From assembly GCF_036492425.1 (NCBI RefSeq), contig NZ_AP025293.1, forward strand, positions 620,001 through 684,000: 64,000 nt of DNA. Direction: 5' to 3'. How positions within the stretch are numbered: the stretch's first letter is position 1; each line of letters opens with the position of its first letter. Source of the DNA: Persicobacter psychrovividus. GTDB taxonomy: Bacteria; Bacteroidota; Bacteroidia; Cytophagales; Cyclobacteriaceae. The notes under the pieces are model-generated. The model had not been told where the DNA came from and made no database searches. It worked only from the letters and a program-made list of their open reading frames with translations. Shown here one piece after another: positions 1-64,000 of the stretch. Made by a program: the position numbers and the translations under genes.

Positions 1-800
1 TCTGCTACCCCACCTAAAGCTACCAACATTTCTCGTGCTTGATCAGCAGTTGGTATTTGCCAATCAGTTCCCTCAAGCGCTACCATCATTGGCACAACGT
101 CATTGTCATAATGATAAGCATGCCCATATTCTTCTACATAATTGTCTATTTCAGAAAGATTGTTTTCATCCTTATACACCTTCCCGCTATTGGTCGCCGT
201 CTCCATCTTCAAATTCTCCGCCATCCAGATTTGCTCACCGATTTTCACGGTTTTGTAGATATGGTCATCGGTATATTCCCCAAAGGTACCGAGGGTCATG
301 GTGCCAAATTTTCCAATCTCGATTTGGGCATCGGTGGTGCTTTCCTGCTCGGTAGCGTTGGCATCGGTGCTTTCCGCTACGGCACGCAAGGCAAATACTT
401 CCAACATTTGGTCTTTGAACAAGTCGGTGATTTCCGCAGAAATATAGTGGTCGCCTTCCTTGGTCAAGGCAATTTCTTTTTCTTCTTCGCCGATGGTCAC
501 GAATAATTGAGGATCGTCCATCTCTGCATATTCTTTGCCCTCTTCCATCTCGAAGTGCAATTCGAATTGTACCACATCGCTTTCGGTGAACAAATCGGCT
601 TGCTCATTATCAGCAGGATAAGTAGAACGGACGTAATCTTCGGTCACTTCCAAGTGCAGGCTTGGGGTGATTTTTTCTACGGGCTCTTCAATTGGTGGCT
701 CTGGAATAGGATCTGGCTCGGTGGTTTCGCTGGAGCAGGCCACCATTAAAAGTGATGCCATGAGGAAGGCAAATAGTCGGTTGATTGAGATGATTTTCAT
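1..800 (-). CDS. FISUMP-domain lipoprotein, copy 1 (3' end beyond window)
   Basis: The gene runs off the left edge; the ATG at 798-800 is chosen because it matches the ATG of the downstream copy at 3495. The reverse-strand product has a lipoprotein signal peptide ending in a Val-Ala-Cys lipobox, a Glu/Pro-rich linker, a beta-rich stretch of about 150 residues, then a Fibrobacter succinogenes major paralogous (FISUMP) domain starting with VKIGEQIWMAENL. By family this is a surface or periplasm-facing lipoprotein; no substrate or activity is known. The first ~600 nt are very close to copy 2, while the FISUMP part (low coordinates) diverges clearly. The 250 bp upstream are also duplicated almost unchanged. 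Confidence 0.8.
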   Translation of the reverse strand, partial: MKIISINRLFAFLMASLLMVACSSETTEPDPIPEPPIEEPVEKITPSLHLEVTEDYVRSTYPADNEQADLFTESDVVQFELHFEMEEGKEYAEMDDPQLFVTIGEEEKEIALTKEGDHYISAEITDLFKDQMLEVFALRAVAESTDANATEQESTTDAQIEIGKFGTMTLGTFGEYTDDHIYKTVKIGEQIWMAENLKMETATNSGKVYKDENNLSEIDNYVEEYGHAYHYDNDVVPMMVALEGTDWQIPTADQAREMLVALGGVA

Positions 801-2382
801 CAATAAAAGTTTAAGTTTTAATAGTCATACTTACATCACATATCAAATCAAACCACCTTTCCCCGACACTATTATCATGCTTTTCAATATGATATAAATT
901 GTATTCTGCATGAAGATAGTGAGGATAAATATAAATAAAGAAGTTTATCGCGGTAAAATTCCATCTATTTTACAGATCGCCCCTGCTGATGCTTGAGGAG
1001 GGTTGAATATTCTTTTTGATGAACAGGGCTTCCAAAAATAGGGTGGGTTATTGTCGGATTGTACTGCAAACCCTAATTATTGCGCGGTTTTGTATTGTCC
1101 ACAGATGCCACAGATTTCCACGGATTTTGTTTATATAGAAATTTATATTTAACTGGCGCGAGCGTCTCGCTCGTGACCATGTTCTGAATATCATCAGTGG
1201 GTTGGTGTTTTGTTTATTGTCCACAGATGACACAGATTCCCACAGATTTTGTTTGTATGGATATTTATATTATGCCCTTTTCGGAGGGCTGTATTTTGTG
1301 GATTATATTCCCGTTTATGTACTTCGGGTTAAAACCCGAAGCTGTTACAAAATGTACCTTCGGCACAACAGTCCTGAAAGGACTTTTTGTAATAGACATG
1401 GAATTCATTCCATGGAAAAAATAGGCGAGAGCTCAATCAATCTATTATTATATCCCGAAGGGATTACCTATCATAACGAGGGGTAAAACCCCTCGAATTA
1501 TCCCCCCAAAACCCTATCACCCTGAAAGGGTGCAATTCTTTGTTTATATAGAAATTAATATTTAACCGGCGCGAGCGTCTCGCTCGTGACCACCTTCTGA
1601 ATATCATCAGTGGGTTGGTAGACGTTAAAAATAACGTCTCTACGGGGTGGTGCGCTATGCTTGTGTGGTATTTACGGATTGTACCACAATCCCTAATTAT
1701 TGCGTGATCTTTTATTGTCCACAGATGACACAGATTCCCACAGATTTTGTTTGTATGGATATTTATATTATGCCCTTTTCGGAGGGCTGTATTTTGTGGA
1801 TTATTCTCCACGGGTTTTCACCCGAGGCTAATGAAAATGTACCTTCGGCACAACAGTCCTGAAAGGACTTTTTGTAATAGCCATGGAATTCATTCCATGG
1901 AAAAAATAGGCGAGAGCTCAATCAATCTATTATTATATCCCGAAGGGATTACCTATCATAGCGAGGGGTAAAACCCCTCGGATTATCCCCCAAAAACCCT
2001 ATCACCCTGAAAGGGTGCGACTCGTTATTTATATAGAAATTCATATTTAACCGGCGCGAGCGTCCCGCTCGTGACCACCTTCTGAATATCAACAGTGGGT
2101 TGGTGTTTTATTTATTGTCCACAGATGACACAGATTCCCACAGATTTTGCTTATATGGAAATTTATATTTAACTGGCGCGAGCGTCCCGCTCGTGACCAC
2201 CTTCTGAATATCATCAGCGGGTTGTTAGACGTTAAAAATAACGTCTCTACGGGATGATGCACTGCACTTGATGCTATAATTTTTTGTAGATCAAATATCA
2301 AAACAATAGGGGGCTTGGCATATTGCCTGAGCCCCCTGTTGATTTTCAGCTGAAGTGAAAGAATATTATACGCTTCATAATC
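801..2382. repeat. Palindromic repeat field 1 between the two FISUMP genes
   Basis: There is no credible gene here. Bases 801-1060 are the duplicated upstream region of the FISUMP gene. From about 1096 to 2250 the DNA is built of recurring modules. P begins TGTCCACAGATG (1096, 1218, 1716, 2116). G is GGCGCGAGCGTCTCGCTCGT or a one-base variant (1155, 1568, 2053, 2175). R is AGACGTTAAAAATAACGTCT (1620, 2227). L (about 1250-1530 and 1745-2020) packs several hairpins: CTTCGGGTTAAAACCCGAAG, CATGGAAT/ATTCCATG and GAGGGGTAAAACCCCTC. The order is P-G, P-L-G-R, P-L-G, P-G-R. Short open frames in it repeat with the modules and are not taken as genes. Confidence 0.85.
2308..2337 (-). terminator. Intrinsic terminator of FISUMP copy 2
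   Basis: The inverted repeat AGGGGGCT...AGCCCCCT is followed on the reverse strand by a T-rich stretch. It lies about 45 nt past the stop codon of the gene at 2383-3495. Confidence 0.7.
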
Positions 2383-3495
2383 TTATTCTTTTATTAACCT
2401 GATCCCACCATTATTTGAAGCATTTCCTAATACCCTAATTGTATTTTCTTCTGCACGTATAGATCGAGGCTCTGAATTAACTTGTTGTAAATGAATGGTT
2501 AAACGCTGATAAAGCGAATATATTTGAATACGGTTTGGAATGTGTCCTATACCCGATCTTCCATTGCCTTTTAAGCCAAGACCAGAAGAATTATTACCTT
2601 CAAAAGGGCTTTCAAAAGCCCAATACTTTTCATCATCAATCAATACATCATTGGCTATATTTGGATAATTGCTTGCCCAATAACCAGGCTCTTCTGCTAT
2701 TCCGCCTAATGCTTCAAACATTTTTCGTGCTTGATCAGCAGTTGGTACTTGCCAATTAGTTCCTTTAAGTGCCGTCATCAGAGGCACAACGTCATTGTCA
2801 TAATGATAAGCATGTCCATATGCCTCGGCATAATTGACTATTTCAGCAAAACCATTGTCTCCGTCTTCATATACTATTCCATCATGCGTTTCCGTCTCCA
2901 TCTTCAAATTCTCCGCCATCCAGATTTGCTCACCGATTTTCACGGTTTTGTAGATGTGGTTATCGGTATATTCCCCGAAGGTATCGAGGGTCATGGAGCC
3001 GAATTTTCCAATCTCGATTTGGGCATCGGTGGTGGTTTCCTGCTCGGTGGCGTTGGCATCGGTGCTTTCCGCTACGGCACGCAAGGCAAATACTTCCAAC
3101 ATTTGGTCTTTGAACAAGTCGGTGATCTCCGCAGAAATATAGTGGTCGCCCTCCTTGGTCAGGGCAATTTCTTTTTCTTCCTCGCCCATGGTCACAAACA
3201 ATTGAGGATCGTCCATTTCTGCATATTCTTTGCCCTCTTCCACCTCGAAGTGCAATTCGAATTGTACCACATCGCTTTCGGTGAACAAATCGGCTTGCTC
3301 ATTATCAGCAGGATAGGTAGAACGGACGTAATCTTCGACCAGTTCCAAGTGCAGGCTTGGGGTGATTTTTTCTACGGGCTCTTCAATTGGTGGCTCTGGA
3401 ATAGGATCTGGCTCAGTGGTTTCGCTTGAGCAGGCCACCATAAAAAGTGATGCCATGAGGAAGGCAAATAGTCGGTTGATTGAGATGATTTTCAT
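2383..3495 (-). CDS. FISUMP-domain lipoprotein, copy 2 (complete)
   Basis: A 370-residue lipoprotein. The ATG at 3495 is preferred over a TTG one codon upstream. The signal peptide ends in FMVAC (lipobox), followed by a Pro/Glu linker (residues ~23-45). A region of about 140 acidic, beta-rich residues precedes a C-terminal FISUMP domain (~170-370) with the signature VKIGEQIWMAENL and WQVPTADQARKM. FISUMP proteins are abundant in Bacteroidota and Fibrobacter and are surface-associated; their role is unknown. The gene is a paralog of the partial gene at 1-800: lipobox, linker and middle domain are almost the same, while the FISUMP half differs more. Repeat field 2 lies upstream and a terminator lies at 2308-2337. 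Confidence 0.85.
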   Translation of the reverse strand: MKIISINRLFAFLMASLFMVACSSETTEPDPIPEPPIEEPVEKITPSLHLELVEDYVRSTYPADNEQADLFTESDVVQFELHFEVEEGKEYAEMDDPQLFVTMGEEEKEIALTKEGDHYISAEITDLFKDQMLEVFALRAVAESTDANATEQETTTDAQIEIGKFGSMTLDTFGEYTDNHIYKTVKIGEQIWMAENLKMETETHDGIVYEDGDNGFAEIVNYAEAYGHAYHYDNDVVPLMTALKGTNWQVPTADQARKMFEALGGIAEEPGYWASNYPNIANDVLIDDEKYWAFESPFEGNNSSGLGLKGNGRSGIGHIPNRIQIYSLYQRLTIHLQQVNSEPRSIRAEENTIRVLGNASNNGGIRLIKE

Positions 3496-5159
3496 CAATA
3501 AAAGTTTAAGTTTTAATAGTCATACTTACATCACATATCAAATCAAACCACCTTTCCCCGACACTATTATCATGCTTTTCAATATGATATAAATTGTATT
3601 CTGCATAAAGATAGTGAGGATAAATATAAATAAAGAAGTTTATCGCGGTAAAATTCCATCTATTTTACAGATCGCCCCTGCTGATGCTTGAGGAGGGTTG
3701 AATATTCTTTTTGATGAAAAGGGCTTTCAAAAATTGGGTGGGTTATTGTCGGGTTGTACTGCAATCCCTAATTATTGCGCGGTTTTGTATTGTCCACAGA
3801 TTTCCACGGATTTTGTTTATATGGATATTTATATTTAACTGGCGCGCGCGTCCCGCTCGTGACCACGTTTTGAAAATCATCAGTGGGTTGATGTTTTATT
3901 TATTGTCCACAGATGACACAGATTTCCACAGATTTTGTTTGTATGGATATTTATATTATGCCCTTTTCGGAGGTCTGTATTTTGTGGATTATTCTCCACG
4001 GGTTTTCACCCGAGGCTAATGAAAATGTACCTTCGGCACATCAGTCCTGAAAGGACTTTTTGTAATAGCCATGGAATTCATTCCATGGAAAAAATAGGCG
4101 AGAGCTCAATCAATCTATTATTATATCCCGAAGGGATTACCTATCATAACGAGGGGTAAAACCCCTCGAATTATCCCCGCAAAACCCTATCACCCTGAAA
4201 GGGTGCAATTCTTTGTTTATATAGAAATTTATATTTAACTGGCGCGAGCGTCCCGCTCGTGACCACGTTCTGAAAATCATCAGTGGGTTGGTAGACGTTA
4301 AAAATAACGTCTCTACGGGGTGGTGCGCTATGCTTGTGTGGTATTTACGGATTGTACTGCAAACCTTAATTATTGCGCGGTTTTGTATTGTCCACAGATG
4401 ACACAGATTTCCACGGATTTTGTTTAGATGAATATTTATATTGCGCCCTTTTCAGAGGTCTGTATTTTGTGGATTGTTTTCCCGTTTATGTACTTCGGGT
4501 TAAAACCCGAAGCTGTTACAAAATGTACCTTCGGCACATCAGTCCTGAAGGGACTTTTTGGAATAACCATGGAATTCATTCCATGGTAAAAATAGGCGTG
4601 AGCTCAAACGATCTATTTTAATACCCCGAAGGGATTACCTATCATAGCGAGGGGTAAAACCCCTCGGATTATCCCCCCAAAACCCTTTCACCCTGAAAGG
4701 GTGCAATTCTTTGTTTATGTAGAAATTTATATTTAACCGGCGCGAGCGTCCCGCTCGTGACCACGTTCTGAATATCATCAGTGGGTTGGTAGACGTTAAA
4801 AATAACGTCTCTACGGGGTGGTGCGCTATGCTTGTGTGGTATTTACGGATTGTACTGCAAACCTTAATTATTGCGCGGTTTTGTATTGTCCACAGATGAC
4901 ACAGATTTCCACGGATTTTGTTTATATGTAAATTTATATTTAACTGGCGCGAGCGTCTCGCTCGTGCCCACCTTCTGAATGTCATCAGTGGGTTGGTAGA
5001 CGTTAAAAATAACGTCTCTACGGGATGACGCGCTTGTGTGTATCCAAGGTTGCGCTATTGACGGGTTGCCGCATGGCGGAAATTCTGGGCAAAAAAAAGC
5101 CACGAGTGAAATATGCTCGTGGCTCAAATGTAGTGTTACGGTTTGGTATAGTTGATTGA
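3496..5159. repeat. Palindromic repeat field 2 upstream of FISUMP copy 2
   Basis: Bases 3496-3755 duplicate 801-1060. The rest repeats the modules of field 1. P is at 3791, 3904, 4389 and 4887; G at 3841, 4241, 4739 and 4945; R at 4293, 4791 and 4998; L at about 3940-4210 and 4430-4690, with the CCATGGAAT/ATTCCATGG hairpin at 4069 and 4567. The order is P-G, P-L-G-R, P-L-G-R, P-G-R, nearly the same as field 1. Gene plus field therefore form a tandem duplication of about 2.7 kb. No coding gene is supported inside. Confidence 0.85.
5091..5123 (-). terminator. Terminator of RND efflux operon 1
   Basis: The inverted repeat GCCACGAG/CTCGTGGC (5099-5123) is followed on the reverse strand by a run of eight T. 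It lies 37 nt past the stop of the outer-membrane factor gene. Confidence 0.85.
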
Positions 5160-6605
5160 TTAGTTCTCTTGTTGAGCGGCCTGCTCTGCTGCTTGCTGCT
5201 CTTCCTGACTCATCCAGCCTCCACCCAAAACTTTGTACAGCTCAACATAGCTCGAAAGCAGTTGCTGTGCCGTTTGTGCGTATTCAAGGCGGGCATTAAA
5301 ATACTGTCGCTGTTGCTCCAGATACTCCAGATAGGAAGTCATTCCTTTGTCGTAACGCTCCCGCGAAAGGTATTCCGCATTGGCCGCAGCCACGACATTG
5401 TCCTGACGTGCCTGAATTTCTTCTTTCAGCGTCGAGATCGTGATCAGGGCATCCTCCACTTCACGGAAGGCTCCCAATACTGTCGCCTCGTAGTTCAGCA
5501 CAGATTCATCACGCTTCAATCTTTCAATATCCGCCTGATTTTTCAGCTGCCCCCATTGGAATAAAGGCGCGGTAAATCCACCACCAACACTCCACAACGG
5601 CCCTCCGGCAGTCAGGGAAGTCAGTTCATTGCTTGCCCCGCCGATCAGTCCTGTAAGGCTGATGCTTGGCAGTCGGTTGGCATTGGCTGCCCCCACCAGG
5701 GCATGTTGCGCAATCACCTGCTGCTCCGTAGCCAGGATGTCTGGGCGTCGCTGAAGCAAGTCGCTTGGCAATCCTGTAGGGATTTCCATTTGGGCTTTTT
5801 GATCCGCCAGCAGTTTCCCAACCTGAATTTCGCCCGGTGCCTGTCCGAGTAAGACACTCAACAGGTTTTCCTGGCGCGCCACACTTCTTTTGAAGACGGG
5901 CACCGAAGTGGCTGCAATTGCCCGCTGAATTTCCGCCTGATTGACATCAATCTCAGGGATTAGCCCACGATCGAAACGCTGACGGAGGATGTTCAGGCTG
6001 CTGTCCCTGGAGTTCAGGGTGGCCGTTGCAATCTCCAGGCGAGCTTTTTCCTGCAACAGCAGGAAGTAGTTCTGTGCAATATTGGAAACCAGCTGCAACT
6101 GAATATTTCTCAGGGTATATTCCGAAGCCAGGTACTGTGCCTTGGCGGCTTCAGAAAGGCTCTGGTATTTCCCCCAGAAATCCAGCTCCCAGCTTGCGTT
6201 GCCGGTAATGCTGAAATTATTGTTTACCGAGCCCAAACCGAGCTGGTCAAAACGCAGCCCGCTCACGCTGTTTCCGCGGGTAGCAGTACCATTGGCGCTG
6301 AATTTAGGCAGAAATTCCGCATTCTGAATTTTGACGGTTTTCTGCGCCTGCTCCAGTCGTTTTACGGCAATGCGCACATCGTAACTGTTGCCCAGTCCGG
6401 TAGCAATGAGGGTATCGAGCTGAGGGTCATCGAAGAGCTCCCACCAGCCGATATTAACCACCGAATCCTGAGGCTGTTGCTGTGCATCGAAACGGAAAGC
6501 CGAAGGCATCGGCATCTCCGTTCCTTCAAAAGGTTTCCGCAGCTTACATCCATAAGCCACCATCATCACCAGAAGAAATAAAATTAGAGGTTTTATCGCT
6601 TTCAT
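5160..6605 (-). CDS. Outer-membrane factor lipoprotein of RND efflux system 1 (TolC/OprM family)
   Basis: A 481-residue TolC/NodT-family outer-membrane channel, close to the usual OprM length. The signal peptide ends in VAYGC, so the N-terminus is probably lipidated. Two OEP repeats follow (roughly residues 60-250 and 270-465), with the internal landmarks GNASWELDFWGKYQSL and LLQRRPDI. The protein should form the trimeric outer-membrane barrel and periplasmic alpha-tunnel that receives substrates from the pump encoded just upstream (5-nt gap). It is the last gene of the operon and is followed by a strong terminator. The C-terminus is Glu/Gln/Ala-rich. Substrate range cannot be read from sequence. 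Confidence 0.92.
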   Translation of the reverse strand: MKAIKPLILFLLVMMVAYGCKLRKPFEGTEMPMPSAFRFDAQQQPQDSVVNIGWWELFDDPQLDTLIATGLGNSYDVRIAVKRLEQAQKTVKIQNAEFLPKFSANGTATRGNSVSGLRFDQLGLGSVNNNFSITGNASWELDFWGKYQSLSEAAKAQYLASEYTLRNIQLQLVSNIAQNYFLLLQEKARLEIATATLNSRDSSLNILRQRFDRGLIPEIDVNQAEIQRAIAATSVPVFKRSVARQENLLSVLLGQAPGEIQVGKLLADQKAQMEIPTGLPSDLLQRRPDILATEQQVIAQHALVGAANANRLPSISLTGLIGGASNELTSLTAGGPLWSVGGGFTAPLFQWGQLKNQADIERLKRDESVLNYEATVLGAFREVEDALITISTLKEEIQARQDNVVAAANAEYLSRERYDKGMTSYLEYLEQQRQYFNARLEYAQTAQQLLSSYVELYKVLGGGWMSQEEQQAAEQAAQQEN

Positions 6606-6610
6606 ATTTA

Positions 6611-9600
6611 TTAAGATTCAGGGGCTGAAAGTTTATTGTTTTTCGCATCGCGCTTTTCCTCATATTTCCCGAGTCGGCCAATAAGGATAAAGAGCATCGG
6701 GTAGAAAAATACCCCAAGCACCGTAGCGAAGGTCATTCCGCCGAGCAGGGTCATGCCCATTACTTTCCGGGATTCTGCCCCTGCCCCGGATGCCAATATC
6801 AATGGCAAAATACCGAGGATAAACGAGAAGGCAGTCATCAGGATTGGACGGAAACGCAACCTTGCCGATTCCATTGCGGCATCGTAAAGGCTGAGCCCTT
6901 CGTCAAACTTCAGCTTGGCAAACTCGACGATCAGAATGGCATTTTTTGCGGCCATGGCAATCAGCATCACCAGGGAAATCTGCGCAAAGACGTTGTTCTC
7001 GTAGGAGCCAGAAAATAGTCGGGCAAACCACAGCAAGAACAGGGCGCCAAATACGGCAAATGGCGTTCCGAGCAAAATACTCATCGGCAGGGTCCAGCTT
7101 TCATACTGTGCCGCCAGAATCAGGAATACAAAGAGCAATGAAAAGGCGAATACGCCCATCAGCGACCCTGAAGCCTGTTTTTCCTGATACGACATCCCGT
7201 TCCATGCCAGCTGCATATCATCAGAAAGCACTTCTTTTGCCACTTCCTCCACCACTGCCAAAGCTTCCGAAGAAGTAAAGCCAGGTGCCGGAGAACCGGT
7301 AATTTCTACTGATCGGTAAAGGTTGAATCGATAGGTAAACTCTGGCCCTGTGATCTCCTTGACAGTCACGAGGGTTGAAAGTGGCACCTGATCGCCATGC
7401 TTATTTTTGACATAAAACATCTCCAGCCCTTCCTGATTATTCCTATACTCGGGCTCGGCCTGAATATAAGCTTTATAGAGTCGCCCGAAACGGTTGAAGT
7501 CATTCACATAAGCACCACCGAGAAAGGCCCCGAAGGTACTGTAGACATCCTCAAGGGCTACCCCTGTTTTCAGGATTTTATCGGTATCAATATCGACATA
7601 TTTCTGAGGAACGGCCGCCTGATAAGTGGTAAAGGCCGAAGCAATTTCCGGACGGGCATTCAGTGCCTGAATGAACTTCATGGACTGTGCGGCCAGGAAT
7701 TCGGGCGTATTCCCCATACGGTCCTGCAACATCACCGAGAAACCGGAACCGTTACCCAGACCAGGAATGGCCGGCGGACCGAAGGCAAAGACCTGCCCCT
7801 CGATAATCTGTGACATCAGCAAACCATTAACATGGCGGACAACCTCTGCCGCTGTGCGCTCACGCTGATCCCAGTCTTTGAGGGTAACGAACATGAAACC
7901 GGCATTGGAAGACATGGAGCCCGACAGCAGGGAGAATCCCGTGGCGGTGGTCACCATTTCTACTTCCGGCACTTGCGCCACAATTTGTTCCACTTTTTTG
8001 GCGACAACATCTGAACGCTGCAAGGAGGCGGCATTGGGCAGCTGCATATTGACGAAGAAATAGCCCATATCTTCTTCAGGGATAAATCCGCCGGGTACCA
8101 TCTTGCCGAAAATTCCTGCTGCAATCACACTGATGCCAATAAAGACCACCCCACGCTTGATTTTGCGGCCGATGATTCTTGTAAAAGAGGTATACCCTTC
8201 GGTAGATTTATCAAATGCGACATTGAATTTATCGAAAAATTTCCCGAGAGGTCCCTTGACTTTTTCTGGCTTCTTCAATAATACTGAACACAAAGCGGGG
8301 CTGAGGGTCAGGGCGTTTACAGAAGAAAACAATACCGAAACGGCTACGGTAATGGCAAACTGCTGGTACAGTCGGCCGGTAATACCTGCCATGCCCGCTA
8401 CGGGAATAAATACGGCAACCAACACGAGGGTGGTGGCAATCACAGGAGCGGTTACTTCTTTCATGGCCTGGCTGGTGGCTGTTTTGGCATCCATACCATT
8501 TTCCATGTTTACCTGCACGGTCTCGACCACCACAATGGCATCATCCACCACAATACCAATGGCAAGCACCAGTCCGAGCAACGACAATACGTTGATCGTG
8601 AAGCCCAACATTGGGAAAAGAATAAATGCCCCTACCAACGATACCGGAATGGCAATGGTCGGGATCAGGGTAGCACGCCAGTCCTGAATAAAGATATACA
8701 CCACCAATACCACCAATAGCAAGGCGATAATCAGGGTTTCGATAATCTCATCAATACCTGCTGTAATTGGCTTGGTGGTATCCAGTGAAACGGTGTGTTT
8801 CATGCCCGTTGGATAGCGCTCAGAGAGCTTGTCCATAGTAGCATTTACCTGTTCAGCCAAAGTTACGGCATTGGAGCCCGGCGCCTGATAAAGGGCGATA
8901 ATTCCGGCAGGCGATCCATTAAGTCGGGTGAAAGAGGAGTAGGTTTCTACGCCGAGTTCCACTCTTGCCACATCCTTAATGCGTACTTCACTGCCATCTG
9001 GGTTGGTCCGCACTACAATATCACCAAACTCTTCTTCGGTTTGCAGACGGTCTGGCAGGCGGACAGTATAGGTGAATTCCGTACCTGCAGGAGCAGGCTC
9101 GGCACCAAATTTACCACCGGGCACAATGATGTTCTGCGAGCGGATGGCGTTGGTAAGCTCAGGAATACTGATCCCCATTTTGGCCAGCAAATCAGGCTTT
9201 ACCCAGATTCTCATCGAGTAATCCGAGGCACCAAGAATGTTCACACGGCCAATCCCTTTAATTCGGGCCAGCTCATCTTTAATATTGATCAGGGCATAGT
9301 TACCCAAAAATTGCTGATCATAACGGTCACCGTCTGAATGCAGGGTGATCAACATCAGAATATTCGGCAAAGATTTTTCAGTGGTTACCCCGTAACGCTT
9401 CACATCCTCGGGCAATTTTGCGGTGGCTGCGGAAACACGGTTTTGGGTAAATACGGTGTTCAGGTCGGGATCTGTACCGACATCAAAAGAGACGTCAATC
9501 GACATGGTTCCATCATTGGAGTTGGTCGATTTCATGTAGATCATATTATCTACCCCATTGATCTGCTGCTCCAGTGGTGCAGCCACCGAGTTCTCCACAC

Positions 9601-9778
9601 TCAGCGCATTGGCACCAGTGTAAGTTGCTCGTACCTGCACAATCGGAGGGGTCAGGTTGGGGTACTGCTCAACGGGCAGCCCTTGCATAGAAACAAGGCC
9701 AACCACGACAATGATGATGGCGATCACCATCGCCATTACCGGTCGCTTTACGAAGAAATGCTGTTCCTTCAAATTCAT
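6611..9778 (-). CDS. RND multidrug efflux pump, inner-membrane subunit 1 (AcrB/MexB, HAE1 type)
   Basis: A 1055-residue proton-driven RND transporter with the typical layout: TM1 at residues 11-30, a large periplasmic porter loop, TM2-7, a second porter/docking loop and TM8-12. The proton-relay Asp pair lies in GIVVDDAIVVVE (about residues 412-413). The N-terminus NLKEQHFFVKRPVMAMVIAI is characteristic of hydrophobe/amphiphile efflux pumps rather than metal pumps. It works as a trimer with the adaptor (7-nt gap upstream) and the outer-membrane factor (5-nt gap downstream). It is clearly paralogous to the pump at 40913-44044 but only moderately similar, so this is not a recent duplication. No regulator gene adjoins the operon. 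Confidence 0.95.
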   Translation of the reverse strand: MNLKEQHFFVKRPVMAMVIAIIIVVVGLVSMQGLPVEQYPNLTPPIVQVRATYTGANALSVENSVAAPLEQQINGVDNMIYMKSTNSNDGTMSIDVSFDVGTDPDLNTVFTQNRVSAATAKLPEDVKRYGVTTEKSLPNILMLITLHSDGDRYDQQFLGNYALINIKDELARIKGIGRVNILGASDYSMRIWVKPDLLAKMGISIPELTNAIRSQNIIVPGGKFGAEPAPAGTEFTYTVRLPDRLQTEEEFGDIVVRTNPDGSEVRIKDVARVELGVETYSSFTRLNGSPAGIIALYQAPGSNAVTLAEQVNATMDKLSERYPTGMKHTVSLDTTKPITAGIDEIIETLIIALLLVVLVVYIFIQDWRATLIPTIAIPVSLVGAFILFPMLGFTINVLSLLGLVLAIGIVVDDAIVVVETVQVNMENGMDAKTATSQAMKEVTAPVIATTLVLVAVFIPVAGMAGITGRLYQQFAITVAVSVLFSSVNALTLSPALCSVLLKKPEKVKGPLGKFFDKFNVAFDKSTEGYTSFTRIIGRKIKRGVVFIGISVIAAGIFGKMVPGGFIPEEDMGYFFVNMQLPNAASLQRSDVVAKKVEQIVAQVPEVEMVTTATGFSLLSGSMSSNAGFMFVTLKDWDQRERTAAEVVRHVNGLLMSQIIEGQVFAFGPPAIPGLGNGSGFSVMLQDRMGNTPEFLAAQSMKFIQALNARPEIASAFTTYQAAVPQKYVDIDTDKILKTGVALEDVYSTFGAFLGGAYVNDFNRFGRLYKAYIQAEPEYRNNQEGLEMFYVKNKHGDQVPLSTLVTVKEITGPEFTYRFNLYRSVEITGSPAPGFTSSEALAVVEEVAKEVLSDDMQLAWNGMSYQEKQASGSLMGVFAFSLLFVFLILAAQYESWTLPMSILLGTPFAVFGALFLLWFARLFSGSYENNVFAQISLVMLIAMAAKNAILIVEFAKLKFDEGLSLYDAAMESARLRFRPILMTAFSFILGILPLILASGAGAESRKVMGMTLLGGMTFATVLGVFFYPMLFILIGRLGKYEEKRDAKNNKLSAPES

Positions 9779-9785
9779 AGAGGCC

Positions 9786-10961
9786 TTATTTTACTTGAGA
9801 TTTAAACTCGATTAATGTCGGATTGACGGTCATGCCTTCACGCACTTTCTGAATCCCTTCAAACACGACCTGTTCGCCTTCTTTAAGGCCATCCTCCACG
9901 GTATAATAGTCTTTGTAACTAAACCCTGTGTGGATATTTTTCTGAACAATTTTGTTGTCCTTCGTAACGGTGTACACGACCTTCTGCCCCTGAAAATCCG
10001 TTACTGCACGCTGAGGAATTACCAGGGCGGTTTTATTACTGGTAACGGTAGTGCGAACACGGGCAAACTGCCCCGGGCGAAGGAATAAGGTGGGGTTAGG
10101 GAAAGACGCCTGCACGAGCATGGAGCCTGTGGCAGCATTCACCTGACGGTCAAGAAAGTCAAATTTTCCCTTATGGCTGAAAACACTGCCATCTGCAAGA
10201 ATCAGTTCAAATTCCGTCTTACGACCAATGTCCTCGGAATGAATCGCCGTATCGGCATCCATTTGATGCAACTGGCGGAACACAGACAGGTATTCCTTTT
10301 CATTCAGGAAGAACTGCACAAGAATGGTATCGGTGCGTGAAACACTGTTCAAAATCACCGGGTTGGGTTCGCGCCCAACGTACTCGCCCACTTTGGCTTC
10401 TGTACGGCCAATAATTCCGCTGATCGGGGAATGAATTTCTGCATAACCGACATCGAGCTGAGAGATCTTCAGGTTGGCGCGGGCAGCAGAAACACTCGCC
10501 ATAGCGGCATCATATTCTGCTTTGGCAGCATCGTAATCGGACTGAGAAATGGCTTTAATTTTCACCAAAGGCTCAATACGGTCAAGGTCCTTTTTCGCAC
10601 GGGCAGCACGAATCTTGGCTTCTGAAAGCTGAGAGTTTTTGGCGGCCTCAGAGGCTTTGAAAGGCTGAGGATCGATAGAGTATAATAACTGTCCCTTTTT
10701 GACAAGGTTACCTTCCTGAAAATGCAGGCCTTCGAGGTAGCCATCTACCCGGGCACGGATTGGAATATCACGAACGCCGAAGAGTTGTCCAACGTGTTCT
10801 TTGATCAAAGGAACGGCGATTTTCTTGAGTTGAACGGTCTCTACTTTTTGGGCAGGACGCTCAGCAGCTTTTTGCTCCTCGCAGCTCCAAAAGCAAAAAC
10901 TCGCAAGCACAAAAAAACTAAGCCAGAGGGCTGGTTTAATTTTGGTAATGTAGGTTTTCAT
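9786..10961 (-). CDS. Membrane fusion protein (periplasmic adaptor) of RND system 1
   Basis: A 391-residue AcrA/MexA-type adaptor. The signal peptide ends in CFWSC (lipobox), so the protein is anchored in the inner membrane by lipid. In order: lipoyl half-motif (VDGYLEGLHFQEGNLVKKGQ), an alpha-helical hairpin rich in Ala/Lys/Glu (~95-165), second lipoyl half (SPISGIIGRTEAKVGEYVG), beta-barrel and membrane-proximal domains. It bridges the RND pump and outer-membrane channel encoded by the next two genes. First gene of the operon; its promoter should lie within 10962-11100. Confidence 0.93.
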   Translation of the reverse strand: MKTYITKIKPALWLSFFVLASFCFWSCEEQKAAERPAQKVETVQLKKIAVPLIKEHVGQLFGVRDIPIRARVDGYLEGLHFQEGNLVKKGQLLYSIDPQPFKASEAAKNSQLSEAKIRAARAKKDLDRIEPLVKIKAISQSDYDAAKAEYDAAMASVSAARANLKISQLDVGYAEIHSPISGIIGRTEAKVGEYVGREPNPVILNSVSRTDTILVQFFLNEKEYLSVFRQLHQMDADTAIHSEDIGRKTEFELILADGSVFSHKGKFDFLDRQVNAATGSMLVQASFPNPTLFLRPGQFARVRTTVTSNKTALVIPQRAVTDFQGQKVVYTVTKDNKIVQKNIHTGFSYKDYYTVEDGLKEGEQVVFEGIQKVREGMTVNPTLIEFKSQVK

Positions 10962-11513
10962 TTAGATTGATGTTAATTATAGTCGACCGAATTAATGTCT
11001 AATTTTATCTATTATACCCCCAAAAGGGTCAAAAAGATGGATTTTTATTACATTTATTTCATAAAAATACTTCCATTTAAACAAAAACAAAAGCGTTACG
11101 TCAAATTGCAACATTATTCAATCTCCCTTATTCAGCACCCCAGCAATTTAACCCATTAAACATCTGCTACTAATCAATTATTTACCACCACATACTGCCC
11201 AATTTGACCATTTTGGGCTTGGTTTAACATCAAACATGACGACCATTAAAATAAAATGAGTAAAAATTACAGATTGATGAGAAAACTTGAGTGAAAGAAG
11301 AATTAGCCACACATTTCTGCATAGACTCACCAACCGCCCAAACACCCCAATAACAGGGCGGCACAATCTACACCGGTGCTTACGCCTGTAAAAAATATAG
11401 ATTTTTATGCATTAAAAAAGCCCAGCGGAAATTGCTTCCTCACTGAGCTTTATACCAAGCTCCCCACAATGAAGAGGGAGTAAAAAATGGTAGTGGTTTA
11501 TCGTGTAATATTT
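10962..11513. other. Intergenic region upstream of RND operon 1
   Basis: A 552-bp AT-rich stretch with no credible gene. The promoter of the efflux operon should be close to 10970-11060, but I could not find a clean TTTG/TAnnTTTG pair. The far end holds the terminator of the TlpA-like gene. A 62-codon reverse frame (11178-11366) has no protein-like features. Confidence 0.6.
11414..11450 (-). terminator. Terminator downstream of TlpA-like gene
   Basis: An imperfect hairpin (reverse strand AAGCTCAGTGAGGAA pairing with TTTCCGCTGGGCTT) is followed by a run of T. It lies about 65 nt past the stop codon. Confidence 0.6.
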
Positions 11514-12764
11514 TTAGTGTTTCATGTGTTCTTGAACAAACTGAGAAAGCTCAGCTTCATACAAATTTCTGCCGACAATTTTCCCGTCCTGAATCAGTAA
11601 GTTGGCAGGGATTGCCGAAACCTGATAGTTACTCAGATTAACATCTTCAGCCTGCTTTTTCAGGTTAGAAACGTTCGTCCAGTTCAGCTGATCTTTTTGA
11701 ATGGCTTTTTCCCATTTCCCGCGGTCGGTATCCAAAGAATAACTGACGATCTCAAACCCTTTCGCATGGTACTGCTGATACAGTTTTCGGTACAGTGGAT
11801 TGGCCAAACGGCAGGGGCCACACCAGGAAGCCCAGAAGTCAAGTAAAATCAATTTCCCTTTGACCTGCTTCAAATTAAACGCCTTCCCGTCAACGGTTTT
11901 TGCATTCAAGGCTGGTGGTACATTTCCGATCTTCAATGCCTGCAATTTTTTCAGTTTAAGGGCTAAGGCCTTGCCAAATTCCGACTGCTTGTTCTGCTCA
12001 TCGAGTTGTTGATACCCCTTTTCTATGGCTGCGAAGCCTTCTTCGCCTGCATTATAGTTCAGCTCATATGCGGGGAAAAAATCTATAATTTCTTTCAGCC
12101 GATGCCCGTAATCGGTAGCCATCGCCTGATCTGACAATACTGCGGCATAATTTTCGAAGTTTCCACGATCGAGGACACTTGCGGTCAGCACTTCTTCCAA
12201 GGCCAGTGCCGCACTGAGTTCAGCATCCGATATTTTCCCAATGACCTCTACCTTTTGACCTTCGCGGTGTTTGCTCTCCTCCTGTATTTTTTTGAGGCCA
12301 GCATCCTTTTCTGGTTGCGTCAGTGTGGTGTCGTTCATCAGGTCCATTACACCAAGCATGGCATCAACCTCCTGCTGCTTGGTCGCCATATAATGGTTGT
12401 ATTCATTACTGAAAGAGGTGCCAGAATATTCATTTTTGAATTGACCTTTCACCCTGATGACCATCTCATTACCATTACGGATCATAAAGGGTACCCCACC
12501 TTTGGATTGGCGGTCGAAGCCCACAAAATAGGAAGATAACCGCGGTGAAGCATTCGTATTTTCGAAAGATACGGAGCCATCGGTAATTTGTGCGGAATCG
12601 ATCAAACTCTGATGACGGTTAATGTCCATTTTGAACAAGTAAGCCTGCTTCACGGGAAGCTTGGGCAGGTGCAATAAAACAGACCAAGGACTGTTCTCAT
12701 TAGATTGGCAAGCTTGCGCCAGAAACATGACCCCCAACAGGATTATGAAGTAGGTTTTTTTCAT
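11514..12764 (-). CDS. TlpA/ResA-like thiol-disulfide oxidoreductase lipoprotein with N-terminal DUF4369-type region
   Basis: 416 residues from ATG 12764; a longer frame starting at 12800 would put 12 extra residues before the signal peptide. The signal peptide ends in FLAQAC, a lipobox. Residues ~30-280 form the Bacteroidota-type N-terminal beta/helical region common to DUF4369 thioredoxins. Residues ~285-416 are an AhpC-TSA/TlpA thioredoxin fold with active site WASWCGPC (Cys ~314 and ~317) and the cis-Pro segment SAIPANLLI. It probably acts as a periplasmic membrane-anchored disulfide reductase. The gene is monocistronic, with its own terminator at 11414-11450. Confidence 0.88.
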   Translation of the reverse strand: MKKTYFIILLGVMFLAQACQSNENSPWSVLLHLPKLPVKQAYLFKMDINRHQSLIDSAQITDGSVSFENTNASPRLSSYFVGFDRQSKGGVPFMIRNGNEMVIRVKGQFKNEYSGTSFSNEYNHYMATKQQEVDAMLGVMDLMNDTTLTQPEKDAGLKKIQEESKHREGQKVEVIGKISDAELSAALALEEVLTASVLDRGNFENYAAVLSDQAMATDYGHRLKEIIDFFPAYELNYNAGEEGFAAIEKGYQQLDEQNKQSEFGKALALKLKKLQALKIGNVPPALNAKTVDGKAFNLKQVKGKLILLDFWASWCGPCRLANPLYRKLYQQYHAKGFEIVSYSLDTDRGKWEKAIQKDQLNWTNVSNLKKQAEDVNLSNYQVSAIPANLLIQDGKIVGRNLYEAELSQFVQEHMKH

Positions 12765-13082
12765 CTGTAATATTTTTATGGTAGTAGGAAAATCGCCCAA
12801 AAAAAGTTTAAGCTCATATTCAAGAAGATAAATCCAAAAACCTCTCCAAGAAAGTCTAAAAAACAGGCGAATAGTTCAGAATATATGCAAAATGATTGTG
12901 AATTTCACTACTCTTATGTTCAACAAATTGAAAAAGCCGAAGTATGCCAATATTTTCGCTGGTGATTGTTTGGGGGGGAAATCTGAGGGGAATAGATTGA
13001 CTTTATAACAATTCTAAGTATATATTTATCAGAACATTCCATAATTATCCTTAAATTAGGGAACACTAATTTTTTAAAAATA
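12765..13082. other. Divergent intergenic region, TlpA-like gene / small cupin
   Basis: 318 bp of AT-rich DNA between two divergent genes; it must carry both promoters. No clear box pair, repeat or RNA could be assigned. Confidence 0.5.
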
Positions 13083-13427
13083 ATGAGTGATGTAATAAAG
13101 ACGGTAAAGGCAGATTTGAAGCACTCAAATCGCCCAGTTGCGCGGTGTCTTCACAAAGGCAAAGGTTTTAAGGTTTTGGTGGTGGGCATGTATAAAGGCA
13201 TGAGCATGCATGATCACAAAACGAATGTTTCCACTACGCTGACGGTGCTCGAAGGCAGTCTTTATTATAATAATGGGCATTCCTCCACCCTGCTCCAGCA
13301 ATACGAGGATTTTGCCATTCCCACGGCAGAAATGCATTCTATAGAATCCGTGGATGATTGCCTGTTTTTGCTTACGCAAGGAAAAAAAATACAGGCTTGG
13401 GAAGCAGCAGACGACGAGCTGACCTAA
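13083..13427 (+). CDS. Small cupin-fold protein
   Basis: 114 residues with no signal peptide, so cytoplasmic. The middle has a cupin-like beta pattern: GMSMHDHKTNVSTTLTVLEG (His-x-His-like start and the Leu-x-Gly turn of cupin motif 1), then FAIPTAEMHSIES, which resembles cupin motif 2 with its His. The single cupin domain covers nearly the whole protein, so it could bind a metal and a small ligand, but no substrate can be named. It is transcribed alone and faces the TlpA-like gene divergently. Confidence 0.7.
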   Translation: MSDVIKTVKADLKHSNRPVARCLHKGKGFKVLVVGMYKGMSMHDHKTNVSTTLTVLEGSLYYNNGHSSTLLQQYEDFAIPTAEMHSIESVDDCLFLLTQGKKIQAWEAADDELT

Positions 13428-13805
13428 GGGGCGAGCCCATGCTGTAGCTTTTAAATACTGAACGTAAAAAATCAAGTGGTATTTACGGGGCGCACGACCA
13501 AAGTCCTTAACGGTCACCTGATATTTTATCCGCAGATGCCGCCTTTCACTGACTTCCTCCTGTTTGGTTTGAAGTGTACCGCACTGACCAATTGCTTCAT
13601 AAAATAATGCACATTATCCCGTAGGATTTCCGTCATGACTATTTTCAGGCTTCTCCTGAGCAAGCGACAGCTGTGCTTCCCCGAAAGAAAAACCACTTTT
13701 GATAAGCAGGAGCTGCTGCACAATAGGGCATGAATTATTGATCAATAATTTTCGTGGCCCACTTTCATGGTCATGCGACAGCTCCTTTTTTAATTATTTA
13801 TGCTG
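13428..13805. other. Intergenic region with a degenerate repeat copy and possible gene remnant
   Basis: 378 bp. At 13478-13540 a diverged copy of the P-module lead-in is visible: GGTATTTACGG, then TATCCGCAGATG about 50 nt on, the same spacing as in the repeat fields at 1-5 kb. On the reverse strand, 13520-13740 shows short protein-like stretches split over two frames (for example GFSFGEAQLSLAQEKPENS), possibly a decayed gene. This is too weak to call as a pseudogene. Confidence 0.35.
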
Positions 13806-14156
13806 TTATTGTTCAGCTAAGAATTCCGCACGGTATGGGGAGAAAGTGTCAATCAGTTCTCCCTGCTCAATACACACCACAGCATGAAGCATATTGGAAG
13901 GTACATAGAAGGAATCTCCTGCGCTAAGGGTTTTCACCTCTTCGCCTATGGTTACCTCAAACTTGCCTGCCGAAACATGCGAAATCTGTGAATGTTTATG
14001 AAGGTGAGGAATGGCCATACTGTTTTCTTCGTATCGCATTTTCACGGCCATTACGGCGTTGTCATAGCCCATTATTTTACGAGAAATGCCTTCTCCCAAA
14101 TCTTCCCACGCCTGCTCTTGATCTACATAAAATTTATTGCCCTGAACTTTTTTCAT
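13806..14156 (-). CDS. Cupin-domain protein (KdgF-like)
   Basis: 116 residues from ATG 14156 (MKKVQGNKFYV); the longer frame up to 14240 is unlikely. A single cupin: motif 1 is HLHKHSQISHVSAGKFEVTIG (metal-type His-x-His-x4-Gln pattern with Gly) and motif 2 is AGDSFYVPSNMLHAVVCIEQG. The ending DTFSPYRAEFL is typical of KdgF-like cupins, which in some bacteria linearise unsaturated uronates from pectin or alginate. No uronate-degradation genes lie nearby, so the reaction here is open. The gene is divergent from the alpha-mannosidase gene. Confidence 0.78.
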   Translation of the reverse strand: MKKVQGNKFYVDQEQAWEDLGEGISRKIMGYDNAVMAVKMRYEENSMAIPHLHKHSQISHVSAGKFEVTIGEEVKTLSAGDSFYVPSNMLHAVVCIEQGELIDTFSPYRAEFLAEQ

Positions 14157-14510
14157 CGTCTTCCTATTTAGCCTTTGCCCACACGCCAACGGTATGCCAG
14201 TGCGGGGGCTCATGGTTCCAAATGTACAAAACTTTAACAAAACAAAAACAGGATATCATTGGGCATCATACATGACCAATGTGGTGAATCGACCTGCGAT
14301 TTCTCCCGCTTATGTGCACTCGCCAATAAAATCTACTTGAAGCGCAATAGCTTCCCCAAGGTCACAACAGCCAAACACTACCCTTGCGGCTCTGTTAAGC
14401 GCTCTTTTTATCTCCGAGAGGACCGATAATTAACTTCTGATTTAAGAAATGAAACCCTTTGTACTGACGCAGCAGCTATATTCGACCTATCAAAGATTTT
14501 TTTATATCCT
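14157..14510. other. Divergent intergenic region, cupin / alpha-mannosidase
   Basis: 354 bp. The only promoter-like sequence is TTTG at 14458 with TATATTCG about 15 nt further, a near match to the Bacteroidota -7 box TAnnTTTG but with a spacer shorter than usual. No gene or RNA seen. Confidence 0.4.
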
Positions 14511-17500
14511 ATGAAGAAGACAATTTCTACGCTACTGCTTTGCTTTTTAAGCTGCTGGGCAATCGCCCAGGCACCGCATCACCAACGGGTACAAGTCCCT
14601 GCCAAAACCCTCGACTATATTAACCGCGCGGCCGATGGCGACCACCTCGCGCTTGAGGGGGGCCACCTTGCCCTTGATGGCCACGTGATGCCCTATCCTT
14701 TTTTTCAGTCGCACGAAGTGCTGTACCTCTACCGATTGAGTCAGCTGCGCCACCAGACCATCTGGAAAGCGGACAGTGTGATTTTTGATGAAGACTGGAA
14801 AGCGGGCAATGAAAAAAATAACGGATCGGCCACAGCAAGAACCATCGCTCCTTCTGAGCTGGTTGGCGGGCGCCATACCACAAACACCTATTGGTTTCAA
14901 CTCCCCGAACTCCCTGAAAGCAAAACAGGCTTCGAGCGGTTTTTCTGCCTGCGCCCCGTAGAATTAACACTGATCGGCTGGCCAGAAACCACCATTTACG
15001 TGAACGGGGAATCCCGCGCAGCATTGCCCCGCCAGCATTTTTACTGGTCGCTGAACCAAATCCTTGATCAGCAGGGCCCACAGCAGATTTGTATGAAAAG
15101 CTTCGGTGTATATGACATGCCCCGTGGATATAAGGAAATCAGCGTGGTGGAGCGTAACCCTGAACTGGACGAGCTGTACTGGTACACCCGTGTGCTTATC
15201 GAGGCAGTATCCATCATGTACCCCGAGGAAAAAGGGTATCAGGAAATGCGTGACCTTGCAGACCATATTATGGCGGCCATCGACCTTGACCTTGCGGGAA
15301 CTGTCGGCTTCAATAAAAAAGTTACCGAAAGCCTGAAAACCATCAAGGCCTCTTTTGAGAAGATCGAAAAAATGGCTGATCACCAGTCAACACTTTATAT
15401 GTTGGTGCATGGGCACCTTGACAGTGCCTGGCGATGGACCCTCGGCCATACAGACGATAAAATTGAGCGCCTTGTACTCAACAACCTCTACCTGATGGAC
15501 CGCTATCCTGAGTACAAATATGTGTTCACCACGCCTTACCATTATGAGCGACTGAAGGAGTTTCACCCACACCTGTATGAGCGGGTGCTGGAGAAAATTC
15601 AGCAGGGACAGTGGATCGCCAAAGGCAGCACCTATGTGGAAACAGACATGAATATGCCTGGCGGGGAAAGTATCGTCCGACAATTTTTGTATGGCCTCGA
15701 TTACTACAAACATGCCCTCAAAACCAAAGAGTTTGCCCTCTTTTTGCCAGATACTTTCGGCTATCCGCCCTACCTGCCGCAAATTGCCAATAGCTTCGGC
15801 CTCGACCACCTCGTGGCCATGCGTGTAAATGTCCCTCAGCTCGACCATACCATCTTTAATTTTAAAGGCATCGATGGTTCGAAAATTCTTGTCAACGGAT
15901 TAAGCACCCCAGCATGGGAATACCCTTTTGTGGACGCCATACATGGGCACCATATTCAGAACCCAGACTCATACACCACTTACAATGCGCCAGACCCTGG
16001 ACCAAGAAGAGCGCGTGGCACCTGGGAGCGATTCAAAGATCAGGACATTACCGACAAACAGCTGATGCTTATCGGTTGGGGTGATGGAGGTGGCGGCGGT
16101 ACCGAGGATCAGCTCGAATTGATGCGCCTTGGGAAAAGCCTGCCTTCCTTCCCAAAAATTGAGTGGACGAATATGAATGATTATATCGACCTTCAGCTGG
16201 CCAAAAAAGACGAATTCCCTACTTATGACCGTCGACTACTCGATCGGCCGTTTATTCAGCGGACTTTCCTGATGGCCAACGGGATCAAGATGAACAACCG
16301 TGCGGCAGAACAACGCCTGCGTGAAGCCGAAGCGCTCGGAACATGGGCCACGCAATATGGTTACGAGTACCCTGCCGAAGCACTGAAAGCCACCTGGAAA
16401 AAACTGCTCGTGATGCACTTCCACGACATCATTACTGGCATGGCTGTGCCTGAGGTTCTGATGGAAGCCAATGTAACCATTCAGGAGGTGGAAGCCGCTG
16501 CCCGCAAACATCGGGATGCAGCGCTAACAGTCATTAAAGCCAATATTCAGGCAGAGGAAGACGGCCTGTTGCTTTTCAATCCTTCCGCCGTAAATAAGAA
16601 AGGACTGGTGAAACTGAATGCCCCAAAAGTGGCGGGTAAATTTCATTTGGTGGATGAAGATTTTCAGGAGTTGCCTTTTGAAAAAGACCAGAAACAGCTT
16701 TTGGTCGCGATCGATGATTTTGCACCGATGTCCTTTAAGAAAATATATGTTCGCAAGGGAAAATCAACCCTAAAATCGGCGCCTCTGACGGCCAAAAACC
16801 GAACGCTGGAAAATGAACTGGTAAAAGTTTCCTTCAATGAGCAGGGAGAGATTATCAGCTATTTTGATAAGCAAGCGCAACGCGAGCTGGTTCCTGCTGG
16901 CAAGGTTCAAAATCGTCTGCTGGAAGTTGTACACCCTGGCACCACTATGGCCAAGGTGAAGAACGATGGCTCGATTACCGACCCAAAGCAGGTGGCTCAA
17001 ACCATTACTGCCAAGGCGAAATTCAGTCAGTATAAACAAAATTCTCTGATGGCCAGCCTGACCATCGAACGCCAGGTTGCTGCCTCATCGATCAAGCAAC
17101 GGGTGGTGTTGCATAAAGATGACAAACAACTGACCTTTGAAACGGATATGGACTGGAATGAGGAACAACACCTTGAGGTGGATTTCCCGATGGATTTTGC
17201 CACCAAAGTAGCCAACCACGGGATTCAGTGGGGAAGCATGGAGGTAACAAGGAGCAGTTATGCCGATTACGATACGCTTGAAAAACCGACCTGTGCACAT
17301 CAGTGGGCCGATATTTCTGATGAAGGTTACGGTATGGCCGTGCTGGACAATACCCGCTATGGTTACAATGTGAAAGAAGGAGGCATTCGCCTTGTGCTGA
17401 GTTATGGCCAGCATAAACATGGCTACTCAGAGCTAAAAAATGTGGCCTGGGGAAAGAAAGAATCTGGTGAATACGGTGGGGAAAAGTTCAAATATGCCCT

Positions 17501-17900
17501 TCTGCCACACGAGGGGAACCACATCAGCGGACGGGTGATTCAGAAAGCCAAACAGTTTAATACCGAGATTATTACGGAAAGCCTGAACAAGCAAAATGGT
17601 ACCGCAAATGAATCCTTCCTGACGGGGATGCCTGAAAATATTATGCTGCAGACCATCAAAAAAGCCGAAAATGGTGAAGACTGGATCGTCCGTCTTTATG
17701 AAACGGAACAAAAACATACATCGTGTAAGCTGGTCATCGAAGGTCAGGCAACGGCCAAGGTGTTTTCGGCAAACATGAATGAAGGCATTGGGGAACCGAT
17801 TACCGTCAATGATTCCGCTATCGGACTTTCTTTCCGCCCATTTGAAATCAAGACGCTGATCATCAAACCATCACAAAAACAATTGGTACAGGGTAAATAG
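14511..17900 (+). CDS. Secreted alpha-mannosidase, glycoside hydrolase family 38
   Basis: 1129 residues. The signal peptide MKKTISTLLLCFLSCWAIAQ sends it to the periplasm or beyond. An N-terminal region of ~280 residues precedes the GH38 catalytic barrel: metal-site motif HGHLDSAWRWT (~residue 298) and nucleophile segment LPDTFGYPP (Asp ~414). A helical mid-domain follows (HFHDIITGMAVPEVL supplies the conserved His/Asp), then a large beta-sandwich C-terminus. The family hydrolyses alpha-mannosidic linkages with retention, using Zn. The length fits the long GH38 group with an extra N-terminal domain. No other glycan-utilisation genes (SusC/D) adjoin it. Convergent with the HAD gene, sharing a terminator. 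Confidence 0.93.
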   Translation: MKKTISTLLLCFLSCWAIAQAPHHQRVQVPAKTLDYINRAADGDHLALEGGHLALDGHVMPYPFFQSHEVLYLYRLSQLRHQTIWKADSVIFDEDWKAGNEKNNGSATARTIAPSELVGGRHTTNTYWFQLPELPESKTGFERFFCLRPVELTLIGWPETTIYVNGESRAALPRQHFYWSLNQILDQQGPQQICMKSFGVYDMPRGYKEISVVERNPELDELYWYTRVLIEAVSIMYPEEKGYQEMRDLADHIMAAIDLDLAGTVGFNKKVTESLKTIKASFEKIEKMADHQSTLYMLVHGHLDSAWRWTLGHTDDKIERLVLNNLYLMDRYPEYKYVFTTPYHYERLKEFHPHLYERVLEKIQQGQWIAKGSTYVETDMNMPGGESIVRQFLYGLDYYKHALKTKEFALFLPDTFGYPPYLPQIANSFGLDHLVAMRVNVPQLDHTIFNFKGIDGSKILVNGLSTPAWEYPFVDAIHGHHIQNPDSYTTYNAPDPGPRRARGTWERFKDQDITDKQLMLIGWGDGGGGGTEDQLELMRLGKSLPSFPKIEWTNMNDYIDLQLAKKDEFPTYDRRLLDRPFIQRTFLMANGIKMNNRAAEQRLREAEALGTWATQYGYEYPAEALKATWKKLLVMHFHDIITGMAVPEVLMEANVTIQEVEAAARKHRDAALTVIKANIQAEEDGLLLFNPSAVNKKGLVKLNAPKVAGKFHLVDEDFQELPFEKDQKQLLVAIDDFAPMSFKKIYVRKGKSTLKSAPLTAKNRTLENELVKVSFNEQGEIISYFDKQAQRELVPAGKVQNRLLEVVHPGTTMAKVKNDGSITDPKQVAQTITAKAKFSQYKQNSLMASLTIERQVAASSIKQRVVLHKDDKQLTFETDMDWNEEQHLEVDFPMDFATKVANHGIQWGSMEVTRSSYADYDTLEKPTCAHQWADISDEGYGMAVLDNTRYGYNVKEGGIRLVLSYGQHKHGYSELKNVAWGKKESGEYGGEKFKYALLPHEGNHISGRVIQKAKQFNTEIITESLNKQNGTANESFLTGMPENIMLQTIKKAENGEDWIVRLYETEQKHTSCKLVIEGQATAKVFSANMNEGIGEPITVNDSAIGLSFRPFEIKTLIIKPSQKQLVQGK

Positions 17901-18000
17901 CACCCGACACTTCATTAATGGACAATATTTATCCATAACGAACAGCTGCCTGAAGGGCTGAAACCATAAGCCCTCCGCCCTGCTGTTCACAACTAAAAAA

Positions 18001-18027
18001 GCCCCGCAAGTGCTCAATTTGCGGGGC
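18001..18027. terminator. Bidirectional terminator between alpha-mannosidase and HAD genes
   Basis: Perfect arms GCCCCGCAA/TTGCGGGGC, flanked by A-rich sequence on the left and T-rich on the right, so it can serve both convergent genes. Confidence 0.85.
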
Positions 18028-18052
18028 TTTTGATTTTTAAATTTTTGAGGCA

Positions 18053-18865
18053 TTAAAACACAAAACGGTCAATAACTTCTGCCACACCATGGTCGTTATT
18101 GCTCGCCACAATCACATCGGCACGGTCACGGAGCGCAGGATCAACATTTTCAACCCATACCCCAAGTCCAGCATATTCCACCATCGAAAGGTCATTTCCT
18201 GCATTTCCTACCGCAATCACTTCCTCAGCACCAATATTCAATGATTTTGCCAGTCGGTCAATGCTTGCCGCTTTATCAATGCCCTGCTGAGTAACCTCAA
18301 GGAAAAAAGGCTTAGAGATCGCGACACTCTTGTCGGGATGCGCCATCCGCAATAAAGGAGCCGTAGCCTTCAGGCGGTCGGGTTCACCAACAATAATACA
18401 CTTAACAGCTGGCTGCTGCACAAAAGCTTTGAAATCCTCCACTACATGAACGCGCATATTGGTCAGCTCCTGCTCCACAGTAACATACTGGCAATGGTTT
18501 GGCGTAATAATGTCCGTCGCCGTATAGGTCATGATGTTCAAACCCGCCTCTTGCGCATAATCATACAACTGATGAATCTGCGCCACCGTAAGCTGCTGCG
18601 CAAAAACCTCCTGCTCATTGGCCATGTCCAGAATCACCCCACCATTATAAGCCACCAGGTGAGATTGATATTTACCCAGCTTGAGATCGCGACCATACTG
18701 AAGCATCGCAGGCGTAGGGCGACCAGAGGCCAGCACCACCCGTAATCCTGCCCTTTGGGCTTCCATCAATTTTTCATGATTTACCACCGAAATCTGATGT
18801 TCATCATTCAGTAGCGTGTCGTCCATATCCAAGACCAGCATTTTATATTTCCCTTGCATCTTCAT
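18053..18865 (-). CDS. Cof-type HAD-IIB phosphatase
   Basis: 270 residues from ATG 18865 (alternatives: ATG 18859, or TTG 18877). HAD motif I is VLDMDDTLLND (nucleophile Asp and acid/base Asp, residues ~13-19) and motif II is VLASGRPTP. A type IIB cap occupies the middle. Lys (FKAFVQQPAVKCIIV / AISKPF region) and motif IV AVGNAGNDLSMVEYAGLGVWVENV complete the site. Cof-type enzymes dephosphorylate small phosphorylated sugars or cofactors in the cytoplasm; the substrate cannot be read. In motif IV the common GDxxND is replaced by GNAGND, keeping the second Asp. Confidence 0.9.
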   Translation of the reverse strand: MKMQGKYKMLVLDMDDTLLNDEHQISVVNHEKLMEAQRAGLRVVLASGRPTPAMLQYGRDLKLGKYQSHLVAYNGGVILDMANEQEVFAQQLTVAQIHQLYDYAQEAGLNIMTYTATDIITPNHCQYVTVEQELTNMRVHVVEDFKAFVQQPAVKCIIVGEPDRLKATAPLLRMAHPDKSVAISKPFFLEVTQQGIDKAASIDRLAKSLNIGAEEVIAVGNAGNDLSMVEYAGLGVWVENVDPALRDRADVIVASNNDHGVAEVIDRFVF

Positions 18866-19518
18866 ACCGCTGCACAAGCAATAATGATGCTAAGCGCACG
18901 TTTCTAAAGTCGCAATGCGATACACTCCGTAATAGGCTGTCGAATATTTCTCCACCTCACGGAATAACGGCAGGCGGCAGCATCTTCATGATCGGCATCA
19001 TTGCTCATTCTCAACAAGCTACGCTAAAATCAGCAAGCACATAAAATAACAGCAATGAGCATTCGGAATAGGAGATCTTGTGGTTATGGGTGGTGCCTAA
19101 ATAAGTATTCTAAAAAGAATAAAAATCAGGAAGTGATCATAGTGATTAAATGTCTTAAAAAAACAAAGTATATATAAACGTGAAAAACATTTACATTCTT
19201 CATCAATTCGAAATCACAATTATTGACTGTCAGAAAAATTAATCAAAATAAAATTATGACACTATTGAAAAACACATCATTTATCTTCATATACAACACT
19301 CGAATGAAGTCAAAATGCACTTAACGACATTCTAACTTTTATTAGCTATTATTGATTCAAATCCAATAATACCACAAACAAACCACCAATATAGATAAAA
19401 TTCAACCAAAATATTTTGCCAGAAAATACAATTTAAAGAATGATAACTGAAATAACTATAGTGATACAATCACCTACATTTGTTGAAATATTTATTTATC
19501 ATATAGATAACCTACAAA
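18866..19518. other. Intergenic region upstream of lipoprotein gene
   Basis: About 650 bp, strongly AT-rich from 19100 on. There is a small hairpin TATTCTAAAAAGAATA near 19107-19122 and a 19-nt-spaced TTTG/TATAGATA pair near 19481-19511, which only half fits the Bacteroidota consensus. No gene is supported. Confidence 0.5.
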
Positions 19519-20214
19519 ATGAAAAAAGTATTTATTGCACTTAGCTTATTTGCAGCAGTCGCTATGACTTCATGTTCTGACAAAGCAAATGATCCACAAC
19601 CTAAACAAGAACAAGTAACTCCTGTAGCGCAAACAGGAACCTTAAAAATCAATCTTGAATCAGCAGAGAACCAAAGAGCTGATTTTTCTGATGTAAAAAC
19701 AGTTACCTTCAAAATTGACAAGAAGGAATATACTATGCCTATAGATAAGTTATTGGTATTGAAGGTTGGAGCCCATACCTTAACAGACTTTAACTTCACC
19801 TCTCATGGTGTGAAATTCACTCAAAATGAAGCCCAGGATTTTACAATATCAGCAGATCTGACCACTAACCTAACAATTAAAGTTACTCCAGAAGTAACCA
19901 ATACTGAACAATTTGGAGGGCTCGGACTTAATGTTGTAACCGATTTCGCTAAAGCTCTTGAAACACACGATTATGTTCAGTTCGTTTCAAAGGATGCTAC
20001 AACATCAAAAGTAGCTTCGAAAGTATATCCTTCATTAGGATTAGTGGTAAGAGTTATGAATTCATCAGCTACAACACAAAGATTAGTTATTACAAAGGGT
20101 GGTATTCAGGAATTCTCAGGGGAAATCAATGGAAATTCAGAAGGCTATGTGAAAATTGCTAATGCGAAAGACAAAGATAATCTTATTGTTACATTGAATG
20201 AAGTAGCAATCTAA
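19519..20214 (+). CDS. Lipoprotein of unknown function
   Basis: 231 residues. The signal peptide ends in AMTSC (lipobox), followed by a short Asp/Pro/Lys/Gln linker. The rest is beta-rich: GTLKINLESAENQRADFSD...VTFKID resembles the pre-albumin-like or DUF4493-type domains common in Bacteroidota lipoproteins. Residues ~110-231 hold a second beta-rich half. No catalytic motif is visible. Own terminator at 20239. The base composition is more AT-rich than the pump genes. Confidence 0.75.
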   Translation: MKKVFIALSLFAAVAMTSCSDKANDPQPKQEQVTPVAQTGTLKINLESAENQRADFSDVKTVTFKIDKKEYTMPIDKLLVLKVGAHTLTDFNFTSHGVKFTQNEAQDFTISADLTTNLTIKVTPEVTNTEQFGGLGLNVVTDFAKALETHDYVQFVSKDATTSKVASKVYPSLGLVVRVMNSSATTQRLVITKGGIQEFSGEINGNSEGYVKIANAKDKDNLIVTLNEVAI

Positions 20215-20238
20215 TCATTCATAGAACAGATACAAAGA

Positions 20239-20272
20239 CAGGGTGTTATATTATATAGCACCCTGTTTTTTT
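20239..20272 (+). terminator. Terminator of lipoprotein gene
   Basis: Arms CAGGGTG/CACCCTG followed by seven T, 25 nt past the stop. Confidence 0.8.
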
Positions 20273-20311
20273 ATGAAAAATTTATATTTAATCCAGCCCT
20301 ATAAACCAAAA

Positions 20312-20373
20312 AAAGCTGACCACAAATAATATTTTCCTCCAAAAAAGAATAATACTATTAATGGGTCAGCTTT
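20312..20373 (-). terminator. Possible terminator of Pro-rich lipoprotein gene
   Basis: Arms AAAGCTGACC/GGGTCAGCTTT lie about 40 nt apart; on the reverse strand the second arm runs into seven T. The long loop makes it a weaker call. Confidence 0.45.
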
Positions 20374-20444
20374 ACTACCATTACAAAAAAAATCGACTAA
20401 ACTTTTTAATATTTACCTACATATGAGGCTGAAAAAAAATATTA

Positions 20445-21668
20445 TTAATTTATAGCTCCTTTAGAACCTTTAGGGTGTTTCTTCAAAGAGTGAACATCCT
20501 CTTTATAACTCTGCTTAAGGTAAGCATTGGTATTGAAATGAGCAGGCGTCAGAGTAGACTGTTCAATAATTTTTTTACCTCCTTTGGAAATCACGCCTTT
20601 CACATCTTGATGATAAGACTGAAGCATATAAGCATCGGTAAACTCCTGAGTACCTGACTTCAACCGTCCTGTTTGTGATGGTAGTGTTGGGTTCTTTTGC
20701 TCTATCTTTGTTGGTGTTGCCATCGGTATACTTTGTGTCGTATTTTGCGGTTCTACCATTGCTTGTGGTGACTGATAAGGCGCTTTATGTCGGAGGGGTG
20801 GTACCATCTGCTCAGTATGAGGTGGAGTCGCTAACGGGACTACCTGTTTCGTATGAGGTGGAGTCGCTAACGGAACTACCTGCTTCGTATGAGGAGGAAT
20901 CGCTAACGGAACTACCTGTTTCGTATGAGGTGGAGTCACTAACGGAACTACCTGTTTCGTATGAGGTGGAATCGCTAACGGAACTACCTGTTTCGTATGA
21001 GGTGGAATCGCTAACGGAACTACCTGTTTCGTATGAGGTGGAATCGCTAACGGAACTACCTGTTTCGTATGAGGTGGAGTCACCATGACAGGACGAGGCG
21101 TCATTTGCACCGTCCTAACTGGCACAACTTGTACTCCGTGAGATTGACCGCCATGAATGCCATAAGTCGATTCTATTACCGGACCTTTGTTCGTGCCGCT
21201 GAAACCACTTTGAACGCCTTCAACTACCTTTTGCGATACTACAGGTACCATATTCCCACTTGATGGCGGCGTTACCAATGGTGAGGGGTGAGCTATGGGT
21301 GTTGAATTACCAACCGATTTAGGAAGTAGCAAAGGAGCTTCTAATGGAGAAGGAGTAGATTGACTTTTTGAAGGGCCAACAAGTTTATTCGGGATTTCAT
21401 TCCCGAAAATCGGTTTTGGTGTTTTTTGCGTTGGAAGTTCAGGCGTCAAATACGCTGGAATTTCAGGGCTAACCATTACCGTGGTGGTGGCATTCGTCGA
21501 TATAGAATCAACAACCACAGGAATATGGTCTGTACTATCAACTGCAGTGATCGCCTTATCAACATTTTTCTCAATGTTTACAGGTTGAGGATCATCAGAA
21601 TGGTCTTTGTTACAAGCAGTAACACCGAGTATGGCAAAAGCCATTAAAGAAATTAATGTTCTCTTCAT
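20445..21668 (-). CDS. Pro-rich lipoprotein with eight 12-residue tandem repeats
   Basis: 407 residues from ATG 21668 (a TTG precedes it). The signal peptide ends in GVTAC. The body is Pro/Val/Thr/Ser-rich and low-complexity. Residues ~195-290 hold eight copies of the unit [I/T]PPHTKQVVPLA, encoded by an exact 36-bp period. The C-terminus carries a two-fold motif, AYMLQSYHQDV and AYLKQSYKEDV, about 35 residues apart. No enzymatic domain is seen. Pro-rich spacers of this kind usually extend a protein through the periplasm or away from the surface; the paired C-terminal motif could be the functional, peptide-binding end (inference). Nothing comparable is recognised. Confidence 0.75.
   Translation of the reverse strand: MKRTLISLMAFAILGVTACNKDHSDDPQPVNIEKNVDKAITAVDSTDHIPVVVDSISTNATTTVMVSPEIPAYLTPELPTQKTPKPIFGNEIPNKLVGPSKSQSTPSPLEAPLLLPKSVGNSTPIAHPSPLVTPPSSGNMVPVVSQKVVEGVQSGFSGTNKGPVIESTYGIHGGQSHGVQVVPVRTVQMTPRPVMVTPPHTKQVVPLAIPPHTKQVVPLAIPPHTKQVVPLAIPPHTKQVVPLVTPPHTKQVVPLAIPPHTKQVVPLATPPHTKQVVPLATPPHTEQMVPPLRHKAPYQSPQAMVEPQNTTQSIPMATPTKIEQKNPTLPSQTGRLKSGTQEFTDAYMLQSYHQDVKGVISKGGKKIIEQSTLTPAHFNTNAYLKQSYKEDVHSLKKHPKGSKGAIN
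20815..21084. repeat. 36-bp in-frame tandem repeat array
   Basis: The marker GTATGAGG occurs at 20815, 20851, 20887, 20923, 20959, 20995, 21031 and 21067, exactly 36 bp apart. The units differ by only a few bases (GGAGTC/GGAATC/GGAGGAATC variants) and keep the reading frame of the lipoprotein, so copy number can change without frameshift. Confidence 0.95.
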
Positions 21669-22280
21669 CAAAAAGTAGGTTTGGTATTAAATAATGCACA
21701 AAACTACATGAGTAATGACAATAAATGATATACATTTTTATCACCCAAATTGATGTTTTATCATGATGTAAAATTACATAAATCATCTACATAATAGATA
21801 AAATCAATATGTCGGACTATGTAAAAATAGCCCAAACCAGCAGAGAAGGCATACCTCTTAAAAAAATACCATAAATATCTTCTTAGACCATTTGAAAATA
21901 TTTGGCATGATAAAAAAATGAGTGGTACTACAATCCTTAAAAAATGCCCACTTTTCTTAAAGTCACCTTCATCAAAAAGAATAGTAAAGTGTCTTTGGGT
22001 TGGCGGTATCCGATTTACGAAATAAAATAATCTGTATAATCCGTGGGCAATATAAAATGGTGTAATCATTGGGGGTTGCGCCAGTAGTGCGAATACAGGC
22101 TGCAAATACCAGGGGTAAAACTTCATAGCTCCTTAAACAGTCAATCCTTTCACCACTATTTACAAGAAGGTTTTCCATGTAAAAGCGTATTTTCATTCAA
22201 CATTTCGATTTGCAACAGCACTTCCTATTTTGTAACCAATCGCTGAACACAAAAAACAGGTCCTTCAGAAAAGTAGGGAC

Positions 22281-22306
22281 AAAAAAAAATGCCCTTAAAA
22301 GGCATT
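22281..22306 (-). terminator. Terminator of small secreted protein gene
   Basis: Hairpin AATGCC/GGCATT followed on the reverse strand by nine T, about 115 nt past the stop of the gene at 22421. Confidence 0.5.
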
Positions 22307-22312
22307 ATGGCT

Positions 22313-22334
22313 CCTCGATATTCGAGGTTTTTTT
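22313..22334 (+). terminator. Forward-strand orphan terminator
   Basis: CCTCGATATTCGAGG followed by seven T. No forward-strand gene precedes it, so it may end a non-coding transcript or work as an antisense stop. Confidence 0.5.
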
Positions 22335-22420
22335 AAGAATTTTTCACTGATGATCCATCGGGTTGAATCGCCGAGGGCAATACACCATTGCCCTTGCGTC
22401 AACCTTCACCGATGAATCAA

Positions 22421-22768
22421 TTAGTGTGATGGGTAGTGCTCGAAAGATTTTCGGGTTACACCAAAACCATCGTTTACAATTACGGTGTAAGTTCCCTCAG
22501 GCATGTGCTCGAAACGGAATGGTTTCATGAAGTTGTCTTTGTCTTTTACAGTAGTCTTGGCAACCAGTGAGCCCGCTTCATTATATAGAGAAACCACTAC
22601 TTTAGACTCCATATTAGCCATGTATAACACTTTGTAAGTTTCAGAATTCGAGTTAGGAATCACTCGAACAAATGACTTTCCTTTGGCAGCTTCATTGTCG
22701 TTGGTACCTGCAAAAGCGAAAGATGCTGTCAATAATAGGGCGAAGGCAATAGATAAGAATTTTTTCAT
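22421..22768 (-). CDS. Small secreted beta-sandwich protein (DUF3244-like)
   Basis: 115 residues from ATG 22768. A clear signal peptide (MKKFLSIAFALLLTASFAFAG) without a lipobox, so the mature protein of ~92 residues is exported. The mature part looks like a small Ig/fibronectin-like domain: YKVLYMANMESKVVVSLYNEAGSLV, then FRFEHMPEGTYTVIVNDG. It resembles the DUF3244 or T9SS C-terminal-like folds that recur in Bacteroidota, but as a stand-alone protein. A perfect -7 box TATATTTG lies 42 nt upstream. Function unknown. Confidence 0.72.
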   Translation of the reverse strand: MKKFLSIAFALLLTASFAFAGTNDNEAAKGKSFVRVIPNSNSETYKVLYMANMESKVVVSLYNEAGSLVAKTTVKDKDNFMKPFRFEHMPEGTYTVIVNDGFGVTRKSFEHYPSH

Positions 22769-22809
22769 CGTTGTCATTGATTTGTGTTATTTGCTAATTG
22801 ATTACATTA

Positions 22810-22817
22810 CAAATATA
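22810..22817 (-). promoter_or_regulatory. Bacteroidota -7 box of small secreted protein gene
   Basis: On the reverse strand TATATTTG fits TAnnTTTG perfectly and lies 42 nt from the ATG. The -33 element is poor (TGTGAA). Confidence 0.45.
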
Positions 22818-23214
22818 CGGGGCTATTTTTATTAAATTCACACGATTACGATCTTTTTAATCGCACAAACCACAGCGACAAAGTCCATTGATTACCAAAT
22901 TCACAAAACACACTAAAAAAACAACGACATCTTGCCAACTTACCGAAAAAGCATATTTCATTATCAAAAGCCTTGATTGAAACAGCTCAAAATTAATTTT
23001 CAATGATAAAGAGCCTAAAATACAAGTTTCAAAATCTGCCCACCTTTTTCACCGCACTTTTACACAATCTTCAAAATGAAAGCGCCCGAAAATGATCATT
23101 TCGGCAAAAACGAATCCTCAGCCACAAGCCAAATACGTTCACCCAACCAAATTAATTCCGCGACATTAAATTTCAGCGCAAAAAAGGCGATTATTTTTTC
23201 ACCATATTAAAGAG

Positions 23215-23231
23215 TTGGCACATGATTTGAT
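23215..23231 (+). promoter_or_regulatory. Sigma-54-like promoter upstream of orphan terminator
   Basis: TTGGCACATGATTTGAT fits TTGGCAC-N5-TTGCW with a single change (GA for GC in the -12 element). A start near 23243 would give a ~65-nt RNA ending at the terminator at 23273-23308. RpoN occurs in several Cytophagales, but none is seen in this window. Confidence 0.4.
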
Positions 23232-23242
23232 TATTGTATAGC

Positions 23243-23308
23243 ATAGGTTGATGTTGGGTAGAAAGGGAGCTCAACCGCACGGTTAAGCTCCCTTCTTTTT
23301 TACCTTCG
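23243..23308 (+). ncRNA. Candidate small RNA
   Basis: An inferred transcript between the sigma-54-like element at 23215 and the hairpin AAGGGAGCT...AGCTCCCTT with its T run. There is no open frame and no neighbouring gene on this strand that the terminator could serve. Predicted from signals only. Confidence 0.35.
23273..23308 (+). terminator. Strong intrinsic terminator without upstream gene
   Basis: Long stem AAGGGAGCTCAACCG/CGGTTAAGCTCCCTT (one mismatch) followed by CTTTTTT on the forward strand. Confidence 0.8.
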
Positions 23309-23377
23309 ATGTCCCTGATTAAAAATAGCATTAAAGTATATCATAGTGGTATAAGGTTATAGTTTGGTATTAGTATG

Positions 23378-23408
23378 AAGCTCGGAGTGGTTCCCGAGCT
23401 TTTTTTTG
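23378..23408 (+). terminator. Second forward-strand terminator without upstream gene
   Basis: AAGCTCGGGA-type stem (AAGCTCGG/CCGAGCTT) followed by eight T on the forward strand. It lies just past the stop of the reverse-strand HTTM gene, but the T tract is on the other strand. Confidence 0.7.
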
Positions 23409-23416
23409 CCCAAAAA

Positions 23417-24787
23417 TTACCTTTTCGCCACCAATGCCGCAGATTCCAGCGGCAAAATCCAGTCATTACCCCACAACAAATCCTTCGTCTCCATCAAGTT
23501 CACCTGTGGATCAATCAACAGCCTCGAACGCCGCCCATTCAGCGAAGCATATGCTTCCACGGTAACAACAGGCTCCCTGACGCCCTTCTTTCGATACACT
23601 TCCCCAAGAAAATGCGCAAATTCCAAAATCATATCAGGCTGAAAAGCCATCTGTTGCTCCTGTGCAGGCAATAAATACTGGCGGGGCAACACCTCCCAGC
23701 GGGCATCGGTCTCCTCGTCCTTAACTATAAAAGTACAATGCCCATTCTTCTCCATCAGCATCACATGCCACGCATACCGATACCCCTGCTCCGTCCAAAG
23801 TACATTTCCGCTCGTCAAAAAATGCCTTAAAGGAAGGAATATTTGCAGGGCAAAAAAAGGCAGTAAAATTGCTACCATCCACTGTTGCCTTCCTTTCAAT
23901 GGCTGAGCTTGGCTGTTTTTAGGAATGAAACGACAAATATTTGACCATGCGGCCCAATCTTCAGCAGTAAAAAAAATCAGTGTCGAGGCGATCATCACCC
24001 ACGGGAAAACACCAATATTAAACAGTAACCACGTCATGACATGAAAAACCACCACCGCCACATAAGCAAACGGTCGGCTCTTGCGATTGCTGAGACCAAA
24101 AGGAATCAATAGATCATAAAACATGCCTGCCCAGCAAAAAAAATAAGGCACCCAAAACCAGTCAAAAGCCCCACCAATTACAGGCAGGTCGGTACGTGCT
24201 TGCAACCAAATTTTCAGCGGTTGTGCCTCCCAAAGCCAGTCTCCTTTAATTTTAGCTACGCCAGCAAAAAAATACACCATCCCAAGCATCAGCCGAAGGC
24301 TATTCACCTGCCACGACTGTACGAGATGATCAGGCTGAACCCGTCTGAAATAAACATCAAGGGAACAAAAATGATGAGGCGAAATCAGCATCAATATAAA
24401 GCTGACCAAACTGACAAAATAATAATGGTTCAGGTACCATGTTTTATCAATCAATGACAGATAAGTCCAACTGACGAAAAACAATATTGCGCTTAACCGA
24501 TACTGAAATCCCGATGCGATGCCCAGGGCGGCAAGTACGCCCATTGCCACCAAACCATGAGTCCCCCAATAGCCCAAAGGCTGAACCCATTCAAATCCCC
24601 AATAAGAAAAATGAAATTCAGGGTTGATCAAATGGGCATCAATCCAACCGAAATATTCCATGCGCAAAAGTGCAAAAGCCATCAGCAGGCCAAAAATAAT
24701 TCGGAAAACCACCAATGGAAAAACATTGATGGTTGCCCACTGCTGTTGCCACCCATTTTTCAACGCCTTAATCACCATCGTTATCAT
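23417..24787 (-). CDS. HTTM / vitamin K-dependent gamma-carboxylase-like membrane protein
   Basis: 456 residues from ATG 24787, overlapping the preceding gene by 20 nt. It has about seven hydrophobic segments (first at ~25-42) and the HTTM landmarks FRIIFGLLMAFALLRMEYFGW, NHYYFVSLVSFILML and LMLGMVYFFAGVAKIKGDWL. A C-terminal soluble part of ~120 residues (WHVMLMEKNGHCTFIVKDEET) probably faces the periplasm. In Bacteroidota this gene commonly ends the imelysin/DUF1111 iron cassette, as here. True carboxylase activity is doubtful; a role in iron handling is inferred from context. Confidence 0.85.
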   Translation of the reverse strand: MITMVIKALKNGWQQQWATINVFPLVVFRIIFGLLMAFALLRMEYFGWIDAHLINPEFHFSYWGFEWVQPLGYWGTHGLVAMGVLAALGIASGFQYRLSAILFFVSWTYLSLIDKTWYLNHYYFVSLVSFILMLISPHHFCSLDVYFRRVQPDHLVQSWQVNSLRLMLGMVYFFAGVAKIKGDWLWEAQPLKIWLQARTDLPVIGGAFDWFWVPYFFCWAGMFYDLLIPFGLSNRKSRPFAYVAVVVFHVMTWLLFNIGVFPWVMIASTLIFFTAEDWAAWSNICRFIPKNSQAQPLKGRQQWMVAILLPFFALQIFLPLRHFLTSGNVLWTEQGYRYAWHVMLMEKNGHCTFIVKDEETDARWEVLPRQYLLPAQEQQMAFQPDMILEFAHFLGEVYRKKGVREPVVTVEAYASLNGRRSRLLIDPQVNLMETKDLLWGNDWILPLESAALVAKR

Positions 24788-25838
24788 CAAATGTACTGGT
24801 AATACTTAAATGGTGTGTCAGGTCAACTTTCAGCAAAATCAATAAGACTTTCATTTCCTGATATAATGATTCAACCGCTTCAGGAGATTGCTCAATCGCC
24901 AAGTGTAATGGTTGCTCGAGCCCATCAATATGCTGAATAACCAAGTTAAACTGTCCGTCAATCACCTGCCCCAAAGGCTGATTGTCCGCAATAGCATTCA
25001 AAAATATCAGGTAACTGTTCAGCCCGTTCCCTTCTGTTGCTGAAAAATCAAATAATGACTGATGCGCCAAAAGTGCACTTTTCAAAGCCATTAAATCATC
25101 ATGGGCATAGCGCTCATAAGCAGCTTCAGCATTGGCCACTCCGCCATTTGATTTCCCCAATGGGTTGCCCACCATTGCGGTGATGAGAAACTCCATATTG
25201 GAAATCTGTGCATTCACCATCTGATTCAGGGAACTGTTAATTCCATAGCCCGCAGCAGTTTTAAAAGTTGGAAGATAGCTTTGCCATGCCGCATCAAACG
25301 TCTGACTGTCAGCTTTAAGTTTCGCGCTCAGCAAACCTGTAAGCTGATGTTTCTTTTCCAAGATCGACGGATCCTGATCAGCAGTAAAAATAAGGTACTC
25401 CAGCGCCATCATCCCTGTGGTTGAGCTCCCCATTTTCTTATTAACAAATTCCTGATCTAAAATATCCTCAGAAGCCAAAAACTGATCCATCAGCTCCTGA
25501 TCAAAAGGCGGCCGATGCAAAGGGTGTTGTAAAAACTGACTTGCAATAGGGCCAATATCAAAAATATTTATTGCCTGCCATGCACGGTTGAGCGTCTTCC
25601 ATTCTTCCTGAACAGCCAAATACTGCTCCTCGGTAGGAGTCACTATCAATGACTGCACACGCTGATCGAACTGCAAAACTGCCGCCTGATATAATTCAAG
25701 ATGCCTTCGGATATGATTTTCTGCCAACTGATCAAGCATTGCTGATCGGTCAAAGGAAGGTCGTTCTGCCGTATCACCACAAGCTGACAAGCCCAAAAAC
25801 AAGCAGCACAGGGTAATCCATTTTATATGATGCATCAT
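24768..25838 (-). CDS. Imelysin-family lipoprotein (second, His-less type)
   Basis: 356 residues; the signal peptide ends in GLSAC. An imelysin (peptidase M75-like) helical-bundle fold covers residues ~30-345. At the place of the family signature GxHxxE it has GMMALEYLIF, so the His is absent while Glu is kept. This matches the second imelysin type seen in such operons rather than random decay. By family it is an iron-regulated periplasmic protein, probably binding iron, haem or a partner rather than cleaving peptides. Its start overlaps the DUF1111 stop (TAATG), so translation is coupled. Confidence 0.85.
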   Translation of the reverse strand: MMHHIKWITLCCLFLGLSACGDTAERPSFDRSAMLDQLAENHIRRHLELYQAAVLQFDQRVQSLIVTPTEEQYLAVQEEWKTLNRAWQAINIFDIGPIASQFLQHPLHRPPFDQELMDQFLASEDILDQEFVNKKMGSSTTGMMALEYLIFTADQDPSILEKKHQLTGLLSAKLKADSQTFDAAWQSYLPTFKTAAGYGINSSLNQMVNAQISNMEFLITAMVGNPLGKSNGGVANAEAAYERYAHDDLMALKSALLAHQSLFDFSATEGNGLNSYLIFLNAIADNQPLGQVIDGQFNLVIQHIDGLEQPLHLAIEQSPEAVESLYQEMKVLLILLKVDLTHHLSITSTFDDNDGD

Positions 25839-27235
25839 TATAAAGAATTTAAGAATTGAAGTAAAGACTGACGGTCATCAGAGGACATGGCAACAAACTG
25901 ATTTTTGGATTCTTCCGCTTCTCCCCCATGCCAAAGGATCGCCTCTGAAAGGTTTCTTGCTCGACCATCATGCAGGTAAAAGGTATGATCGTTCACCGCT
26001 GCAAACAAGCCAATTCCCCAAAGGGGCGGCGTTCGCCATTCCTGCCCATTGGCTTCGTGATCGGGGCGACCGTCGGCCAACCCCTCCCCCATATCATGCA
26101 AAAGTAAATCGGTAAATGGGCGGATAACCTGATGAGAAAGCCCATCGATGGTAGGGTGTGTGCCCGTTTTAAATTTTGGGATATGACAACCCGCACAACC
26201 TGCATCCATAAAAATTTGTTTCCCCTTCAGCACCTCAGGATCCTGCCAGTTTCTTCGAGCAGGAACCGCAAGTGTTGCGGAATATAAAACCACCTTTTGA
26301 AGGTCATCGGCATCAATCTCAGGCTCTCCCCCATTGGGGATATTTTCGGTGTCAATTCCAAAAGGCCAATTTTGTGATGGCTTTAAATCAGAGGTAATTC
26401 CCATATCTCCCAAAAAAGCGCCTGCCACCTGATGTTCTAAATCCTGCTGATTGGCTTTCCAACCGAAACGGCCAATGGCCTTCTGTCCATCTTGCTGAAG
26501 AATGTAATTTGGTCGCCCAGAAATGCCATCATTATCACGGTCCTCGGGGTCTGCCAAAGCCAAAAGATCTGCTTCGGGAATGGCTTCAAGAAATCCAAGT
26601 CCTACCATTTGAGGAGCCACCCGTGGGGAAGTCATTACTTTGGCATCCATCGGACCATATTTCAGGTTGACAAAAGAGATCATGGGCTTCCGAAGCTCAT
26701 AGGACGAACCATCGGCAAATTTCCCTTCCATCATTAAATAGTCCACTTCGTAGCCCCCTTCCACAGGCACGCCAAAACCGTTGATCGCCTGGTCTTGTAA
26801 CTGCCCGCCATAATGAGGATCTGGTAATGTTCTTGAAGGATTAAAAGGGTCTGGTATTGACAATCGGATCAGGTGCCCAGCATTTAATTCCCCATGAAAC
26901 TCAGGGGCACGACCGCGCCCATCCTTAAAATGACAACCACTGCAGGAACGCGCATTAAACAGCGGACCCAGCCCATCGCGGGCGGTGGTAGAGGCGGGGG
27001 CGGTCACCCAATTTTGATTAAATAGAGAATTCCCCACAAAAAACAACAAGCCTTCCTCATTGGAAAGCGTGGGTATTTGTAAAGAAAAGGCATTCTCTGA
27101 GGTATCAAAGATTGTCCCCTGCCCCGCAGAAAGTTCTTCCCCTTCTTCGGCCTGAAATTGCACTTCAGAAAGATGATTGCAGGAAAACATAAAGACGCAG
27201 GCCAAGACCCAAAGGAACCGTTTGGAAGTTGTCAT
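25838..27235 (-). CDS. Di-heme c-type oxidoreductase lipoprotein (DUF1111 / putative thiol oxidoreductase)
   Basis: 465 residues from ATG 27235 (MTTSKRFLWVL); the longer frame to 27289 adds 18 unlikely residues. The signal peptide ends in CVFMFSC. Two haem-attachment sites, CSGCH (~residue 97) and CAGCH (~346), give two c-type haems. The landmarks GRGRAPEFHGELNAGHLIRLS and HDGRARNLSEAILWHGGEA are typical of the DUF1111 family near cytochrome c peroxidases. Its place between two imelysins supports a periplasmic redox role in iron uptake, such as changing the iron redox state (inference). It is coupled to the next gene by TAATG. Confidence 0.9.
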   Translation of the reverse strand: MTTSKRFLWVLACVFMFSCNHLSEVQFQAEEGEELSAGQGTIFDTSENAFSLQIPTLSNEEGLLFFVGNSLFNQNWVTAPASTTARDGLGPLFNARSCSGCHFKDGRGRAPEFHGELNAGHLIRLSIPDPFNPSRTLPDPHYGGQLQDQAINGFGVPVEGGYEVDYLMMEGKFADGSSYELRKPMISFVNLKYGPMDAKVMTSPRVAPQMVGLGFLEAIPEADLLALADPEDRDNDGISGRPNYILQQDGQKAIGRFGWKANQQDLEHQVAGAFLGDMGITSDLKPSQNWPFGIDTENIPNGGEPEIDADDLQKVVLYSATLAVPARRNWQDPEVLKGKQIFMDAGCAGCHIPKFKTGTHPTIDGLSHQVIRPFTDLLLHDMGEGLADGRPDHEANGQEWRTPPLWGIGLFAAVNDHTFYLHDGRARNLSEAILWHGGEAEESKNQFVAMSSDDRQSLLQFLNSL

Positions 27236-27315
27236 GAATTCAAAAGTAGGTTGATATAGAAAATGGGAAAGGTTTTCACCTTTCCCCAAATGGTCTATTA
27301 TATGTTCATTTATTG

Positions 27316-28530
27316 TTATTCAGGCAATGCCGTATTGATCGTGATGTCAAGTGCACTTGCGGCAGCAGCAAACTCATCGCCAAGCTGCTGAAGTTCCACA
27401 ACCGCTTCAAGAACTTTCGGGCGGGAAGCCTCATCGGAAATTGCGAAATCAAATGGTACAGGCATCGCATTTACTTTTTCCAAAGCGGTGGTTACCTGCG
27501 TACTCACCTGTTCTGCCAAAGCAGGATCTGTTATTTTCAGTAAATCATAAATCCCTTTTCCGCTGATTTCTTTACCATCCGTCCCTTTGTATTTTCCATA
27601 GAATACATTGCTCAGGCCTTCCGCATTCAGAATAATGTCGCGGTGGGTATTATCACTGAAGCAAGAATGCTCATCTTCCTGGTTTTTATTATCATAGGCG
27701 GTGAAAATTCGCTCCCCAGCCAACTCAGCTTTAGCCAGGATACCAATCCCAGTAAAGATATTTTTAAGCGAAGTAGCAGGCAATTCACTCACAAAGCTGG
27801 CGTAATAATTACCGCCACTTGTAGGCGACCAGTCAGCCACCAAGCCCTGGAGGTCAGCGATTAAAATCTCCGTGGTTACTTTCAAATAATCCAATCTTCT
27901 CGAAGCAAATTGATCGGTCGTAAAATCTGTCAGTGGACGCTGTCCTGCCAATTTTTCTTCAGGAGCAGTTAAATCCTGTCCCCAAAGTAAAAACTCCAGT
28001 GCATGATACCCCAGGGAAACATTTTCTTCCCCGCCGTCCTCATTCAAATCTGTCAATAATTGCGCTGTAATAGTAGGGTACTCCTCTGGCATATTTACAA
28101 TCCCATTGGCGTAAACTGTTTCTCCTTCCACTACATAGTCGATATAGGCCTCATCAAGTGGCCAGGCATTTAAATTACCCTCAGGCCCATTGTCATCATC
28201 AATTGGCCCAGCATAGAAACGGAATGCTTCCGACGGCCCGTATGATTCCCGAGAAGCCAACCAGGCAGTCTTCGCTGCATCGAGATGCGCTTGTGTAGGA
28301 TCCATCACAAATGTGTTAATTGCCGTTTGCAAGGCGAGGGCATCCTGTAGTGCATTGTCATAATTGGCGTGCACCAATTTGGCATAATCCTCAACAACGG
28401 TTAACTGTAATTTATCCAATTCTTCATTGGCAGGAATTTCAACATTATCGGAACAAGAAAAGGTCAGCATTGCCGTTGAAAGCATCAGGCACAAAGCCCC
28501 CTTTCGAGTAAAAGTCTTCAGCGTAAACAT
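27316..28530 (-). CDS. Imelysin-family iron-uptake lipoprotein (IrpA-like)
   Basis: 404 residues; the signal peptide ends in LTFSC. The imelysin domain runs over residues ~40-400 and contains the intact signature GYHALEFLLWGQD (GxHxxE at ~173). Further landmarks are WLASRESYGPSEAFRFYAGPIDDDNGPEG and GIGILAKAELAGERIFTAYDNKNQEDEHSCFSDNTHRDI. This is the IrpA/EfeO-like iron-regulated class in the periplasm. It is the first gene of the four-gene cassette, and its promoter is bracketed by two dyads (28546 and 28608). There is an 80-nt gap to the DUF1111 gene. Confidence 0.9.
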   Translation of the reverse strand: MFTLKTFTRKGALCLMLSTAMLTFSCSDNVEIPANEELDKLQLTVVEDYAKLVHANYDNALQDALALQTAINTFVMDPTQAHLDAAKTAWLASRESYGPSEAFRFYAGPIDDDNGPEGNLNAWPLDEAYIDYVVEGETVYANGIVNMPEEYPTITAQLLTDLNEDGGEENVSLGYHALEFLLWGQDLTAPEEKLAGQRPLTDFTTDQFASRRLDYLKVTTEILIADLQGLVADWSPTSGGNYYASFVSELPATSLKNIFTGIGILAKAELAGERIFTAYDNKNQEDEHSCFSDNTHRDIILNAEGLSNVFYGKYKGTDGKEISGKGIYDLLKITDPALAEQVSTQVTTALEKVNAMPVPFDFAISDEASRPKVLEAVVELQQLGDEFAAAASALDITINTALPE

Positions 28531-28545
28531 GGTAGGTTAATGATG

Positions 28546-28568
28546 TTATTTAGATTTGTTTTAAATAA
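28546..28568. promoter_or_regulatory. Fur-like operator, start-site side of iron operon promoter
   Basis: A 23-bp dyad TTATTTA-N9-TAAATAA with perfect 7-bp arms. It lies where transcription of the imelysin operon should start. Identical size and left half (TTATTTAGATT) to the second dyad at 28608. Confidence 0.6.
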
Positions 28569-28574
28569 TAATCG

Positions 28575-28604
28575 AATATAACACCAGCTTAATCAGAATG
28601 TCAA
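28575..28604 (-). promoter_or_regulatory. Promoter of the imelysin iron operon
   Basis: On the reverse strand TTGACA, an 18-nt spacer and TATATT. The same sequence also reads as TTTG-N21-TATATTCG, near the Bacteroidota consensus. It lies about 45 nt upstream of the ATG at 28530. Confidence 0.6.
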
Positions 28605-28607
28605 ATT

Positions 28608-28630
28608 TTATTTAGATTAATTACAAATAA
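28608..28630. promoter_or_regulatory. Fur-like operator, upstream side of iron operon promoter
   Basis: A 23-bp dyad TTATTTA-N9-CAAATAA (one arm mismatch), directly upstream of the -35/-33 element and the same length as the dyad at 28546. Confidence 0.5.
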
Positions 28631-28711
28631 AGACAGAAATCAATCTAATCATAACGATGGCTGCTTGCAAAAGCCTTAATTTTAGCCACAAACCAATCAT
28701 AGTATTATCTC

Positions 28712-29695
28712 ATGAAAATTCTGATCGTCGATAACTCCTTTTTGCCCTTCAACAAATATGGTGGAACAGAACGCGTTATTTGGTATTTGGGGAAAAGCCT
28801 AAGCCAAATGGGGCATGAGGTTGGTTACCTGGTCAAGCAAGGGTCCTCGTGCCCTTTTGCCAAAATTCATGAGATTAACCCAACGGAAGAGATTACAGCA
28901 CAAATTCCTGAAGGTTATGATATGGTTCATTTTCAGTTTCAGGTAAAGGACTACCCCCATCCGCACGTGATGACCTTCCACGGTAATCAAAACCACCAAA
29001 GTCCTTTTGCGCAAAATACCATCTTTATCTCGGCCAATCACGCCCAAAGGTATGGCGCTGACACCTTTGTACACAATGGTTTGGATTTTTCGGATTATGG
29101 CAGTGTAGAACTGCACAACCCTAAAAATTATTTCCACTTTATTGGCAAGGCGGCATGGCGACTAAAAAATGTAAAAGGGGCCATTAATATTATCAAGCAG
29201 GTACCACAGGCCAAGCTGAAAGTCCTCGGAGGCAATCGCCTGAATCTAAAAATGGGATTCAGGTTTACAACAACACCCAAAGCGCAATTCCATGGAATGG
29301 TGGGTGGTGATGAAAAAAACAATTATTTAAGATACTCTAAAGGACTGATCTTTCCTGTATTATGGCACGAGCCTTTTGGTCTTGCCATCACGGAAAGTTT
29401 ATACTATGGTAATCCCGTTTTTGGGACTCCATACGGCTCCCTGCCTGAATTAGTACCCACAGAATTCGGCTTTCTAAGCCACCGATCCTCAGAAATTGTT
29501 GAGGCCGTAAAAAATGTTGACCAATTCAGCAGAAAAGCCTGCCATGAGTATGCCGTAGAAATGTTTAATGCTGATAAAATGGCGGAAGGCTATTTAAAAT
29601 GCTATGAGCGCGTTTTAAATCATGAGCCCCTCAATGCCCAGGCTCCACAATTGAAGAAGGTACAGGAAGAGAAATTCCTTCCCTGGGAAGCATAA
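28712..29695 (+). CDS. Glycosyltransferase family 4 protein
   Basis: 327 residues with no signal peptide or membrane segment. GT-B fold: an N-terminal Rossmann half with the acceptor-side glycine loop NKYGGTERVIWYLGKSL, and a C-terminal donor half with HFIGKAAWRLKNVKGAINIIKQ and the Glu-x7-Glu type motif in HEPFGLAITESLYYGNPVFGTPYGSLPELV. It should transfer a sugar from a nucleotide donor, with retention, to an unknown acceptor. It stands alone rather than in a polysaccharide cluster. Slightly short for GT4. Confidence 0.88.
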   Translation: MKILIVDNSFLPFNKYGGTERVIWYLGKSLSQMGHEVGYLVKQGSSCPFAKIHEINPTEEITAQIPEGYDMVHFQFQVKDYPHPHVMTFHGNQNHQSPFAQNTIFISANHAQRYGADTFVHNGLDFSDYGSVELHNPKNYFHFIGKAAWRLKNVKGAINIIKQVPQAKLKVLGGNRLNLKMGFRFTTTPKAQFHGMVGGDEKNNYLRYSKGLIFPVLWHEPFGLAITESLYYGNPVFGTPYGSLPELVPTEFGFLSHRSSEIVEAVKNVDQFSRKACHEYAVEMFNADKMAEGYLKCYERVLNHEPLNAQAPQLKKVQEEKFLPWEA

Positions 29696-29711
29696 ACCGA
29701 AGATCTAAATG

Positions 29712-29746
29712 CGCCATTGATGACCTTGGAAAGGTACTGAATGGCG
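29712..29746. terminator. Hairpin between convergent glycosyltransferase and GNAT genes
   Basis: Arms CGCCATT/AATGGCG with an inner ACCTT/AAGGT stem, no long T run. A possible shared terminator for both genes. Confidence 0.35.
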
Positions 29747-29772
29747 AAAAAATAATCTTTAAAAAACCACAT

Positions 29773-30243
29773 TTACCTCTGCCACGAAATTTTCACTGTT
29801 GATAATGTTTCCGTATCCAGTCGATCGTCCAAATCAACGGAGAAGCCATTCTTGTGATAAAAAGCTAAAGGAGGCAGGTAAGGTTTTCCATTGCCTTTGA
29901 TGTATTGATCAGTGGTAACCACCCAACCCTGAAGCGCACAGCGTTCTGCCTGTGCGAGCTTCAAAAGCTGACTGCCAAATCCTTGCCGCTGCACCCCACT
30001 ATCGATAATCATGGCAAAATACCGCTGGCCATCACGTAAAAAATCACAATACCAGCCTACCATCAGGTCGTTTTGATCAAGAATCACACGATGCCTTCGT
30101 GCCAGCAAGCTGTTGAGGTATTGTTTAAAATCTGAAATTTTCTGCCACTGAATTTGCCTGGGATACTCCTTGTTCCACAAATCGTGGGCTTGTGCTTTCA
30201 GGTGATCAGAAAGACTGTCTATGGTAATAATCCTATACGCCAC
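29773..30243 (-). CDS. GNAT-family N-acetyltransferase
   Basis: 156 residues starting at GTG 30243, one base after the stop of the preceding GNAT gene, so probably co-translated. Acetyl-CoA-binding motif A is YFAMIIDSGVQRQGFGSQLL (Q-x-x-G-x-G type, ~residue 88-95), and the end LAFYHKNGFSVDLDD is motif B. It acetylates an amine on a small molecule or protein; the substrate is unknown. Not obviously similar to its neighbour beyond the fold. Confidence 0.82.
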   Translation of the reverse strand: MAYRIITIDSLSDHLKAQAHDLWNKEYPRQIQWQKISDFKQYLNSLLARRHRVILDQNDLMVGWYCDFLRDGQRYFAMIIDSGVQRQGFGSQLLKLAQAERCALQGWVVTTDQYIKGNGKPYLPPLAFYHKNGFSVDLDDRLDTETLSTVKISWQR

Positions 30244-30244
30244 C

Positions 30245-30733
30245 TTATTTCAGCTTTTTTTCATACACAAAATCATCCATAATATATCCGCTGCCAATAT
30301 CAGCAATCATGGCCTTTTTACGTTCAAATCCAAGCTTTTCATAAACGGCCATCGTCTTGCTGTTGTATTTATTGACGGTCAAACGGATGATTTCACAACC
30401 TTTTGCCAGTGCAAAATCCTCGACGAAAGTCATCATTTTCCGACCGTAGCCCTTCCCCCGGGCGTGGTCTACCAAATAAAATTTACTGAGAAAAAGTACC
30501 TCCTCACGCACCTGAACGGCCAAATATCCCAATAATTGCCCCTCATGCTCCAGCATAAAATAAGCGTAGCCTTCTTGCTGTTGCTGTGCAATTGCTTCCG
30601 CCGACTGAAACTTCTCCAACATATAAGCCACCTGCGCCTCACCGATAATTGGTGTGTAATGCTGCTCCCAGATTTGCTTGCCTACCTTTGCTACCGCCGC
30701 TCGTTGTTCGGCTGTAGCCACATTGATCATCAT
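30245..30733 (-). CDS. GNAT-family N-acetyltransferase
   Basis: 162 residues. Motif A is FYLVDHARGKGYGRKMM (R-x-x-G-x-G, ~residue 95-100), followed by ALAKGCEIIRLTVNKYNSKTMAVYEKLGFE (motif B, Tyr general acid). Close to the common YjdJ/phosphinothricin-type small-molecule or protein GNATs. First gene of a two-gene operon with the GNAT at 29773. A perfect -7 box lies at 30781. Confidence 0.88.
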   Translation of the reverse strand: MMINVATAEQRAAVAKVGKQIWEQHYTPIIGEAQVAYMLEKFQSAEAIAQQQQEGYAYFMLEHEGQLLGYLAVQVREEVLFLSKFYLVDHARGKGYGRKMMTFVEDFALAKGCEIIRLTVNKYNSKTMAVYEKLGFERKKAMIADIGSGYIMDDFVYEKKLK

Positions 30734-30780
30734 CTTATGCTACTGTTAAAATCAAGGTCCTACCATCGGACCATCATCTT

Positions 30781-30788
30781 CAAATATA
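30781..30788 (-). promoter_or_regulatory. Bacteroidota -7 box of the GNAT operon
   Basis: Reverse strand TATATTTG fits TAnnTTTG, 48 nt upstream of the ATG at 30733; the -33 region is not a clear TTTG. Confidence 0.4.
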
Positions 30789-30885
30789 AGAAGATTGATA
30801 TAAGACAGCTAAAAGAGTGAAAAATTTAACTATTTTTCCGACAGAGAACTTCAAGGGACATTTCGTCCTGTAAAAATATAAGCGT

Positions 30886-31770
30886 ATGACAACAGTAATT
30901 GAAAATGATTTTTTAAAGGCCAAAATCAAGCACGATGGCGCCGAATTATGTTCACTGATCAATAAAACCACTGGAAAAGAATTGATCTGGCAAGCCGACC
31001 CGAAAGTCTGGCGGCGCCATGCACCGATTTTGTTCCCCTTTGTAGGTCGCATGAAAGATGACCAATATACCCATGAAGGAAAAACCTATAAAATGGGGCA
31101 ACATGGTTTTGCCCGTGATCGCCAGTTCGATGTTAAATCGGCCTCGGCGGAGAAGGTGCTGTTCACCCTTACCGCTGATGAAGAGAGCCTGAAAATTTAT
31201 CCGTTTGCCTTTGAGCTTCGTGTTCAGTATGCTTTGGAAGAGAAGAAATTGGTGATTGGCTATCAGGTGGTCAATACCGACCAAAAAGAGATTCTCTTCT
31301 CAATTGGTGCGCATCCTGGTTTTAATGTTCCTTTGAATGAGGGAGAACATTTCAACGATCATAGTCTGTGTTTCGAGCAGGAAGAGCAACTTGATCGACA
31401 TATGCTTGCTGAAAATGGTCTTTTCGATGGCCGCGTAGACATGGGTTACCTTTCGGGAAAACGCCATTTGACACTAAATTTCGACAAATTTGATGAAGAC
31501 GCATTGGTTTTTGAAGATTACCAATCGGCGCATGTTGACCTGGTGAATCTTAAAGAAAAAACAGCCCTTCTGCGCTTCCATTTCAAGAATTTCCCTTATT
31601 TGGGCATCTGGACTAAACCAAAGGCGCATGCCAATTATATCTGTATAGAGCCCTGGTTTGGCATTGCAGATTATACTTCAGGCAATGAAGAGCTTGCCGA
31701 CAAAGCGGGTATTCAAAGACTCCCTGAAGGGCATTCTTTCGGCTGTCAGTACGCCGTTGAAATCCCATAA
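30886..31770 (+). CDS. Aldose 1-epimerase family protein (LacX/YeaD-like)
   Basis: 294 residues, cytoplasmic. Galactose-mutarotase-like beta-sandwich. The landmarks are ELIWQADPKVWRRHAPILFPFVGR, QHGFARD (catalytic-His region), SIGAHPGFNVP (second His) and CIEPWFGIADY (catalytic Glu). This is the LacX-like branch that interconverts anomers of sugars or sugar phosphates. It differs in type from the canonical galM at 49941-50963, so the two are not simple duplicates. Followed by a long hairpin terminator at 31795. Confidence 0.9.
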   Translation: MTTVIENDFLKAKIKHDGAELCSLINKTTGKELIWQADPKVWRRHAPILFPFVGRMKDDQYTHEGKTYKMGQHGFARDRQFDVKSASAEKVLFTLTADEESLKIYPFAFELRVQYALEEKKLVIGYQVVNTDQKEILFSIGAHPGFNVPLNEGEHFNDHSLCFEQEEQLDRHMLAENGLFDGRVDMGYLSGKRHLTLNFDKFDEDALVFEDYQSAHVDLVNLKEKTALLRFHFKNFPYLGIWTKPKAHANYICIEPWFGIADYTSGNEELADKAGIQRLPEGHSFGCQYAVEIP

Positions 31771-32133
31771 ATTCCCCTTTGAACCTTAAATAATGACTGA
31801 TGATTTGTGATCGATGCCCGATAATTTTCGCCTCGATCACAATTGATCAGTCTTTTTTTTAAACGATTATTGATCGAATTAATCACCGTTAGATACTTCC
31901 TTGTAACTGGTTTTACCCACTTGAATACAGCCCAAATTCCCGACACTAAAGGGCGCCTCAATCACACATAAGAATGATCCAATTTTGACAACCGAATTTA
32001 CTTAAACAAAGGAATTTGAGATTTAGGACAACATAACATCCTCAATCGGCTGAATTCGAATGTCTAAAATTTACTACATCAAGGGGTTGCTGCTGAAATA
32101 AAATCGTTATAAAAAGATAACCGATTTATATTT
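31771..32133. other. Intergenic region with terminator
   Basis: 363 bp. Apart from the terminator at 31795-31860 it holds AT-rich DNA with no gene. TATATTTATG directly before the DUF4258 start is too close to serve as its -7 box. Confidence 0.5.
31795..31860 (+). terminator. Long-stem terminator of aldose epimerase-like gene
   Basis: Nested arms GACTGAT/GATCAGTC and GTGATCGA/TCGATCAC followed by eight or nine T. Confidence 0.75.
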
Positions 32134-32511
32134 ATGAAACAGTTTTCAGCAGTCCTTCCACATTTGCCACACCTGATCATGACCCATCATGCCGAGCGCA
32201 GGTGCATACAACGCAACATCCACATTTCTGACTTGCAGCATATTATCGATTACGGACATGGTTCGCATCGGCAGAATATGCGATTTTTTACCGTCAAGAA
32301 AAGTGAACTCCCCCATGAGCTCGACCACAAATCCGCCGATAAACTCAGTCGGCTGGTGGTGGTCATGGATTTGGTTCAGCCTTTGATCATTACCGCCTAT
32401 TATCAAGCAAGGCCCTACAAGCATATCCGCAAAAAGAATAAAAAAATTAACCTTGATCATGTGAGTGGGACGCAGAAAACACAGTATTTAAAGCACCGAC
32501 ATTTCAGATAA
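32134..32511 (+). CDS. DUF4258-domain protein
   Basis: 125 residues, basic. The segment LIMTHHAERRCIQRNIHISDLQHIID is the DUF4258 signature (Ser/Thr-x-His-Ala-x2-Arg...Arg-x-Ile), followed by a short beta-sheet with VVVMDLVQPLIITAYY. The fold belongs to the small RelE/BrnT-like neighbourhood in several classifications, so an RNA-cleaving or toxin-like role is possible. No antitoxin-like gene lies next to it, and the function stays open. The Lys/Arg/His-rich C-terminus (IRKKNKKINLDHVSG) is low-complexity. Confidence 0.7.
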   Translation: MKQFSAVLPHLPHLIMTHHAERRCIQRNIHISDLQHIIDYGHGSHRQNMRFFTVKKSELPHELDHKSADKLSRLVVVMDLVQPLIITAYYQARPYKHIRKKNKKINLDHVSGTQKTQYLKHRHFR

Positions 32512-32696
32512 CTTACCGTAATAAATATCCCCCCTTTTTTCGGTCAGTACAATTTTGTGTCCGCGGGTTTTATGGGCATAGATCAGCAACTGTTTCTTTG
32601 TGTATCATCATTTTAGACTACTGCTGAAGGTCGGAGATGCTCAATATTTCGTTCAGTAGAAGTGCATAATTTTCATCCTGCCTCACTTTCAGACAG

Positions 32697-32748
32697 TGCC
32701 TATTTCAATTCAATCGATCAGTATCGGTTTTGAAATGGGCATTTTTTT
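32697..32748 (+). terminator. Terminator-like hairpin
   Basis: Arms TGCCTATTTCA/TGAAATGGGCA (one mismatch) followed by seven T, 186 nt past the DUF4258 stop. Confidence 0.45.
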
Positions 32749-33036
32749 ATCTTAAATCCCTCACTATTTTACAGTTGAACGGAATAATTTCGGTAGTAAA
32801 AAATCCTCTATAATGAGGACCATTTTACAGTTCCCCGCAAGCGGCAGGTTTAGTCATTTTTGTGAATCAATGATTCTTCCCCTCGATTTACCATTGATCA
32901 AAACCTCAACCTTTTACCACTACTCCTTCTCCAAAATCAATAAATACAACTGCTACATCATAGCAAATTTCTAACATTACTATAAATAACAATACATAAA
33001 CTGATTATTAGCACATAATTTCGGCTATATATGTGC

Positions 33037-33044
33037 TATCTTTG
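33037..33044 (+). promoter_or_regulatory. -7 box upstream of hflK
   Basis: TATCTTTG fits TAnnTTTG perfectly; no clear TTTG lies 19-21 nt upstream. Confidence 0.4.
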
Positions 33045-33250
33045 TTTCGGAACGTTAGCAGATTAACCTATTAATCAATAATTTACTGTAATCATTTTTC
33101 AGAAAGCTAAAGCTTCGTTTTCATGATGAATGATCAGCAAATTTTTCATTATTTCCGCCATTCATTAGCATCAAATCTTTTTTGTAAATGAGGCACACAC
33201 GGAAGATCTGCGATGGTACCAATGCATAATTTAGAATTCACCATATTTTT

Positions 33251-34255
33251 ATGAGACAAGAAGACTACAATGACTTCACCCGACAGGGCAATGAGTTAAT
33301 GGACCAACTTAGAGGCAAAGGCAGGTATATTTTACCGATCATTCTCCTGGTGGTTCTTTCGGTTTCGAGCACCTTTCAAATCGGGCCAGAAGAAATCGGT
33401 GTCATTACCCGTTTCGGGAAATACACCAAATCTGTGGAATCAGGGCTGAACTTTAAAATCCCCTTCATTGAGTCGGTGTATAAAGTACCTGTTGAACGCC
33501 AGCAAAAACTCGAATTTGGGTTCCGCACGGCAGAAGCAGGCGTGCAGTCCTATTATGAAGACCGCAGCCAAACCACCGCTGATGAGTCCCTGATGCTTAC
33601 AGGAGATTTGAACCTTGCTGATGTAGAGTGGGTAATTCAGTACCGAATTTCCGATGCCTACAAATTTTTGTTCAAAGTGCGAAATCCTGAGGCGACCCTT
33701 CGCGACTTAACGGAGGCAGCCATGCGCGAAATTGTAGGAGACCGAACGGTAAACGAGGTGTTGACTATCGGACGTTCGGAAATTTCCAGCCAGCTAAAAA
33801 TTACAACGCAGGCGTTGTGTGATGAATACCAACTGGGGATAAAAGTAGAGCAGGTCGTACTTCAGGATGTTAACCCTCCTGAGCCAGTAAAAAAGGCTTT
33901 TAACGCAGTAAATGAGGCGCAACAACAGAAAGAAACGCTGATTAACCAGGCCAAGTCGGAATATAATAAAGTGATTCCGAGAGCCAAAGGGGAAGCGGAA
34001 GAGACCATTCAGAAGGCAGAAGGTTACGCCACGGAACGGATCAATAAAGCTTTGGGGGAAGCCCGTCGATTTACAGATTTGTACAACGAATATGTAAAAG
34101 CGCCAGAAGTCACTAAGCAGCGGATTTACCTCGAAACGATGCAGGAAGTGATGCCTAAACTGGGCAACAAAATCATTACTGATGAACAGGGGCAGAATGT
34201 GCTTCCGTTACTTCAGATGAGCTTAGACAAACACGCCACCACGCCTAAAAAATAA
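33251..34255 (+). CDS. hflK: HflK, membrane protease modulator subunit (SPFH/prohibitin family)
   Basis: 334 residues. A short cytoplasmic N-terminus, one membrane segment (RYILPIILLVVLSVSSTF, ~residues 25-42), then an SPFH/band-7 domain (EIGVITRFGKYTKSVESGLNFKIPF) and a long coiled coil rich in Glu/Ala/Lys (~225-290, EAEETIQKAEGYATERINKALGEA). It forms a large periplasm-side cage with HflC that controls FtsH proteolysis. Shorter than E. coli HflK because the Gly/Gln-rich N-terminus is missing, as usual in this phylum. Four nt separate it from hflC. Confidence 0.93.
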   Translation: MRQEDYNDFTRQGNELMDQLRGKGRYILPIILLVVLSVSSTFQIGPEEIGVITRFGKYTKSVESGLNFKIPFIESVYKVPVERQQKLEFGFRTAEAGVQSYYEDRSQTTADESLMLTGDLNLADVEWVIQYRISDAYKFLFKVRNPEATLRDLTEAAMREIVGDRTVNEVLTIGRSEISSQLKITTQALCDEYQLGIKVEQVVLQDVNPPEPVKKAFNAVNEAQQQKETLINQAKSEYNKVIPRAKGEAEETIQKAEGYATERINKALGEARRFTDLYNEYVKAPEVTKQRIYLETMQEVMPKLGNKIITDEQGQNVLPLLQMSLDKHATTPKK

Positions 34256-34259
34256 GACC

Positions 34260-35201
34260 ATGTCCACAGCAAAATATACCATAATATTTATATTCCTGAT
34301 CTTGATCGGCCTGCTTTTGAGCCAATCGATGTTCATTGTAAATGAAACTGAGCAGGTGGTCATCACCCAGTTTGGAAAGCCTGTTGGTCAGGCCATTACA
34401 AGCCCTGGTATTCAGTTCAAAGTCCCTTTTATTCAAACTACCAATTATTTCGATAAGCGATATTTGGAGTGGGATGGCGACCCAAATCAGGTGCCTACAA
34501 AAGACAAAAAGTTTATTTATGTTGATACCTATGCCCGTTGGCAAATCACAGATCCATTGCAGTTCTTCAAGCGATTGACCAACGAACGTGGAGCGCAATC
34601 TCGTCTGGATGATATTCTTGATGGGGAAACCCGCGACTTTATTGCCAATCACGATTTGGAAGAGGCCATCCGAAGCACCAACCGAGAGCCCATGGTGGCG
34701 GATTCCCTTGGCGATGGTGTAGGAGATAAACTCCGAAAAATTCGCGTGGGGCGGGAAAAAATTCAGCAGATGATTCAAGAAAGTTCCAACCGCCAGGCAC
34801 AGGATTTGGGAATCAAGGTATTGGATTTCCGTTTTAAACGCATCAATTATATCAGCGATGTAAGAAAGCAGGTGTATGAGCGTATGAAATCCGAACGATT
34901 CAGAATTGCTGACAAGTTTAAATCTGAAGGATCGGGTGCTGCCTCAAAAATTAATGGGGAGAAAGAAAGGGAGCTGAAGCGAATTCAGTCGGAAGCCTTC
35001 CGTAAAGCGGAGGAGATTAAAGGACAGGCAGATGCTAAAGCCGCGGCAATTTACGCCAATGCCTACAACAAAAATGCACAGTCGAGGGATTTGTACAGCT
35101 TCATGAAATCTATGGAGACTTTCGAAAATACCTTTGATGGACAAACATCGGTTATTTTATCGACCAAAAGTGATCTTTATAAATACCTGAAAAGTTACTA
35201 A
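34260..35201 (+). CDS. hflC: HflC, membrane protease modulator subunit (SPFH/prohibitin family)
   Basis: 313 residues. The N-terminal membrane anchor YTIIFIFLILIGLLLSQSM is followed by the SPFH domain (QFGKPVGQAITSPGIQFKVPFIQTTNYFDKRYLEWDGDP) and a helical segment (SERFRIADKFKSEGSGAASKINGEKERELKRI). The C-terminal TFDGQTSVILSTKSDLYKYL is typical of HflC. Works as the hetero-oligomeric partner of HflK around FtsH. A strong terminator at 35225 closes the operon. Confidence 0.95.
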   Translation: MSTAKYTIIFIFLILIGLLLSQSMFIVNETEQVVITQFGKPVGQAITSPGIQFKVPFIQTTNYFDKRYLEWDGDPNQVPTKDKKFIYVDTYARWQITDPLQFFKRLTNERGAQSRLDDILDGETRDFIANHDLEEAIRSTNREPMVADSLGDGVGDKLRKIRVGREKIQQMIQESSNRQAQDLGIKVLDFRFKRINYISDVRKQVYERMKSERFRIADKFKSEGSGAASKINGEKERELKRIQSEAFRKAEEIKGQADAKAAAIYANAYNKNAQSRDLYSFMKSMETFENTFDGQTSVILSTKSDLYKYLKSY

Positions 35202-35224
35202 CAAAACTTTGTAAACCGTTCAAA

Positions 35225-35249
35225 AGCCTGCAGACATTGCAGGCTTTTT
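35225..35249 (+). terminator. Terminator of hflK-hflC
   Basis: AGCCTGCA/TGCAGGCT followed by five T, 23 nt past the stop. Confidence 0.85.
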
Positions 35250-35320
35250 GTGTTTAGCACCTTTAATTTATGACTTGCAGGAAGAAAATGCCCACGCGCT
35301 GATCAAAAGATAAAATCGCT

Positions 35321-35328
35321 TATCTTTA
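35321..35328 (+). promoter_or_regulatory. -7-like box of small membrane protein gene
   Basis: TATCTTTA, one change from TAnnTTTG, 22 nt before the ATG at 35350. Confidence 0.35.
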
Positions 35329-35349
35329 CGCTAAATCAATCCTCAAATC

Positions 35350-35808
35350 ATGCTTTACACACGAAAACAACGCACCAAGCTTCATTTTTTCCATTACTAT
35401 TTTGGCCATGGCCGCCTGTTGGCATTATTGCGAATTGCTGGTGGCCCACTGTTGATGATCATGGCCATGAAACTGCGCTTTGCCCCTCAGCAATACGATC
35501 TTGTGCTGCTCAATATGCTCTTTATTCTTGGGGTATATGCCCTTGGCCGACCCGTAGTTACCATGATGACGAGCTGGAAAAATCTCCGCACCATTGAACT
35601 GAAAACGGAAGTAAAAGAAGACGCTTTATATATCAATGAAAATGGCTACGAACTGAAAATCCCTCTTCAGGAATTCAAATCAATAAAAAAACAAATTAGC
35701 TATTTTCGGTTCAATCTCAATAAATGGCAAGGATTCTCAATCCCTGACTCTTTCTTTAGTTCAAAAGATTTTGATAATATTTATAATTTCACTAAAAAAA
35801 GAAAGTAA
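35350..35808 (+). CDS. Small membrane protein, YcxB-like C-terminus
   Basis: 152 residues. Two hydrophobic segments (~residues 25-45 and 52-72) lead into a soluble tail of ~80 residues, VKEDALYINENGYELKIPLQEFKSIKKQISYFRFNLNKWQGFSIPDSFF. That tail resembles the YcxB-like/PH-like domains found at the end of small membrane proteins of unknown role. No catalytic motif. Monocistronic. Confidence 0.65.
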   Translation: MLYTRKQRTKLHFFHYYFGHGRLLALLRIAGGPLLMIMAMKLRFAPQQYDLVLLNMLFILGVYALGRPVVTMMTSWKNLRTIELKTEVKEDALYINENGYELKIPLQEFKSIKKQISYFRFNLNKWQGFSIPDSFFSSKDFDNIYNFTKKRK

Positions 35809-36124
35809 TAAGCCTAATTTTCTATCCCTTAAACGCATAAGCGGACAGGCGCTATTTAGAGGTTGATCTTACAAATATTGCCAAGGGTGCATGAACCACT
35901 TATATCAATACGGATAAATTAGTTTACTTTGAGGAAAATATATTTCAAATATTCACCACTTTTCAAAAAACCTGCCGCCACTGACTGGGGCATTTACCCA
36001 TAGCTACATAGCTATATTCATATAAAGATGTCATTGACATTTTTGTACTCAAATTCATTAACAAATATACATAATATACCCTGCAGCCCTCCTTTAACGA
36101 TCTTTTCACCTTGTCAAAAATAAT
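35809..36124. other. Intergenic region
   Basis: 316 bp, AT-rich; no gene, repeat or hairpin of note. Confidence 0.5.
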
Positions 36125-36688
36125 ATGAAGGCATTCACTGAGAATGAAAAATTTACGGGATTAACCACTCTAAAAGCGAATAGTACATTTGAGGATTGTG
36201 AATTCCGACAGTGTAATTTTCAGTCCTGTAAAATCACCGACATCAATTTTATTAATGTCCATTTTATTGATTGCGATTTAAGCCTTGCAGTATTCCGTCA
36301 TGTAAAGTGGCAGCAAGTAAGCTTTACAAACTGTAAACTTATGGGCGTGAAACAGCCCGAGATCAGTAAAATGTTATTATCTGTAAAGTTTATTAATTGT
36401 AATCTGATGATGATGCATTTGGAAGGGCTCGCACTACAGCGGGCGGTATTCAAATCGTGTAATTTGAAAGAAGCGATTTTAATTGACTGTGACTTAAGGG
36501 AAAGCAATTTCGAGGACAGTCATTTAGCAGGTGCCTTGATTCATAACTGCGACTTGCGCAAGGCGGACTTTCAGTGGGCTACCGCCTACCAGATTGATCC
36601 AGGCCATAATCAACTGAAAGGGGCGGTATTCAGCGAATCGGGGCTCTCAGGCTTACTGCAACACTTGGATATAAAAATTAACCCATAA
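36125..36688 (+). CDS. Pentapeptide-repeat protein
   Basis: 187 residues, cytoplasmic. About 25 units of the A(D/N)LXX-like pentapeptide pattern with Phe/Leu at the centre (CEFRQCNFQSCKITDINF, CDLRESNFEDSHLAGALIHN) predict a right-handed quadrilateral beta-helix. It is unusually rich in Cys at position i-1 or i+2 of the coils. It is the size of Qnr/MfpA-type DNA mimics that protect gyrase, but sequence alone does not prove that role. A hairpin terminator follows at 36692. Confidence 0.85.
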   Translation: MKAFTENEKFTGLTTLKANSTFEDCEFRQCNFQSCKITDINFINVHFIDCDLSLAVFRHVKWQQVSFTNCKLMGVKQPEISKMLLSVKFINCNLMMMHLEGLALQRAVFKSCNLKEAILIDCDLRESNFEDSHLAGALIHNCDLRKADFQWATAYQIDPGHNQLKGAVFSESGLSGLLQHLDIKINP

Positions 36689-36691
36689 AAA

Positions 36692-36713
36692 AAAGGAGCA
36701 ATTTGCTCCTTTC
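36692..36713. terminator. Bidirectional terminator, pentapeptide gene / HTH gene
   Basis: AAAGGAGCA/TGCTCCTTT, preceded by an A run and followed by a T-rich stretch; serves the two convergent genes. Confidence 0.75.
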
Positions 36714-36729
36714 TTTATGCTTAGTTTAA

Positions 36730-37002
36730 TTAAGCAATAAGGTCTTGCATGTAGGCAATCTTATCTTTACAGATTTTATCAATAGCGACTAATAACTCTC
36801 TGATTTCATTGATCTTCATTGAATGTGGATCTTTCATCTTTTTCAAGATGGTCTGATATGTCGTCCCCATTTCTGTTCCAATTTCGGCATAAGAAATGTT
36901 TAGACCTTTAATCAATTCATCGATTTGAGTTAAAGTGATATCGATGTTATCTAAGCTTTGATTGATCTCTTTTAGAGAGATTTTTCCTCCTTTTTTTCCC
37001 AT
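36730..37002 (-). CDS. Small helix-turn-helix (XRE-like) protein
   Basis: 90 residues, basic N-terminus (GKKGGKISLKEINQ). Residues ~30-75 read as a Cro/CI-like helix-turn-helix: LNISYAEIGTEMGTTYQTILKKMKDP, then a third-helix region ending ELLVAIDKICKD. Likely a DNA-binding regulator with unknown targets. The -7-like box TATCTTTA lies about 40 nt upstream. No partner toxin gene adjoins. Confidence 0.7.
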   Translation of the reverse strand: MGKKGGKISLKEINQSLDNIDITLTQIDELIKGLNISYAEIGTEMGTTYQTILKKMKDPHSMKINEIRELLVAIDKICKDKIAYMQDLIA

Positions 37003-37309
37003 GATTGATATAATTGTTAATAGGGTTAATTTCTATTATTAAAGATATTTAAAAAATTGACTTAAAAAAACCATTCATAAAATTAATTAACATTTCTTAA
37101 CAAATATTATATAATTAGTGGGGAGAAAATAATGCTCAAATAAAGTATGTACATTTATTTGGTGTTTTATTACTAAAAAATTAATTAATTATTCATCCTT
37201 CTTTTACTTCTCATTAAATGTATGGGCGTAAATAGGAGGTTTAAGAAGCCTAAAAACAAAAAAAGTGTAAGGAAACCTTACACTTTAAAAATATGGGGTG
37301 AGCAAATCA
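37003..37309. other. Intergenic region
   Basis: 307 bp, very AT-rich; promoter of the HTH gene at the left, terminator of the helicase gene at the right (37261). No other feature seen. Confidence 0.5.
37261..37286 (-). terminator. Terminator of DEAD-box helicase gene
   Basis: AAAGTGTAAGG/CCTTACACTTT followed by a T-rich run on the reverse strand, 24 nt past the stop. Confidence 0.8.
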
Positions 37310-38596
37310 CTATTTTTTCTTTTTCTTCTTTTTGTCCTTCCAGCTCTTTTTAGGTGCCTTTTTAGGTTTTTCAAATACGTCGCCAGTCATATCATCAAGA
37401 TTGGTCATTTTCATTAATGATTGCCAGTTCTCTTCATCATGACCAGAAAAATCAACGGTGGTAGAGTAATCTTTAGGGTCAATATCAAAAACCTTGATTT
37501 CTTTATTCAAGAAAGACTCTATTTCTTTCAGCGTTGCTTCCTCTTCAGGGGCACAGAAAGAAATGGCATATCCTTTTTCCTTGGCACGTCCCGTACGTCC
37601 TACACGGTGAACGTAGTTCTCTGAAAGCTCAGGCAAATCATAATTAACGACATATTCTACACCAGCGACATCAATACCACGGGCAGAAATGTCGGTAGCG
37701 ATTAAAATTTTAAGTTCCCCGCTGCGGTAACTTTTCATTGTTTCTTCGCGCTCTTTCTGGTCTTTCCCTCCGTGCAGCGTCGCTGATTTGATGCCCACAC
37801 GTTCCATGGCTTTCATGACCCTTTCAGCCCTTACCTTGGTACGTACAAACACCAACATCTTCTCCCCTTCGTGCTCTTTGATCAAACGCTCCAAAAAGAA
37901 TCGTTTATCATCCATTGCGACAAATGCCACAGAATGGGTCACATTTTTAGAAACAGGATCTTTGGGAGAGATCTGAATTCTTACTGCTTTGTTCACCAAG
38001 CCATAGGCCAGGTCTTTGATTTTTTCATTGATGGTTGCCGAGAAGAACAGGGTCTGTCGTCTTTTAGGAATTCGGCTGATGACATCACGCATATCCTTGA
38101 TAAATCCTAAATCAAGCATGTGATCGGCCTCGTCCAACACAAGGATTTCCACCCTTCTTAAATCCAAATGACGCTGTGCCTGCAAATCGAAAAAACGACC
38201 TGGAGTAGCAACAACGACATCCACCCCCTGGGCTAATTGTTCTACTTGCGCTTCTTGCTCTACACCACCGAAAAGGCACATAGTTTTCACCCTTGTATGG
38301 CGACCAATCTCTGTAAATACAGCAGCCACCTGCTGGGCCAATTCGCGGGTAGGCACCATCACGACGCATCGCACGCCGTCTGGGCGGCCATTGATTTTTC
38401 GGTCCTGTAACATGTTAATTACTGGGATAGCGAAAGCTGCCGTTTTACCTGTACCCGTTTGGGCAATGGCCAAAATATCCTCGCCTCTTAAAATTGGTGG
38501 GATTGATTTATATTGAATATCCGTTGGGCGCTTATAGCCCATTTTGCTCAAGCTTTTCTTAAGCAATGGAGAAATATGATAGTTTTCAAACTTCAT
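37310..38596 (-). CDS. DEAD-box RNA helicase (RhlE-like)
   Basis: 428 residues from ATG 38596 (MKFENYHISPLL); a start at 38620 would add eight residues. All core motifs are present: Q-motif (GYKRPTDIQ), I (AQTGTGKT), Ia (PTRELAQQ), II (DEAD, in VLDEADHML), III (SAT), IV-VI (ATDISARGIDVAG, HRVGRTGRA). The short tail is Lys-rich (KKAPKKSWKDKKKKKKK), as in RhlE-type enzymes. It unwinds RNA in ribosome maturation, turnover or cold response. A perfect -7 box lies at 38643. Confidence 0.93.
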   Translation of the reverse strand: MKFENYHISPLLKKSLSKMGYKRPTDIQYKSIPPILRGEDILAIAQTGTGKTAAFAIPVINMLQDRKINGRPDGVRCVVMVPTRELAQQVAAVFTEIGRHTRVKTMCLFGGVEQEAQVEQLAQGVDVVVATPGRFFDLQAQRHLDLRRVEILVLDEADHMLDLGFIKDMRDVISRIPKRRQTLFFSATINEKIKDLAYGLVNKAVRIQISPKDPVSKNVTHSVAFVAMDDKRFFLERLIKEHEGEKMLVFVRTKVRAERVMKAMERVGIKSATLHGGKDQKEREETMKSYRSGELKILIATDISARGIDVAGVEYVVNYDLPELSENYVHRVGRTGRAKEKGYAISFCAPEEEATLKEIESFLNKEIKVFDIDPKDYSTTVDFSGHDEENWQSLMKMTNLDDMTGDVFEKPKKAPKKSWKDKKKKKKK

Positions 38597-38642
38597 GTAT
38601 AGGGTATTTAATCGGTCCATTTGACCGAACTCATAATATTGA

Positions 38643-38650
38643 CAAAGGTA
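38643..38650 (-). promoter_or_regulatory. Bacteroidota -7 box of DEAD-box helicase gene
   Basis: Reverse strand TACCTTTG fits TAnnTTTG, 47 nt upstream of the ATG; the -33 element (TTTAGTGG) is approximate. Confidence 0.45.
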
Positions 38651-38940
38651 ATATCAAATATCAGACCGTCCACTAAACGAACCGAATAACTCTATAAAAC
38701 TTCACGATTGTGGGCCTTTGTATTGATAAAATTAAATATGACCCAATTTAGTTTACAAAAATCGGCTGCAGTAGCCATTTCTATCTTAATGCTGTGAAGA
38801 AAGCGTATAAAATTGAATATTTCATCAAAAAAGAAACAGCAGGGGAATTGTGGCGCAGTATTTGAAAAATAGCTACCGACCGTAGTTCATTTTGAGCTAA
38901 TTACTATTGAGGTCTTTTAGGTATCATTAAATTACTGAGT
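38651..38940. other. Intergenic region
   Basis: 290 bp between the helicase promoter and a possible small forward gene; no structure seen. Confidence 0.4.
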
Positions 38941-39084
38941 ATGATTGTTTTAATTTCAATTTCCCTCATAATGACTACCCTTTTCTTCCTATATATCCTA
39001 TTTCAAGACAGAAATCAGGATGAAGTTCCTTCTGCAAATATGCCGATTGAACAAAAGACTCCAAAGCGTAAAACCACTCCATAA
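38941..39084 (+). CDS. Possible 47-residue single-pass membrane protein
   Basis: A short forward frame, ATG to TAA. The first ~20 residues (IVLISISLIMTTLFFLYIL) form one strongly hydrophobic helix, followed by a charged, Lys/Pro/Thr-rich tail (DRNQDEV...KTPKRKTTP). This layout, with a positively charged cytoplasmic tail and a strong terminator 110 nt downstream, is what a real small membrane protein looks like. No homology is recognised and the frame could be chance. Confidence 0.4.
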   Translation: MIVLISISLIMTTLFFLYILFQDRNQDEVPSANMPIEQKTPKRKTTP

Positions 39085-39196
39085 AAGCAAATAACAGCCT
39101 GTAAAAAGGTGTAATGAGGCTTGCCACTTGCGCGTTCCGACGCCCAAGTCCAATGCCGATAAGTTAGTTATAAAGCGCTGAAAAAGCATTTACCTT

Positions 39197-39235
39197 AAAA
39201 AAAGCCCCTGACATTGATTTGTCAGGGGCTTTTTG
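39197..39235. terminator. Strong bidirectional terminator
   Basis: AAAGCCCCTGAC/GTCAGGGGCTTT with an A run on the left and a T run on the right; ends any transcript of the small frame at 38941. Confidence 0.8.
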
Positions 39236-39242
39236 TGATAGG

Positions 39243-39369
39243 GGCCGTTGCATAAGCCTGATTTGAAATCACCTTACAAAATGATATTCTGTTGGGTTCG
39301 GGCGAACCCAATGTCATTAATTTAAGGGTTTTGAGGGACACAAATTACAATCACTATTGTGCAACAGCC
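39243..39369. mobile_element. MITE-like element (~127 bp)
   Basis: The ends GGCCGTTGCATAA and (reverse) GGCTGTTGCACAA are imperfect terminal inverted repeats of the GGCTGTTGCA type common at insertion-sequence ends. The centre carries a perfect hairpin TTGGGTTCG/CGAACCCAA (39292-39311). It is too short to encode a transposase. No clear target-site duplication was found. Confidence 0.5.
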
Positions 39370-39467
39370 TTTTGACCGTGCTGAAAATAGACGTTTAACG
39401 ATAAGCACTCGGGCAACTTAATAAATGTGCCCCAGTGCTTAGCTCCCCTAAAATGATGCTCAGCTAT

Positions 39468-40913
39468 TTATTTTTGCTTACTGTCTGACATTTCCTTCGG
39501 AACAATTTCTGGCTGCATGGATTGTCCGTCCCAGCCGCCACCAAGCGCCTTGTAAAGATCCACCATAGACACCAGCTGTTCCTTGATTGCCGCAGACTCC
39601 GAGATTTCCGCTTCAAACAAACGACGCTGCGCATCAAGTACATCAAGGTAATTGACGATACCATTCAGGTACTGCAATTGTGCCAGGCGCAAGTATTCCT
39701 GCGAGGCCGTCAGTAACTCGGTTTGCGCATCACGGGTTTGGGCCGTTTTCTGGAAAGTTACCAAACCATCAGAGACCTCTTTCAGTGCCACGTTAACTGT
39801 TTGTTTATACTGATTGAGTACCTGATTGTATTGAGCCTTCTTGGCTTCCACATTTCCCTTGATTCGCCCTGCTGAGAATAAAGGTGCCGTAATATCTCCA
39901 ATGTACTCCCAGTAATTGAAACCGTTGGCCACAAAATTATTCAGGCTCGGGCTCTGATATCCAAATTTTCCAGTCAGGGTCAGGTTCGGAAAATAATCTG
40001 CCTTGGCAGCACCAATCTGAGCATTGGCCGCTACAAGCTGATCTTCCGCCTGACGAATATCAGGGCGGCGTTCCAGTAGCTCCGAAGAAAGTCCTACGGG
40101 AATTGCTGGTACCACTGGCTGATCTGAAATCGAATTGCTTCGGGCCAACTCCTGCGGAGGTCGACCAAGCAAAATGGCCAGCTCATTGGTATTGATCTTC
40201 ACCTGTCGCTCCAGCTCCGGGATCAGCGATTTGGTCTGTGCCAATTCTACCGTCGCCTGCTGATATTCAATCTCAGACACCAAACCGCCTTTAAAACGCA
40301 ATTCAGCAATACGCTGTGCTTCCTGCCGGGCAATGAGTGTTCGGCGGGTAATCCGCAAGCGGTTATCAATATCCTGCAGGCTGAAATAGGTTTTGGCAAC
40401 CTCGGCCACAAGGGAAATACTCATCGAACGATAAGCCTCGTAAGTGCCCAGGTACTCCGCATTGGCGGCCTCTACCTGTCGTCTGATTTTCCCCCAAAGG
40501 TCAAGCTCCCAGCTCAGGGTACCAATGCCACGGTACTTCTCATTGTTTTTCGTAACGCCAGTGGCGGCATTATGCCCAGCTTCCCCTTCAGCAAAGGTAT
40601 TAACCCCAATTTGAGGGAACAGCGCCGATTTGGTCGTTTTGCGGAAAGCCTGAAGTTCCTGAATTTTTGCCGCAGCAACACGCAGGTTATAGTTCTCCTT
40701 CAGTGCTTCGGAAATATAGCTCTCCAGCAGGGAATCCTGATACAGGTCCCACCACTTGATTTGCGCCACCTGATCGCCCTTTACGGCCGTAGAATCCCAG
40801 TCCACATCAACGTTTAAATCCGGACGGCTATAATTCGGTCCCATTTTACAGGCCTGAATACCTAAAATAATCAGGCACAGCAACAGACTTGATTTTATCG
40901 TTTTATGCTTCAT
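39468..40913 (-). CDS. Outer-membrane factor lipoprotein of RND efflux system 2 (TolC/OprM family)
   Basis: 481 residues; the signal peptide ends in GIQAC (lipobox), followed by KMGPNYSRPDLNVD, typical of OprM/CusC-type proteins. OEP repeats lie at ~60-260 and ~275-465, with the landmarks GTLSWELDLWGKIRRQVEAANAEY and LLERRPDIRQAEDQL. It is the outer-membrane channel for the pump encoded upstream; its ATG overlaps the pump stop (TAATG). Same length as the factor of system 1 (5160-6605), but clearly diverged. Confidence 0.92.
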   Translation of the reverse strand: MKHKTIKSSLLLCLIILGIQACKMGPNYSRPDLNVDVDWDSTAVKGDQVAQIKWWDLYQDSLLESYISEALKENYNLRVAAAKIQELQAFRKTTKSALFPQIGVNTFAEGEAGHNAATGVTKNNEKYRGIGTLSWELDLWGKIRRQVEAANAEYLGTYEAYRSMSISLVAEVAKTYFSLQDIDNRLRITRRTLIARQEAQRIAELRFKGGLVSEIEYQQATVELAQTKSLIPELERQVKINTNELAILLGRPPQELARSNSISDQPVVPAIPVGLSSELLERRPDIRQAEDQLVAANAQIGAAKADYFPNLTLTGKFGYQSPSLNNFVANGFNYWEYIGDITAPLFSAGRIKGNVEAKKAQYNQVLNQYKQTVNVALKEVSDGLVTFQKTAQTRDAQTELLTASQEYLRLAQLQYLNGIVNYLDVLDAQRRLFEAEISESAAIKEQLVSMVDLYKALGGGWDGQSMQPEIVPKEMSDSKQK

Positions 40914-43900
40914 TACTTCGACTGATTTTTATCTTTAGAAAATCGTGCACTTACCTTTTCCTGAAACTCCACAATGGTTTTGAAAAACAGCGGAATGTAA
41001 ACAATCCCTACGGTGGTCGCGAGGATCATCCCGGTAAATACACCTGTACCGATCGAGTGACGTGCTGCCGCTCCGGCGCCGGAAGCCATTACCAAAGGAA
41101 TCATTCCAAGCACAAAAGCCAGGGAGGTCATCAGGATCGGACGGAAACGCAAGGAAGCCGCCTGTAATGCCGCTTCTCCGGCGGTCAACCCTTCTTTGGT
41201 CATCTTTTCCTTGGCAAACTCTACAATCAGAATCGCATTTTTTGCCGACAGACCAATCAGGGAGATCATCCCGATCTGAAAGTAAATATCATTCTCGAGT
41301 CCACGGAACCACACCCCGAGGAAAGCCCCGAATATGGCAATAGGCAAGGTAATCAGTACGGCGATAGGAATGATCCAGCTTTCGTACTGTGCCGCCAGGA
41401 AGAGGAAGACGAAGATCACCACAATGGCAATCATCGGCCCTAATTGGCCTTCAGCTTGTTTCTCTTCATACGACATCCCACTCCACTCAAAGCCCATACC
41501 TTCCGGCAGTACTTTGGCCGCCACTTCTTCCATGGCTTTCATCGCCTGCCCAGAGGAATAACCTGGCGCGGCAGTACCGTGAATGGTGGTCGAGAGGAAC
41601 ATATTAAACCTGTTCAAACTTCCAGGCCCGGTGGTCATGCTTACTGCTCCCAGCGCACTTACCGGCACCATTGTACCATTACTTGTTCTTACAAAAAACA
41701 GGTTCAGGTCGCTCAGGTTCTTCCGGTAGGCCTGTTCCGCCATAATATTTACCCGATAAACCCGGTTAAACTTATTGAAATCATTGACATACTGCGAGCC
41801 GAGGAAGGCGTTCATGGTAGAGAACACATCCGCAATAGGTACCCCGAGAAATTTGGCGCGGTCACGATCAAGATCGAAATACAGCTGCGGAATTTTAGGC
41901 TGCATACTGGCATTCACGCCCGAAAGCTCCTTGCGTTTCGATGCCGCAGCCACAAGGGAGTCGGCAGCATCCACGAGCTTGTCGAGAGAATTTCCCGACT
42001 TGGATTGCAGCTGAAATTCAAAACCACCCCCATCACCAAGTCCAGGGATTTCCGAAGGTTTGGTGATGAACACATTGGCTTCAGGGTACTTGTAAAACTC
42101 CTTCCGCAGATCAGCAATCACATGGTCAATGCTCATGTTGTCGCCCTTACGTTCGTCCCAGGGTTTCAGGATAACCGTCAATACCCCGCGGGATTCCGTC
42201 CCACCAACACGGTGGCTCAAACCTTTAACCGTCTGAATATTGGCCACAGCAGGATTCTTCAGAATAAACTGCTGAGCACGGTTCACCACTTCCGAAGTAC
42301 GGGTCAATGAAGCGCCATCAGGCAAGGCAATTTCCACATCGAAATAGCCCTGATCCTCTCCCGGGATAAAACTCGTCGGGATAATATAAGCCAGTAATCC
42401 GGTGAAAATAATCGCCATTCCGAAGCCGGCAAACATCCGTTTTCGGTGCTCAAAACCCCAGCGCACATATTGGGTATATTTGCTGTTTCCGGCATTTACC
42501 CAATGGTCAATCTTCTTGAATATCTTGGACTGATTCCCAGATTTGGGTTTCAGCAAAATAGCACATAAGGCCGGTGAGAGTGTCAGGGCCACAACGGTTG
42601 AAAGCAATACCGATACTGCAATGGTGATCGAGAACTGTTTGAAGAGCGTTCCTGTGATTCCGCCAAGGAAACTCACCGGCACAAATACCGCCGCCAAAAC
42701 CAAGGAGGTGGTGATCAGTGCTCCGACCAGTTCGCCCATTGCCTTGTGGGTAGCCGGCCGTGCTTCGAGGCCCTCTTCTTCCATAATCCGCTCCACATTC
42801 TCGACCACCACAATGGCGTCATCCACCACTATACCAATCGCGAGGATAAGTCCAAGCAGGGTCAGGATGTTAAGGGAAAAGCCGAAGACGAGCATCACGG
42901 CAAAAGTACCAATCAAGGAAATCGGTACGGCGATCGTTGGTACCAAAGCAGAACGCCAGGATTGCAACGACAGGTAAACCACCAAAATCACCAGAATGAT
43001 GGCTTCGATCAGCGTTACATAAACTTCATCAATAGACGCAGAGATGAACTGAGTGGCATCAAAAGAGAATTTATAGTCAATCCCTTCGGGGAAGCTTTTC
43101 TTCAGTTCTTTCAGCGCCGAGCGCACGTTGTTCGCTACCTGAAGGGCATTGGCGCCTTCGAGCAGGTAGATCTCCATCATGGCGGCATTTTTCCCGTTCA
43201 GCTCCGAAGACTGTCGATAACTTGAAGCAGCCAGCTCCACCCTTGCCACATCACGGATTCGGATAAACGAGCCGTCAAGGTTGGCACGGACAATGATATT
43301 CTCAAACTCCTCTTTGGTGGACATCCGCCCACGAGCAGTAATCGGCAAAGTAACATCGATATGATCCAGCGGCTGAATCCCGAGCTCCCCTGCAGCGGAC
43401 TCCCTGTTCTGTTCTTTGATGGCATCGGAAAGGTCGCGAACGGTCAAGCCATAGGCGGCCAGACGGTCGGGCTGAATCCAGATACGCATTGAATAATAAC
43501 GGGAACCAACGTTCCAAATACCCGCAACACCGGGCACCCTTTTTAGCGGGTCAAGGACGTTGATCGTTGCAAAGTTGGAGAGGTAAATTTCATCGAACTT
43601 TGGATCGGAGGACGTTAAACTGAGGGTAAGAATTTTGGATACTGCCTGCTTTTCAACAGTGATCCCCCCTTGCATCACCTCGGCAGGCATTTTGGATTCT
43701 GCCCGCTTCACACGGTTACGCACCTCAATTGCGCTCAGATCGGCATCTGTTCCCGCCCTGAAAGTCAGCTGGATATTCAGTCCACCGGTATTGCTACTTT
43801 TTGATTTCATCGAAATCATATTCGGTGTACCGTTGAGCTGCTGTTCGAGCTCCGAAGCAATGGCATCGTTCACTACTTTGGCATTGGCGCCAGGGTAGTT

Positions 43901-44044
43901 GGTCGATACCCGCACTACTGGAGGGGTAATATCGGGGTACTGTGCCACGGGCAATTGCGTGATGGCCAGCACGCCCAGCAGTACTATCAGGATTGATATT
44001 ACTGCCGAGAAAATCGGTCGGTCAATAAAGAAAGAAGGCTTCAT
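40913..44044 (-). CDS. RND multidrug efflux pump, inner-membrane subunit 2 (AcrB/MexB, HAE1 type)
   Basis: 1043 residues with the usual 12-TM RND layout. The N-terminus KPSFFIDRPIFSAVISILIV is typical of AcrB/MexF-like pumps, and the proton-relay Asp pair lies in GIVVDDAIVVVENVERIM (~residues 408-409). The porter-domain motif RNRVKRAESKMP and C-terminal ASGAGAAARHSIGTGVFTGM fit the HAE1 family. Translation is coupled on both sides by TAATG overlaps with the adaptor and the outer-membrane factor, tighter than in system 1. It exports hydrophobic or amphiphilic compounds; the actual range is unknown. Confidence 0.95.
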   Translation of the reverse strand: MKPSFFIDRPIFSAVISILIVLLGVLAITQLPVAQYPDITPPVVRVSTNYPGANAKVVNDAIASELEQQLNGTPNMISMKSKSSNTGGLNIQLTFRAGTDADLSAIEVRNRVKRAESKMPAEVMQGGITVEKQAVSKILTLSLTSSDPKFDEIYLSNFATINVLDPLKRVPGVAGIWNVGSRYYSMRIWIQPDRLAAYGLTVRDLSDAIKEQNRESAAGELGIQPLDHIDVTLPITARGRMSTKEEFENIIVRANLDGSFIRIRDVARVELAASSYRQSSELNGKNAAMMEIYLLEGANALQVANNVRSALKELKKSFPEGIDYKFSFDATQFISASIDEVYVTLIEAIILVILVVYLSLQSWRSALVPTIAVPISLIGTFAVMLVFGFSLNILTLLGLILAIGIVVDDAIVVVENVERIMEEEGLEARPATHKAMGELVGALITTSLVLAAVFVPVSFLGGITGTLFKQFSITIAVSVLLSTVVALTLSPALCAILLKPKSGNQSKIFKKIDHWVNAGNSKYTQYVRWGFEHRKRMFAGFGMAIIFTGLLAYIIPTSFIPGEDQGYFDVEIALPDGASLTRTSEVVNRAQQFILKNPAVANIQTVKGLSHRVGGTESRGVLTVILKPWDERKGDNMSIDHVIADLRKEFYKYPEANVFITKPSEIPGLGDGGGFEFQLQSKSGNSLDKLVDAADSLVAAASKRKELSGVNASMQPKIPQLYFDLDRDRAKFLGVPIADVFSTMNAFLGSQYVNDFNKFNRVYRVNIMAEQAYRKNLSDLNLFFVRTSNGTMVPVSALGAVSMTTGPGSLNRFNMFLSTTIHGTAAPGYSSGQAMKAMEEVAAKVLPEGMGFEWSGMSYEEKQAEGQLGPMIAIVVIFVFLFLAAQYESWIIPIAVLITLPIAIFGAFLGVWFRGLENDIYFQIGMISLIGLSAKNAILIVEFAKEKMTKEGLTAGEAALQAASLRFRPILMTSLAFVLGMIPLVMASGAGAAARHSIGTGVFTGMILATTVGIVYIPLFFKTIVEFQEKVSARFSKDKNQSK

Positions 44045-45246
44045 TATTTTACTACCCCTTCCTCCGAAACTGAGTCCCGATCAAATTGTGTTTTATAATC
44101 TTCAAAGCTGCTTACTGCCACCACTTTCTTCCCTGGCATTGCTTTCTGGATTCCTTCAGAAACGAAAACTTCATTTTGCCACAAACCACGGGTGATCACC
44201 ACTTCCTGATCCAGCTCCTGTCCTGTTTCCACAAGTCGTTTTTCTACCGTTTGATCTTTGCGAAGCACATAAACATAAGCTCCTCCGTCTTCAATCACTA
44301 AAGCTTTACGGGGAACCACCACGGCGTCTTCCAACACCTGCAACAGCAAAGAAACCTTGGTAAACTGACCAGGCAAAATCACTCGCTCGGGGTTGGCCAC
44401 AAGTGCCTGCACCTCGAAAGTTCCCGTTTTAGGATTTACTTTCGGCTCCACAAAGTTCAATCGCCCTTCATAATTGTATTCGGAATTATCTGGCAGTGTA
44501 ATTTTTACTTTTGGTGTCCAGCCTCTGGTGCTGTCACTCACCTGCGCAAGCGAACTTGTCGCTTTCTTGCGCTGCGCATTCAGGTAATCAATCACCGAAA
44601 TGTTGAAGTTTACGCGTACCGGGTCAAGCTGAAGGACCGTCGCCAGCAACGAATTGCTTCCACTCCCCACCAGTGTCCCGATATCTACATTGGACTTCGA
44701 GATGTAGCCATCCAAAGGAGAGCGGATCTCAGTATATTCAAGCTCCAGCTGGGCTTGTTTCAGCTCGGCCAAATTCATCTGATATTTTGCCTGTGCCGAC
44801 TCCAGGGCCGACTGTGCATTATCAAGATCGAGCTGCGAGGCGGCATTCTGCGCATAAAGCGGCTTCAAACGCGCCACATCCCTTTTGGCTTTTTGCATTT
44901 CTACTTCCGACTGATTTAAAGCGGCCTTATTTTTATTCACATTAGCGATATAAGGTCGTTGGTCAATCAAATACAATAGGTCTCCTTTATGGACATAAGT
45001 TCCCTCGCGGAAATTCCTTTTCTCCAGGAAGCCATCTACCCTCGCGCGGATCTCCACATTCAACGAGGCTTCAATTCTTCCGACATAATCGCCGTAAATC
45101 TCAACATCACGCGTTTTCACGGTGTCCACTCCCACAACAGGGCGTGGTGGTTCTGAAACTTTTTTATCACAAGCACTAATTGCAAAAATCAGCGCCATAA
45201 AGAGGAAAAGTAAAGTCTGAGAATAAAATTGTTTTCTCATTTGCAT
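44044..45246 (-). CDS. Membrane fusion protein (periplasmic adaptor) of RND system 2
   Basis: 400 residues; the signal peptide ends in FAISAC. Lipoyl halves RARVDGFLEKRNFREGTYVHKGDLLY and SPLDGYISKSNVDIGTLVG flank a coiled-coil hairpin (~95-165), then beta-barrel and membrane-proximal domains (GRLNFVEPKVNPKTGTFEV). AcrA/MexE-like. First gene of the operon. An inverted repeat about 70 nt upstream (45312-45342) is a candidate operator. ATG 45240 is a possible alternative start. Confidence 0.93.
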   Translation of the reverse strand: MQMRKQFYSQTLLFLFMALIFAISACDKKVSEPPRPVVGVDTVKTRDVEIYGDYVGRIEASLNVEIRARVDGFLEKRNFREGTYVHKGDLLYLIDQRPYIANVNKNKAALNQSEVEMQKAKRDVARLKPLYAQNAASQLDLDNAQSALESAQAKYQMNLAELKQAQLELEYTEIRSPLDGYISKSNVDIGTLVGSGSNSLLATVLQLDPVRVNFNISVIDYLNAQRKKATSSLAQVSDSTRGWTPKVKITLPDNSEYNYEGRLNFVEPKVNPKTGTFEVQALVANPERVILPGQFTKVSLLLQVLEDAVVVPRKALVIEDGGAYVYVLRKDQTVEKRLVETGQELDQEVVITRGLWQNEVFVSEGIQKAMPGKKVVAVSSFEDYKTQFDRDSVSEEGVVK

Positions 45247-45547
45247 ATCATTGATTATTGATTGATCCTAAAGAAATGATGAAGGGTGTTTTTAGCTTCC
45301 AAATCATTAAAACCTAACAACCTCATTTAAAATAGGTTAGGTGAATTTTAATTAATAAAATTGGATAGTCTGACCACTTCACAAGCCAAAAAGATCAAAA
45401 ACTGAACCAATCAATAAAAATAATGCTATTTGCAATGGAAAGAAAGCGTTTTGGAGTAGCCTGAAGTGATATTTTTGAATATTATTTTAATAACAATCAA
45501 AGCCTCTATCAATTTAGGACAACGCTAAACATTGAAAAAAATGTATC
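45247..45547. other. Divergent intergenic region, RND operon 2 / ECF sigma factor
   Basis: 301 bp holding both promoters. Contains the inverted repeat at 45312. No clear -33/-7 pair was found for either gene, which fits control of the sigma gene by a non-housekeeping holoenzyme or simple divergence from consensus. Confidence 0.45.
45312..45342. promoter_or_regulatory. Inverted repeat, candidate operator of RND operon 2
   Basis: ACCTAAC-N17-GTTAGGT with exact 7-bp arms, 66-96 nt upstream of the adaptor ATG. Confidence 0.35.
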
Positions 45548-46183
45548 TTGCAGGCGAAAGCGAAAAATCAAAATCAGTCAATAAATCATAACTCATTGCG
45601 TCAGCAGGATCCCGATAACGAAAATCTTTTGTTGTTTCTGAAAGGAGACATTAAGGCCTATGAGACGATCTTCAGAGCCTACTACGAGCCATTGTGCCAA
45701 TTCTCCATGCGCTACCTTGCTGATCCCCAACAGTCTGAAGAGGTTGTTCAGGAGCTGTTCACCACGCTATGGGAAAAAAGAGCCTCTTTGAATATTTCAA
45801 CAAGCCTGAAAAGCTACCTCTTTGGTGCCACAAGAAATAACTGCCTTCAGCTGATCCGAAAGCAAAAAGTCCGTGATAAATATCAAAATGAAGTGGCGGC
45901 CATGCATCAAAATCAACATTTCGAGGATCTTGACGTGATGGTAGAACTGGAGTTGAGCGAAAAAATTCAGCAAATTATCGCTCAGTTACCCGACCAACGA
46001 AGAAAAATCTTTATGATGAGCAGATTTGAGGGCAAAAAGTACCAGGAGATTGCCGATGAGTTGGGGCTTTCAGTAAAAACGATCGAAAATCAGATGAGCA
46101 GCGCATTGAAAAGCCTACGGCTTGCCCTTCACGAATATTTGCCACTGCTGCTATTTATAATTTGGCAACAATACAAAAAATAA
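45548..46183 (+). CDS. ECF-type RNA polymerase sigma factor (FecI-like)
   Basis: 211 residues starting at TTG 45548; a stop lies in frame five codons upstream and there is no suitable ATG. TTG 45596 is the other option. Region 2 is FRAYYEPLCQFSMRYLADPQQSEEVVQELFTTLWEKR (~40-80) and region 4 is LPDQRRKIFMMSRFEGKKYQEIADELGLSVKTIENQMSSALKSLR (~140-190). The C-terminus ends in a hydrophobic stretch LPLLLFIIW, seen in some Bacteroidota ECFs. It should be held by the FecR-like protein encoded 74 nt downstream and released by an outer-membrane signal. Confidence 0.9.
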   Translation: MQAKAKNQNQSINHNSLRQQDPDNENLLLFLKGDIKAYETIFRAYYEPLCQFSMRYLADPQQSEEVVQELFTTLWEKRASLNISTSLKSYLFGATRNNCLQLIRKQKVRDKYQNEVAAMHQNQHFEDLDVMVELELSEKIQQIIAQLPDQRRKIFMMSRFEGKKYQEIADELGLSVKTIENQMSSALKSLRLALHEYLPLLLFIIWQQYKK

Positions 46184-46257
46184 TCCCGACCGAATAGGGG
46201 TAAATGCCTGACAAAGCAACTTAACTGTATGGAAATGACCAATCGTTTTCTAAAATC

Positions 46258-47238
46258 ATGACACAAGATACCATTGATCAATATATTGCCAAAGCACTTG
46301 GGCAAACTGCCACTGCCCAGGAACAAGCGCATTTAGACGCCTGGCGAAAAGCCGATGCCCAAAATGAAAAATACTACCGACAGTTTGAGCATTTGTGGCG
46401 ACTCGGACTTCTGGCCAAGGACAAGCCTGCTTTCCACCCTAATGTCGATCGGGCATGGCAGAATGTGCGCCCTGCAGTTCCCCTCCAGCAAAGGTCCCAA
46501 ATTCCTGCTTATGCTTTCTTCACCGCCATTGCGAGTGTACTGCTGGTGGCGATGGTATTTTTGTACCCTTATGTATTCCCCGAAAAGGTAAAGCATATTC
46601 ACCTTGTGGCTCAAAACCTGCAGGAGGTAACATTGCCCGACGGGACATCGGTTACTTTGAGAAAGGGAGCTACGCTGGAATACCCAGAAGCTTTCGGCGA
46701 AGACCAGAGAAAAGTCAATTTCAGTGGGCAGGCGTATTTCGATGTGCACCACGATCCCGATCATCAGTTCATCATCGATATGAAAGAAACGCAGGTCAGG
46801 GTGTTGGGTACCGCCTTTAATATTGATGAAGAAGCTCACCACACCGTAACGGTCAGTGTCAGCCGTGGTAAAGTGGCTTTTGAAACTAAAACAAAAAAAC
46901 CTCAGCGGGTGGTGCTCGCCAAAGGTAAGCAGGCCACTTATCAGCATCAGCAAAAAAAGATCAGTGCACTGACTGCCCAAGCACCAAATGCTTTGGCATG
47001 GAAAACGAAAATCTTCAGTTTCAATGATACCCCACTGCCGGAAGTGGTAAAAACCCTCAACGATGCCTATGGGGCAGATATCCGTTTGGAATCCCCAGAA
47101 TTATTCAACTGCTCGCTCTCGATGGTCAATCATCGATCACAAAGCATCGAATCAGTATTGGCTACGATAAGTACTATTCTTAATGTTGAGGTGAAGCAGC
47201 AAAACAATAGCTACCGAATCTTTGGAAAGTGCCAATAG
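46258..47238 (+). CDS. FecR-family anti-sigma factor
   Basis: 326 residues. A cytoplasmic N-terminus of ~85 residues (QEQAHLDAWRKADAQNEKYYRQFEHLW, the sigma-binding helix bundle), one membrane segment (PAYAFFTAIASVLLVAMVFLYPYVF, ~85-110), then the periplasmic FecR domain (EVTLPDGTSVTLRKGATLEYPEAF...VNFSGQAYFDVHHD...VLGTAFNI). A DUF4974-type C-terminus completes it (FNDTPLPEVVKTLNDAYGADIRL). The last domain is the usual contact for the STN domain of an outer-membrane protein, here encoded 2 nt downstream. Overlapping GTG frames at its end are ignored. Confidence 0.93.
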   Translation: MTQDTIDQYIAKALGQTATAQEQAHLDAWRKADAQNEKYYRQFEHLWRLGLLAKDKPAFHPNVDRAWQNVRPAVPLQQRSQIPAYAFFTAIASVLLVAMVFLYPYVFPEKVKHIHLVAQNLQEVTLPDGTSVTLRKGATLEYPEAFGEDQRKVNFSGQAYFDVHHDPDHQFIIDMKETQVRVLGTAFNIDEEAHHTVTVSVSRGKVAFETKTKKPQRVVLAKGKQATYQHQQKKISALTAQAPNALAWKTKIFSFNDTPLPEVVKTLNDAYGADIRLESPELFNCSLSMVNHRSQSIESVLATISTILNVEVKQQNNSYRIFGKCQ

Positions 47239-47240
47239 TA

Positions 47241-49235
47241 ATGAAAAGAGTTTTCTACATTAAAATGCTTTTGTTGCTGCTGTTTATGTTCGCAACTAAA
47301 GTCGCAAAATCACAAAGTTGGACACAGCAGCAAATCAGTATTCAGGCTCAGCAATTACCCTTAGCCACTTTCATCGATCAGCTGAGTAAAAAAGCAGGAT
47401 TTGATTATGCCTACAACGCCAAAATCATTTCAGCGAAAGCAGCAGTCGATTATCAAACCACTGATGCCCCACTGATCAGCGTACTCAATGAAATTCTACC
47501 GCCGAGGAATCTCGACTACAAAATACAAGGCGATCAGCTGTTGATCATTCCGAAAAAGAAAATTAAACAAAGAAAAACAAGTCTGACCCTTACCGCCACA
47601 CTAATGTATAAAGGGCAGTATCTGGATGGGGTCGCGGTGCTTGATAAGTTTACTGGAGCTTTGGGTAAAACCAATTCCGAAGGAACACTCCGAATTCCCA
47701 TCAATAATCCACAGGCGAACCTAAGCTTGACCTTCAGCAAGGAAGGCTATCAGAGCAAATCACTGAAAGTAAAAATGAATGGAGACAAAAGTATTCAGGT
47801 GTACCTGGACTCCTTGCAGCTCCCCATGAAAAAGACCTCTGCTCCTGTCGCCTTTTTACCCTCCGTTCAGCTGAAAGAAAAAGAAATTGAGGACATCAAT
47901 TTGGTGAAATTCTTTGTCTCGGAGGCAAAAACAGCACAAATAACGACCCTTGACAGCCTCATTTACAGTCCTTTTCAGGTCAGTCTGCTACCTATGCTCA
48001 GCAGTAATTTCACTAAAAATGCGCAATCGGTCAATAACTTTTCACTGAACCTGATCGCTGGTTATTCCGCAGGAACTGATGGTGCAGAAATGGGTACTGC
48101 GGCCAATATCAACAGGTATAATATGCGCGGACTGCAGCTTGCTGGCCTCACTAATATTGTCGGGGGACATGTTCACGGTTTGCAAATTGCAGGGGTAAAC
48201 AACCTCAGCAAGCGGAAAATGATCGGACTGCAAGTTGCGGGAATTAACAATGTCGCACAACACAGCATGTCGGGGGGGCAAATTGCGGGAATTAACAATG
48301 TGATGAATGGCCAGATGAATGGTTTTCAGATAAGTGCCGTATCCAATTCCCTGTTAAATCATGGACAAGGGCTACAGCTTGCCGCATTTGGGAACTTTGC
48401 CCGCCAAAACTTCAAGGGCGTTCAGTTTTCTGCGGTATTGAATAAGATCAAGGGAACATCAAGCGCCTTGCAAGTTTCAGCACTGTTGAATATTGCCAAA
48501 GACAGCCTTAAAGGAGTACAATTAAGTGCTTTCTATAATGGTGCTTACGGCCACAGCTCGGGCGTTCAAATCAGCCCATTTTTAAACCATAGCCGCGCAA
48601 CATTTAATGGCTTGCAGCTCGGTATCTTAAACCATGCCGCACAAGCACTCCATGGTGTTCAGTTGGGTGTAATAAACAGCACAGACACGCTCAGCGGGCT
48701 TCAATTAGGCATTATCAATAAAACCGACCATTTAGCAAGTGGCACACCAATAGGCTTCATTAGCGTGGTAAAAGATGGCTGCAATGCTTTGGAACTGAGT
48801 TATCAGGATCGGCATTTTATTACTGCTGCCTACAAAACAGGATCACGGTATTTTTATAATATCATTAATTATGGTATCGATGTTCAGCAGGCCGAACAGA
48901 TGTACTTTGGTTATGGATTTGGTACCGCCCCGCGTCTGTATCGCACGATCAGCCTCAACGCTGACCTTACCGCAAATTATGTACAAAACACGCCACACTG
49001 GTTCAAGGATAAGAATTTCCTCGGTCAGGCCAAAGCTCAGATCAGTTACCAGTTTGGCCGATCGCTGGGCCTGTTTGCTGGGGCAAGTTATAATGTACAG
49101 GTGATTGATCAGCAGGCGGAAAATAAAACGTTTATTCACCCCCGTACCGCCTGGACATCCCAGAATTCAGGATGGATTACCGCAGGATGGTGGAGCTTTC
49201 AGGCAGGGATAAGAATCGGCCGACTCGGAAGGTGA
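47241..49235 (+). CDS. STN-domain outer-membrane protein with LA_2272-like surface repeats
   Basis: 664 residues from ATG 47241, 2 nt after the FecR stop. Signal peptide ~1-25. Residues ~30-95 are a secretin/TonB short N-terminal (STN) domain (QQISIQAQQLPLATFIDQLSKKAGFDYAYNAKII...LNEILPPRNLDYKIQ). Residues ~110-175 form a carboxypeptidase-regulatory-like beta domain. Residues ~297-500 carry about 13 repeats of 14-16 residues of the form G-[L/V]-Q-[L/I/V]-x-[A/G]-x-x-N, as in LA_2272-type surface repeats. A C-terminal ~150 residues are beta-barrel-like, ending FQAGIRIGRLGR. No TonB-dependent receptor plug or full 22-strand barrel is visible, although the operon otherwise matches FecI-FecR-receptor systems. 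Confidence 0.8.
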   Translation: MKRVFYIKMLLLLLFMFATKVAKSQSWTQQQISIQAQQLPLATFIDQLSKKAGFDYAYNAKIISAKAAVDYQTTDAPLISVLNEILPPRNLDYKIQGDQLLIIPKKKIKQRKTSLTLTATLMYKGQYLDGVAVLDKFTGALGKTNSEGTLRIPINNPQANLSLTFSKEGYQSKSLKVKMNGDKSIQVYLDSLQLPMKKTSAPVAFLPSVQLKEKEIEDINLVKFFVSEAKTAQITTLDSLIYSPFQVSLLPMLSSNFTKNAQSVNNFSLNLIAGYSAGTDGAEMGTAANINRYNMRGLQLAGLTNIVGGHVHGLQIAGVNNLSKRKMIGLQVAGINNVAQHSMSGGQIAGINNVMNGQMNGFQISAVSNSLLNHGQGLQLAAFGNFARQNFKGVQFSAVLNKIKGTSSALQVSALLNIAKDSLKGVQLSAFYNGAYGHSSGVQISPFLNHSRATFNGLQLGILNHAAQALHGVQLGVINSTDTLSGLQLGIINKTDHLASGTPIGFISVVKDGCNALELSYQDRHFITAAYKTGSRYFYNIINYGIDVQQAEQMYFGYGFGTAPRLYRTISLNADLTANYVQNTPHWFKDKNFLGQAKAQISYQFGRSLGLFAGASYNVQVIDQQAENKTFIHPRTAWTSQNSGWITAGWWSFQAGIRIGRLGR

Positions 49236-49403
49236 AAAACAAAAAAATTGTCGCAAAATAAATACCTCCTCAGCAGTTACGCTTCTTGATCCCTCTAAAG
49301 TTTGCCTTTATCAAGCTGAATTTAGACCAAAATGAGGCCTGAACCACCTGCAAATTCAAGATCTCGTCTATATTGTATTGCATCAATATTTGTCGTAAAA
49401 CAA

Positions 49404-49847
49404 TTATTGGATAGGATGGTCAATTTTGGCGTAATTGCTGGTTGCTTTTGCTAATATTTTACCATCGGTATTGTAAAGTCGCCCCTCGATATGGATGATA
49501 TTTTTCCCCTGGCGAATAACCTGTGTTTTAACAATCACCGCCTCCCCTTCTGCTGCAGATGACAGAAAATCAACATTAAGATTTACCGTAGGATAAAAGT
49601 TCTGAACATCCAAAGTATAGATCGTCAATCCCATCACTTCGTCCAACATGGTACAGATAGCGCCACCGTGCAACATCCCCGCAGGGTTCGTTAATTCCTT
49701 TCGCACAAAATACTCGCCTTCCAGACGGCCTCCTTCTACGGCCAGCACTTTACCTTTGAAAAGATTGCCAAAAGGTGATGGTGATTCAATGTCTTGCTTA
49801 CCAATTAAATTCTTTAGCCGAGCGATTCGTTCTTCAGAAAATTTCAT
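49404..49847 (-). CDS. PaaI-type hotdog thioesterase
   Basis: 147 residues, cytoplasmic. Hotdog fold with the PaaI signature NPAGMLHGGAICTMLDEVMGLTIYT (Gly-Gly and the catalytic Asp/Glu on the long helix), then YPTVNLNVDFLSSAAEGEAVIVKTQVIRQGKNIIHIEGRLY. It hydrolyses an acyl-CoA thioester, probably small or aromatic; the exact substrate is unknown. It has its own near-perfect promoter at 49879-49909, which overlaps the terminator of galM. Confidence 0.88.
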   Translation of the reverse strand: MKFSEERIARLKNLIGKQDIESPSPFGNLFKGKVLAVEGGRLEGEYFVRKELTNPAGMLHGGAICTMLDEVMGLTIYTLDVQNFYPTVNLNVDFLSSAAEGEAVIVKTQVIRQGKNIIHIEGRLYNTDGKILAKATSNYAKIDHPIQ

Positions 49848-49878
49848 ACAAATGTTATTTATTGAATAGAAGGATTCT

Positions 49879-49909
49879 CAAATATAAAGCCAAAAAAAAA
49901 GGCGCCAAA
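49879..49909 (-). promoter_or_regulatory. Consensus Bacteroidota promoter of the thioesterase gene
   Basis: On the reverse strand TTTG (49906-49909), exactly 19 nt, then TATATTTG (49879-49886), 31 nt before the ATG. This is a full match to TTTG-N19-TAnnTTTG. The -33 element lies inside the loop of the galM terminator hairpin. Confidence 0.65.
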
Positions 49910-49917
49910 CAGCGCCA
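49892..49917 (-). terminator. Terminator of galM
   Basis: TGGCGC/GCGCC hairpin followed on the reverse strand by nine T, about 24 nt past the galM stop. Confidence 0.75.
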
Positions 49918-49940
49918 TTAAATGATTTTAGGATCATCGT

Positions 49941-50963
49941 TTATTTCAAAAATTCCAATACGGTCTTTTGCTCATAACGCTCGCCACGTGCTAAAACAGC
50001 CGATGGGAACACCGTCTGATTAATGGCGTCTGGAGCGTTTTGCGTTTCAATACAAAAGGCCTGACGCGCCTCAAACTTCTCCCCCAAATAGTTTCCTGTG
50101 TACAACTGAAAGCCTGGCATGGTAGAATAAACCTTCATGCGCAGTTGACCATCAGCAGATTTTGCTTCCGCATTCAGACGAGGCTTAGCGGTAAAATCAC
50201 CCATAATATAGTGGTGATCATAACCGTTACCGAACTTAATTTGCTCATCATCGGCAGCAATATCCTGTCCCAATTTTTTGAAAGAAGAAAAATCAAATGG
50301 CGTACCTGCCACCTCACGTTGCTCCCCTGTAGGAATGGCGGTTTCATCTGCTACTGCAAAAGTTTTAGCCTCCAGCTTCAACTCATGGTCAAGACAAGAT
50401 TTACTGCTTCTGCCATCAAGGTTAAAATAACTGTGGTTGGTCAGGTTAATCACCGTGTCCGCTGAAGCCGTTGCATGGTACTCAATCACCAACTGATCGT
50501 CCTCACGCAGCTCAAAAGTCACATTAATTACCATATCTCCAGGGTAACCTTCATCGCCATCTTTAGAAAGTACGCTCATTTTTACTGTATTTTCAGCAAA
50601 AACCTCTGCTTCCCATACCTTTTGATTGAACCCTACAAGTCCGCCATGCAAGTGGTTGGGTCCGTTATTGACCGCCAATTCGTACGTTTTACCCCCCAAT
50701 GTAAATGACCCGTTAGCGATACGGTTAGCCACACGCCCAACCGTAGACCCCAGGTAGAAGTTGTCTTCCTCATAAGCAGCCAAATCGTCATAACCAATCA
50801 CTACGTTACGCACTGATCCGTCCGCCATAGGAATATGAATTCCTGAAATAATAGCACCGTAAGTCAATAACGTTACCTTAGCCCCGTTTTGATTCTCAAG
50901 TGTGAATTCCTTGATAGTCTGACCAGATTTGGTCTTTCCGAAAATTGTTGAAGAAACACTCAT
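49941..50963 (-). CDS. galM: Galactose mutarotase (aldose 1-epimerase)
   Basis: 340 residues, no signal peptide. Canonical GalM landmarks: LGSTVGRVANRIANGSF, NNGPNHLHGG (catalytic His), VINLTNHSYFNLDG (second His) and the C-terminal AFCIETQNAPDAINQ (catalytic Glu region). It interconverts alpha- and beta-anomers of galactose or glucose. It stands alone, with no galK/galT nearby. A -7 box TATTTTTG lies at 51007-51014 on the reverse strand. It is distinct from the LacX-like relative at 30886. Confidence 0.92.
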   Translation of the reverse strand: MSVSSTIFGKTKSGQTIKEFTLENQNGAKVTLLTYGAIISGIHIPMADGSVRNVVIGYDDLAAYEEDNFYLGSTVGRVANRIANGSFTLGGKTYELAVNNGPNHLHGGLVGFNQKVWEAEVFAENTVKMSVLSKDGDEGYPGDMVINVTFELREDDQLVIEYHATASADTVINLTNHSYFNLDGRSSKSCLDHELKLEAKTFAVADETAIPTGEQREVAGTPFDFSSFKKLGQDIAADDEQIKFGNGYDHHYIMGDFTAKPRLNAEAKSADGQLRMKVYSTMPGFQLYTGNYLGEKFEARQAFCIETQNAPDAINQTVFPSAVLARGERYEQKTVLEFLK

Positions 50964-51006
50964 ATTTTTAGTCTGAAAATTATCATTTAAGTATGTTTAC
51001 AATTTA

Positions 51007-51034
51007 CAAAAATAACAATTACCACCTACACAAA
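51007..51034 (-). promoter_or_regulatory. Probable promoter of galM
   Basis: TTTG (51031-51034) and TATTTTTG (51007-51014) on the reverse strand, spaced 16 nt; the -7 box is perfect and the spacer is short. Confidence 0.4.
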
Positions 51035-51186
51035 AGCCTAAAAGTCCATCAATACATACAATGCTCCATGTTCTTTTAGCTGCCCGAAGGTCGTAAAATT
51101 GACCTCTATATTAAAAAATTAATGTTGCTGACTTATAATTGATCAGAAAAAGCCAACCTCATATTGTAATAATTTGTTTTAACAAT

Positions 51187-51759
51187 ATGCGTTCTCCAAA
51201 TTTTATTACATCGATTGAGAGCTTTATTGAAAATGAAATTCTCACACAATACGATACCCACATCGAACATCATTTAATGAAAGCCGATGATCGGATTTAT
51301 GTATGGATCAAAAATGGACCCGAGCCCCTTTCCGAAATTCTCAATGAGCGTGATTGTGCTTATCAATTCTTCAAAAAAGGAATCTCGCTCGCCTTTGATG
51401 TTAATATCCCCAACAAGCGGCAACTTCCTGCTGTTTATAACACCATTGAGTTCCGCCTCCTGCCTGCATTCAGTTTTGTATGGATTGCCGACATCAATGA
51501 TCTGCGAGATTTCTGGGACATGACAGGGCTGCCCTACGATCATTTTGCTCACTACGAGGAAGCACAAATAAAAAAGGCACTGCCATATATGTCCAGAATT
51601 GATATTCTGAAATTTCTTCAGTGGTACCAGCCGCAAAATTTTTTCACCGACTGGGTACGTTATTCCAGTGATGAATTTGCACTGCCACTTTCAAGGGAAG
51701 CTGCAGAAGAAGCCTTGCTGGGAATTTTACTCCGAAATGAACCACTGATCGAGCCCTGA
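51187..51759 (+). CDS. Hypothetical protein
   Basis: 190 residues from ATG 51187 (MRSPNFITSIESF); an upstream TTG at 51139 would add 16 residues. No signal peptide or membrane segment. Acidic and mixed alpha/beta: AYQFFKKGISLAFDVN, FRLLPAFSFVWIADINDLRDFWD and a helical C-terminus (LSREAAEEALLGILLRNEPL). No family recognised. Monocistronic, convergent with tamA, sharing the hairpin at 51859. Confidence 0.65.
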   Translation: MRSPNFITSIESFIENEILTQYDTHIEHHLMKADDRIYVWIKNGPEPLSEILNERDCAYQFFKKGISLAFDVNIPNKRQLPAVYNTIEFRLLPAFSFVWIADINDLRDFWDMTGLPYDHFAHYEEAQIKKALPYMSRIDILKFLQWYQPQNFFTDWVRYSSDEFALPLSREAAEEALLGILLRNEPLIEP

Positions 51760-51858
51760 CACCCGAAAACTTATGTTAAATAGGCTTCGCGCAGAAAATT
51801 TTATCCGCCTATTGGTTCGAAATAATTATGGCCCATTTTCACGGAAATTTGGCCAAAA

Positions 51859-51890
51859 AAATAAGGGACAATTTGTCCCTTATTTTTTTT
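51859..51890. terminator. Bidirectional terminator, hypothetical gene / tamA
   Basis: AATAAGGGACAA/TTGTCCCTTATT with A-rich left and eight-T right flank, between two convergent genes. Confidence 0.85.
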
Positions 51891-51902
51891 GACTGTTTTT
51901 TT

Positions 51903-54197
51903 TTAGAAAGGATAACCAATCGCGAAGTTCAGCAGCAAATTATTTCTTCGCCATGTACCACTCAATGGGTTCACCTGATTGAGCATCCATTCACTGCCAT
52001 TTCCTTTTGGAGACAGCACGGTGGTGGCAAAATCAAAACGAATCACAAAAAGTCCCTGAATATCGGCACGTAGACCGAAGCCAGCACTCATCCCTATTTG
52101 CTTGTAAAAGTGGTCGAAGGTAAATTCTCCAAAAGGAAAGCTATCCTGTTTTTCGAGTGTCCAGATATTTCCAGCATCAACAAACCATGCCCCCTTAATT
52201 ACGGAGATCATCGGGAACCTGTATTCGGCATTGAAGCCCAGCTTCAGTTCCCCACTACGATCAAGGCTCACGGAGTTGTTTTCATCTGGCCGGTAACCAC
52301 CAGGACCAATCCCCCACGATCGGAAAGAGCGGAGGTCATTGGGCCCACCACCATAAAATTGCTTTACAAAAGGCACCGATGAGGAGTTCCCGTAAGGCTG
52401 TGCTATGCCTCCGAAAGCCCGAAGAATCCATTGCCTGTCGTGGCGAAGGTTGAAATACAGCCTGAAATCGGGGGCAAATTTCACATACTGTGAATAGGGA
52501 ACATCAAAAATTTTCATTGGATTGTCGGCCTTATCAGCCCCTAATGTTCCCGTATTGAGCAGGTGCAGCAGATTGCCAGCCATCTCAAAATTCAGTGACA
52601 TATAAAACTGAATTGGTTTTTTCCGACTTTTCAGCAACTCATTATAGGTATAATTGAAGCGTGTCCCGAGGATCAGCTGATTCTGTAAACTCCGTTTAAG
52701 CCTGATATTATTATCGAGGACTTCTTCAAATTCTGGCGATGTTCTGAACTTGATAATGTAGTTGACAAACATCGGATCCCACTCAAAAAACTTCCATGCT
52801 TTCGATCTCCACTTGTAACCGTAGGAGGTTTCTGCGGAGAATAACAGCACCTGACTCTGAATACTTTTAGCTTTCAGGTTGGCGCCAATCTTTGTTTTTG
52901 GCAGAAAAGCAGACTTGGAGGCGATCGGAAAAGGCGCCCAGATTTGGGGGACTTCCAGCGAAGCATCCAATTGCAAATCATAAGAAACCGTAGAGCTGTC
53001 GGTGCCATATTGCGATTCAAAACTGAAACGCGGACGAATTTTCAGCAATTCAGCGCCACCAAAAGCATTGCGATTGATGTAATTCAGATTCAATCCAGGG
53101 CCAATAAAGTTGTTACTTTTACTGGTCCCTTCCAGCTCCAGCTGTAAGGATTTTTTATAACGAGGAGTCAGGTAGATATTGGCATCCAAAAGCATAGAAT
53201 CCTGAGGATTGGGTTCGTAGCGAATATTGACAAAACGATACGTTCCCAGGCCCATCAAACGCTGCGATGACATCACACTTGCTTCATAATTGTATGTGGT
53301 GTCAGGGCGAATCAGGATGCCTTTTTCAAGCACTTTAGGGTTCACATAGTTCTTAAAGTTCACATATTTGAAGGGACCGATTTGTTGCGCACCCTCCCGA
53401 TTTACGGAATCTTTGGCATTGTGATAATCATAGATATAAACATTGCTGATTCGGTACTTCTTATAGGCGTAATCAGGAATGTTCTGACTCAGTTCAAAAT
53501 CGAGATCCATCACCTTATTTTCACGGAGTGTATCGGCAACATAATGGATATACTCCGGAGAAAAGTAATAGAAACCACGGTTTTTAAGCGAATCTGCCAA
53601 GCGAGAACGTTCCAGTTCGAGGTCCTCATAATGATAAACCTTGGCGCTGTCAACGGCTGTTCGCCCAGCAATAGGACGCAGTAAACTGTGCTTTATTTCC
53701 TGGTCGGCACTTAGCCTTTCGATCTTCCCCAAGCGTGTCGCTTTGCCCAGCTGAATCGAATACTTAACGGTGGTCGTTTTCTTTTTGACCACAGAATCCC
53801 TGCTTACCGTATGGTTGAAAAAGCCTCGATCCTGCAATTGATAATTGATTTTTTTATCAATAATCGCCCAGTCGATGTCACTCACGTAAACTGGTTTTTC
53901 GCCCAGCCGGTATTTAAGAAAGTACTTTAACCCTTTCTCTTTCTTGGGTTCCTTGACAATATAATGCAGCCAAAGTGCGGGCCGCGAGATCCCGAATTTA
54001 GTGTTCGGCTCCAGTGGTACAAGCCCCTGTAAAATCCCTTCAAGATCTTTATCTGAATCCGCACGATTCTTGAAATGGATGTCAAAATCTGTCGATTCAT
54101 ACAGCTTCTGCCCTTTCGGAACATACTTCAAACCTGAACAGGCGGAGAAGAAGAACAGCGCGATAATTGCCGTGAGTCCTATATTACTTCTGATCAT
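51903..54197 (-). CDS. tamA: TamA-like outer-membrane assembly protein, lipoprotein type (BamA/Omp85 family)
   Basis: 764 residues from ATG 54197, overlapping the tamB stop by 14 nt. The signal peptide ends in FFSAC, so the N-terminus is probably lipidated, as in the Bacteroidota TamL group. Three POTRA-like domains cover ~30-360 (SDIDWAIIDKKINYQLQDRGFF...). A 16-strand Omp85 barrel follows, with the L6-loop motif as YGGGPNDLRSFRSWGIGPGGY in place of the common VRGF, and the C-terminal LLNFAIGYPF with terminal Phe as insertion signal. With TamB it should help insert outer-membrane or surface proteins. Confidence 0.88.
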   Translation of the reverse strand: MIRSNIGLTAIIALFFFSACSGLKYVPKGQKLYESTDFDIHFKNRADSDKDLEGILQGLVPLEPNTKFGISRPALWLHYIVKEPKKEKGLKYFLKYRLGEKPVYVSDIDWAIIDKKINYQLQDRGFFNHTVSRDSVVKKKTTTVKYSIQLGKATRLGKIERLSADQEIKHSLLRPIAGRTAVDSAKVYHYEDLELERSRLADSLKNRGFYYFSPEYIHYVADTLRENKVMDLDFELSQNIPDYAYKKYRISNVYIYDYHNAKDSVNREGAQQIGPFKYVNFKNYVNPKVLEKGILIRPDTTYNYEASVMSSQRLMGLGTYRFVNIRYEPNPQDSMLLDANIYLTPRYKKSLQLELEGTSKSNNFIGPGLNLNYINRNAFGGAELLKIRPRFSFESQYGTDSSTVSYDLQLDASLEVPQIWAPFPIASKSAFLPKTKIGANLKAKSIQSQVLLFSAETSYGYKWRSKAWKFFEWDPMFVNYIIKFRTSPEFEEVLDNNIRLKRSLQNQLILGTRFNYTYNELLKSRKKPIQFYMSLNFEMAGNLLHLLNTGTLGADKADNPMKIFDVPYSQYVKFAPDFRLYFNLRHDRQWILRAFGGIAQPYGNSSSVPFVKQFYGGGPNDLRSFRSWGIGPGGYRPDENNSVSLDRSGELKLGFNAEYRFPMISVIKGAWFVDAGNIWTLEKQDSFPFGEFTFDHFYKQIGMSAGFGLRADIQGLFVIRFDFATTVLSPKGNGSEWMLNQVNPLSGTWRRNNLLLNFAIGYPF

Positions 54198-57100
54198 TTT
54201 TCTTCTCTTTATCGTTATCCTTACCAAATAATTTCAGCACGCCATTATAGTCTTTAGAAAAGACGATCGACAAGCCCTGCGTTAATAGATCCTGCGTCAG
54301 CAAATCATCATTATCCCGATACCTAAAGCCCCGCAAACGGTACCTTCCGTCCTGTGTCAGCATATACTCTATTTCAATGTCTTCGTTGATCTGTGAGCTC
54401 CCAGATTGCTGTTCATTATCGAGTGTCATGTTTCCTCCTACCGATACTTGCAAACGATCATTATACAAGGATTTGGAAACATTCAGCCCCACTTCCGTAG
54501 CACTCGACGCTAAATCATCGCCATAATTATCGATCGCAAAATTAATATCGACCCCTTTCACCAGGTTATTTGAAAGCCTGTTCAGCGAACTTTCCACCAG
54601 TTGCGACACACTCGAACGGGCAACGTTCTCCATCACATTACCACCACCTGAAGCGTTTTCATCAGGCAGAAAACTATTGGTGATCAGGACCGCTACCGCC
54701 TGTTTGTTTCTCAGCACTTCATCTCTGTTGATTTCCGTAATGCGGGCATAAACATCGCCACTGAAAATCCCCTGATCGCGCTCAGGCATCCCAAGGGAAA
54801 AACTGATTTTTGGGTCTGCTATCTGATTCCCAATATTGATATCAATGTAAAAATTCTGTTTCTTCTTCAGCGCTTTCTCCTGCCCTGCGGCACCAAGATC
54901 AATACGCTGCACCATGATGGGGTACGGCGCCGTGCTGATATTATACCGTGCTGTCAGGTCAAGTAAACCACTCTCGGGCGTCCCTGTAAAAGTGATCCGC
55001 GATCCTTTCACAAAATCGAAGCGTTTCTTCACCAGACCATAAAAAGACAACTGATAGAAGCCTGATTCCACCTCAAAATTACCATTCAGTCCCGTGGTTC
55101 CATTCGGGAGATAATTTAAAGAAAGGTCCGATCTACCTGAGATTTCCAGCCGATCACCAGAGTATTCGTCCACCAAAACGGTAAACTTCGCCTTGGGATC
55201 GATGCCGATACTCATATGAACTTCGGGCCCGAGGAAGCCCATATCGAGGGAATCTTCCACCGCCTCCGTGAGCATTTGCTCAAGCTCCTCATCGGGTTTA
55301 ACAAAGCGGATCACCTTATCGTGTCCACTCGGTGCCCCCTGACTTTCGGGCGTCCTGACGAACAAATCTGTTTTATCAAGCACGTTGAATTCGCCTTCAA
55401 TTTTCGGTTCAAAAGCAGAGCCTTGAATACTGAGGTCCGTGGAAATATTCAGCTGACCAAACGCTTGTGCTTGTTTGGTTTTTGGGGCATCGAGTGCCAA
55501 AAACGGATCCGCCTCAATCTTCAAATCCATTGGGTAATTATCCGTCAGTCCAATGTCCCCCTTCAATTCAAGGCGCTTACCGTTATGATCTGTCAGTCCA
55601 AAATGCTTAAAAATGACGGCACTTTTAGTCAATTTAACCGACTCATTTTTCAGTAGCAGGTCCATCGGGTATTCTTTCAATCGCGTAAACACATCAATAA
55701 AATTCAGTGCTCCATCCACAATCGGCTTTTCATTTTTATACTCAAAATCCACCTTCCCCTGAATAATTCCTGACAGTGAATCAAGGGTCGATTTCATCAT
55801 CGGTTGATAGGTGTGAAGATCCACCGTATCCAGATCAATAAACCCTTTGGCATATAACGGTGATTTATTCAGATCGATATGCGCCTCTCCCTTGAGTCGT
55901 TGCTTCCCTTTGATCAACAGTTTGGCATCATAAATTTCAGGCTTTTGGGAGATCACATCTAAAAAGATATTGCCAATAAGCATCTTATTGTACTGCAGAT
56001 TTTCAAAAGCAAAGCCGGCTTTCTTATCATCAACTTTCAGTAAATCGCGGTAACAATCAAAACCCGTTTTTATGGTGTCGTTATTATACCTGACATTAAT
56101 TTTACTGACCAGTGAATCGGCAAAAATCTGTCCGTCCCACAAGGTTTGAACCCGCGAGCCGTCGGCAAGAAAAGCACTGTCAAGCTGTACCTTGAAACCA
56201 AGCTCCTTGGATTCCCGCTCTGTGGAATCATTGAGGATCGCACCATTGAATCCATAAACCTGCAGGCTGTCCATTTTCAGTTCAGGCATATCAATCTTCA
56301 GGTTAAACTTACTTTGCCTGTCGTCCCAAACAAATAACAATCCACCACGCTCCAAATTCAGCAAACCAGGTATAAGTCCCGAGGTGTAGAGGTCGTGCTT
56401 TTTCCAGTTTACCTTCAGTGAAATCCACGGGATAATATTTCGATCCCTCGCTTTATCGAGCGTCCCTGTGGCGAGGGTTTTAAAATAATTTTGCCATTTA
56501 TCGGGATCAACCACCCCCTCCATATGCAAATCAAGTGGATCACCAGAAACATCCGTATGCACAGAATCCCCATCATAATAAGCCTGAATGCTGAGGTGAT
56601 CGAAGCCAGTATCAACCGTCTTTTGCTGAATGCTGAGGTCGTCAATATTGCCATCGACATTGATTTTTTCACCAACCATCTTGGCCTTTCCATCAGAATT
56701 AAAACCGAGTTTAAACATCTGATCCATGACGCCAAAATTGGACAGATCAAGAGGGTCCAAATGTATTTTCCATTGCACATCAATTTGGTCGCCATAGTGG
56801 CCGTCGGCTTTCACCATCAAGGGAAGATCACTCAGCTCACTATCAATATTAATCTCAAAGATGCCATCTTTCCACTGCCCATTTCCTTCAATTCCTCGGT
56901 AGGATTTCTGAAGATAATCAAAGCCGAAATGTTCAATGGTAAATGCGGTAGTCAATTGCGGAAATTCAGTGCCTTGCCCGTGGGCAGTTATATGTCCGTT
57001 AAGGTGGTCAGGCACCTGCTCACCAACGATACGCTGCACGCGAAAATCATCAAACTTGAGATCAGCATCATACTTCAAGCGGGGCAAATCATCAATATTA

Positions 57101-58563
57101 AGCAAGTCGGCCACAAGGCTCATCTTTCCCCAGTCGGAATTGACCTGCCCGTTCACCGAAACTCCATGCTCATCAAGCCAACCGTGCGTAGCAATATAAA
57201 TTGAGTCTGGATGTGGATTGGCATTCCACTCCTGCTCCGTCATCAGCCAGGTTGCCTCCTTAAAGTGCGATTTCACGAGCAGGCTATCCATGTACAGGCG
57301 AGGCGCTCCATTGTGTGTCTTGAATGCGCCGTTGAGCGTCAGCTGACTCTCCCGCGAAGTATTCAGCTGAAGAAATATTTTCCCCTTTCCGCCTTTGATA
57401 TCAGACGTCCCATACCCTTGAATATAATCTTCAGGAGTCAGTCGCAAGCCCGCCGTTTTTGCGCCCCAATAATTGATGTCATGCGCCCCGAGGTAGAAGT
57501 CCTCGAGCTTCAGGTCAAATATATTCTGCGCCAGCTTTCCTCGCTCCACTCCTTTATATCGAAGGTGTGCATCAAGGTCCATTTTCGAGTCGTCGGATCG
57601 AAAGGCCAGCGCAATTAAATATAAGTCCTCGCCTTTCATCCGCAGTCGGGAGCTCAGCTTTTTCATATGAAAGCCATTGTGCTCATAAAATGACAAACCA
57701 TTTAGCTTGGCATACATTTCCTCGCTTCGGTATCCAATGCTGTCCACCGATAATTCCAGTTGCTGAATACCAATATTGTCAGGATCGAATACGGTTCCCT
57801 TTCTCAGGTTTCCCCGATGCGTGGCATAAGTAATCATATGCCTTTTCAGGCCGAGGTGCCCAAGATAAAACTGCAAGCGAGAGGGCGAATCAGTGTTGGT
57901 GCTATCTGTTGGTTCAGGTGCCTGCGCCACCGAGTCGGAAGGGATCATCACCACATGCGCATTCAGTGAATCAGAATCAACGGAGGCAATGCGGTAAATC
58001 TCATCCGCCAAATTAACCTTCACCGCCTTAACCTGCCCCTCGTGCCAATAAGCATTCACCGCAGTGGTGCTGTCTTCAAAATCAAGCCACAAACGGCTAA
58101 ACGCAATATCGTCGAGTGCCAGCCTGAGCGTGCTCGCGGTCGTATCTACTGGTGCATTGGGATCTTCCACAACACCAAAAGCATCCATCAGGTACTGATA
58201 GTTCGGTTGCTCCTTGCTCATGTCCACATGCGCAATGACCGAATCGAGCCGAATCTTTTCTATGGTTTTTTCGCTTTGAACAAGCCCAGAGAAATCCCAG
58301 GCAACCTGCAGTTCCCCTACATAAGCAAGGGTGTCTTTTTGTGGATCCTGCAAGAGCAGCTCATCAATGGTCAGACCAGAAAGTGGGCTGAAGCTGACCT
58401 TCCCCACCCGACTGTGCGCCCCAGTGGTTTGATCGATATGCGTGGTGATTTGTTGGACAATCGCAGTTTGCACTGCGGGAACAAATAATACCACGCCAGA
58501 AAAAAGAAGCACCAACAGCAATACTAAAAGTACGCCGAGGCCGATATATTTCAGAATTTTCAA
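54184..58563 (-). CDS. tamB: TamB-like translocation/assembly module protein (AsmA/YhdP-type bridge)
   Basis: 1459 residues starting at TTG 58563; the codons directly upstream include an in-frame TGA and no ATG fits, so the TTG is the likely true start. One N-terminal membrane anchor (ILKYIGLGVLLVLLLVLLFSGVVLF) precedes >1300 residues of repeated beta strands forming the groove-like periplasm-spanning rod. The C-terminal TamB/DUF490 domain (~1050-1440) has FDFVKGSRITFTGTPESGLLDLTARYNI and LLTQGLSIVFSKDYNGVLKLFG. The role is export or assembly of envelope proteins or phospholipid transport. Operon with tamA (overlap). Length is typical. Confidence 0.9.
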   Translation of the reverse strand: MKILKYIGLGVLLVLLLVLLFSGVVLFVPAVQTAIVQQITTHIDQTTGAHSRVGKVSFSPLSGLTIDELLLQDPQKDTLAYVGELQVAWDFSGLVQSEKTIEKIRLDSVIAHVDMSKEQPNYQYLMDAFGVVEDPNAPVDTTASTLRLALDDIAFSRLWLDFEDSTTAVNAYWHEGQVKAVKVNLADEIYRIASVDSDSLNAHVVMIPSDSVAQAPEPTDSTNTDSPSRLQFYLGHLGLKRHMITYATHRGNLRKGTVFDPDNIGIQQLELSVDSIGYRSEEMYAKLNGLSFYEHNGFHMKKLSSRLRMKGEDLYLIALAFRSDDSKMDLDAHLRYKGVERGKLAQNIFDLKLEDFYLGAHDINYWGAKTAGLRLTPEDYIQGYGTSDIKGGKGKIFLQLNTSRESQLTLNGAFKTHNGAPRLYMDSLLVKSHFKEATWLMTEQEWNANPHPDSIYIATHGWLDEHGVSVNGQVNSDWGKMSLVADLLNIDDLPRLKYDADLKFDDFRVQRIVGEQVPDHLNGHITAHGQGTEFPQLTTAFTIEHFGFDYLQKSYRGIEGNGQWKDGIFEINIDSELSDLPLMVKADGHYGDQIDVQWKIHLDPLDLSNFGVMDQMFKLGFNSDGKAKMVGEKINVDGNIDDLSIQQKTVDTGFDHLSIQAYYDGDSVHTDVSGDPLDLHMEGVVDPDKWQNYFKTLATGTLDKARDRNIIPWISLKVNWKKHDLYTSGLIPGLLNLERGGLLFVWDDRQSKFNLKIDMPELKMDSLQVYGFNGAILNDSTERESKELGFKVQLDSAFLADGSRVQTLWDGQIFADSLVSKINVRYNNDTIKTGFDCYRDLLKVDDKKAGFAFENLQYNKMLIGNIFLDVISQKPEIYDAKLLIKGKQRLKGEAHIDLNKSPLYAKGFIDLDTVDLHTYQPMMKSTLDSLSGIIQGKVDFEYKNEKPIVDGALNFIDVFTRLKEYPMDLLLKNESVKLTKSAVIFKHFGLTDHNGKRLELKGDIGLTDNYPMDLKIEADPFLALDAPKTKQAQAFGQLNISTDLSIQGSAFEPKIEGEFNVLDKTDLFVRTPESQGAPSGHDKVIRFVKPDEELEQMLTEAVEDSLDMGFLGPEVHMSIGIDPKAKFTVLVDEYSGDRLEISGRSDLSLNYLPNGTTGLNGNFEVESGFYQLSFYGLVKKRFDFVKGSRITFTGTPESGLLDLTARYNISTAPYPIMVQRIDLGAAGQEKALKKKQNFYIDINIGNQIADPKISFSLGMPERDQGIFSGDVYARITEINRDEVLRNKQAVAVLITNSFLPDENASGGGNVMENVARSSVSQLVESSLNRLSNNLVKGVDINFAIDNYGDDLASSATEVGLNVSKSLYNDRLQVSVGGNMTLDNEQQSGSSQINEDIEIEYMLTQDGRYRLRGFRYRDNDDLLTQDLLTQGLSIVFSKDYNGVLKLFGKDNDKEKKNDQK

Positions 58564-58850
58564 GAGTCAAATAAGTTTGTGATAGTGGTCGGGAATCGTT
58601 CGCTTTTGCCACGAGGATTCTCCTTTAAACCAACACAAAAAAAGGGAACTATATCCTCAATTCCCAATGAAATTATGACAGGTGGTTTTAATAAATGATT
58701 ACTTCACGGAAGGCTTTTGAAGATGAAAAAAATATAAAGGACAAAATGTCCTTTATTGCACGAAAAAAGATACTAAATGAAGTTATTTTTTAATAAATCG
58801 TGAAAAAATGCGCTTAAAAAGCTGTACATTGCACCAAATATGATACAATC
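58564..58850. other. Divergent intergenic region, tamB / parA
   Basis: 287 bp with a hairpin AAAGGACA/TGTCCTTT at 58736-58754 that is followed by a T-rich run on the reverse strand. Both promoters must be here; the sequence just before parA (TATGATACAATC) has no good box pair. Confidence 0.5.
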
Positions 58851-59861
58851 ATGACACAGGAACTCATTATAAAATTTTTATCCAGCCGTCCAGGTCTAAA
58901 CGTAAAAAGTTTGGAAATTGAGGCGGGGATATCTCGACAAACACTGGCAAAAGTTCTTCGTGGAGAGACTGGTCGCCGTTTGAATGAAGCCCACATCAAC
59001 CGCTTGATCCCGACACTGAACAATTATGGCTTTTCCACCTTTCTGGAAAATATACAGAAAAAGGACAAGGCGGAAGTCATAGCCGTATTTAACCACAAGG
59101 GAGGCGTAGGAAAAACCACCACGACGATCAACTTGGCGCGTGGCCTGCACCGAAATGGTTACCGAGTGCTGATGCTTGACCTCGACGGTCAGGCGAACTT
59201 ATCCACCTGCTTTTTCAGTTCAGAAGAATACCCTGAAAAAAATGAATTGCTGTTATCAGCCCTCAATGATGAGATCGATCCGAAAGATGCCATTTATCAG
59301 GCAATGGATGAGGATGCTTTCGATATCATTGCCACTGATGAAAACCTGATCGAAAGCAAACTCAAAGCCGTGGAAGGTGTGAAGGATGTTTTGCTGAAAA
59401 AACGGGTGCTCGATAAGGTCGATATGGATTACGATTATATCGTCCTAGACTGCCCGCCTTCTTTGGGCTTCTTCACCAATTGCGCATTGAACAGTGCCGA
59501 TTCGGTTGTCATTCCCGTGATTCCCGAGGAGATGAGTATTCAGGGGCTTTCAAAAATGATTCGGGCCATTTCAGAAATCCGAGAGCTTAAAGACCACGAA
59601 ATTGATATTGATGGTGTGCTGATCACGATGAAAGACAGCCGCTATGCGACGCATGAGGAATATGAACTTGCCATCCGAAACTTTTTAAGTTCGGCGGGTA
59701 TCCGTGTTTTCAGCAATGTGATCCGAAAAAATGCGCAGGTTGCAGAAGCACCCGCCCATAAACTTCCCGTGCTCGACTACAAGCCGAACTCAAACGGAAG
59801 CAAGGATTATCACGATTTCATTCAAGAATATATAGATATTAAAGAGCAGGAGACGGTATAA
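58851..59861 (+). CDS. parA: ParA-family partition ATPase with N-terminal HTH
   Basis: 336 residues. Residues ~1-65 are an HTH-containing arm (VKSLEIEAGISRQTLAKVLRG), as in the large ParA proteins of plasmid type Ia that also repress their own operon. The ATPase core has the deviant Walker A (FNHKGGVGKTTTTINLA, ~82-98), A' (MLDLDGQANLST) and Walker B (YDYIVLDCPPSLG). It positions the replicon with ParB, encoded 1 nt downstream. The HTH differs from enterobacterial SopA/ParA arms and reads like a short XRE motif. Confidence 0.92.
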   Translation: MTQELIIKFLSSRPGLNVKSLEIEAGISRQTLAKVLRGETGRRLNEAHINRLIPTLNNYGFSTFLENIQKKDKAEVIAVFNHKGGVGKTTTTINLARGLHRNGYRVLMLDLDGQANLSTCFFSSEEYPEKNELLLSALNDEIDPKDAIYQAMDEDAFDIIATDENLIESKLKAVEGVKDVLLKKRVLDKVDMDYDYIVLDCPPSLGFFTNCALNSADSVVIPVIPEEMSIQGLSKMIRAISEIRELKDHEIDIDGVLITMKDSRYATHEEYELAIRNFLSSAGIRVFSNVIRKNAQVAEAPAHKLPVLDYKPNSNGSKDYHDFIQEYIDIKEQETV

Positions 59862-59862
59862 G

Positions 59863-60813
59863 ATGGCAAAGAAGAAAAATTCCGCAAGAGCAAATTTAGA
59901 TACGCTCAACAATTTAAATATCAATGCTCAAAAGTTCTCGCAAACCAAGGTGGTGAGCGATGGCAGTTTGGCCGATGAAATCAAGAAGAATATTACCATT
60001 CATCCTGATTTGCAGAAATACATCCGTCCGCTGACCCCTGCCGAATACCAGATTCTGGAACAGAATATCTTGGCTAATCAGCGAATTTTTGATCCTATTA
60101 TCGTCTGGAAATTGAATGATCAATACTTTCTGGTAGATGGTCATCATCGTTTTTCAATTGCGCAACGACATAAAATTGATTTTAATATCGCCTTGCTTGA
60201 TAACCATCCCGACATGGAGGCGGTCAAGCAATTTATGGATCAAAAGCAACTTGGGCAACGAAACATGACCTCTGAAGAAATTGCTTTTCTTCGTGGGGCC
60301 ACTTATGAAAACCGAAAAATTAAAGACCCCGCACTCAAAAGACAAGGTGGTGGCGACACCGCTGAGGAATTGGCGGAGGTATTTCATGTGAATGCAAAAA
60401 CGATCAAAAGAGATGCTTCCTTTTACCGAGGTGCAATAAAGTTACCAGAGGAGCAGCGACAATTGCTCATTCAGGGATTATTGCCCTTCACCAAAAAGCA
60501 AATTGAAGATCTTGGCAAATCGGAGCTCAGTGGAGAAGCTTTCCTGAAACAGTTTGAAACTGCTGAAAAGGAAAATACCGCTGACATCGAAGAAGCACCA
60601 CAACCGAAAATGCCTGTGCCTGCAAAACTGACCCCTATCCAAAAGCAGGAAAGCATGGTGCGAAAAAGCTTGAGTAAACTGATGATCGACCGCAACCGGA
60701 AAAGTTTCCTTCGGGCATTGGACAAAAGTAATCCTGATGAAAAGACGGCACTCAAGCACAGCCTTGAAGAATTGAAACATGAAATTGACCAATATTTAAA
60801 TATTTTGGACTGA
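59863..60813 (+). CDS. parB: ParB-family partition protein with DGHHR-type box
   Basis: 316 residues. The ParB/Srx-like N-domain (~45-110) has LTPAEYQILEQNILANQRIFDPIIVW and YFLVDGHHRFSIAQRH in place of the usual GERRxRA CTP-binding box. A central HTH part (DTAEELAEVFHVNAKTIKRDASFYRGAI) follows, and a helical C-terminus (~260-316) probably dimerises. Acts as the centromere-binding partner of ParA. The canonical 16-bp chromosomal parS is not seen in the window, so its site is likely replicon-specific. The operon ends at the terminator at 60841. Confidence 0.88.
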   Translation: MAKKKNSARANLDTLNNLNINAQKFSQTKVVSDGSLADEIKKNITIHPDLQKYIRPLTPAEYQILEQNILANQRIFDPIIVWKLNDQYFLVDGHHRFSIAQRHKIDFNIALLDNHPDMEAVKQFMDQKQLGQRNMTSEEIAFLRGATYENRKIKDPALKRQGGGDTAEELAEVFHVNAKTIKRDASFYRGAIKLPEEQRQLLIQGLLPFTKKQIEDLGKSELSGEAFLKQFETAEKENTADIEEAPQPKMPVPAKLTPIQKQESMVRKSLSKLMIDRNRKSFLRALDKSNPDEKTALKHSLEELKHEIDQYLNILD

Positions 60814-60840
60814 TTTCATTCAAAAAATAAGATTACCACC

Positions 60841-60868
60841 AACCGCCCCTGATCGGGCGGTTTTTTTT
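60841..60868 (+). terminator. Terminator of parAB
   Basis: ACCGCCC/GGGCGGT followed by eight T, 28 nt past the parB stop. Confidence 0.9.
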
Positions 60869-60940
60869 GTACCTTTTTTTACGACAATTAATTGATTTTC
60901 AAGTGAATAATCTAAACGATCGGACCATCAAATTTTTTTT

Positions 60941-61955
60941 ACTACAAACGTTGACTTTATCAGATGAGAAAACCAACTAATACGACAAACGTTGCATCGG
61001 CGCAACATTTGTCTTAAAAGGTTATAACTGAGGATTATGCTCAAAAAGCTTTTTGGTCGCAAAATCAGCTCATTTAAATTGATTTCAGTAAAAATCGACC
61101 CGCAGAAACGGCCTTTAAAACGACGATCTCCTTTTGGTTGATACTTGATGTCATAACAATCGAAGATCACAGCAGAGCCTTTTAAAATGAGAAATTGAAA
61201 AATGAACGACAACAAATTAAAGAAGCTTTGCGCGCTTAAACTTTACTTAATGAATAATAATAAATATTTATTTAAAGATTAGTTATTATTATTAATTATA
61301 GCTGAAGATGTAAACATTTGTGGTATTTACCTATTCCTTTGATTGTCAACGGATTAAATTTTTTTTCACGCTGCAACATTTGTAGTGTTATATTTACGCC
61401 GTGAATAGCTGACGGCTACATTACTGTGCTGATTTCGTATGATTGTCGCTAAATCATTGATTTTCTACTATTTATTAAAACGACAAACGTTTGTCGTGGA
61501 AAAGGTCCTGTTTTTCTGTAAGACAAATATTGTTAGTGAATGCTGTTTATACTACAAATATTGCGGTAGTATTTCAGTATTACGACAAATGTTTCCTCTA
61601 TTTTTCTTTAAAATACTTGTAGTGAAGTTTAAATGATAAGCAAATCCTTGATTATACCACAAACGTTTGTCGTGATACTGCAACGATTGTCTTCATATGG
61701 TATTTTACTACAAATGTTGCCACAGTTTCCAGCAACGTTTGTAGTGGTATGGATTTTCGGAATCGGTTATAACGACAAACGTTTGTTGTTATGAGTGTGC
61801 CTTGCTTTGTTTCCTGTTTTGAACGACAAATGTTTGTCGTAGTAAATAATGAAGGTCTATTTTCAGCAGTATTTTTATTAAAACGACAAACGTTTATCGC
61901 TTTAGGAGCTAAAAAGGCAACATTTGTCTTTCAATTATATTACGACAAACGTTTC
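60941..61955. repeat. Iteron array of the origin (about 17 copies)
   Basis: Full form ACGACAAACGTTTGTCGT, a perfect 18-bp palindrome, at 61480; close full forms at 61656, 61772, 61823 and 61883. Half-type copies with ACnACAAAyGTT(G/T)C at 60941, 60982, 61551, 61582, 61707 and 61942. Diverged copy at 61521. Opposite orientation GCAAC(A/G)TTTGT(C/A) at 61002, 61373, 61680 (diverged), 61732 and 61917. Spacing in the main cluster is irregular, about 24-74 bp. They precede rep directly, so they are most likely its binding sites. Confidence 0.85.
61240..61320. other. AT-rich segment, candidate DNA unwinding element
   Basis: About 80 bp made almost only of A and T (runs such as AATAATAATAAATATTTATTT), lying between the two iteron clusters. 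Position and composition fit the unwinding element of an iteron origin. Confidence 0.5.
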
Positions 61956-62046
61956 AAAATCAATTCCCATCAATGAATGTTGTGTAAAGTGCTAAAGGTG
62001 ATTATCTTTGGAGAAGAATAACGAAAGATGAGTCAAAAATAAGTCT

Positions 62047-64000
62047 ATGTCAATAAAGGGTACGCAAGGCACACTTGATATTTTTTCGAGGGAAATTACG
62101 CATTCCGTCGGTGAGATCGAGAAAAGTGGCGGATTGATGGGGGATAATAAGCGCAATAAGCGTGGTGATAGTTTGGTGTTGCGTAACAAAGCCATACAGA
62201 TCATCTATTTTGCCGTTACAGAAGCGCAGGATGAAATTTTCAAGCATTTTGAGCGTATTCGTGACCAGCTTGATATGGTGCCTTCTGAAGATGCCAAGCA
62301 CATGCTCATTAATCGGGAAATCTGGCAACGTGCGTACACCGTGCGGCTAAAGCGCAAGGACTTCCTGAATGAATATGACAGCTTCAAAACGCAGAAACAG
62401 CGTTATGATCAGGCCATTTTTGACTTGTATCAGGCGAAAATTCAGCGGTGGGAATATAGCCATGAAGAGCAAAAAATGACGCCCCGATTCATTAATGCCA
62501 TCACTGAGATTGAACCCGTAAAATTTGATCTTGTAGAGGTGGATGGGCAGGAAATGCCTGTGAATATTGAAGAGGTAAAGATCCACTTTTCTGGCGCCTT
62601 TTTGCGTACATTTTATGGCTTCAATAAAGATGAGAAAGTCATCAAGTATAAGTATGAAACCATTTTTCGTCTGAAACAGACTTATTCCGTGTTCTATTAC
62701 ACGCTGTTCAGGAGTTTTATTTCGCAATCGGAATCGTCTTTCAATACTGGCGACTGGATTGAGGTGGAAATGGATATTGAGCAACTGAAGAAAAAAGTCG
62801 GAGTGGCTTTTGAGGTGGACCTTAAATCGGAGCTTGATTATGAGCGTGTTACAGGTGATATTTCAAAAAATAAAATCGGTAAACGTGTTCCTGAAGATGC
62901 TTATCCTTGCCGATTAACCATCGACGATTACCCTCGATTCAATGATTTTAAAAAACGTTCCCTTGATCCTGCCATTAAGGATATTGTCAATAATACCAAT
63001 ATTGAAATTGAGTATGATTTGATGCGCAGTGGGCGTGGAAACAAAGTGCAATCGGTGGTTTTCCGCATCAGGCATCAGGCGAGTCAGTTGGTCCTTGATC
63101 CTGTCGCTTCAGCCACGGGCGAAGTGATTCAGGAGGCGCAGGTTATCCAGCCGTCTGCTTATGATGAGTACTCCCCTGCCGAGGTGAATTTGGTGTTGCG
63201 CGAGTTGAATTTGCTGGGCTCTAACAAAAAACAACTTGGAAAATGGACTTCTCAACTGATCGATGCCATTAAGCGATATGGCATGGAAGCGATCAAGAGT
63301 TTCCTGCCAGCTGCACTGAATTCAAGAGCACGCGACAAGGTGAGTTTCCTACTGAAAGCACTTGAAATGAATCAGGTGAAAGAGGATGCTTTTAATGCCA
63401 AACCTGCCACGGCTTCTATTTATAAGGCGAGTAATTTTCGTCCGCGTACCAAGTCGCAATTTGCAGATGTTTTCAATCGTCTGGAAGAATTGATCCTTGG
63501 TTATGAGGAGCTGTTAACCCATGAACAAATGGAGGCAGTCGCTCAGCGTATGGGAAGTTTTGCCAGTCGTCCTTCAGTGCAATATTTACAAACTTGTCTG
63601 GACAATGAGTTGAAGGAAATTGCCAAAGCTCCTTTGCCTGTTCCTGATAAGGATGCAGGTAAGCCAGTGGCTATGCCGCAAAAGGCAAGCGGTCAAAATC
63701 CTCAGCAGGCCAACGAGCAAAGTTATTGGAATAACAATTTGCGTCGTAAGGCTGAAGATGATCAAAAATCGGCTAACCGAGAGCTTAAAGCCCAGATTTC
63801 TCTTGAATTTCAGGAGCTTTGGGATACGCTGAGAAACAAGTATTTGATGTTCTTTGGGCCTGCCAAAATTGGTGATTATACCCATTATTTGGATACGGAC
63901 GCGCCGAGTCTTGAGCGTAAAGATGTTGGTGACCTGTCGAATTTGCCTTTTGAAAAATTCAGTGACAACACCCTGAAATGGTACGGACGTTTCTTGGTTC
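62047..64000 (+). CDS. rep: Replication initiator, Rep_3 (RepB/RepA) superfamily, 3' end beyond window
   Basis: At least 651 residues from ATG 62047; it leaves the window in frame. After ~50 residues, a helical region is followed by two winged-helix domains characteristic of Rep_3 initiators: LKQTYSVFYYTLFRSF (~207-222), WIEVEMDIEQLKKKVGV, then FNDFKKRSLDPAIKDIVNN and EIEYDLMRSGRGNKVQSVVFRI (~297-342). The remaining >300 residues form an extra C-terminal extension with NEQSYWNNNLRRKAEDDQ-type helices, much longer than classic ~300-residue plasmid Reps. Autogenous control through the palindromic iterons just upstream is likely. Confidence 0.88.
   Translation, partial: MSIKGTQGTLDIFSREITHSVGEIEKSGGLMGDNKRNKRGDSLVLRNKAIQIIYFAVTEAQDEIFKHFERIRDQLDMVPSEDAKHMLINREIWQRAYTVRLKRKDFLNEYDSFKTQKQRYDQAIFDLYQAKIQRWEYSHEEQKMTPRFINAITEIEPVKFDLVEVDGQEMPVNIEEVKIHFSGAFLRTFYGFNKDEKVIKYKYETIFRLKQTYSVFYYTLFRSFISQSESSFNTGDWIEVEMDIEQLKKKVGVAFEVDLKSELDYERVTGDISKNKIGKRVPEDAYPCRLTIDDYPRFNDFKKRSLDPAIKDIVNNTNIEIEYDLMRSGRGNKVQSVVFRIRHQASQLVLDPVASATGEVIQEAQVIQPSAYDEYSPAEVNLVLRELNLLGSNKKQLGKWTSQLIDAIKRYGMEAIKSFLPAALNSRARDKVSFLLKALEMNQVKEDAFNAKPATASIYKASNFRPRTKSQFADVFNRLEELILGYEELLTHEQMEAVAQRMGSFASRPSVQYLQTCLDNELKEIAKAPLPVPDKDAGKPVAMPQKASGQNPQQANEQSYWNNNLRRKAEDDQKSANRELKAQISLEFQELWDTLRNKYLMFFGPAKIGDYTHYLDTDAPSLERKDVGDLSNLPFEKFSDNTLKWYGRFLV

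Follow-up and report, generated by a model that had tools for sequence, protein, structure and literature searches.

Which protein carries a signal to a FecI-FecR pair when the gene in the receptor's place does not encode a TonB-dependent receptor? The question is raised by three genes lying in a row on the plus strand at positions 45548-49235 of a 64,000-nucleotide stretch (the window) of the 6.1 Mb Persicobacter genome. They encode a sigma factor, a FecR-like anti-sigma factor and a protein in which an STN domain is joined to repeats of the LA_2272 family (STN-LA_2272 protein).

The trio and the make-up of its third protein

The first gene (45548-46183, 211 aa) encodes an ECF sigma factor of the FecI-like Bacteroidota subfamily, with Sigma70_r2 and r4_2 regions and a score of 176.9 bits against TIGR02985 'Sig70_bacteroi1' (cut-off 126.4). 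The second (46258-47238, 326 aa) encodes a FecR-like anti-sigma factor that lies above the cut-offs for both PF04773 FecR and PF16344 FecR_C and falls in a FecR clade of the tree described below. Hydropathy gives it a single transmembrane helix at residues 84-102, and its C-terminal domain (FecR_C) is STN-like. The pair of FecI-type ECF sigma factor and FecR known from cell-surface signalling is present, as had been recognized in the sequence-only reading. About 300 nt upstream of the sigma gene, an apparent RND efflux operon (39468-45246) is transcribed away from it, while 51903-58563 on the minus strand holds two large genes which, from a look at their sequences, resemble a BamA/TamA-type outer-membrane assembly protein and a TamB-like partner.

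The third open reading frame starts with ATG at 47241, 2 nt past the FecR stop, and ends at 49235. Its 664-residue product, a predicted outer-membrane protein, was parsed by means of Pfam, NCBIfam and a structural model. A signal peptide (about residues 1-25, 47241-47315), with a hydrophobic helix at residues 4-22, is followed by an STN signalling domain (residues 31-104, 47331-47552) and a carboxypeptidase-regulatory-like, transthyretin-like domain (residues 115-188, 47583-47804). A linker leads from the latter to the tandem repeats. Both Pfam matches lie slightly below the cut-offs, with STN at 24.1 bits against 28.4 (E = 3.1e-5) and CarbopepD_reg_2 (PF13715) at 23.4 bits against 32.2 (E = 6.1e-5). 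Nevertheless, the STN domain of one homologue passes the cut-off with 31.0 bits, the model contains the domain, and the family profile matches PupA, the pseudobactin receptor, in its STN signalling domain (2a02), the N0 domains of PilQ and the C-terminal part of a putative anti-sigma factor of known structure, all with weak E-values of 0.004-0.07. The carboxypeptidase-like domain resembles 5aq0 with a TM-score to the target of 0.79 in Foldseek. An N-terminal STN domain on the outer-membrane partner is therefore backed by homologue, model and PupA/PilQ matches in addition to the weak Pfam match, and the earlier description of this protein and its two N-terminal domains is borne out.

The repeats are placed in the LA_2272_repeat family (NF047436) by a score of 61.8 bits, the cut-off being 25. 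About 13 tandem units of 16 residues with the pattern GxQxxGxxN were found, in which G3, Q5, G8 and N11 are almost invariant, though partly by construction because the units were selected by G, Q, G/A and N. A full-length AlphaFold2 model built with 30 homologues has a mean pLDDT of 87.6, reaching 95-98 across almost all repeats. Each rung consists of a strand of 7-8 residues, a corner, a strand of 4 and another corner, with N11 at a corner. Modelled alone, the repeats retain this pattern (pLDDT 96.4, pTM 0.86), and beta-solenoids (tapirin, LpxD, GlmU and a beta-helical antifreeze protein) make up most of their top Foldseek matches, none of which is significant (best E 0.046). The repeats at residues 263-462 (48027-48626) are thus predicted by the models to be a beta-solenoid and not a piece of a 22-strand barrel.

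The region behind them (residues 463-662, 48627-49226) forms 10-12 long strands in the model and is predicted to be a membrane beta-barrel. Foldseek matched the full model to small outer-membrane barrels, both designed and natural, and to PilQ N0 and transthyretin-like domains, and its best viral match was an autotransporter-domain protein. In most homologues the C-terminal residue is aromatic or leucine and follows a glycine-rich strand, as in outer-membrane barrels. Taken together, the model, the Foldseek matches and these C-termini speak for a solenoid attached to a small barrel. The first barrel strand of the model could be formed by residues 241-250. The solenoid, flanked by the periplasmic STN domain on one side and the barrel on the other, may form a rod inside the periplasm rather than being exposed on the cell surface. 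Of the earlier observation of about 13 repeats and a barrel-like C-terminus, both parts are real and the units measure 16 residues, while the repeats themselves are predicted as solenoid and not as barrel.

Plug and TonB-receptor barrel models gave no match in the 664-residue protein, in agreement with what had been noticed from the sequence. Structure prediction of this protein alone, named beforehand as the check that could overturn the sequence-only reading, yielded neither a 22-strand barrel nor a plug. A degenerate TonB receptor was considered as well and ruled out by the unmatched plug and barrel models and the solenoid prediction for the repeats.

Conservation of gene order and a separate FecR lineage

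A scan with the single protein returned one near-identical Persicobacter record (an uncultured Persicobacter sp., 99% identity over the third protein) and one Parabacteroides receptor locus. Homologues were found in 41 of 59 relatives, a count that takes in receptors whose match is limited to STN, and across the phylum the profile matched in 170 of 395 genomes, many of these matches being receptors or repeat-only proteins. The phylum sample also contains, in further Bacteroidota families, stand-alone LA_2272 repeat proteins with neither STN nor a nearby sigma gene (L137-L141). Gene order was analysed in 44 loci from many Bacteroidota families, which were chosen by the presence of STN plus repeats, so that the position of FecR played no part in the choice. 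FecR lies directly upstream of the STN-LA_2272 gene in 42 of them, and in 38 the sigma gene precedes FecR as well. The trio is conserved across many families; a lack of such conservation in relatives had been named beforehand as grounds against the sequence-only reading. The proposal that an STN protein other than a TonB-dependent receptor takes the receptor's place gains from this constancy.

In a tree of 70 FecR proteins, a branch with support 97/92 separates the 42 LA_2272 partners, together with one long-branch outsider, from the remaining FecRs, which come mostly from receptor-type loci. One genome (G133) has a FecR of the LA_2272-partner type as its only FecR. None of the other three FecR loci in the window's own genome contains LA_2272 repeats, and in two of these loci a receptor-size gene directly follows FecR. 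That the third gene encodes an ordinary surface protein, co-transcribed by chance and with no role in signalling, would fit the weak STN score in the window protein; the presence of the domain at all, the strict adjacency to FecR and the related lineage formed by the FecR partners make this reading highly improbable.

A promoter-like element and the candidate regulon

Upstream of the relatives' sigma genes, the strongest enriched word was TAGGGGTA, present in 14 of 38 cases against 0.2 expected and followed at fixed spacing by TTGTCNTA. The combined element, TAGGGGT-N14-[TCG]TGTC, precedes 13 of 41 sigma genes, 8 of 13 genes for an STN-less LA_2272 (solenoid-barrel) paralogue and 5 of 17 genes for a TonB-receptor-like protein, against 2 of 344 other genes of the loci (p = 4e-20). 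Both of these controls adjoin the system, one being a DUF2807 gene beside sigma and the other a gene between paralogue and receptor. The element also stands before FecR in 6 loci. An exact genome-wide search in 9 relatives gave 19 sites, most of them in trio-type loci, compared with 4 for the reversed pattern. Two of the distant sites precede DUF2807 or DUF4097 lipoprotein genes, and the remaining ones look like chance. DUF2807 (head GIN) lipoprotein genes were also seen in or near the operons of six loci (L046, L122, L123, L124, L135 and L166), directly after the element in L046 and L166, and a DUF5686 gene adjoins the trio in L066.

In the window, a putative FecR-STN promoter, TAGGGGTAAAT-N10-GCAAC, lies in the gap between sigma and FecR (46195-46220, plus strand), 63 nt before FecR. 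Its spacing is that of the relatives' TAGGGGTA-N13-TTGTC, with a diverged -10 half. Without mismatch, the pattern TAGGGGTAAAT-N10-RCAWC is present exactly three times in the genome, in each case 62-77 nt ahead of a gene: FecR (window 46195), the paralogue (C2:1008315) and a receptor-like gene (C1:1269336). Since the -10 half was read off these three sites, the independent test is the half-site alone. The half-site TAGGGGTAAA occurs 20 times in 6.1 Mb, three times before genes named in advance; the word as such shows no enrichment, given 29 occurrences of the reversed control. Two more of its sites precede a CarbopepD-DUF5686 gene (89 nt before it, at C1:1076127) and a receptor-like gene. When the relatives' pattern was searched in this genome with 2 mismatches, no enrichment was found (10 sites against 23 for the control), and the diverged -10 came to light through the half-site alone. 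It is probable from these sequence comparisons that TAGGGGT-N14-TTGTC marks a regulon of sigma/FecR genes, the STN-less solenoid-barrel paralogue and the STN-less receptor-like family. This probable regulon, as delimited by the element, is the new part of the present analysis.

The paralogue lies within three genes of the trio in 13 of 44 loci, and the receptor-like gene in 17, on the same strand in 16 of these. No Pfam match to STN was found in the members tested of this receptor-like family of about 785 residues. Because the receptor-like gene is adjacent in these 17 loci and shares the promoter element, in the window's own genome too, the sensor and the transporter appear to be separate proteins. 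The linked receptor suggests that uptake belongs to the output, and the earlier wording that the system senses without import was too strong. One could argue instead that the receptor of about 785 residues is the true sensor, acting through or beside an accessory STN-LA_2272 protein. The linkage and the common element would suit such an arrangement, but 27 of the 44 loci, the window included, have no receptor-like gene near the trio and the tested receptors are without a Pfam match to STN, which renders it unlikely.

In a relative (G044), a sigma gene overlaps the gene for a one-piece protein with the layout of Dma, the dual membrane-spanning anti-sigma factors (L062:4634-7190). The protein combines a transmembrane helix (residues 62-80) with a long polar linker and seven LA_2272 repeats, and has F as its last residue; a search of Pfam and NCBIfam recognized no anti-sigma domain in it. 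In Dma proteins a tether connects the anti-sigma factor to an outer-membrane barrel, and they function in vesiculation and under toxin stress (PMC13088901, PMC9308784). By analogy, the barrel and solenoid might report the assembly or damage of the outer membrane rather than a ligand, and the regulon would then remodel the surface. The one-piece protein and the surface or envelope products of apparent regulon genes (DUF2807/DUF4097 lipoproteins, DUF5686) speak for such an envelope-state sensor, while the 17 adjacent receptor-like genes with their common promoter favour uptake and the one-piece protein lacks a recognized anti-sigma domain. We regard it as a tentative alternative, our confidence in which overlaps with that in the preferred reading because the relay is common to both and they differ on the signal.

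The proposed relay and its relation to known systems

Our preferred reading, to which we assign a probability of roughly 0.7, is FecI-FecR cell-surface signalling in which the transducer is the solenoid-plus-barrel LA_2272 protein, not a TonB-dependent receptor, and sensing is split from uptake. The domain make-up, the conserved gene order, the separate FecR lineage and the common promoter-like element are established at the level of sequence. The barrel would anchor the STN-LA_2272 protein in the outer membrane, leaving its STN domain on the periplasmic side to pair with the STN-like C-terminus of FecR. Such contact with FecR_C is most likely by analogy with FoxA/FoxR, in which both domains are STN-like and their contact shields the anti-sigma factor from proteolysis (PMC11637429). 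A change in the barrel or solenoid, caused by a ligand, a partner protein or the membrane state, would alter the contact and lead to FecR processing and release of the sigma factor. The freed sigma factor would then drive transcription of FecR-STN, in relatives also of its own gene, as well as of the STN-less paralogue and the separate STN-less TonB-receptor-like protein. It seems reasonably probable that this is an old, distinct Bacteroidota branch, in which an LA_2272 solenoid-barrel sensor drives FecI/FecR and, through the dedicated promoter TAGGGGT-N14-TTGTC, a matching LA_2272 protein and a receptor, both of them STN-less.

If this is true, an outer-membrane protein with no relation to TonB receptors is able to drive a FecI-FecR relay, and the system connects classic surface signalling with the Dma anti-sigma factors. 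The promoter element together with a short list of targets (paralogue, receptor, DUF2807/DUF4097 lipoproteins) makes the signal testable. Moreover, it suggests a look at bacteria that possess FecI/FecR and lack a receptor bearing STN. The LA_2272 family is named from Leptospira. This genus possesses a FecI/FecR-like pair, reportedly lacks a receptor bearing the N-terminal extension (PMC12155086), and is a lead for the same arrangement of FecI/FecR with LA_2272. The papers located on LA_2272 proteins report localisation and vaccine surveys. No description of the present arrangement was found in the literature covered, which took in few subscription journals or preprints and none of the published ECF classifications. 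The family model NF047436, whose repeat is matched above cut-off here, covers the repeat only and is silent on STN and signalling.

With FecI-FecR-FecA and FoxI-FoxR-FoxA the trio shares the FecI-type sigma factor, a FecR with an STN-like C-terminus and the N-terminal STN domain on the outer-membrane partner; the promoter-like element before FecR-STN or the sigma operon would fit autoregulation as well. In FecA, sensing and uptake are joined in one protein. Unlike FecA and FoxA, the partner in the trio is no TonB-dependent receptor but a beta-solenoid with a small barrel, lacking plug and 22-strand barrel, and the receptor-like protein is encoded separately and without STN. PUMA3 of Pseudomonas aeruginosa (VreA-VreI-VreR) likewise pairs FecI/FecR proteins with an STN-bearing partner that is not a TonB receptor (PMC2729926). 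VreA, however, is a 23 kDa protein with no barrel and a TolA/TonB-like second, C-terminal domain (PMC2729926), where the window protein has solenoid and barrel. The Dma proteins with their ECF21 sigma factors (PMC13088901) and the pair of PMC9308784 also couple a non-TonB outer-membrane barrel to an anti-sigma factor. In Dma, the anti-sigma domain, transmembrane helix, disordered tether and barrel reside in one protein, whereas the window has two separate genes and a FecI-like sigma factor, and the link would be made between two proteins via their STN domains. VreA and the Dma proteins are the nearest precedents for the trio.
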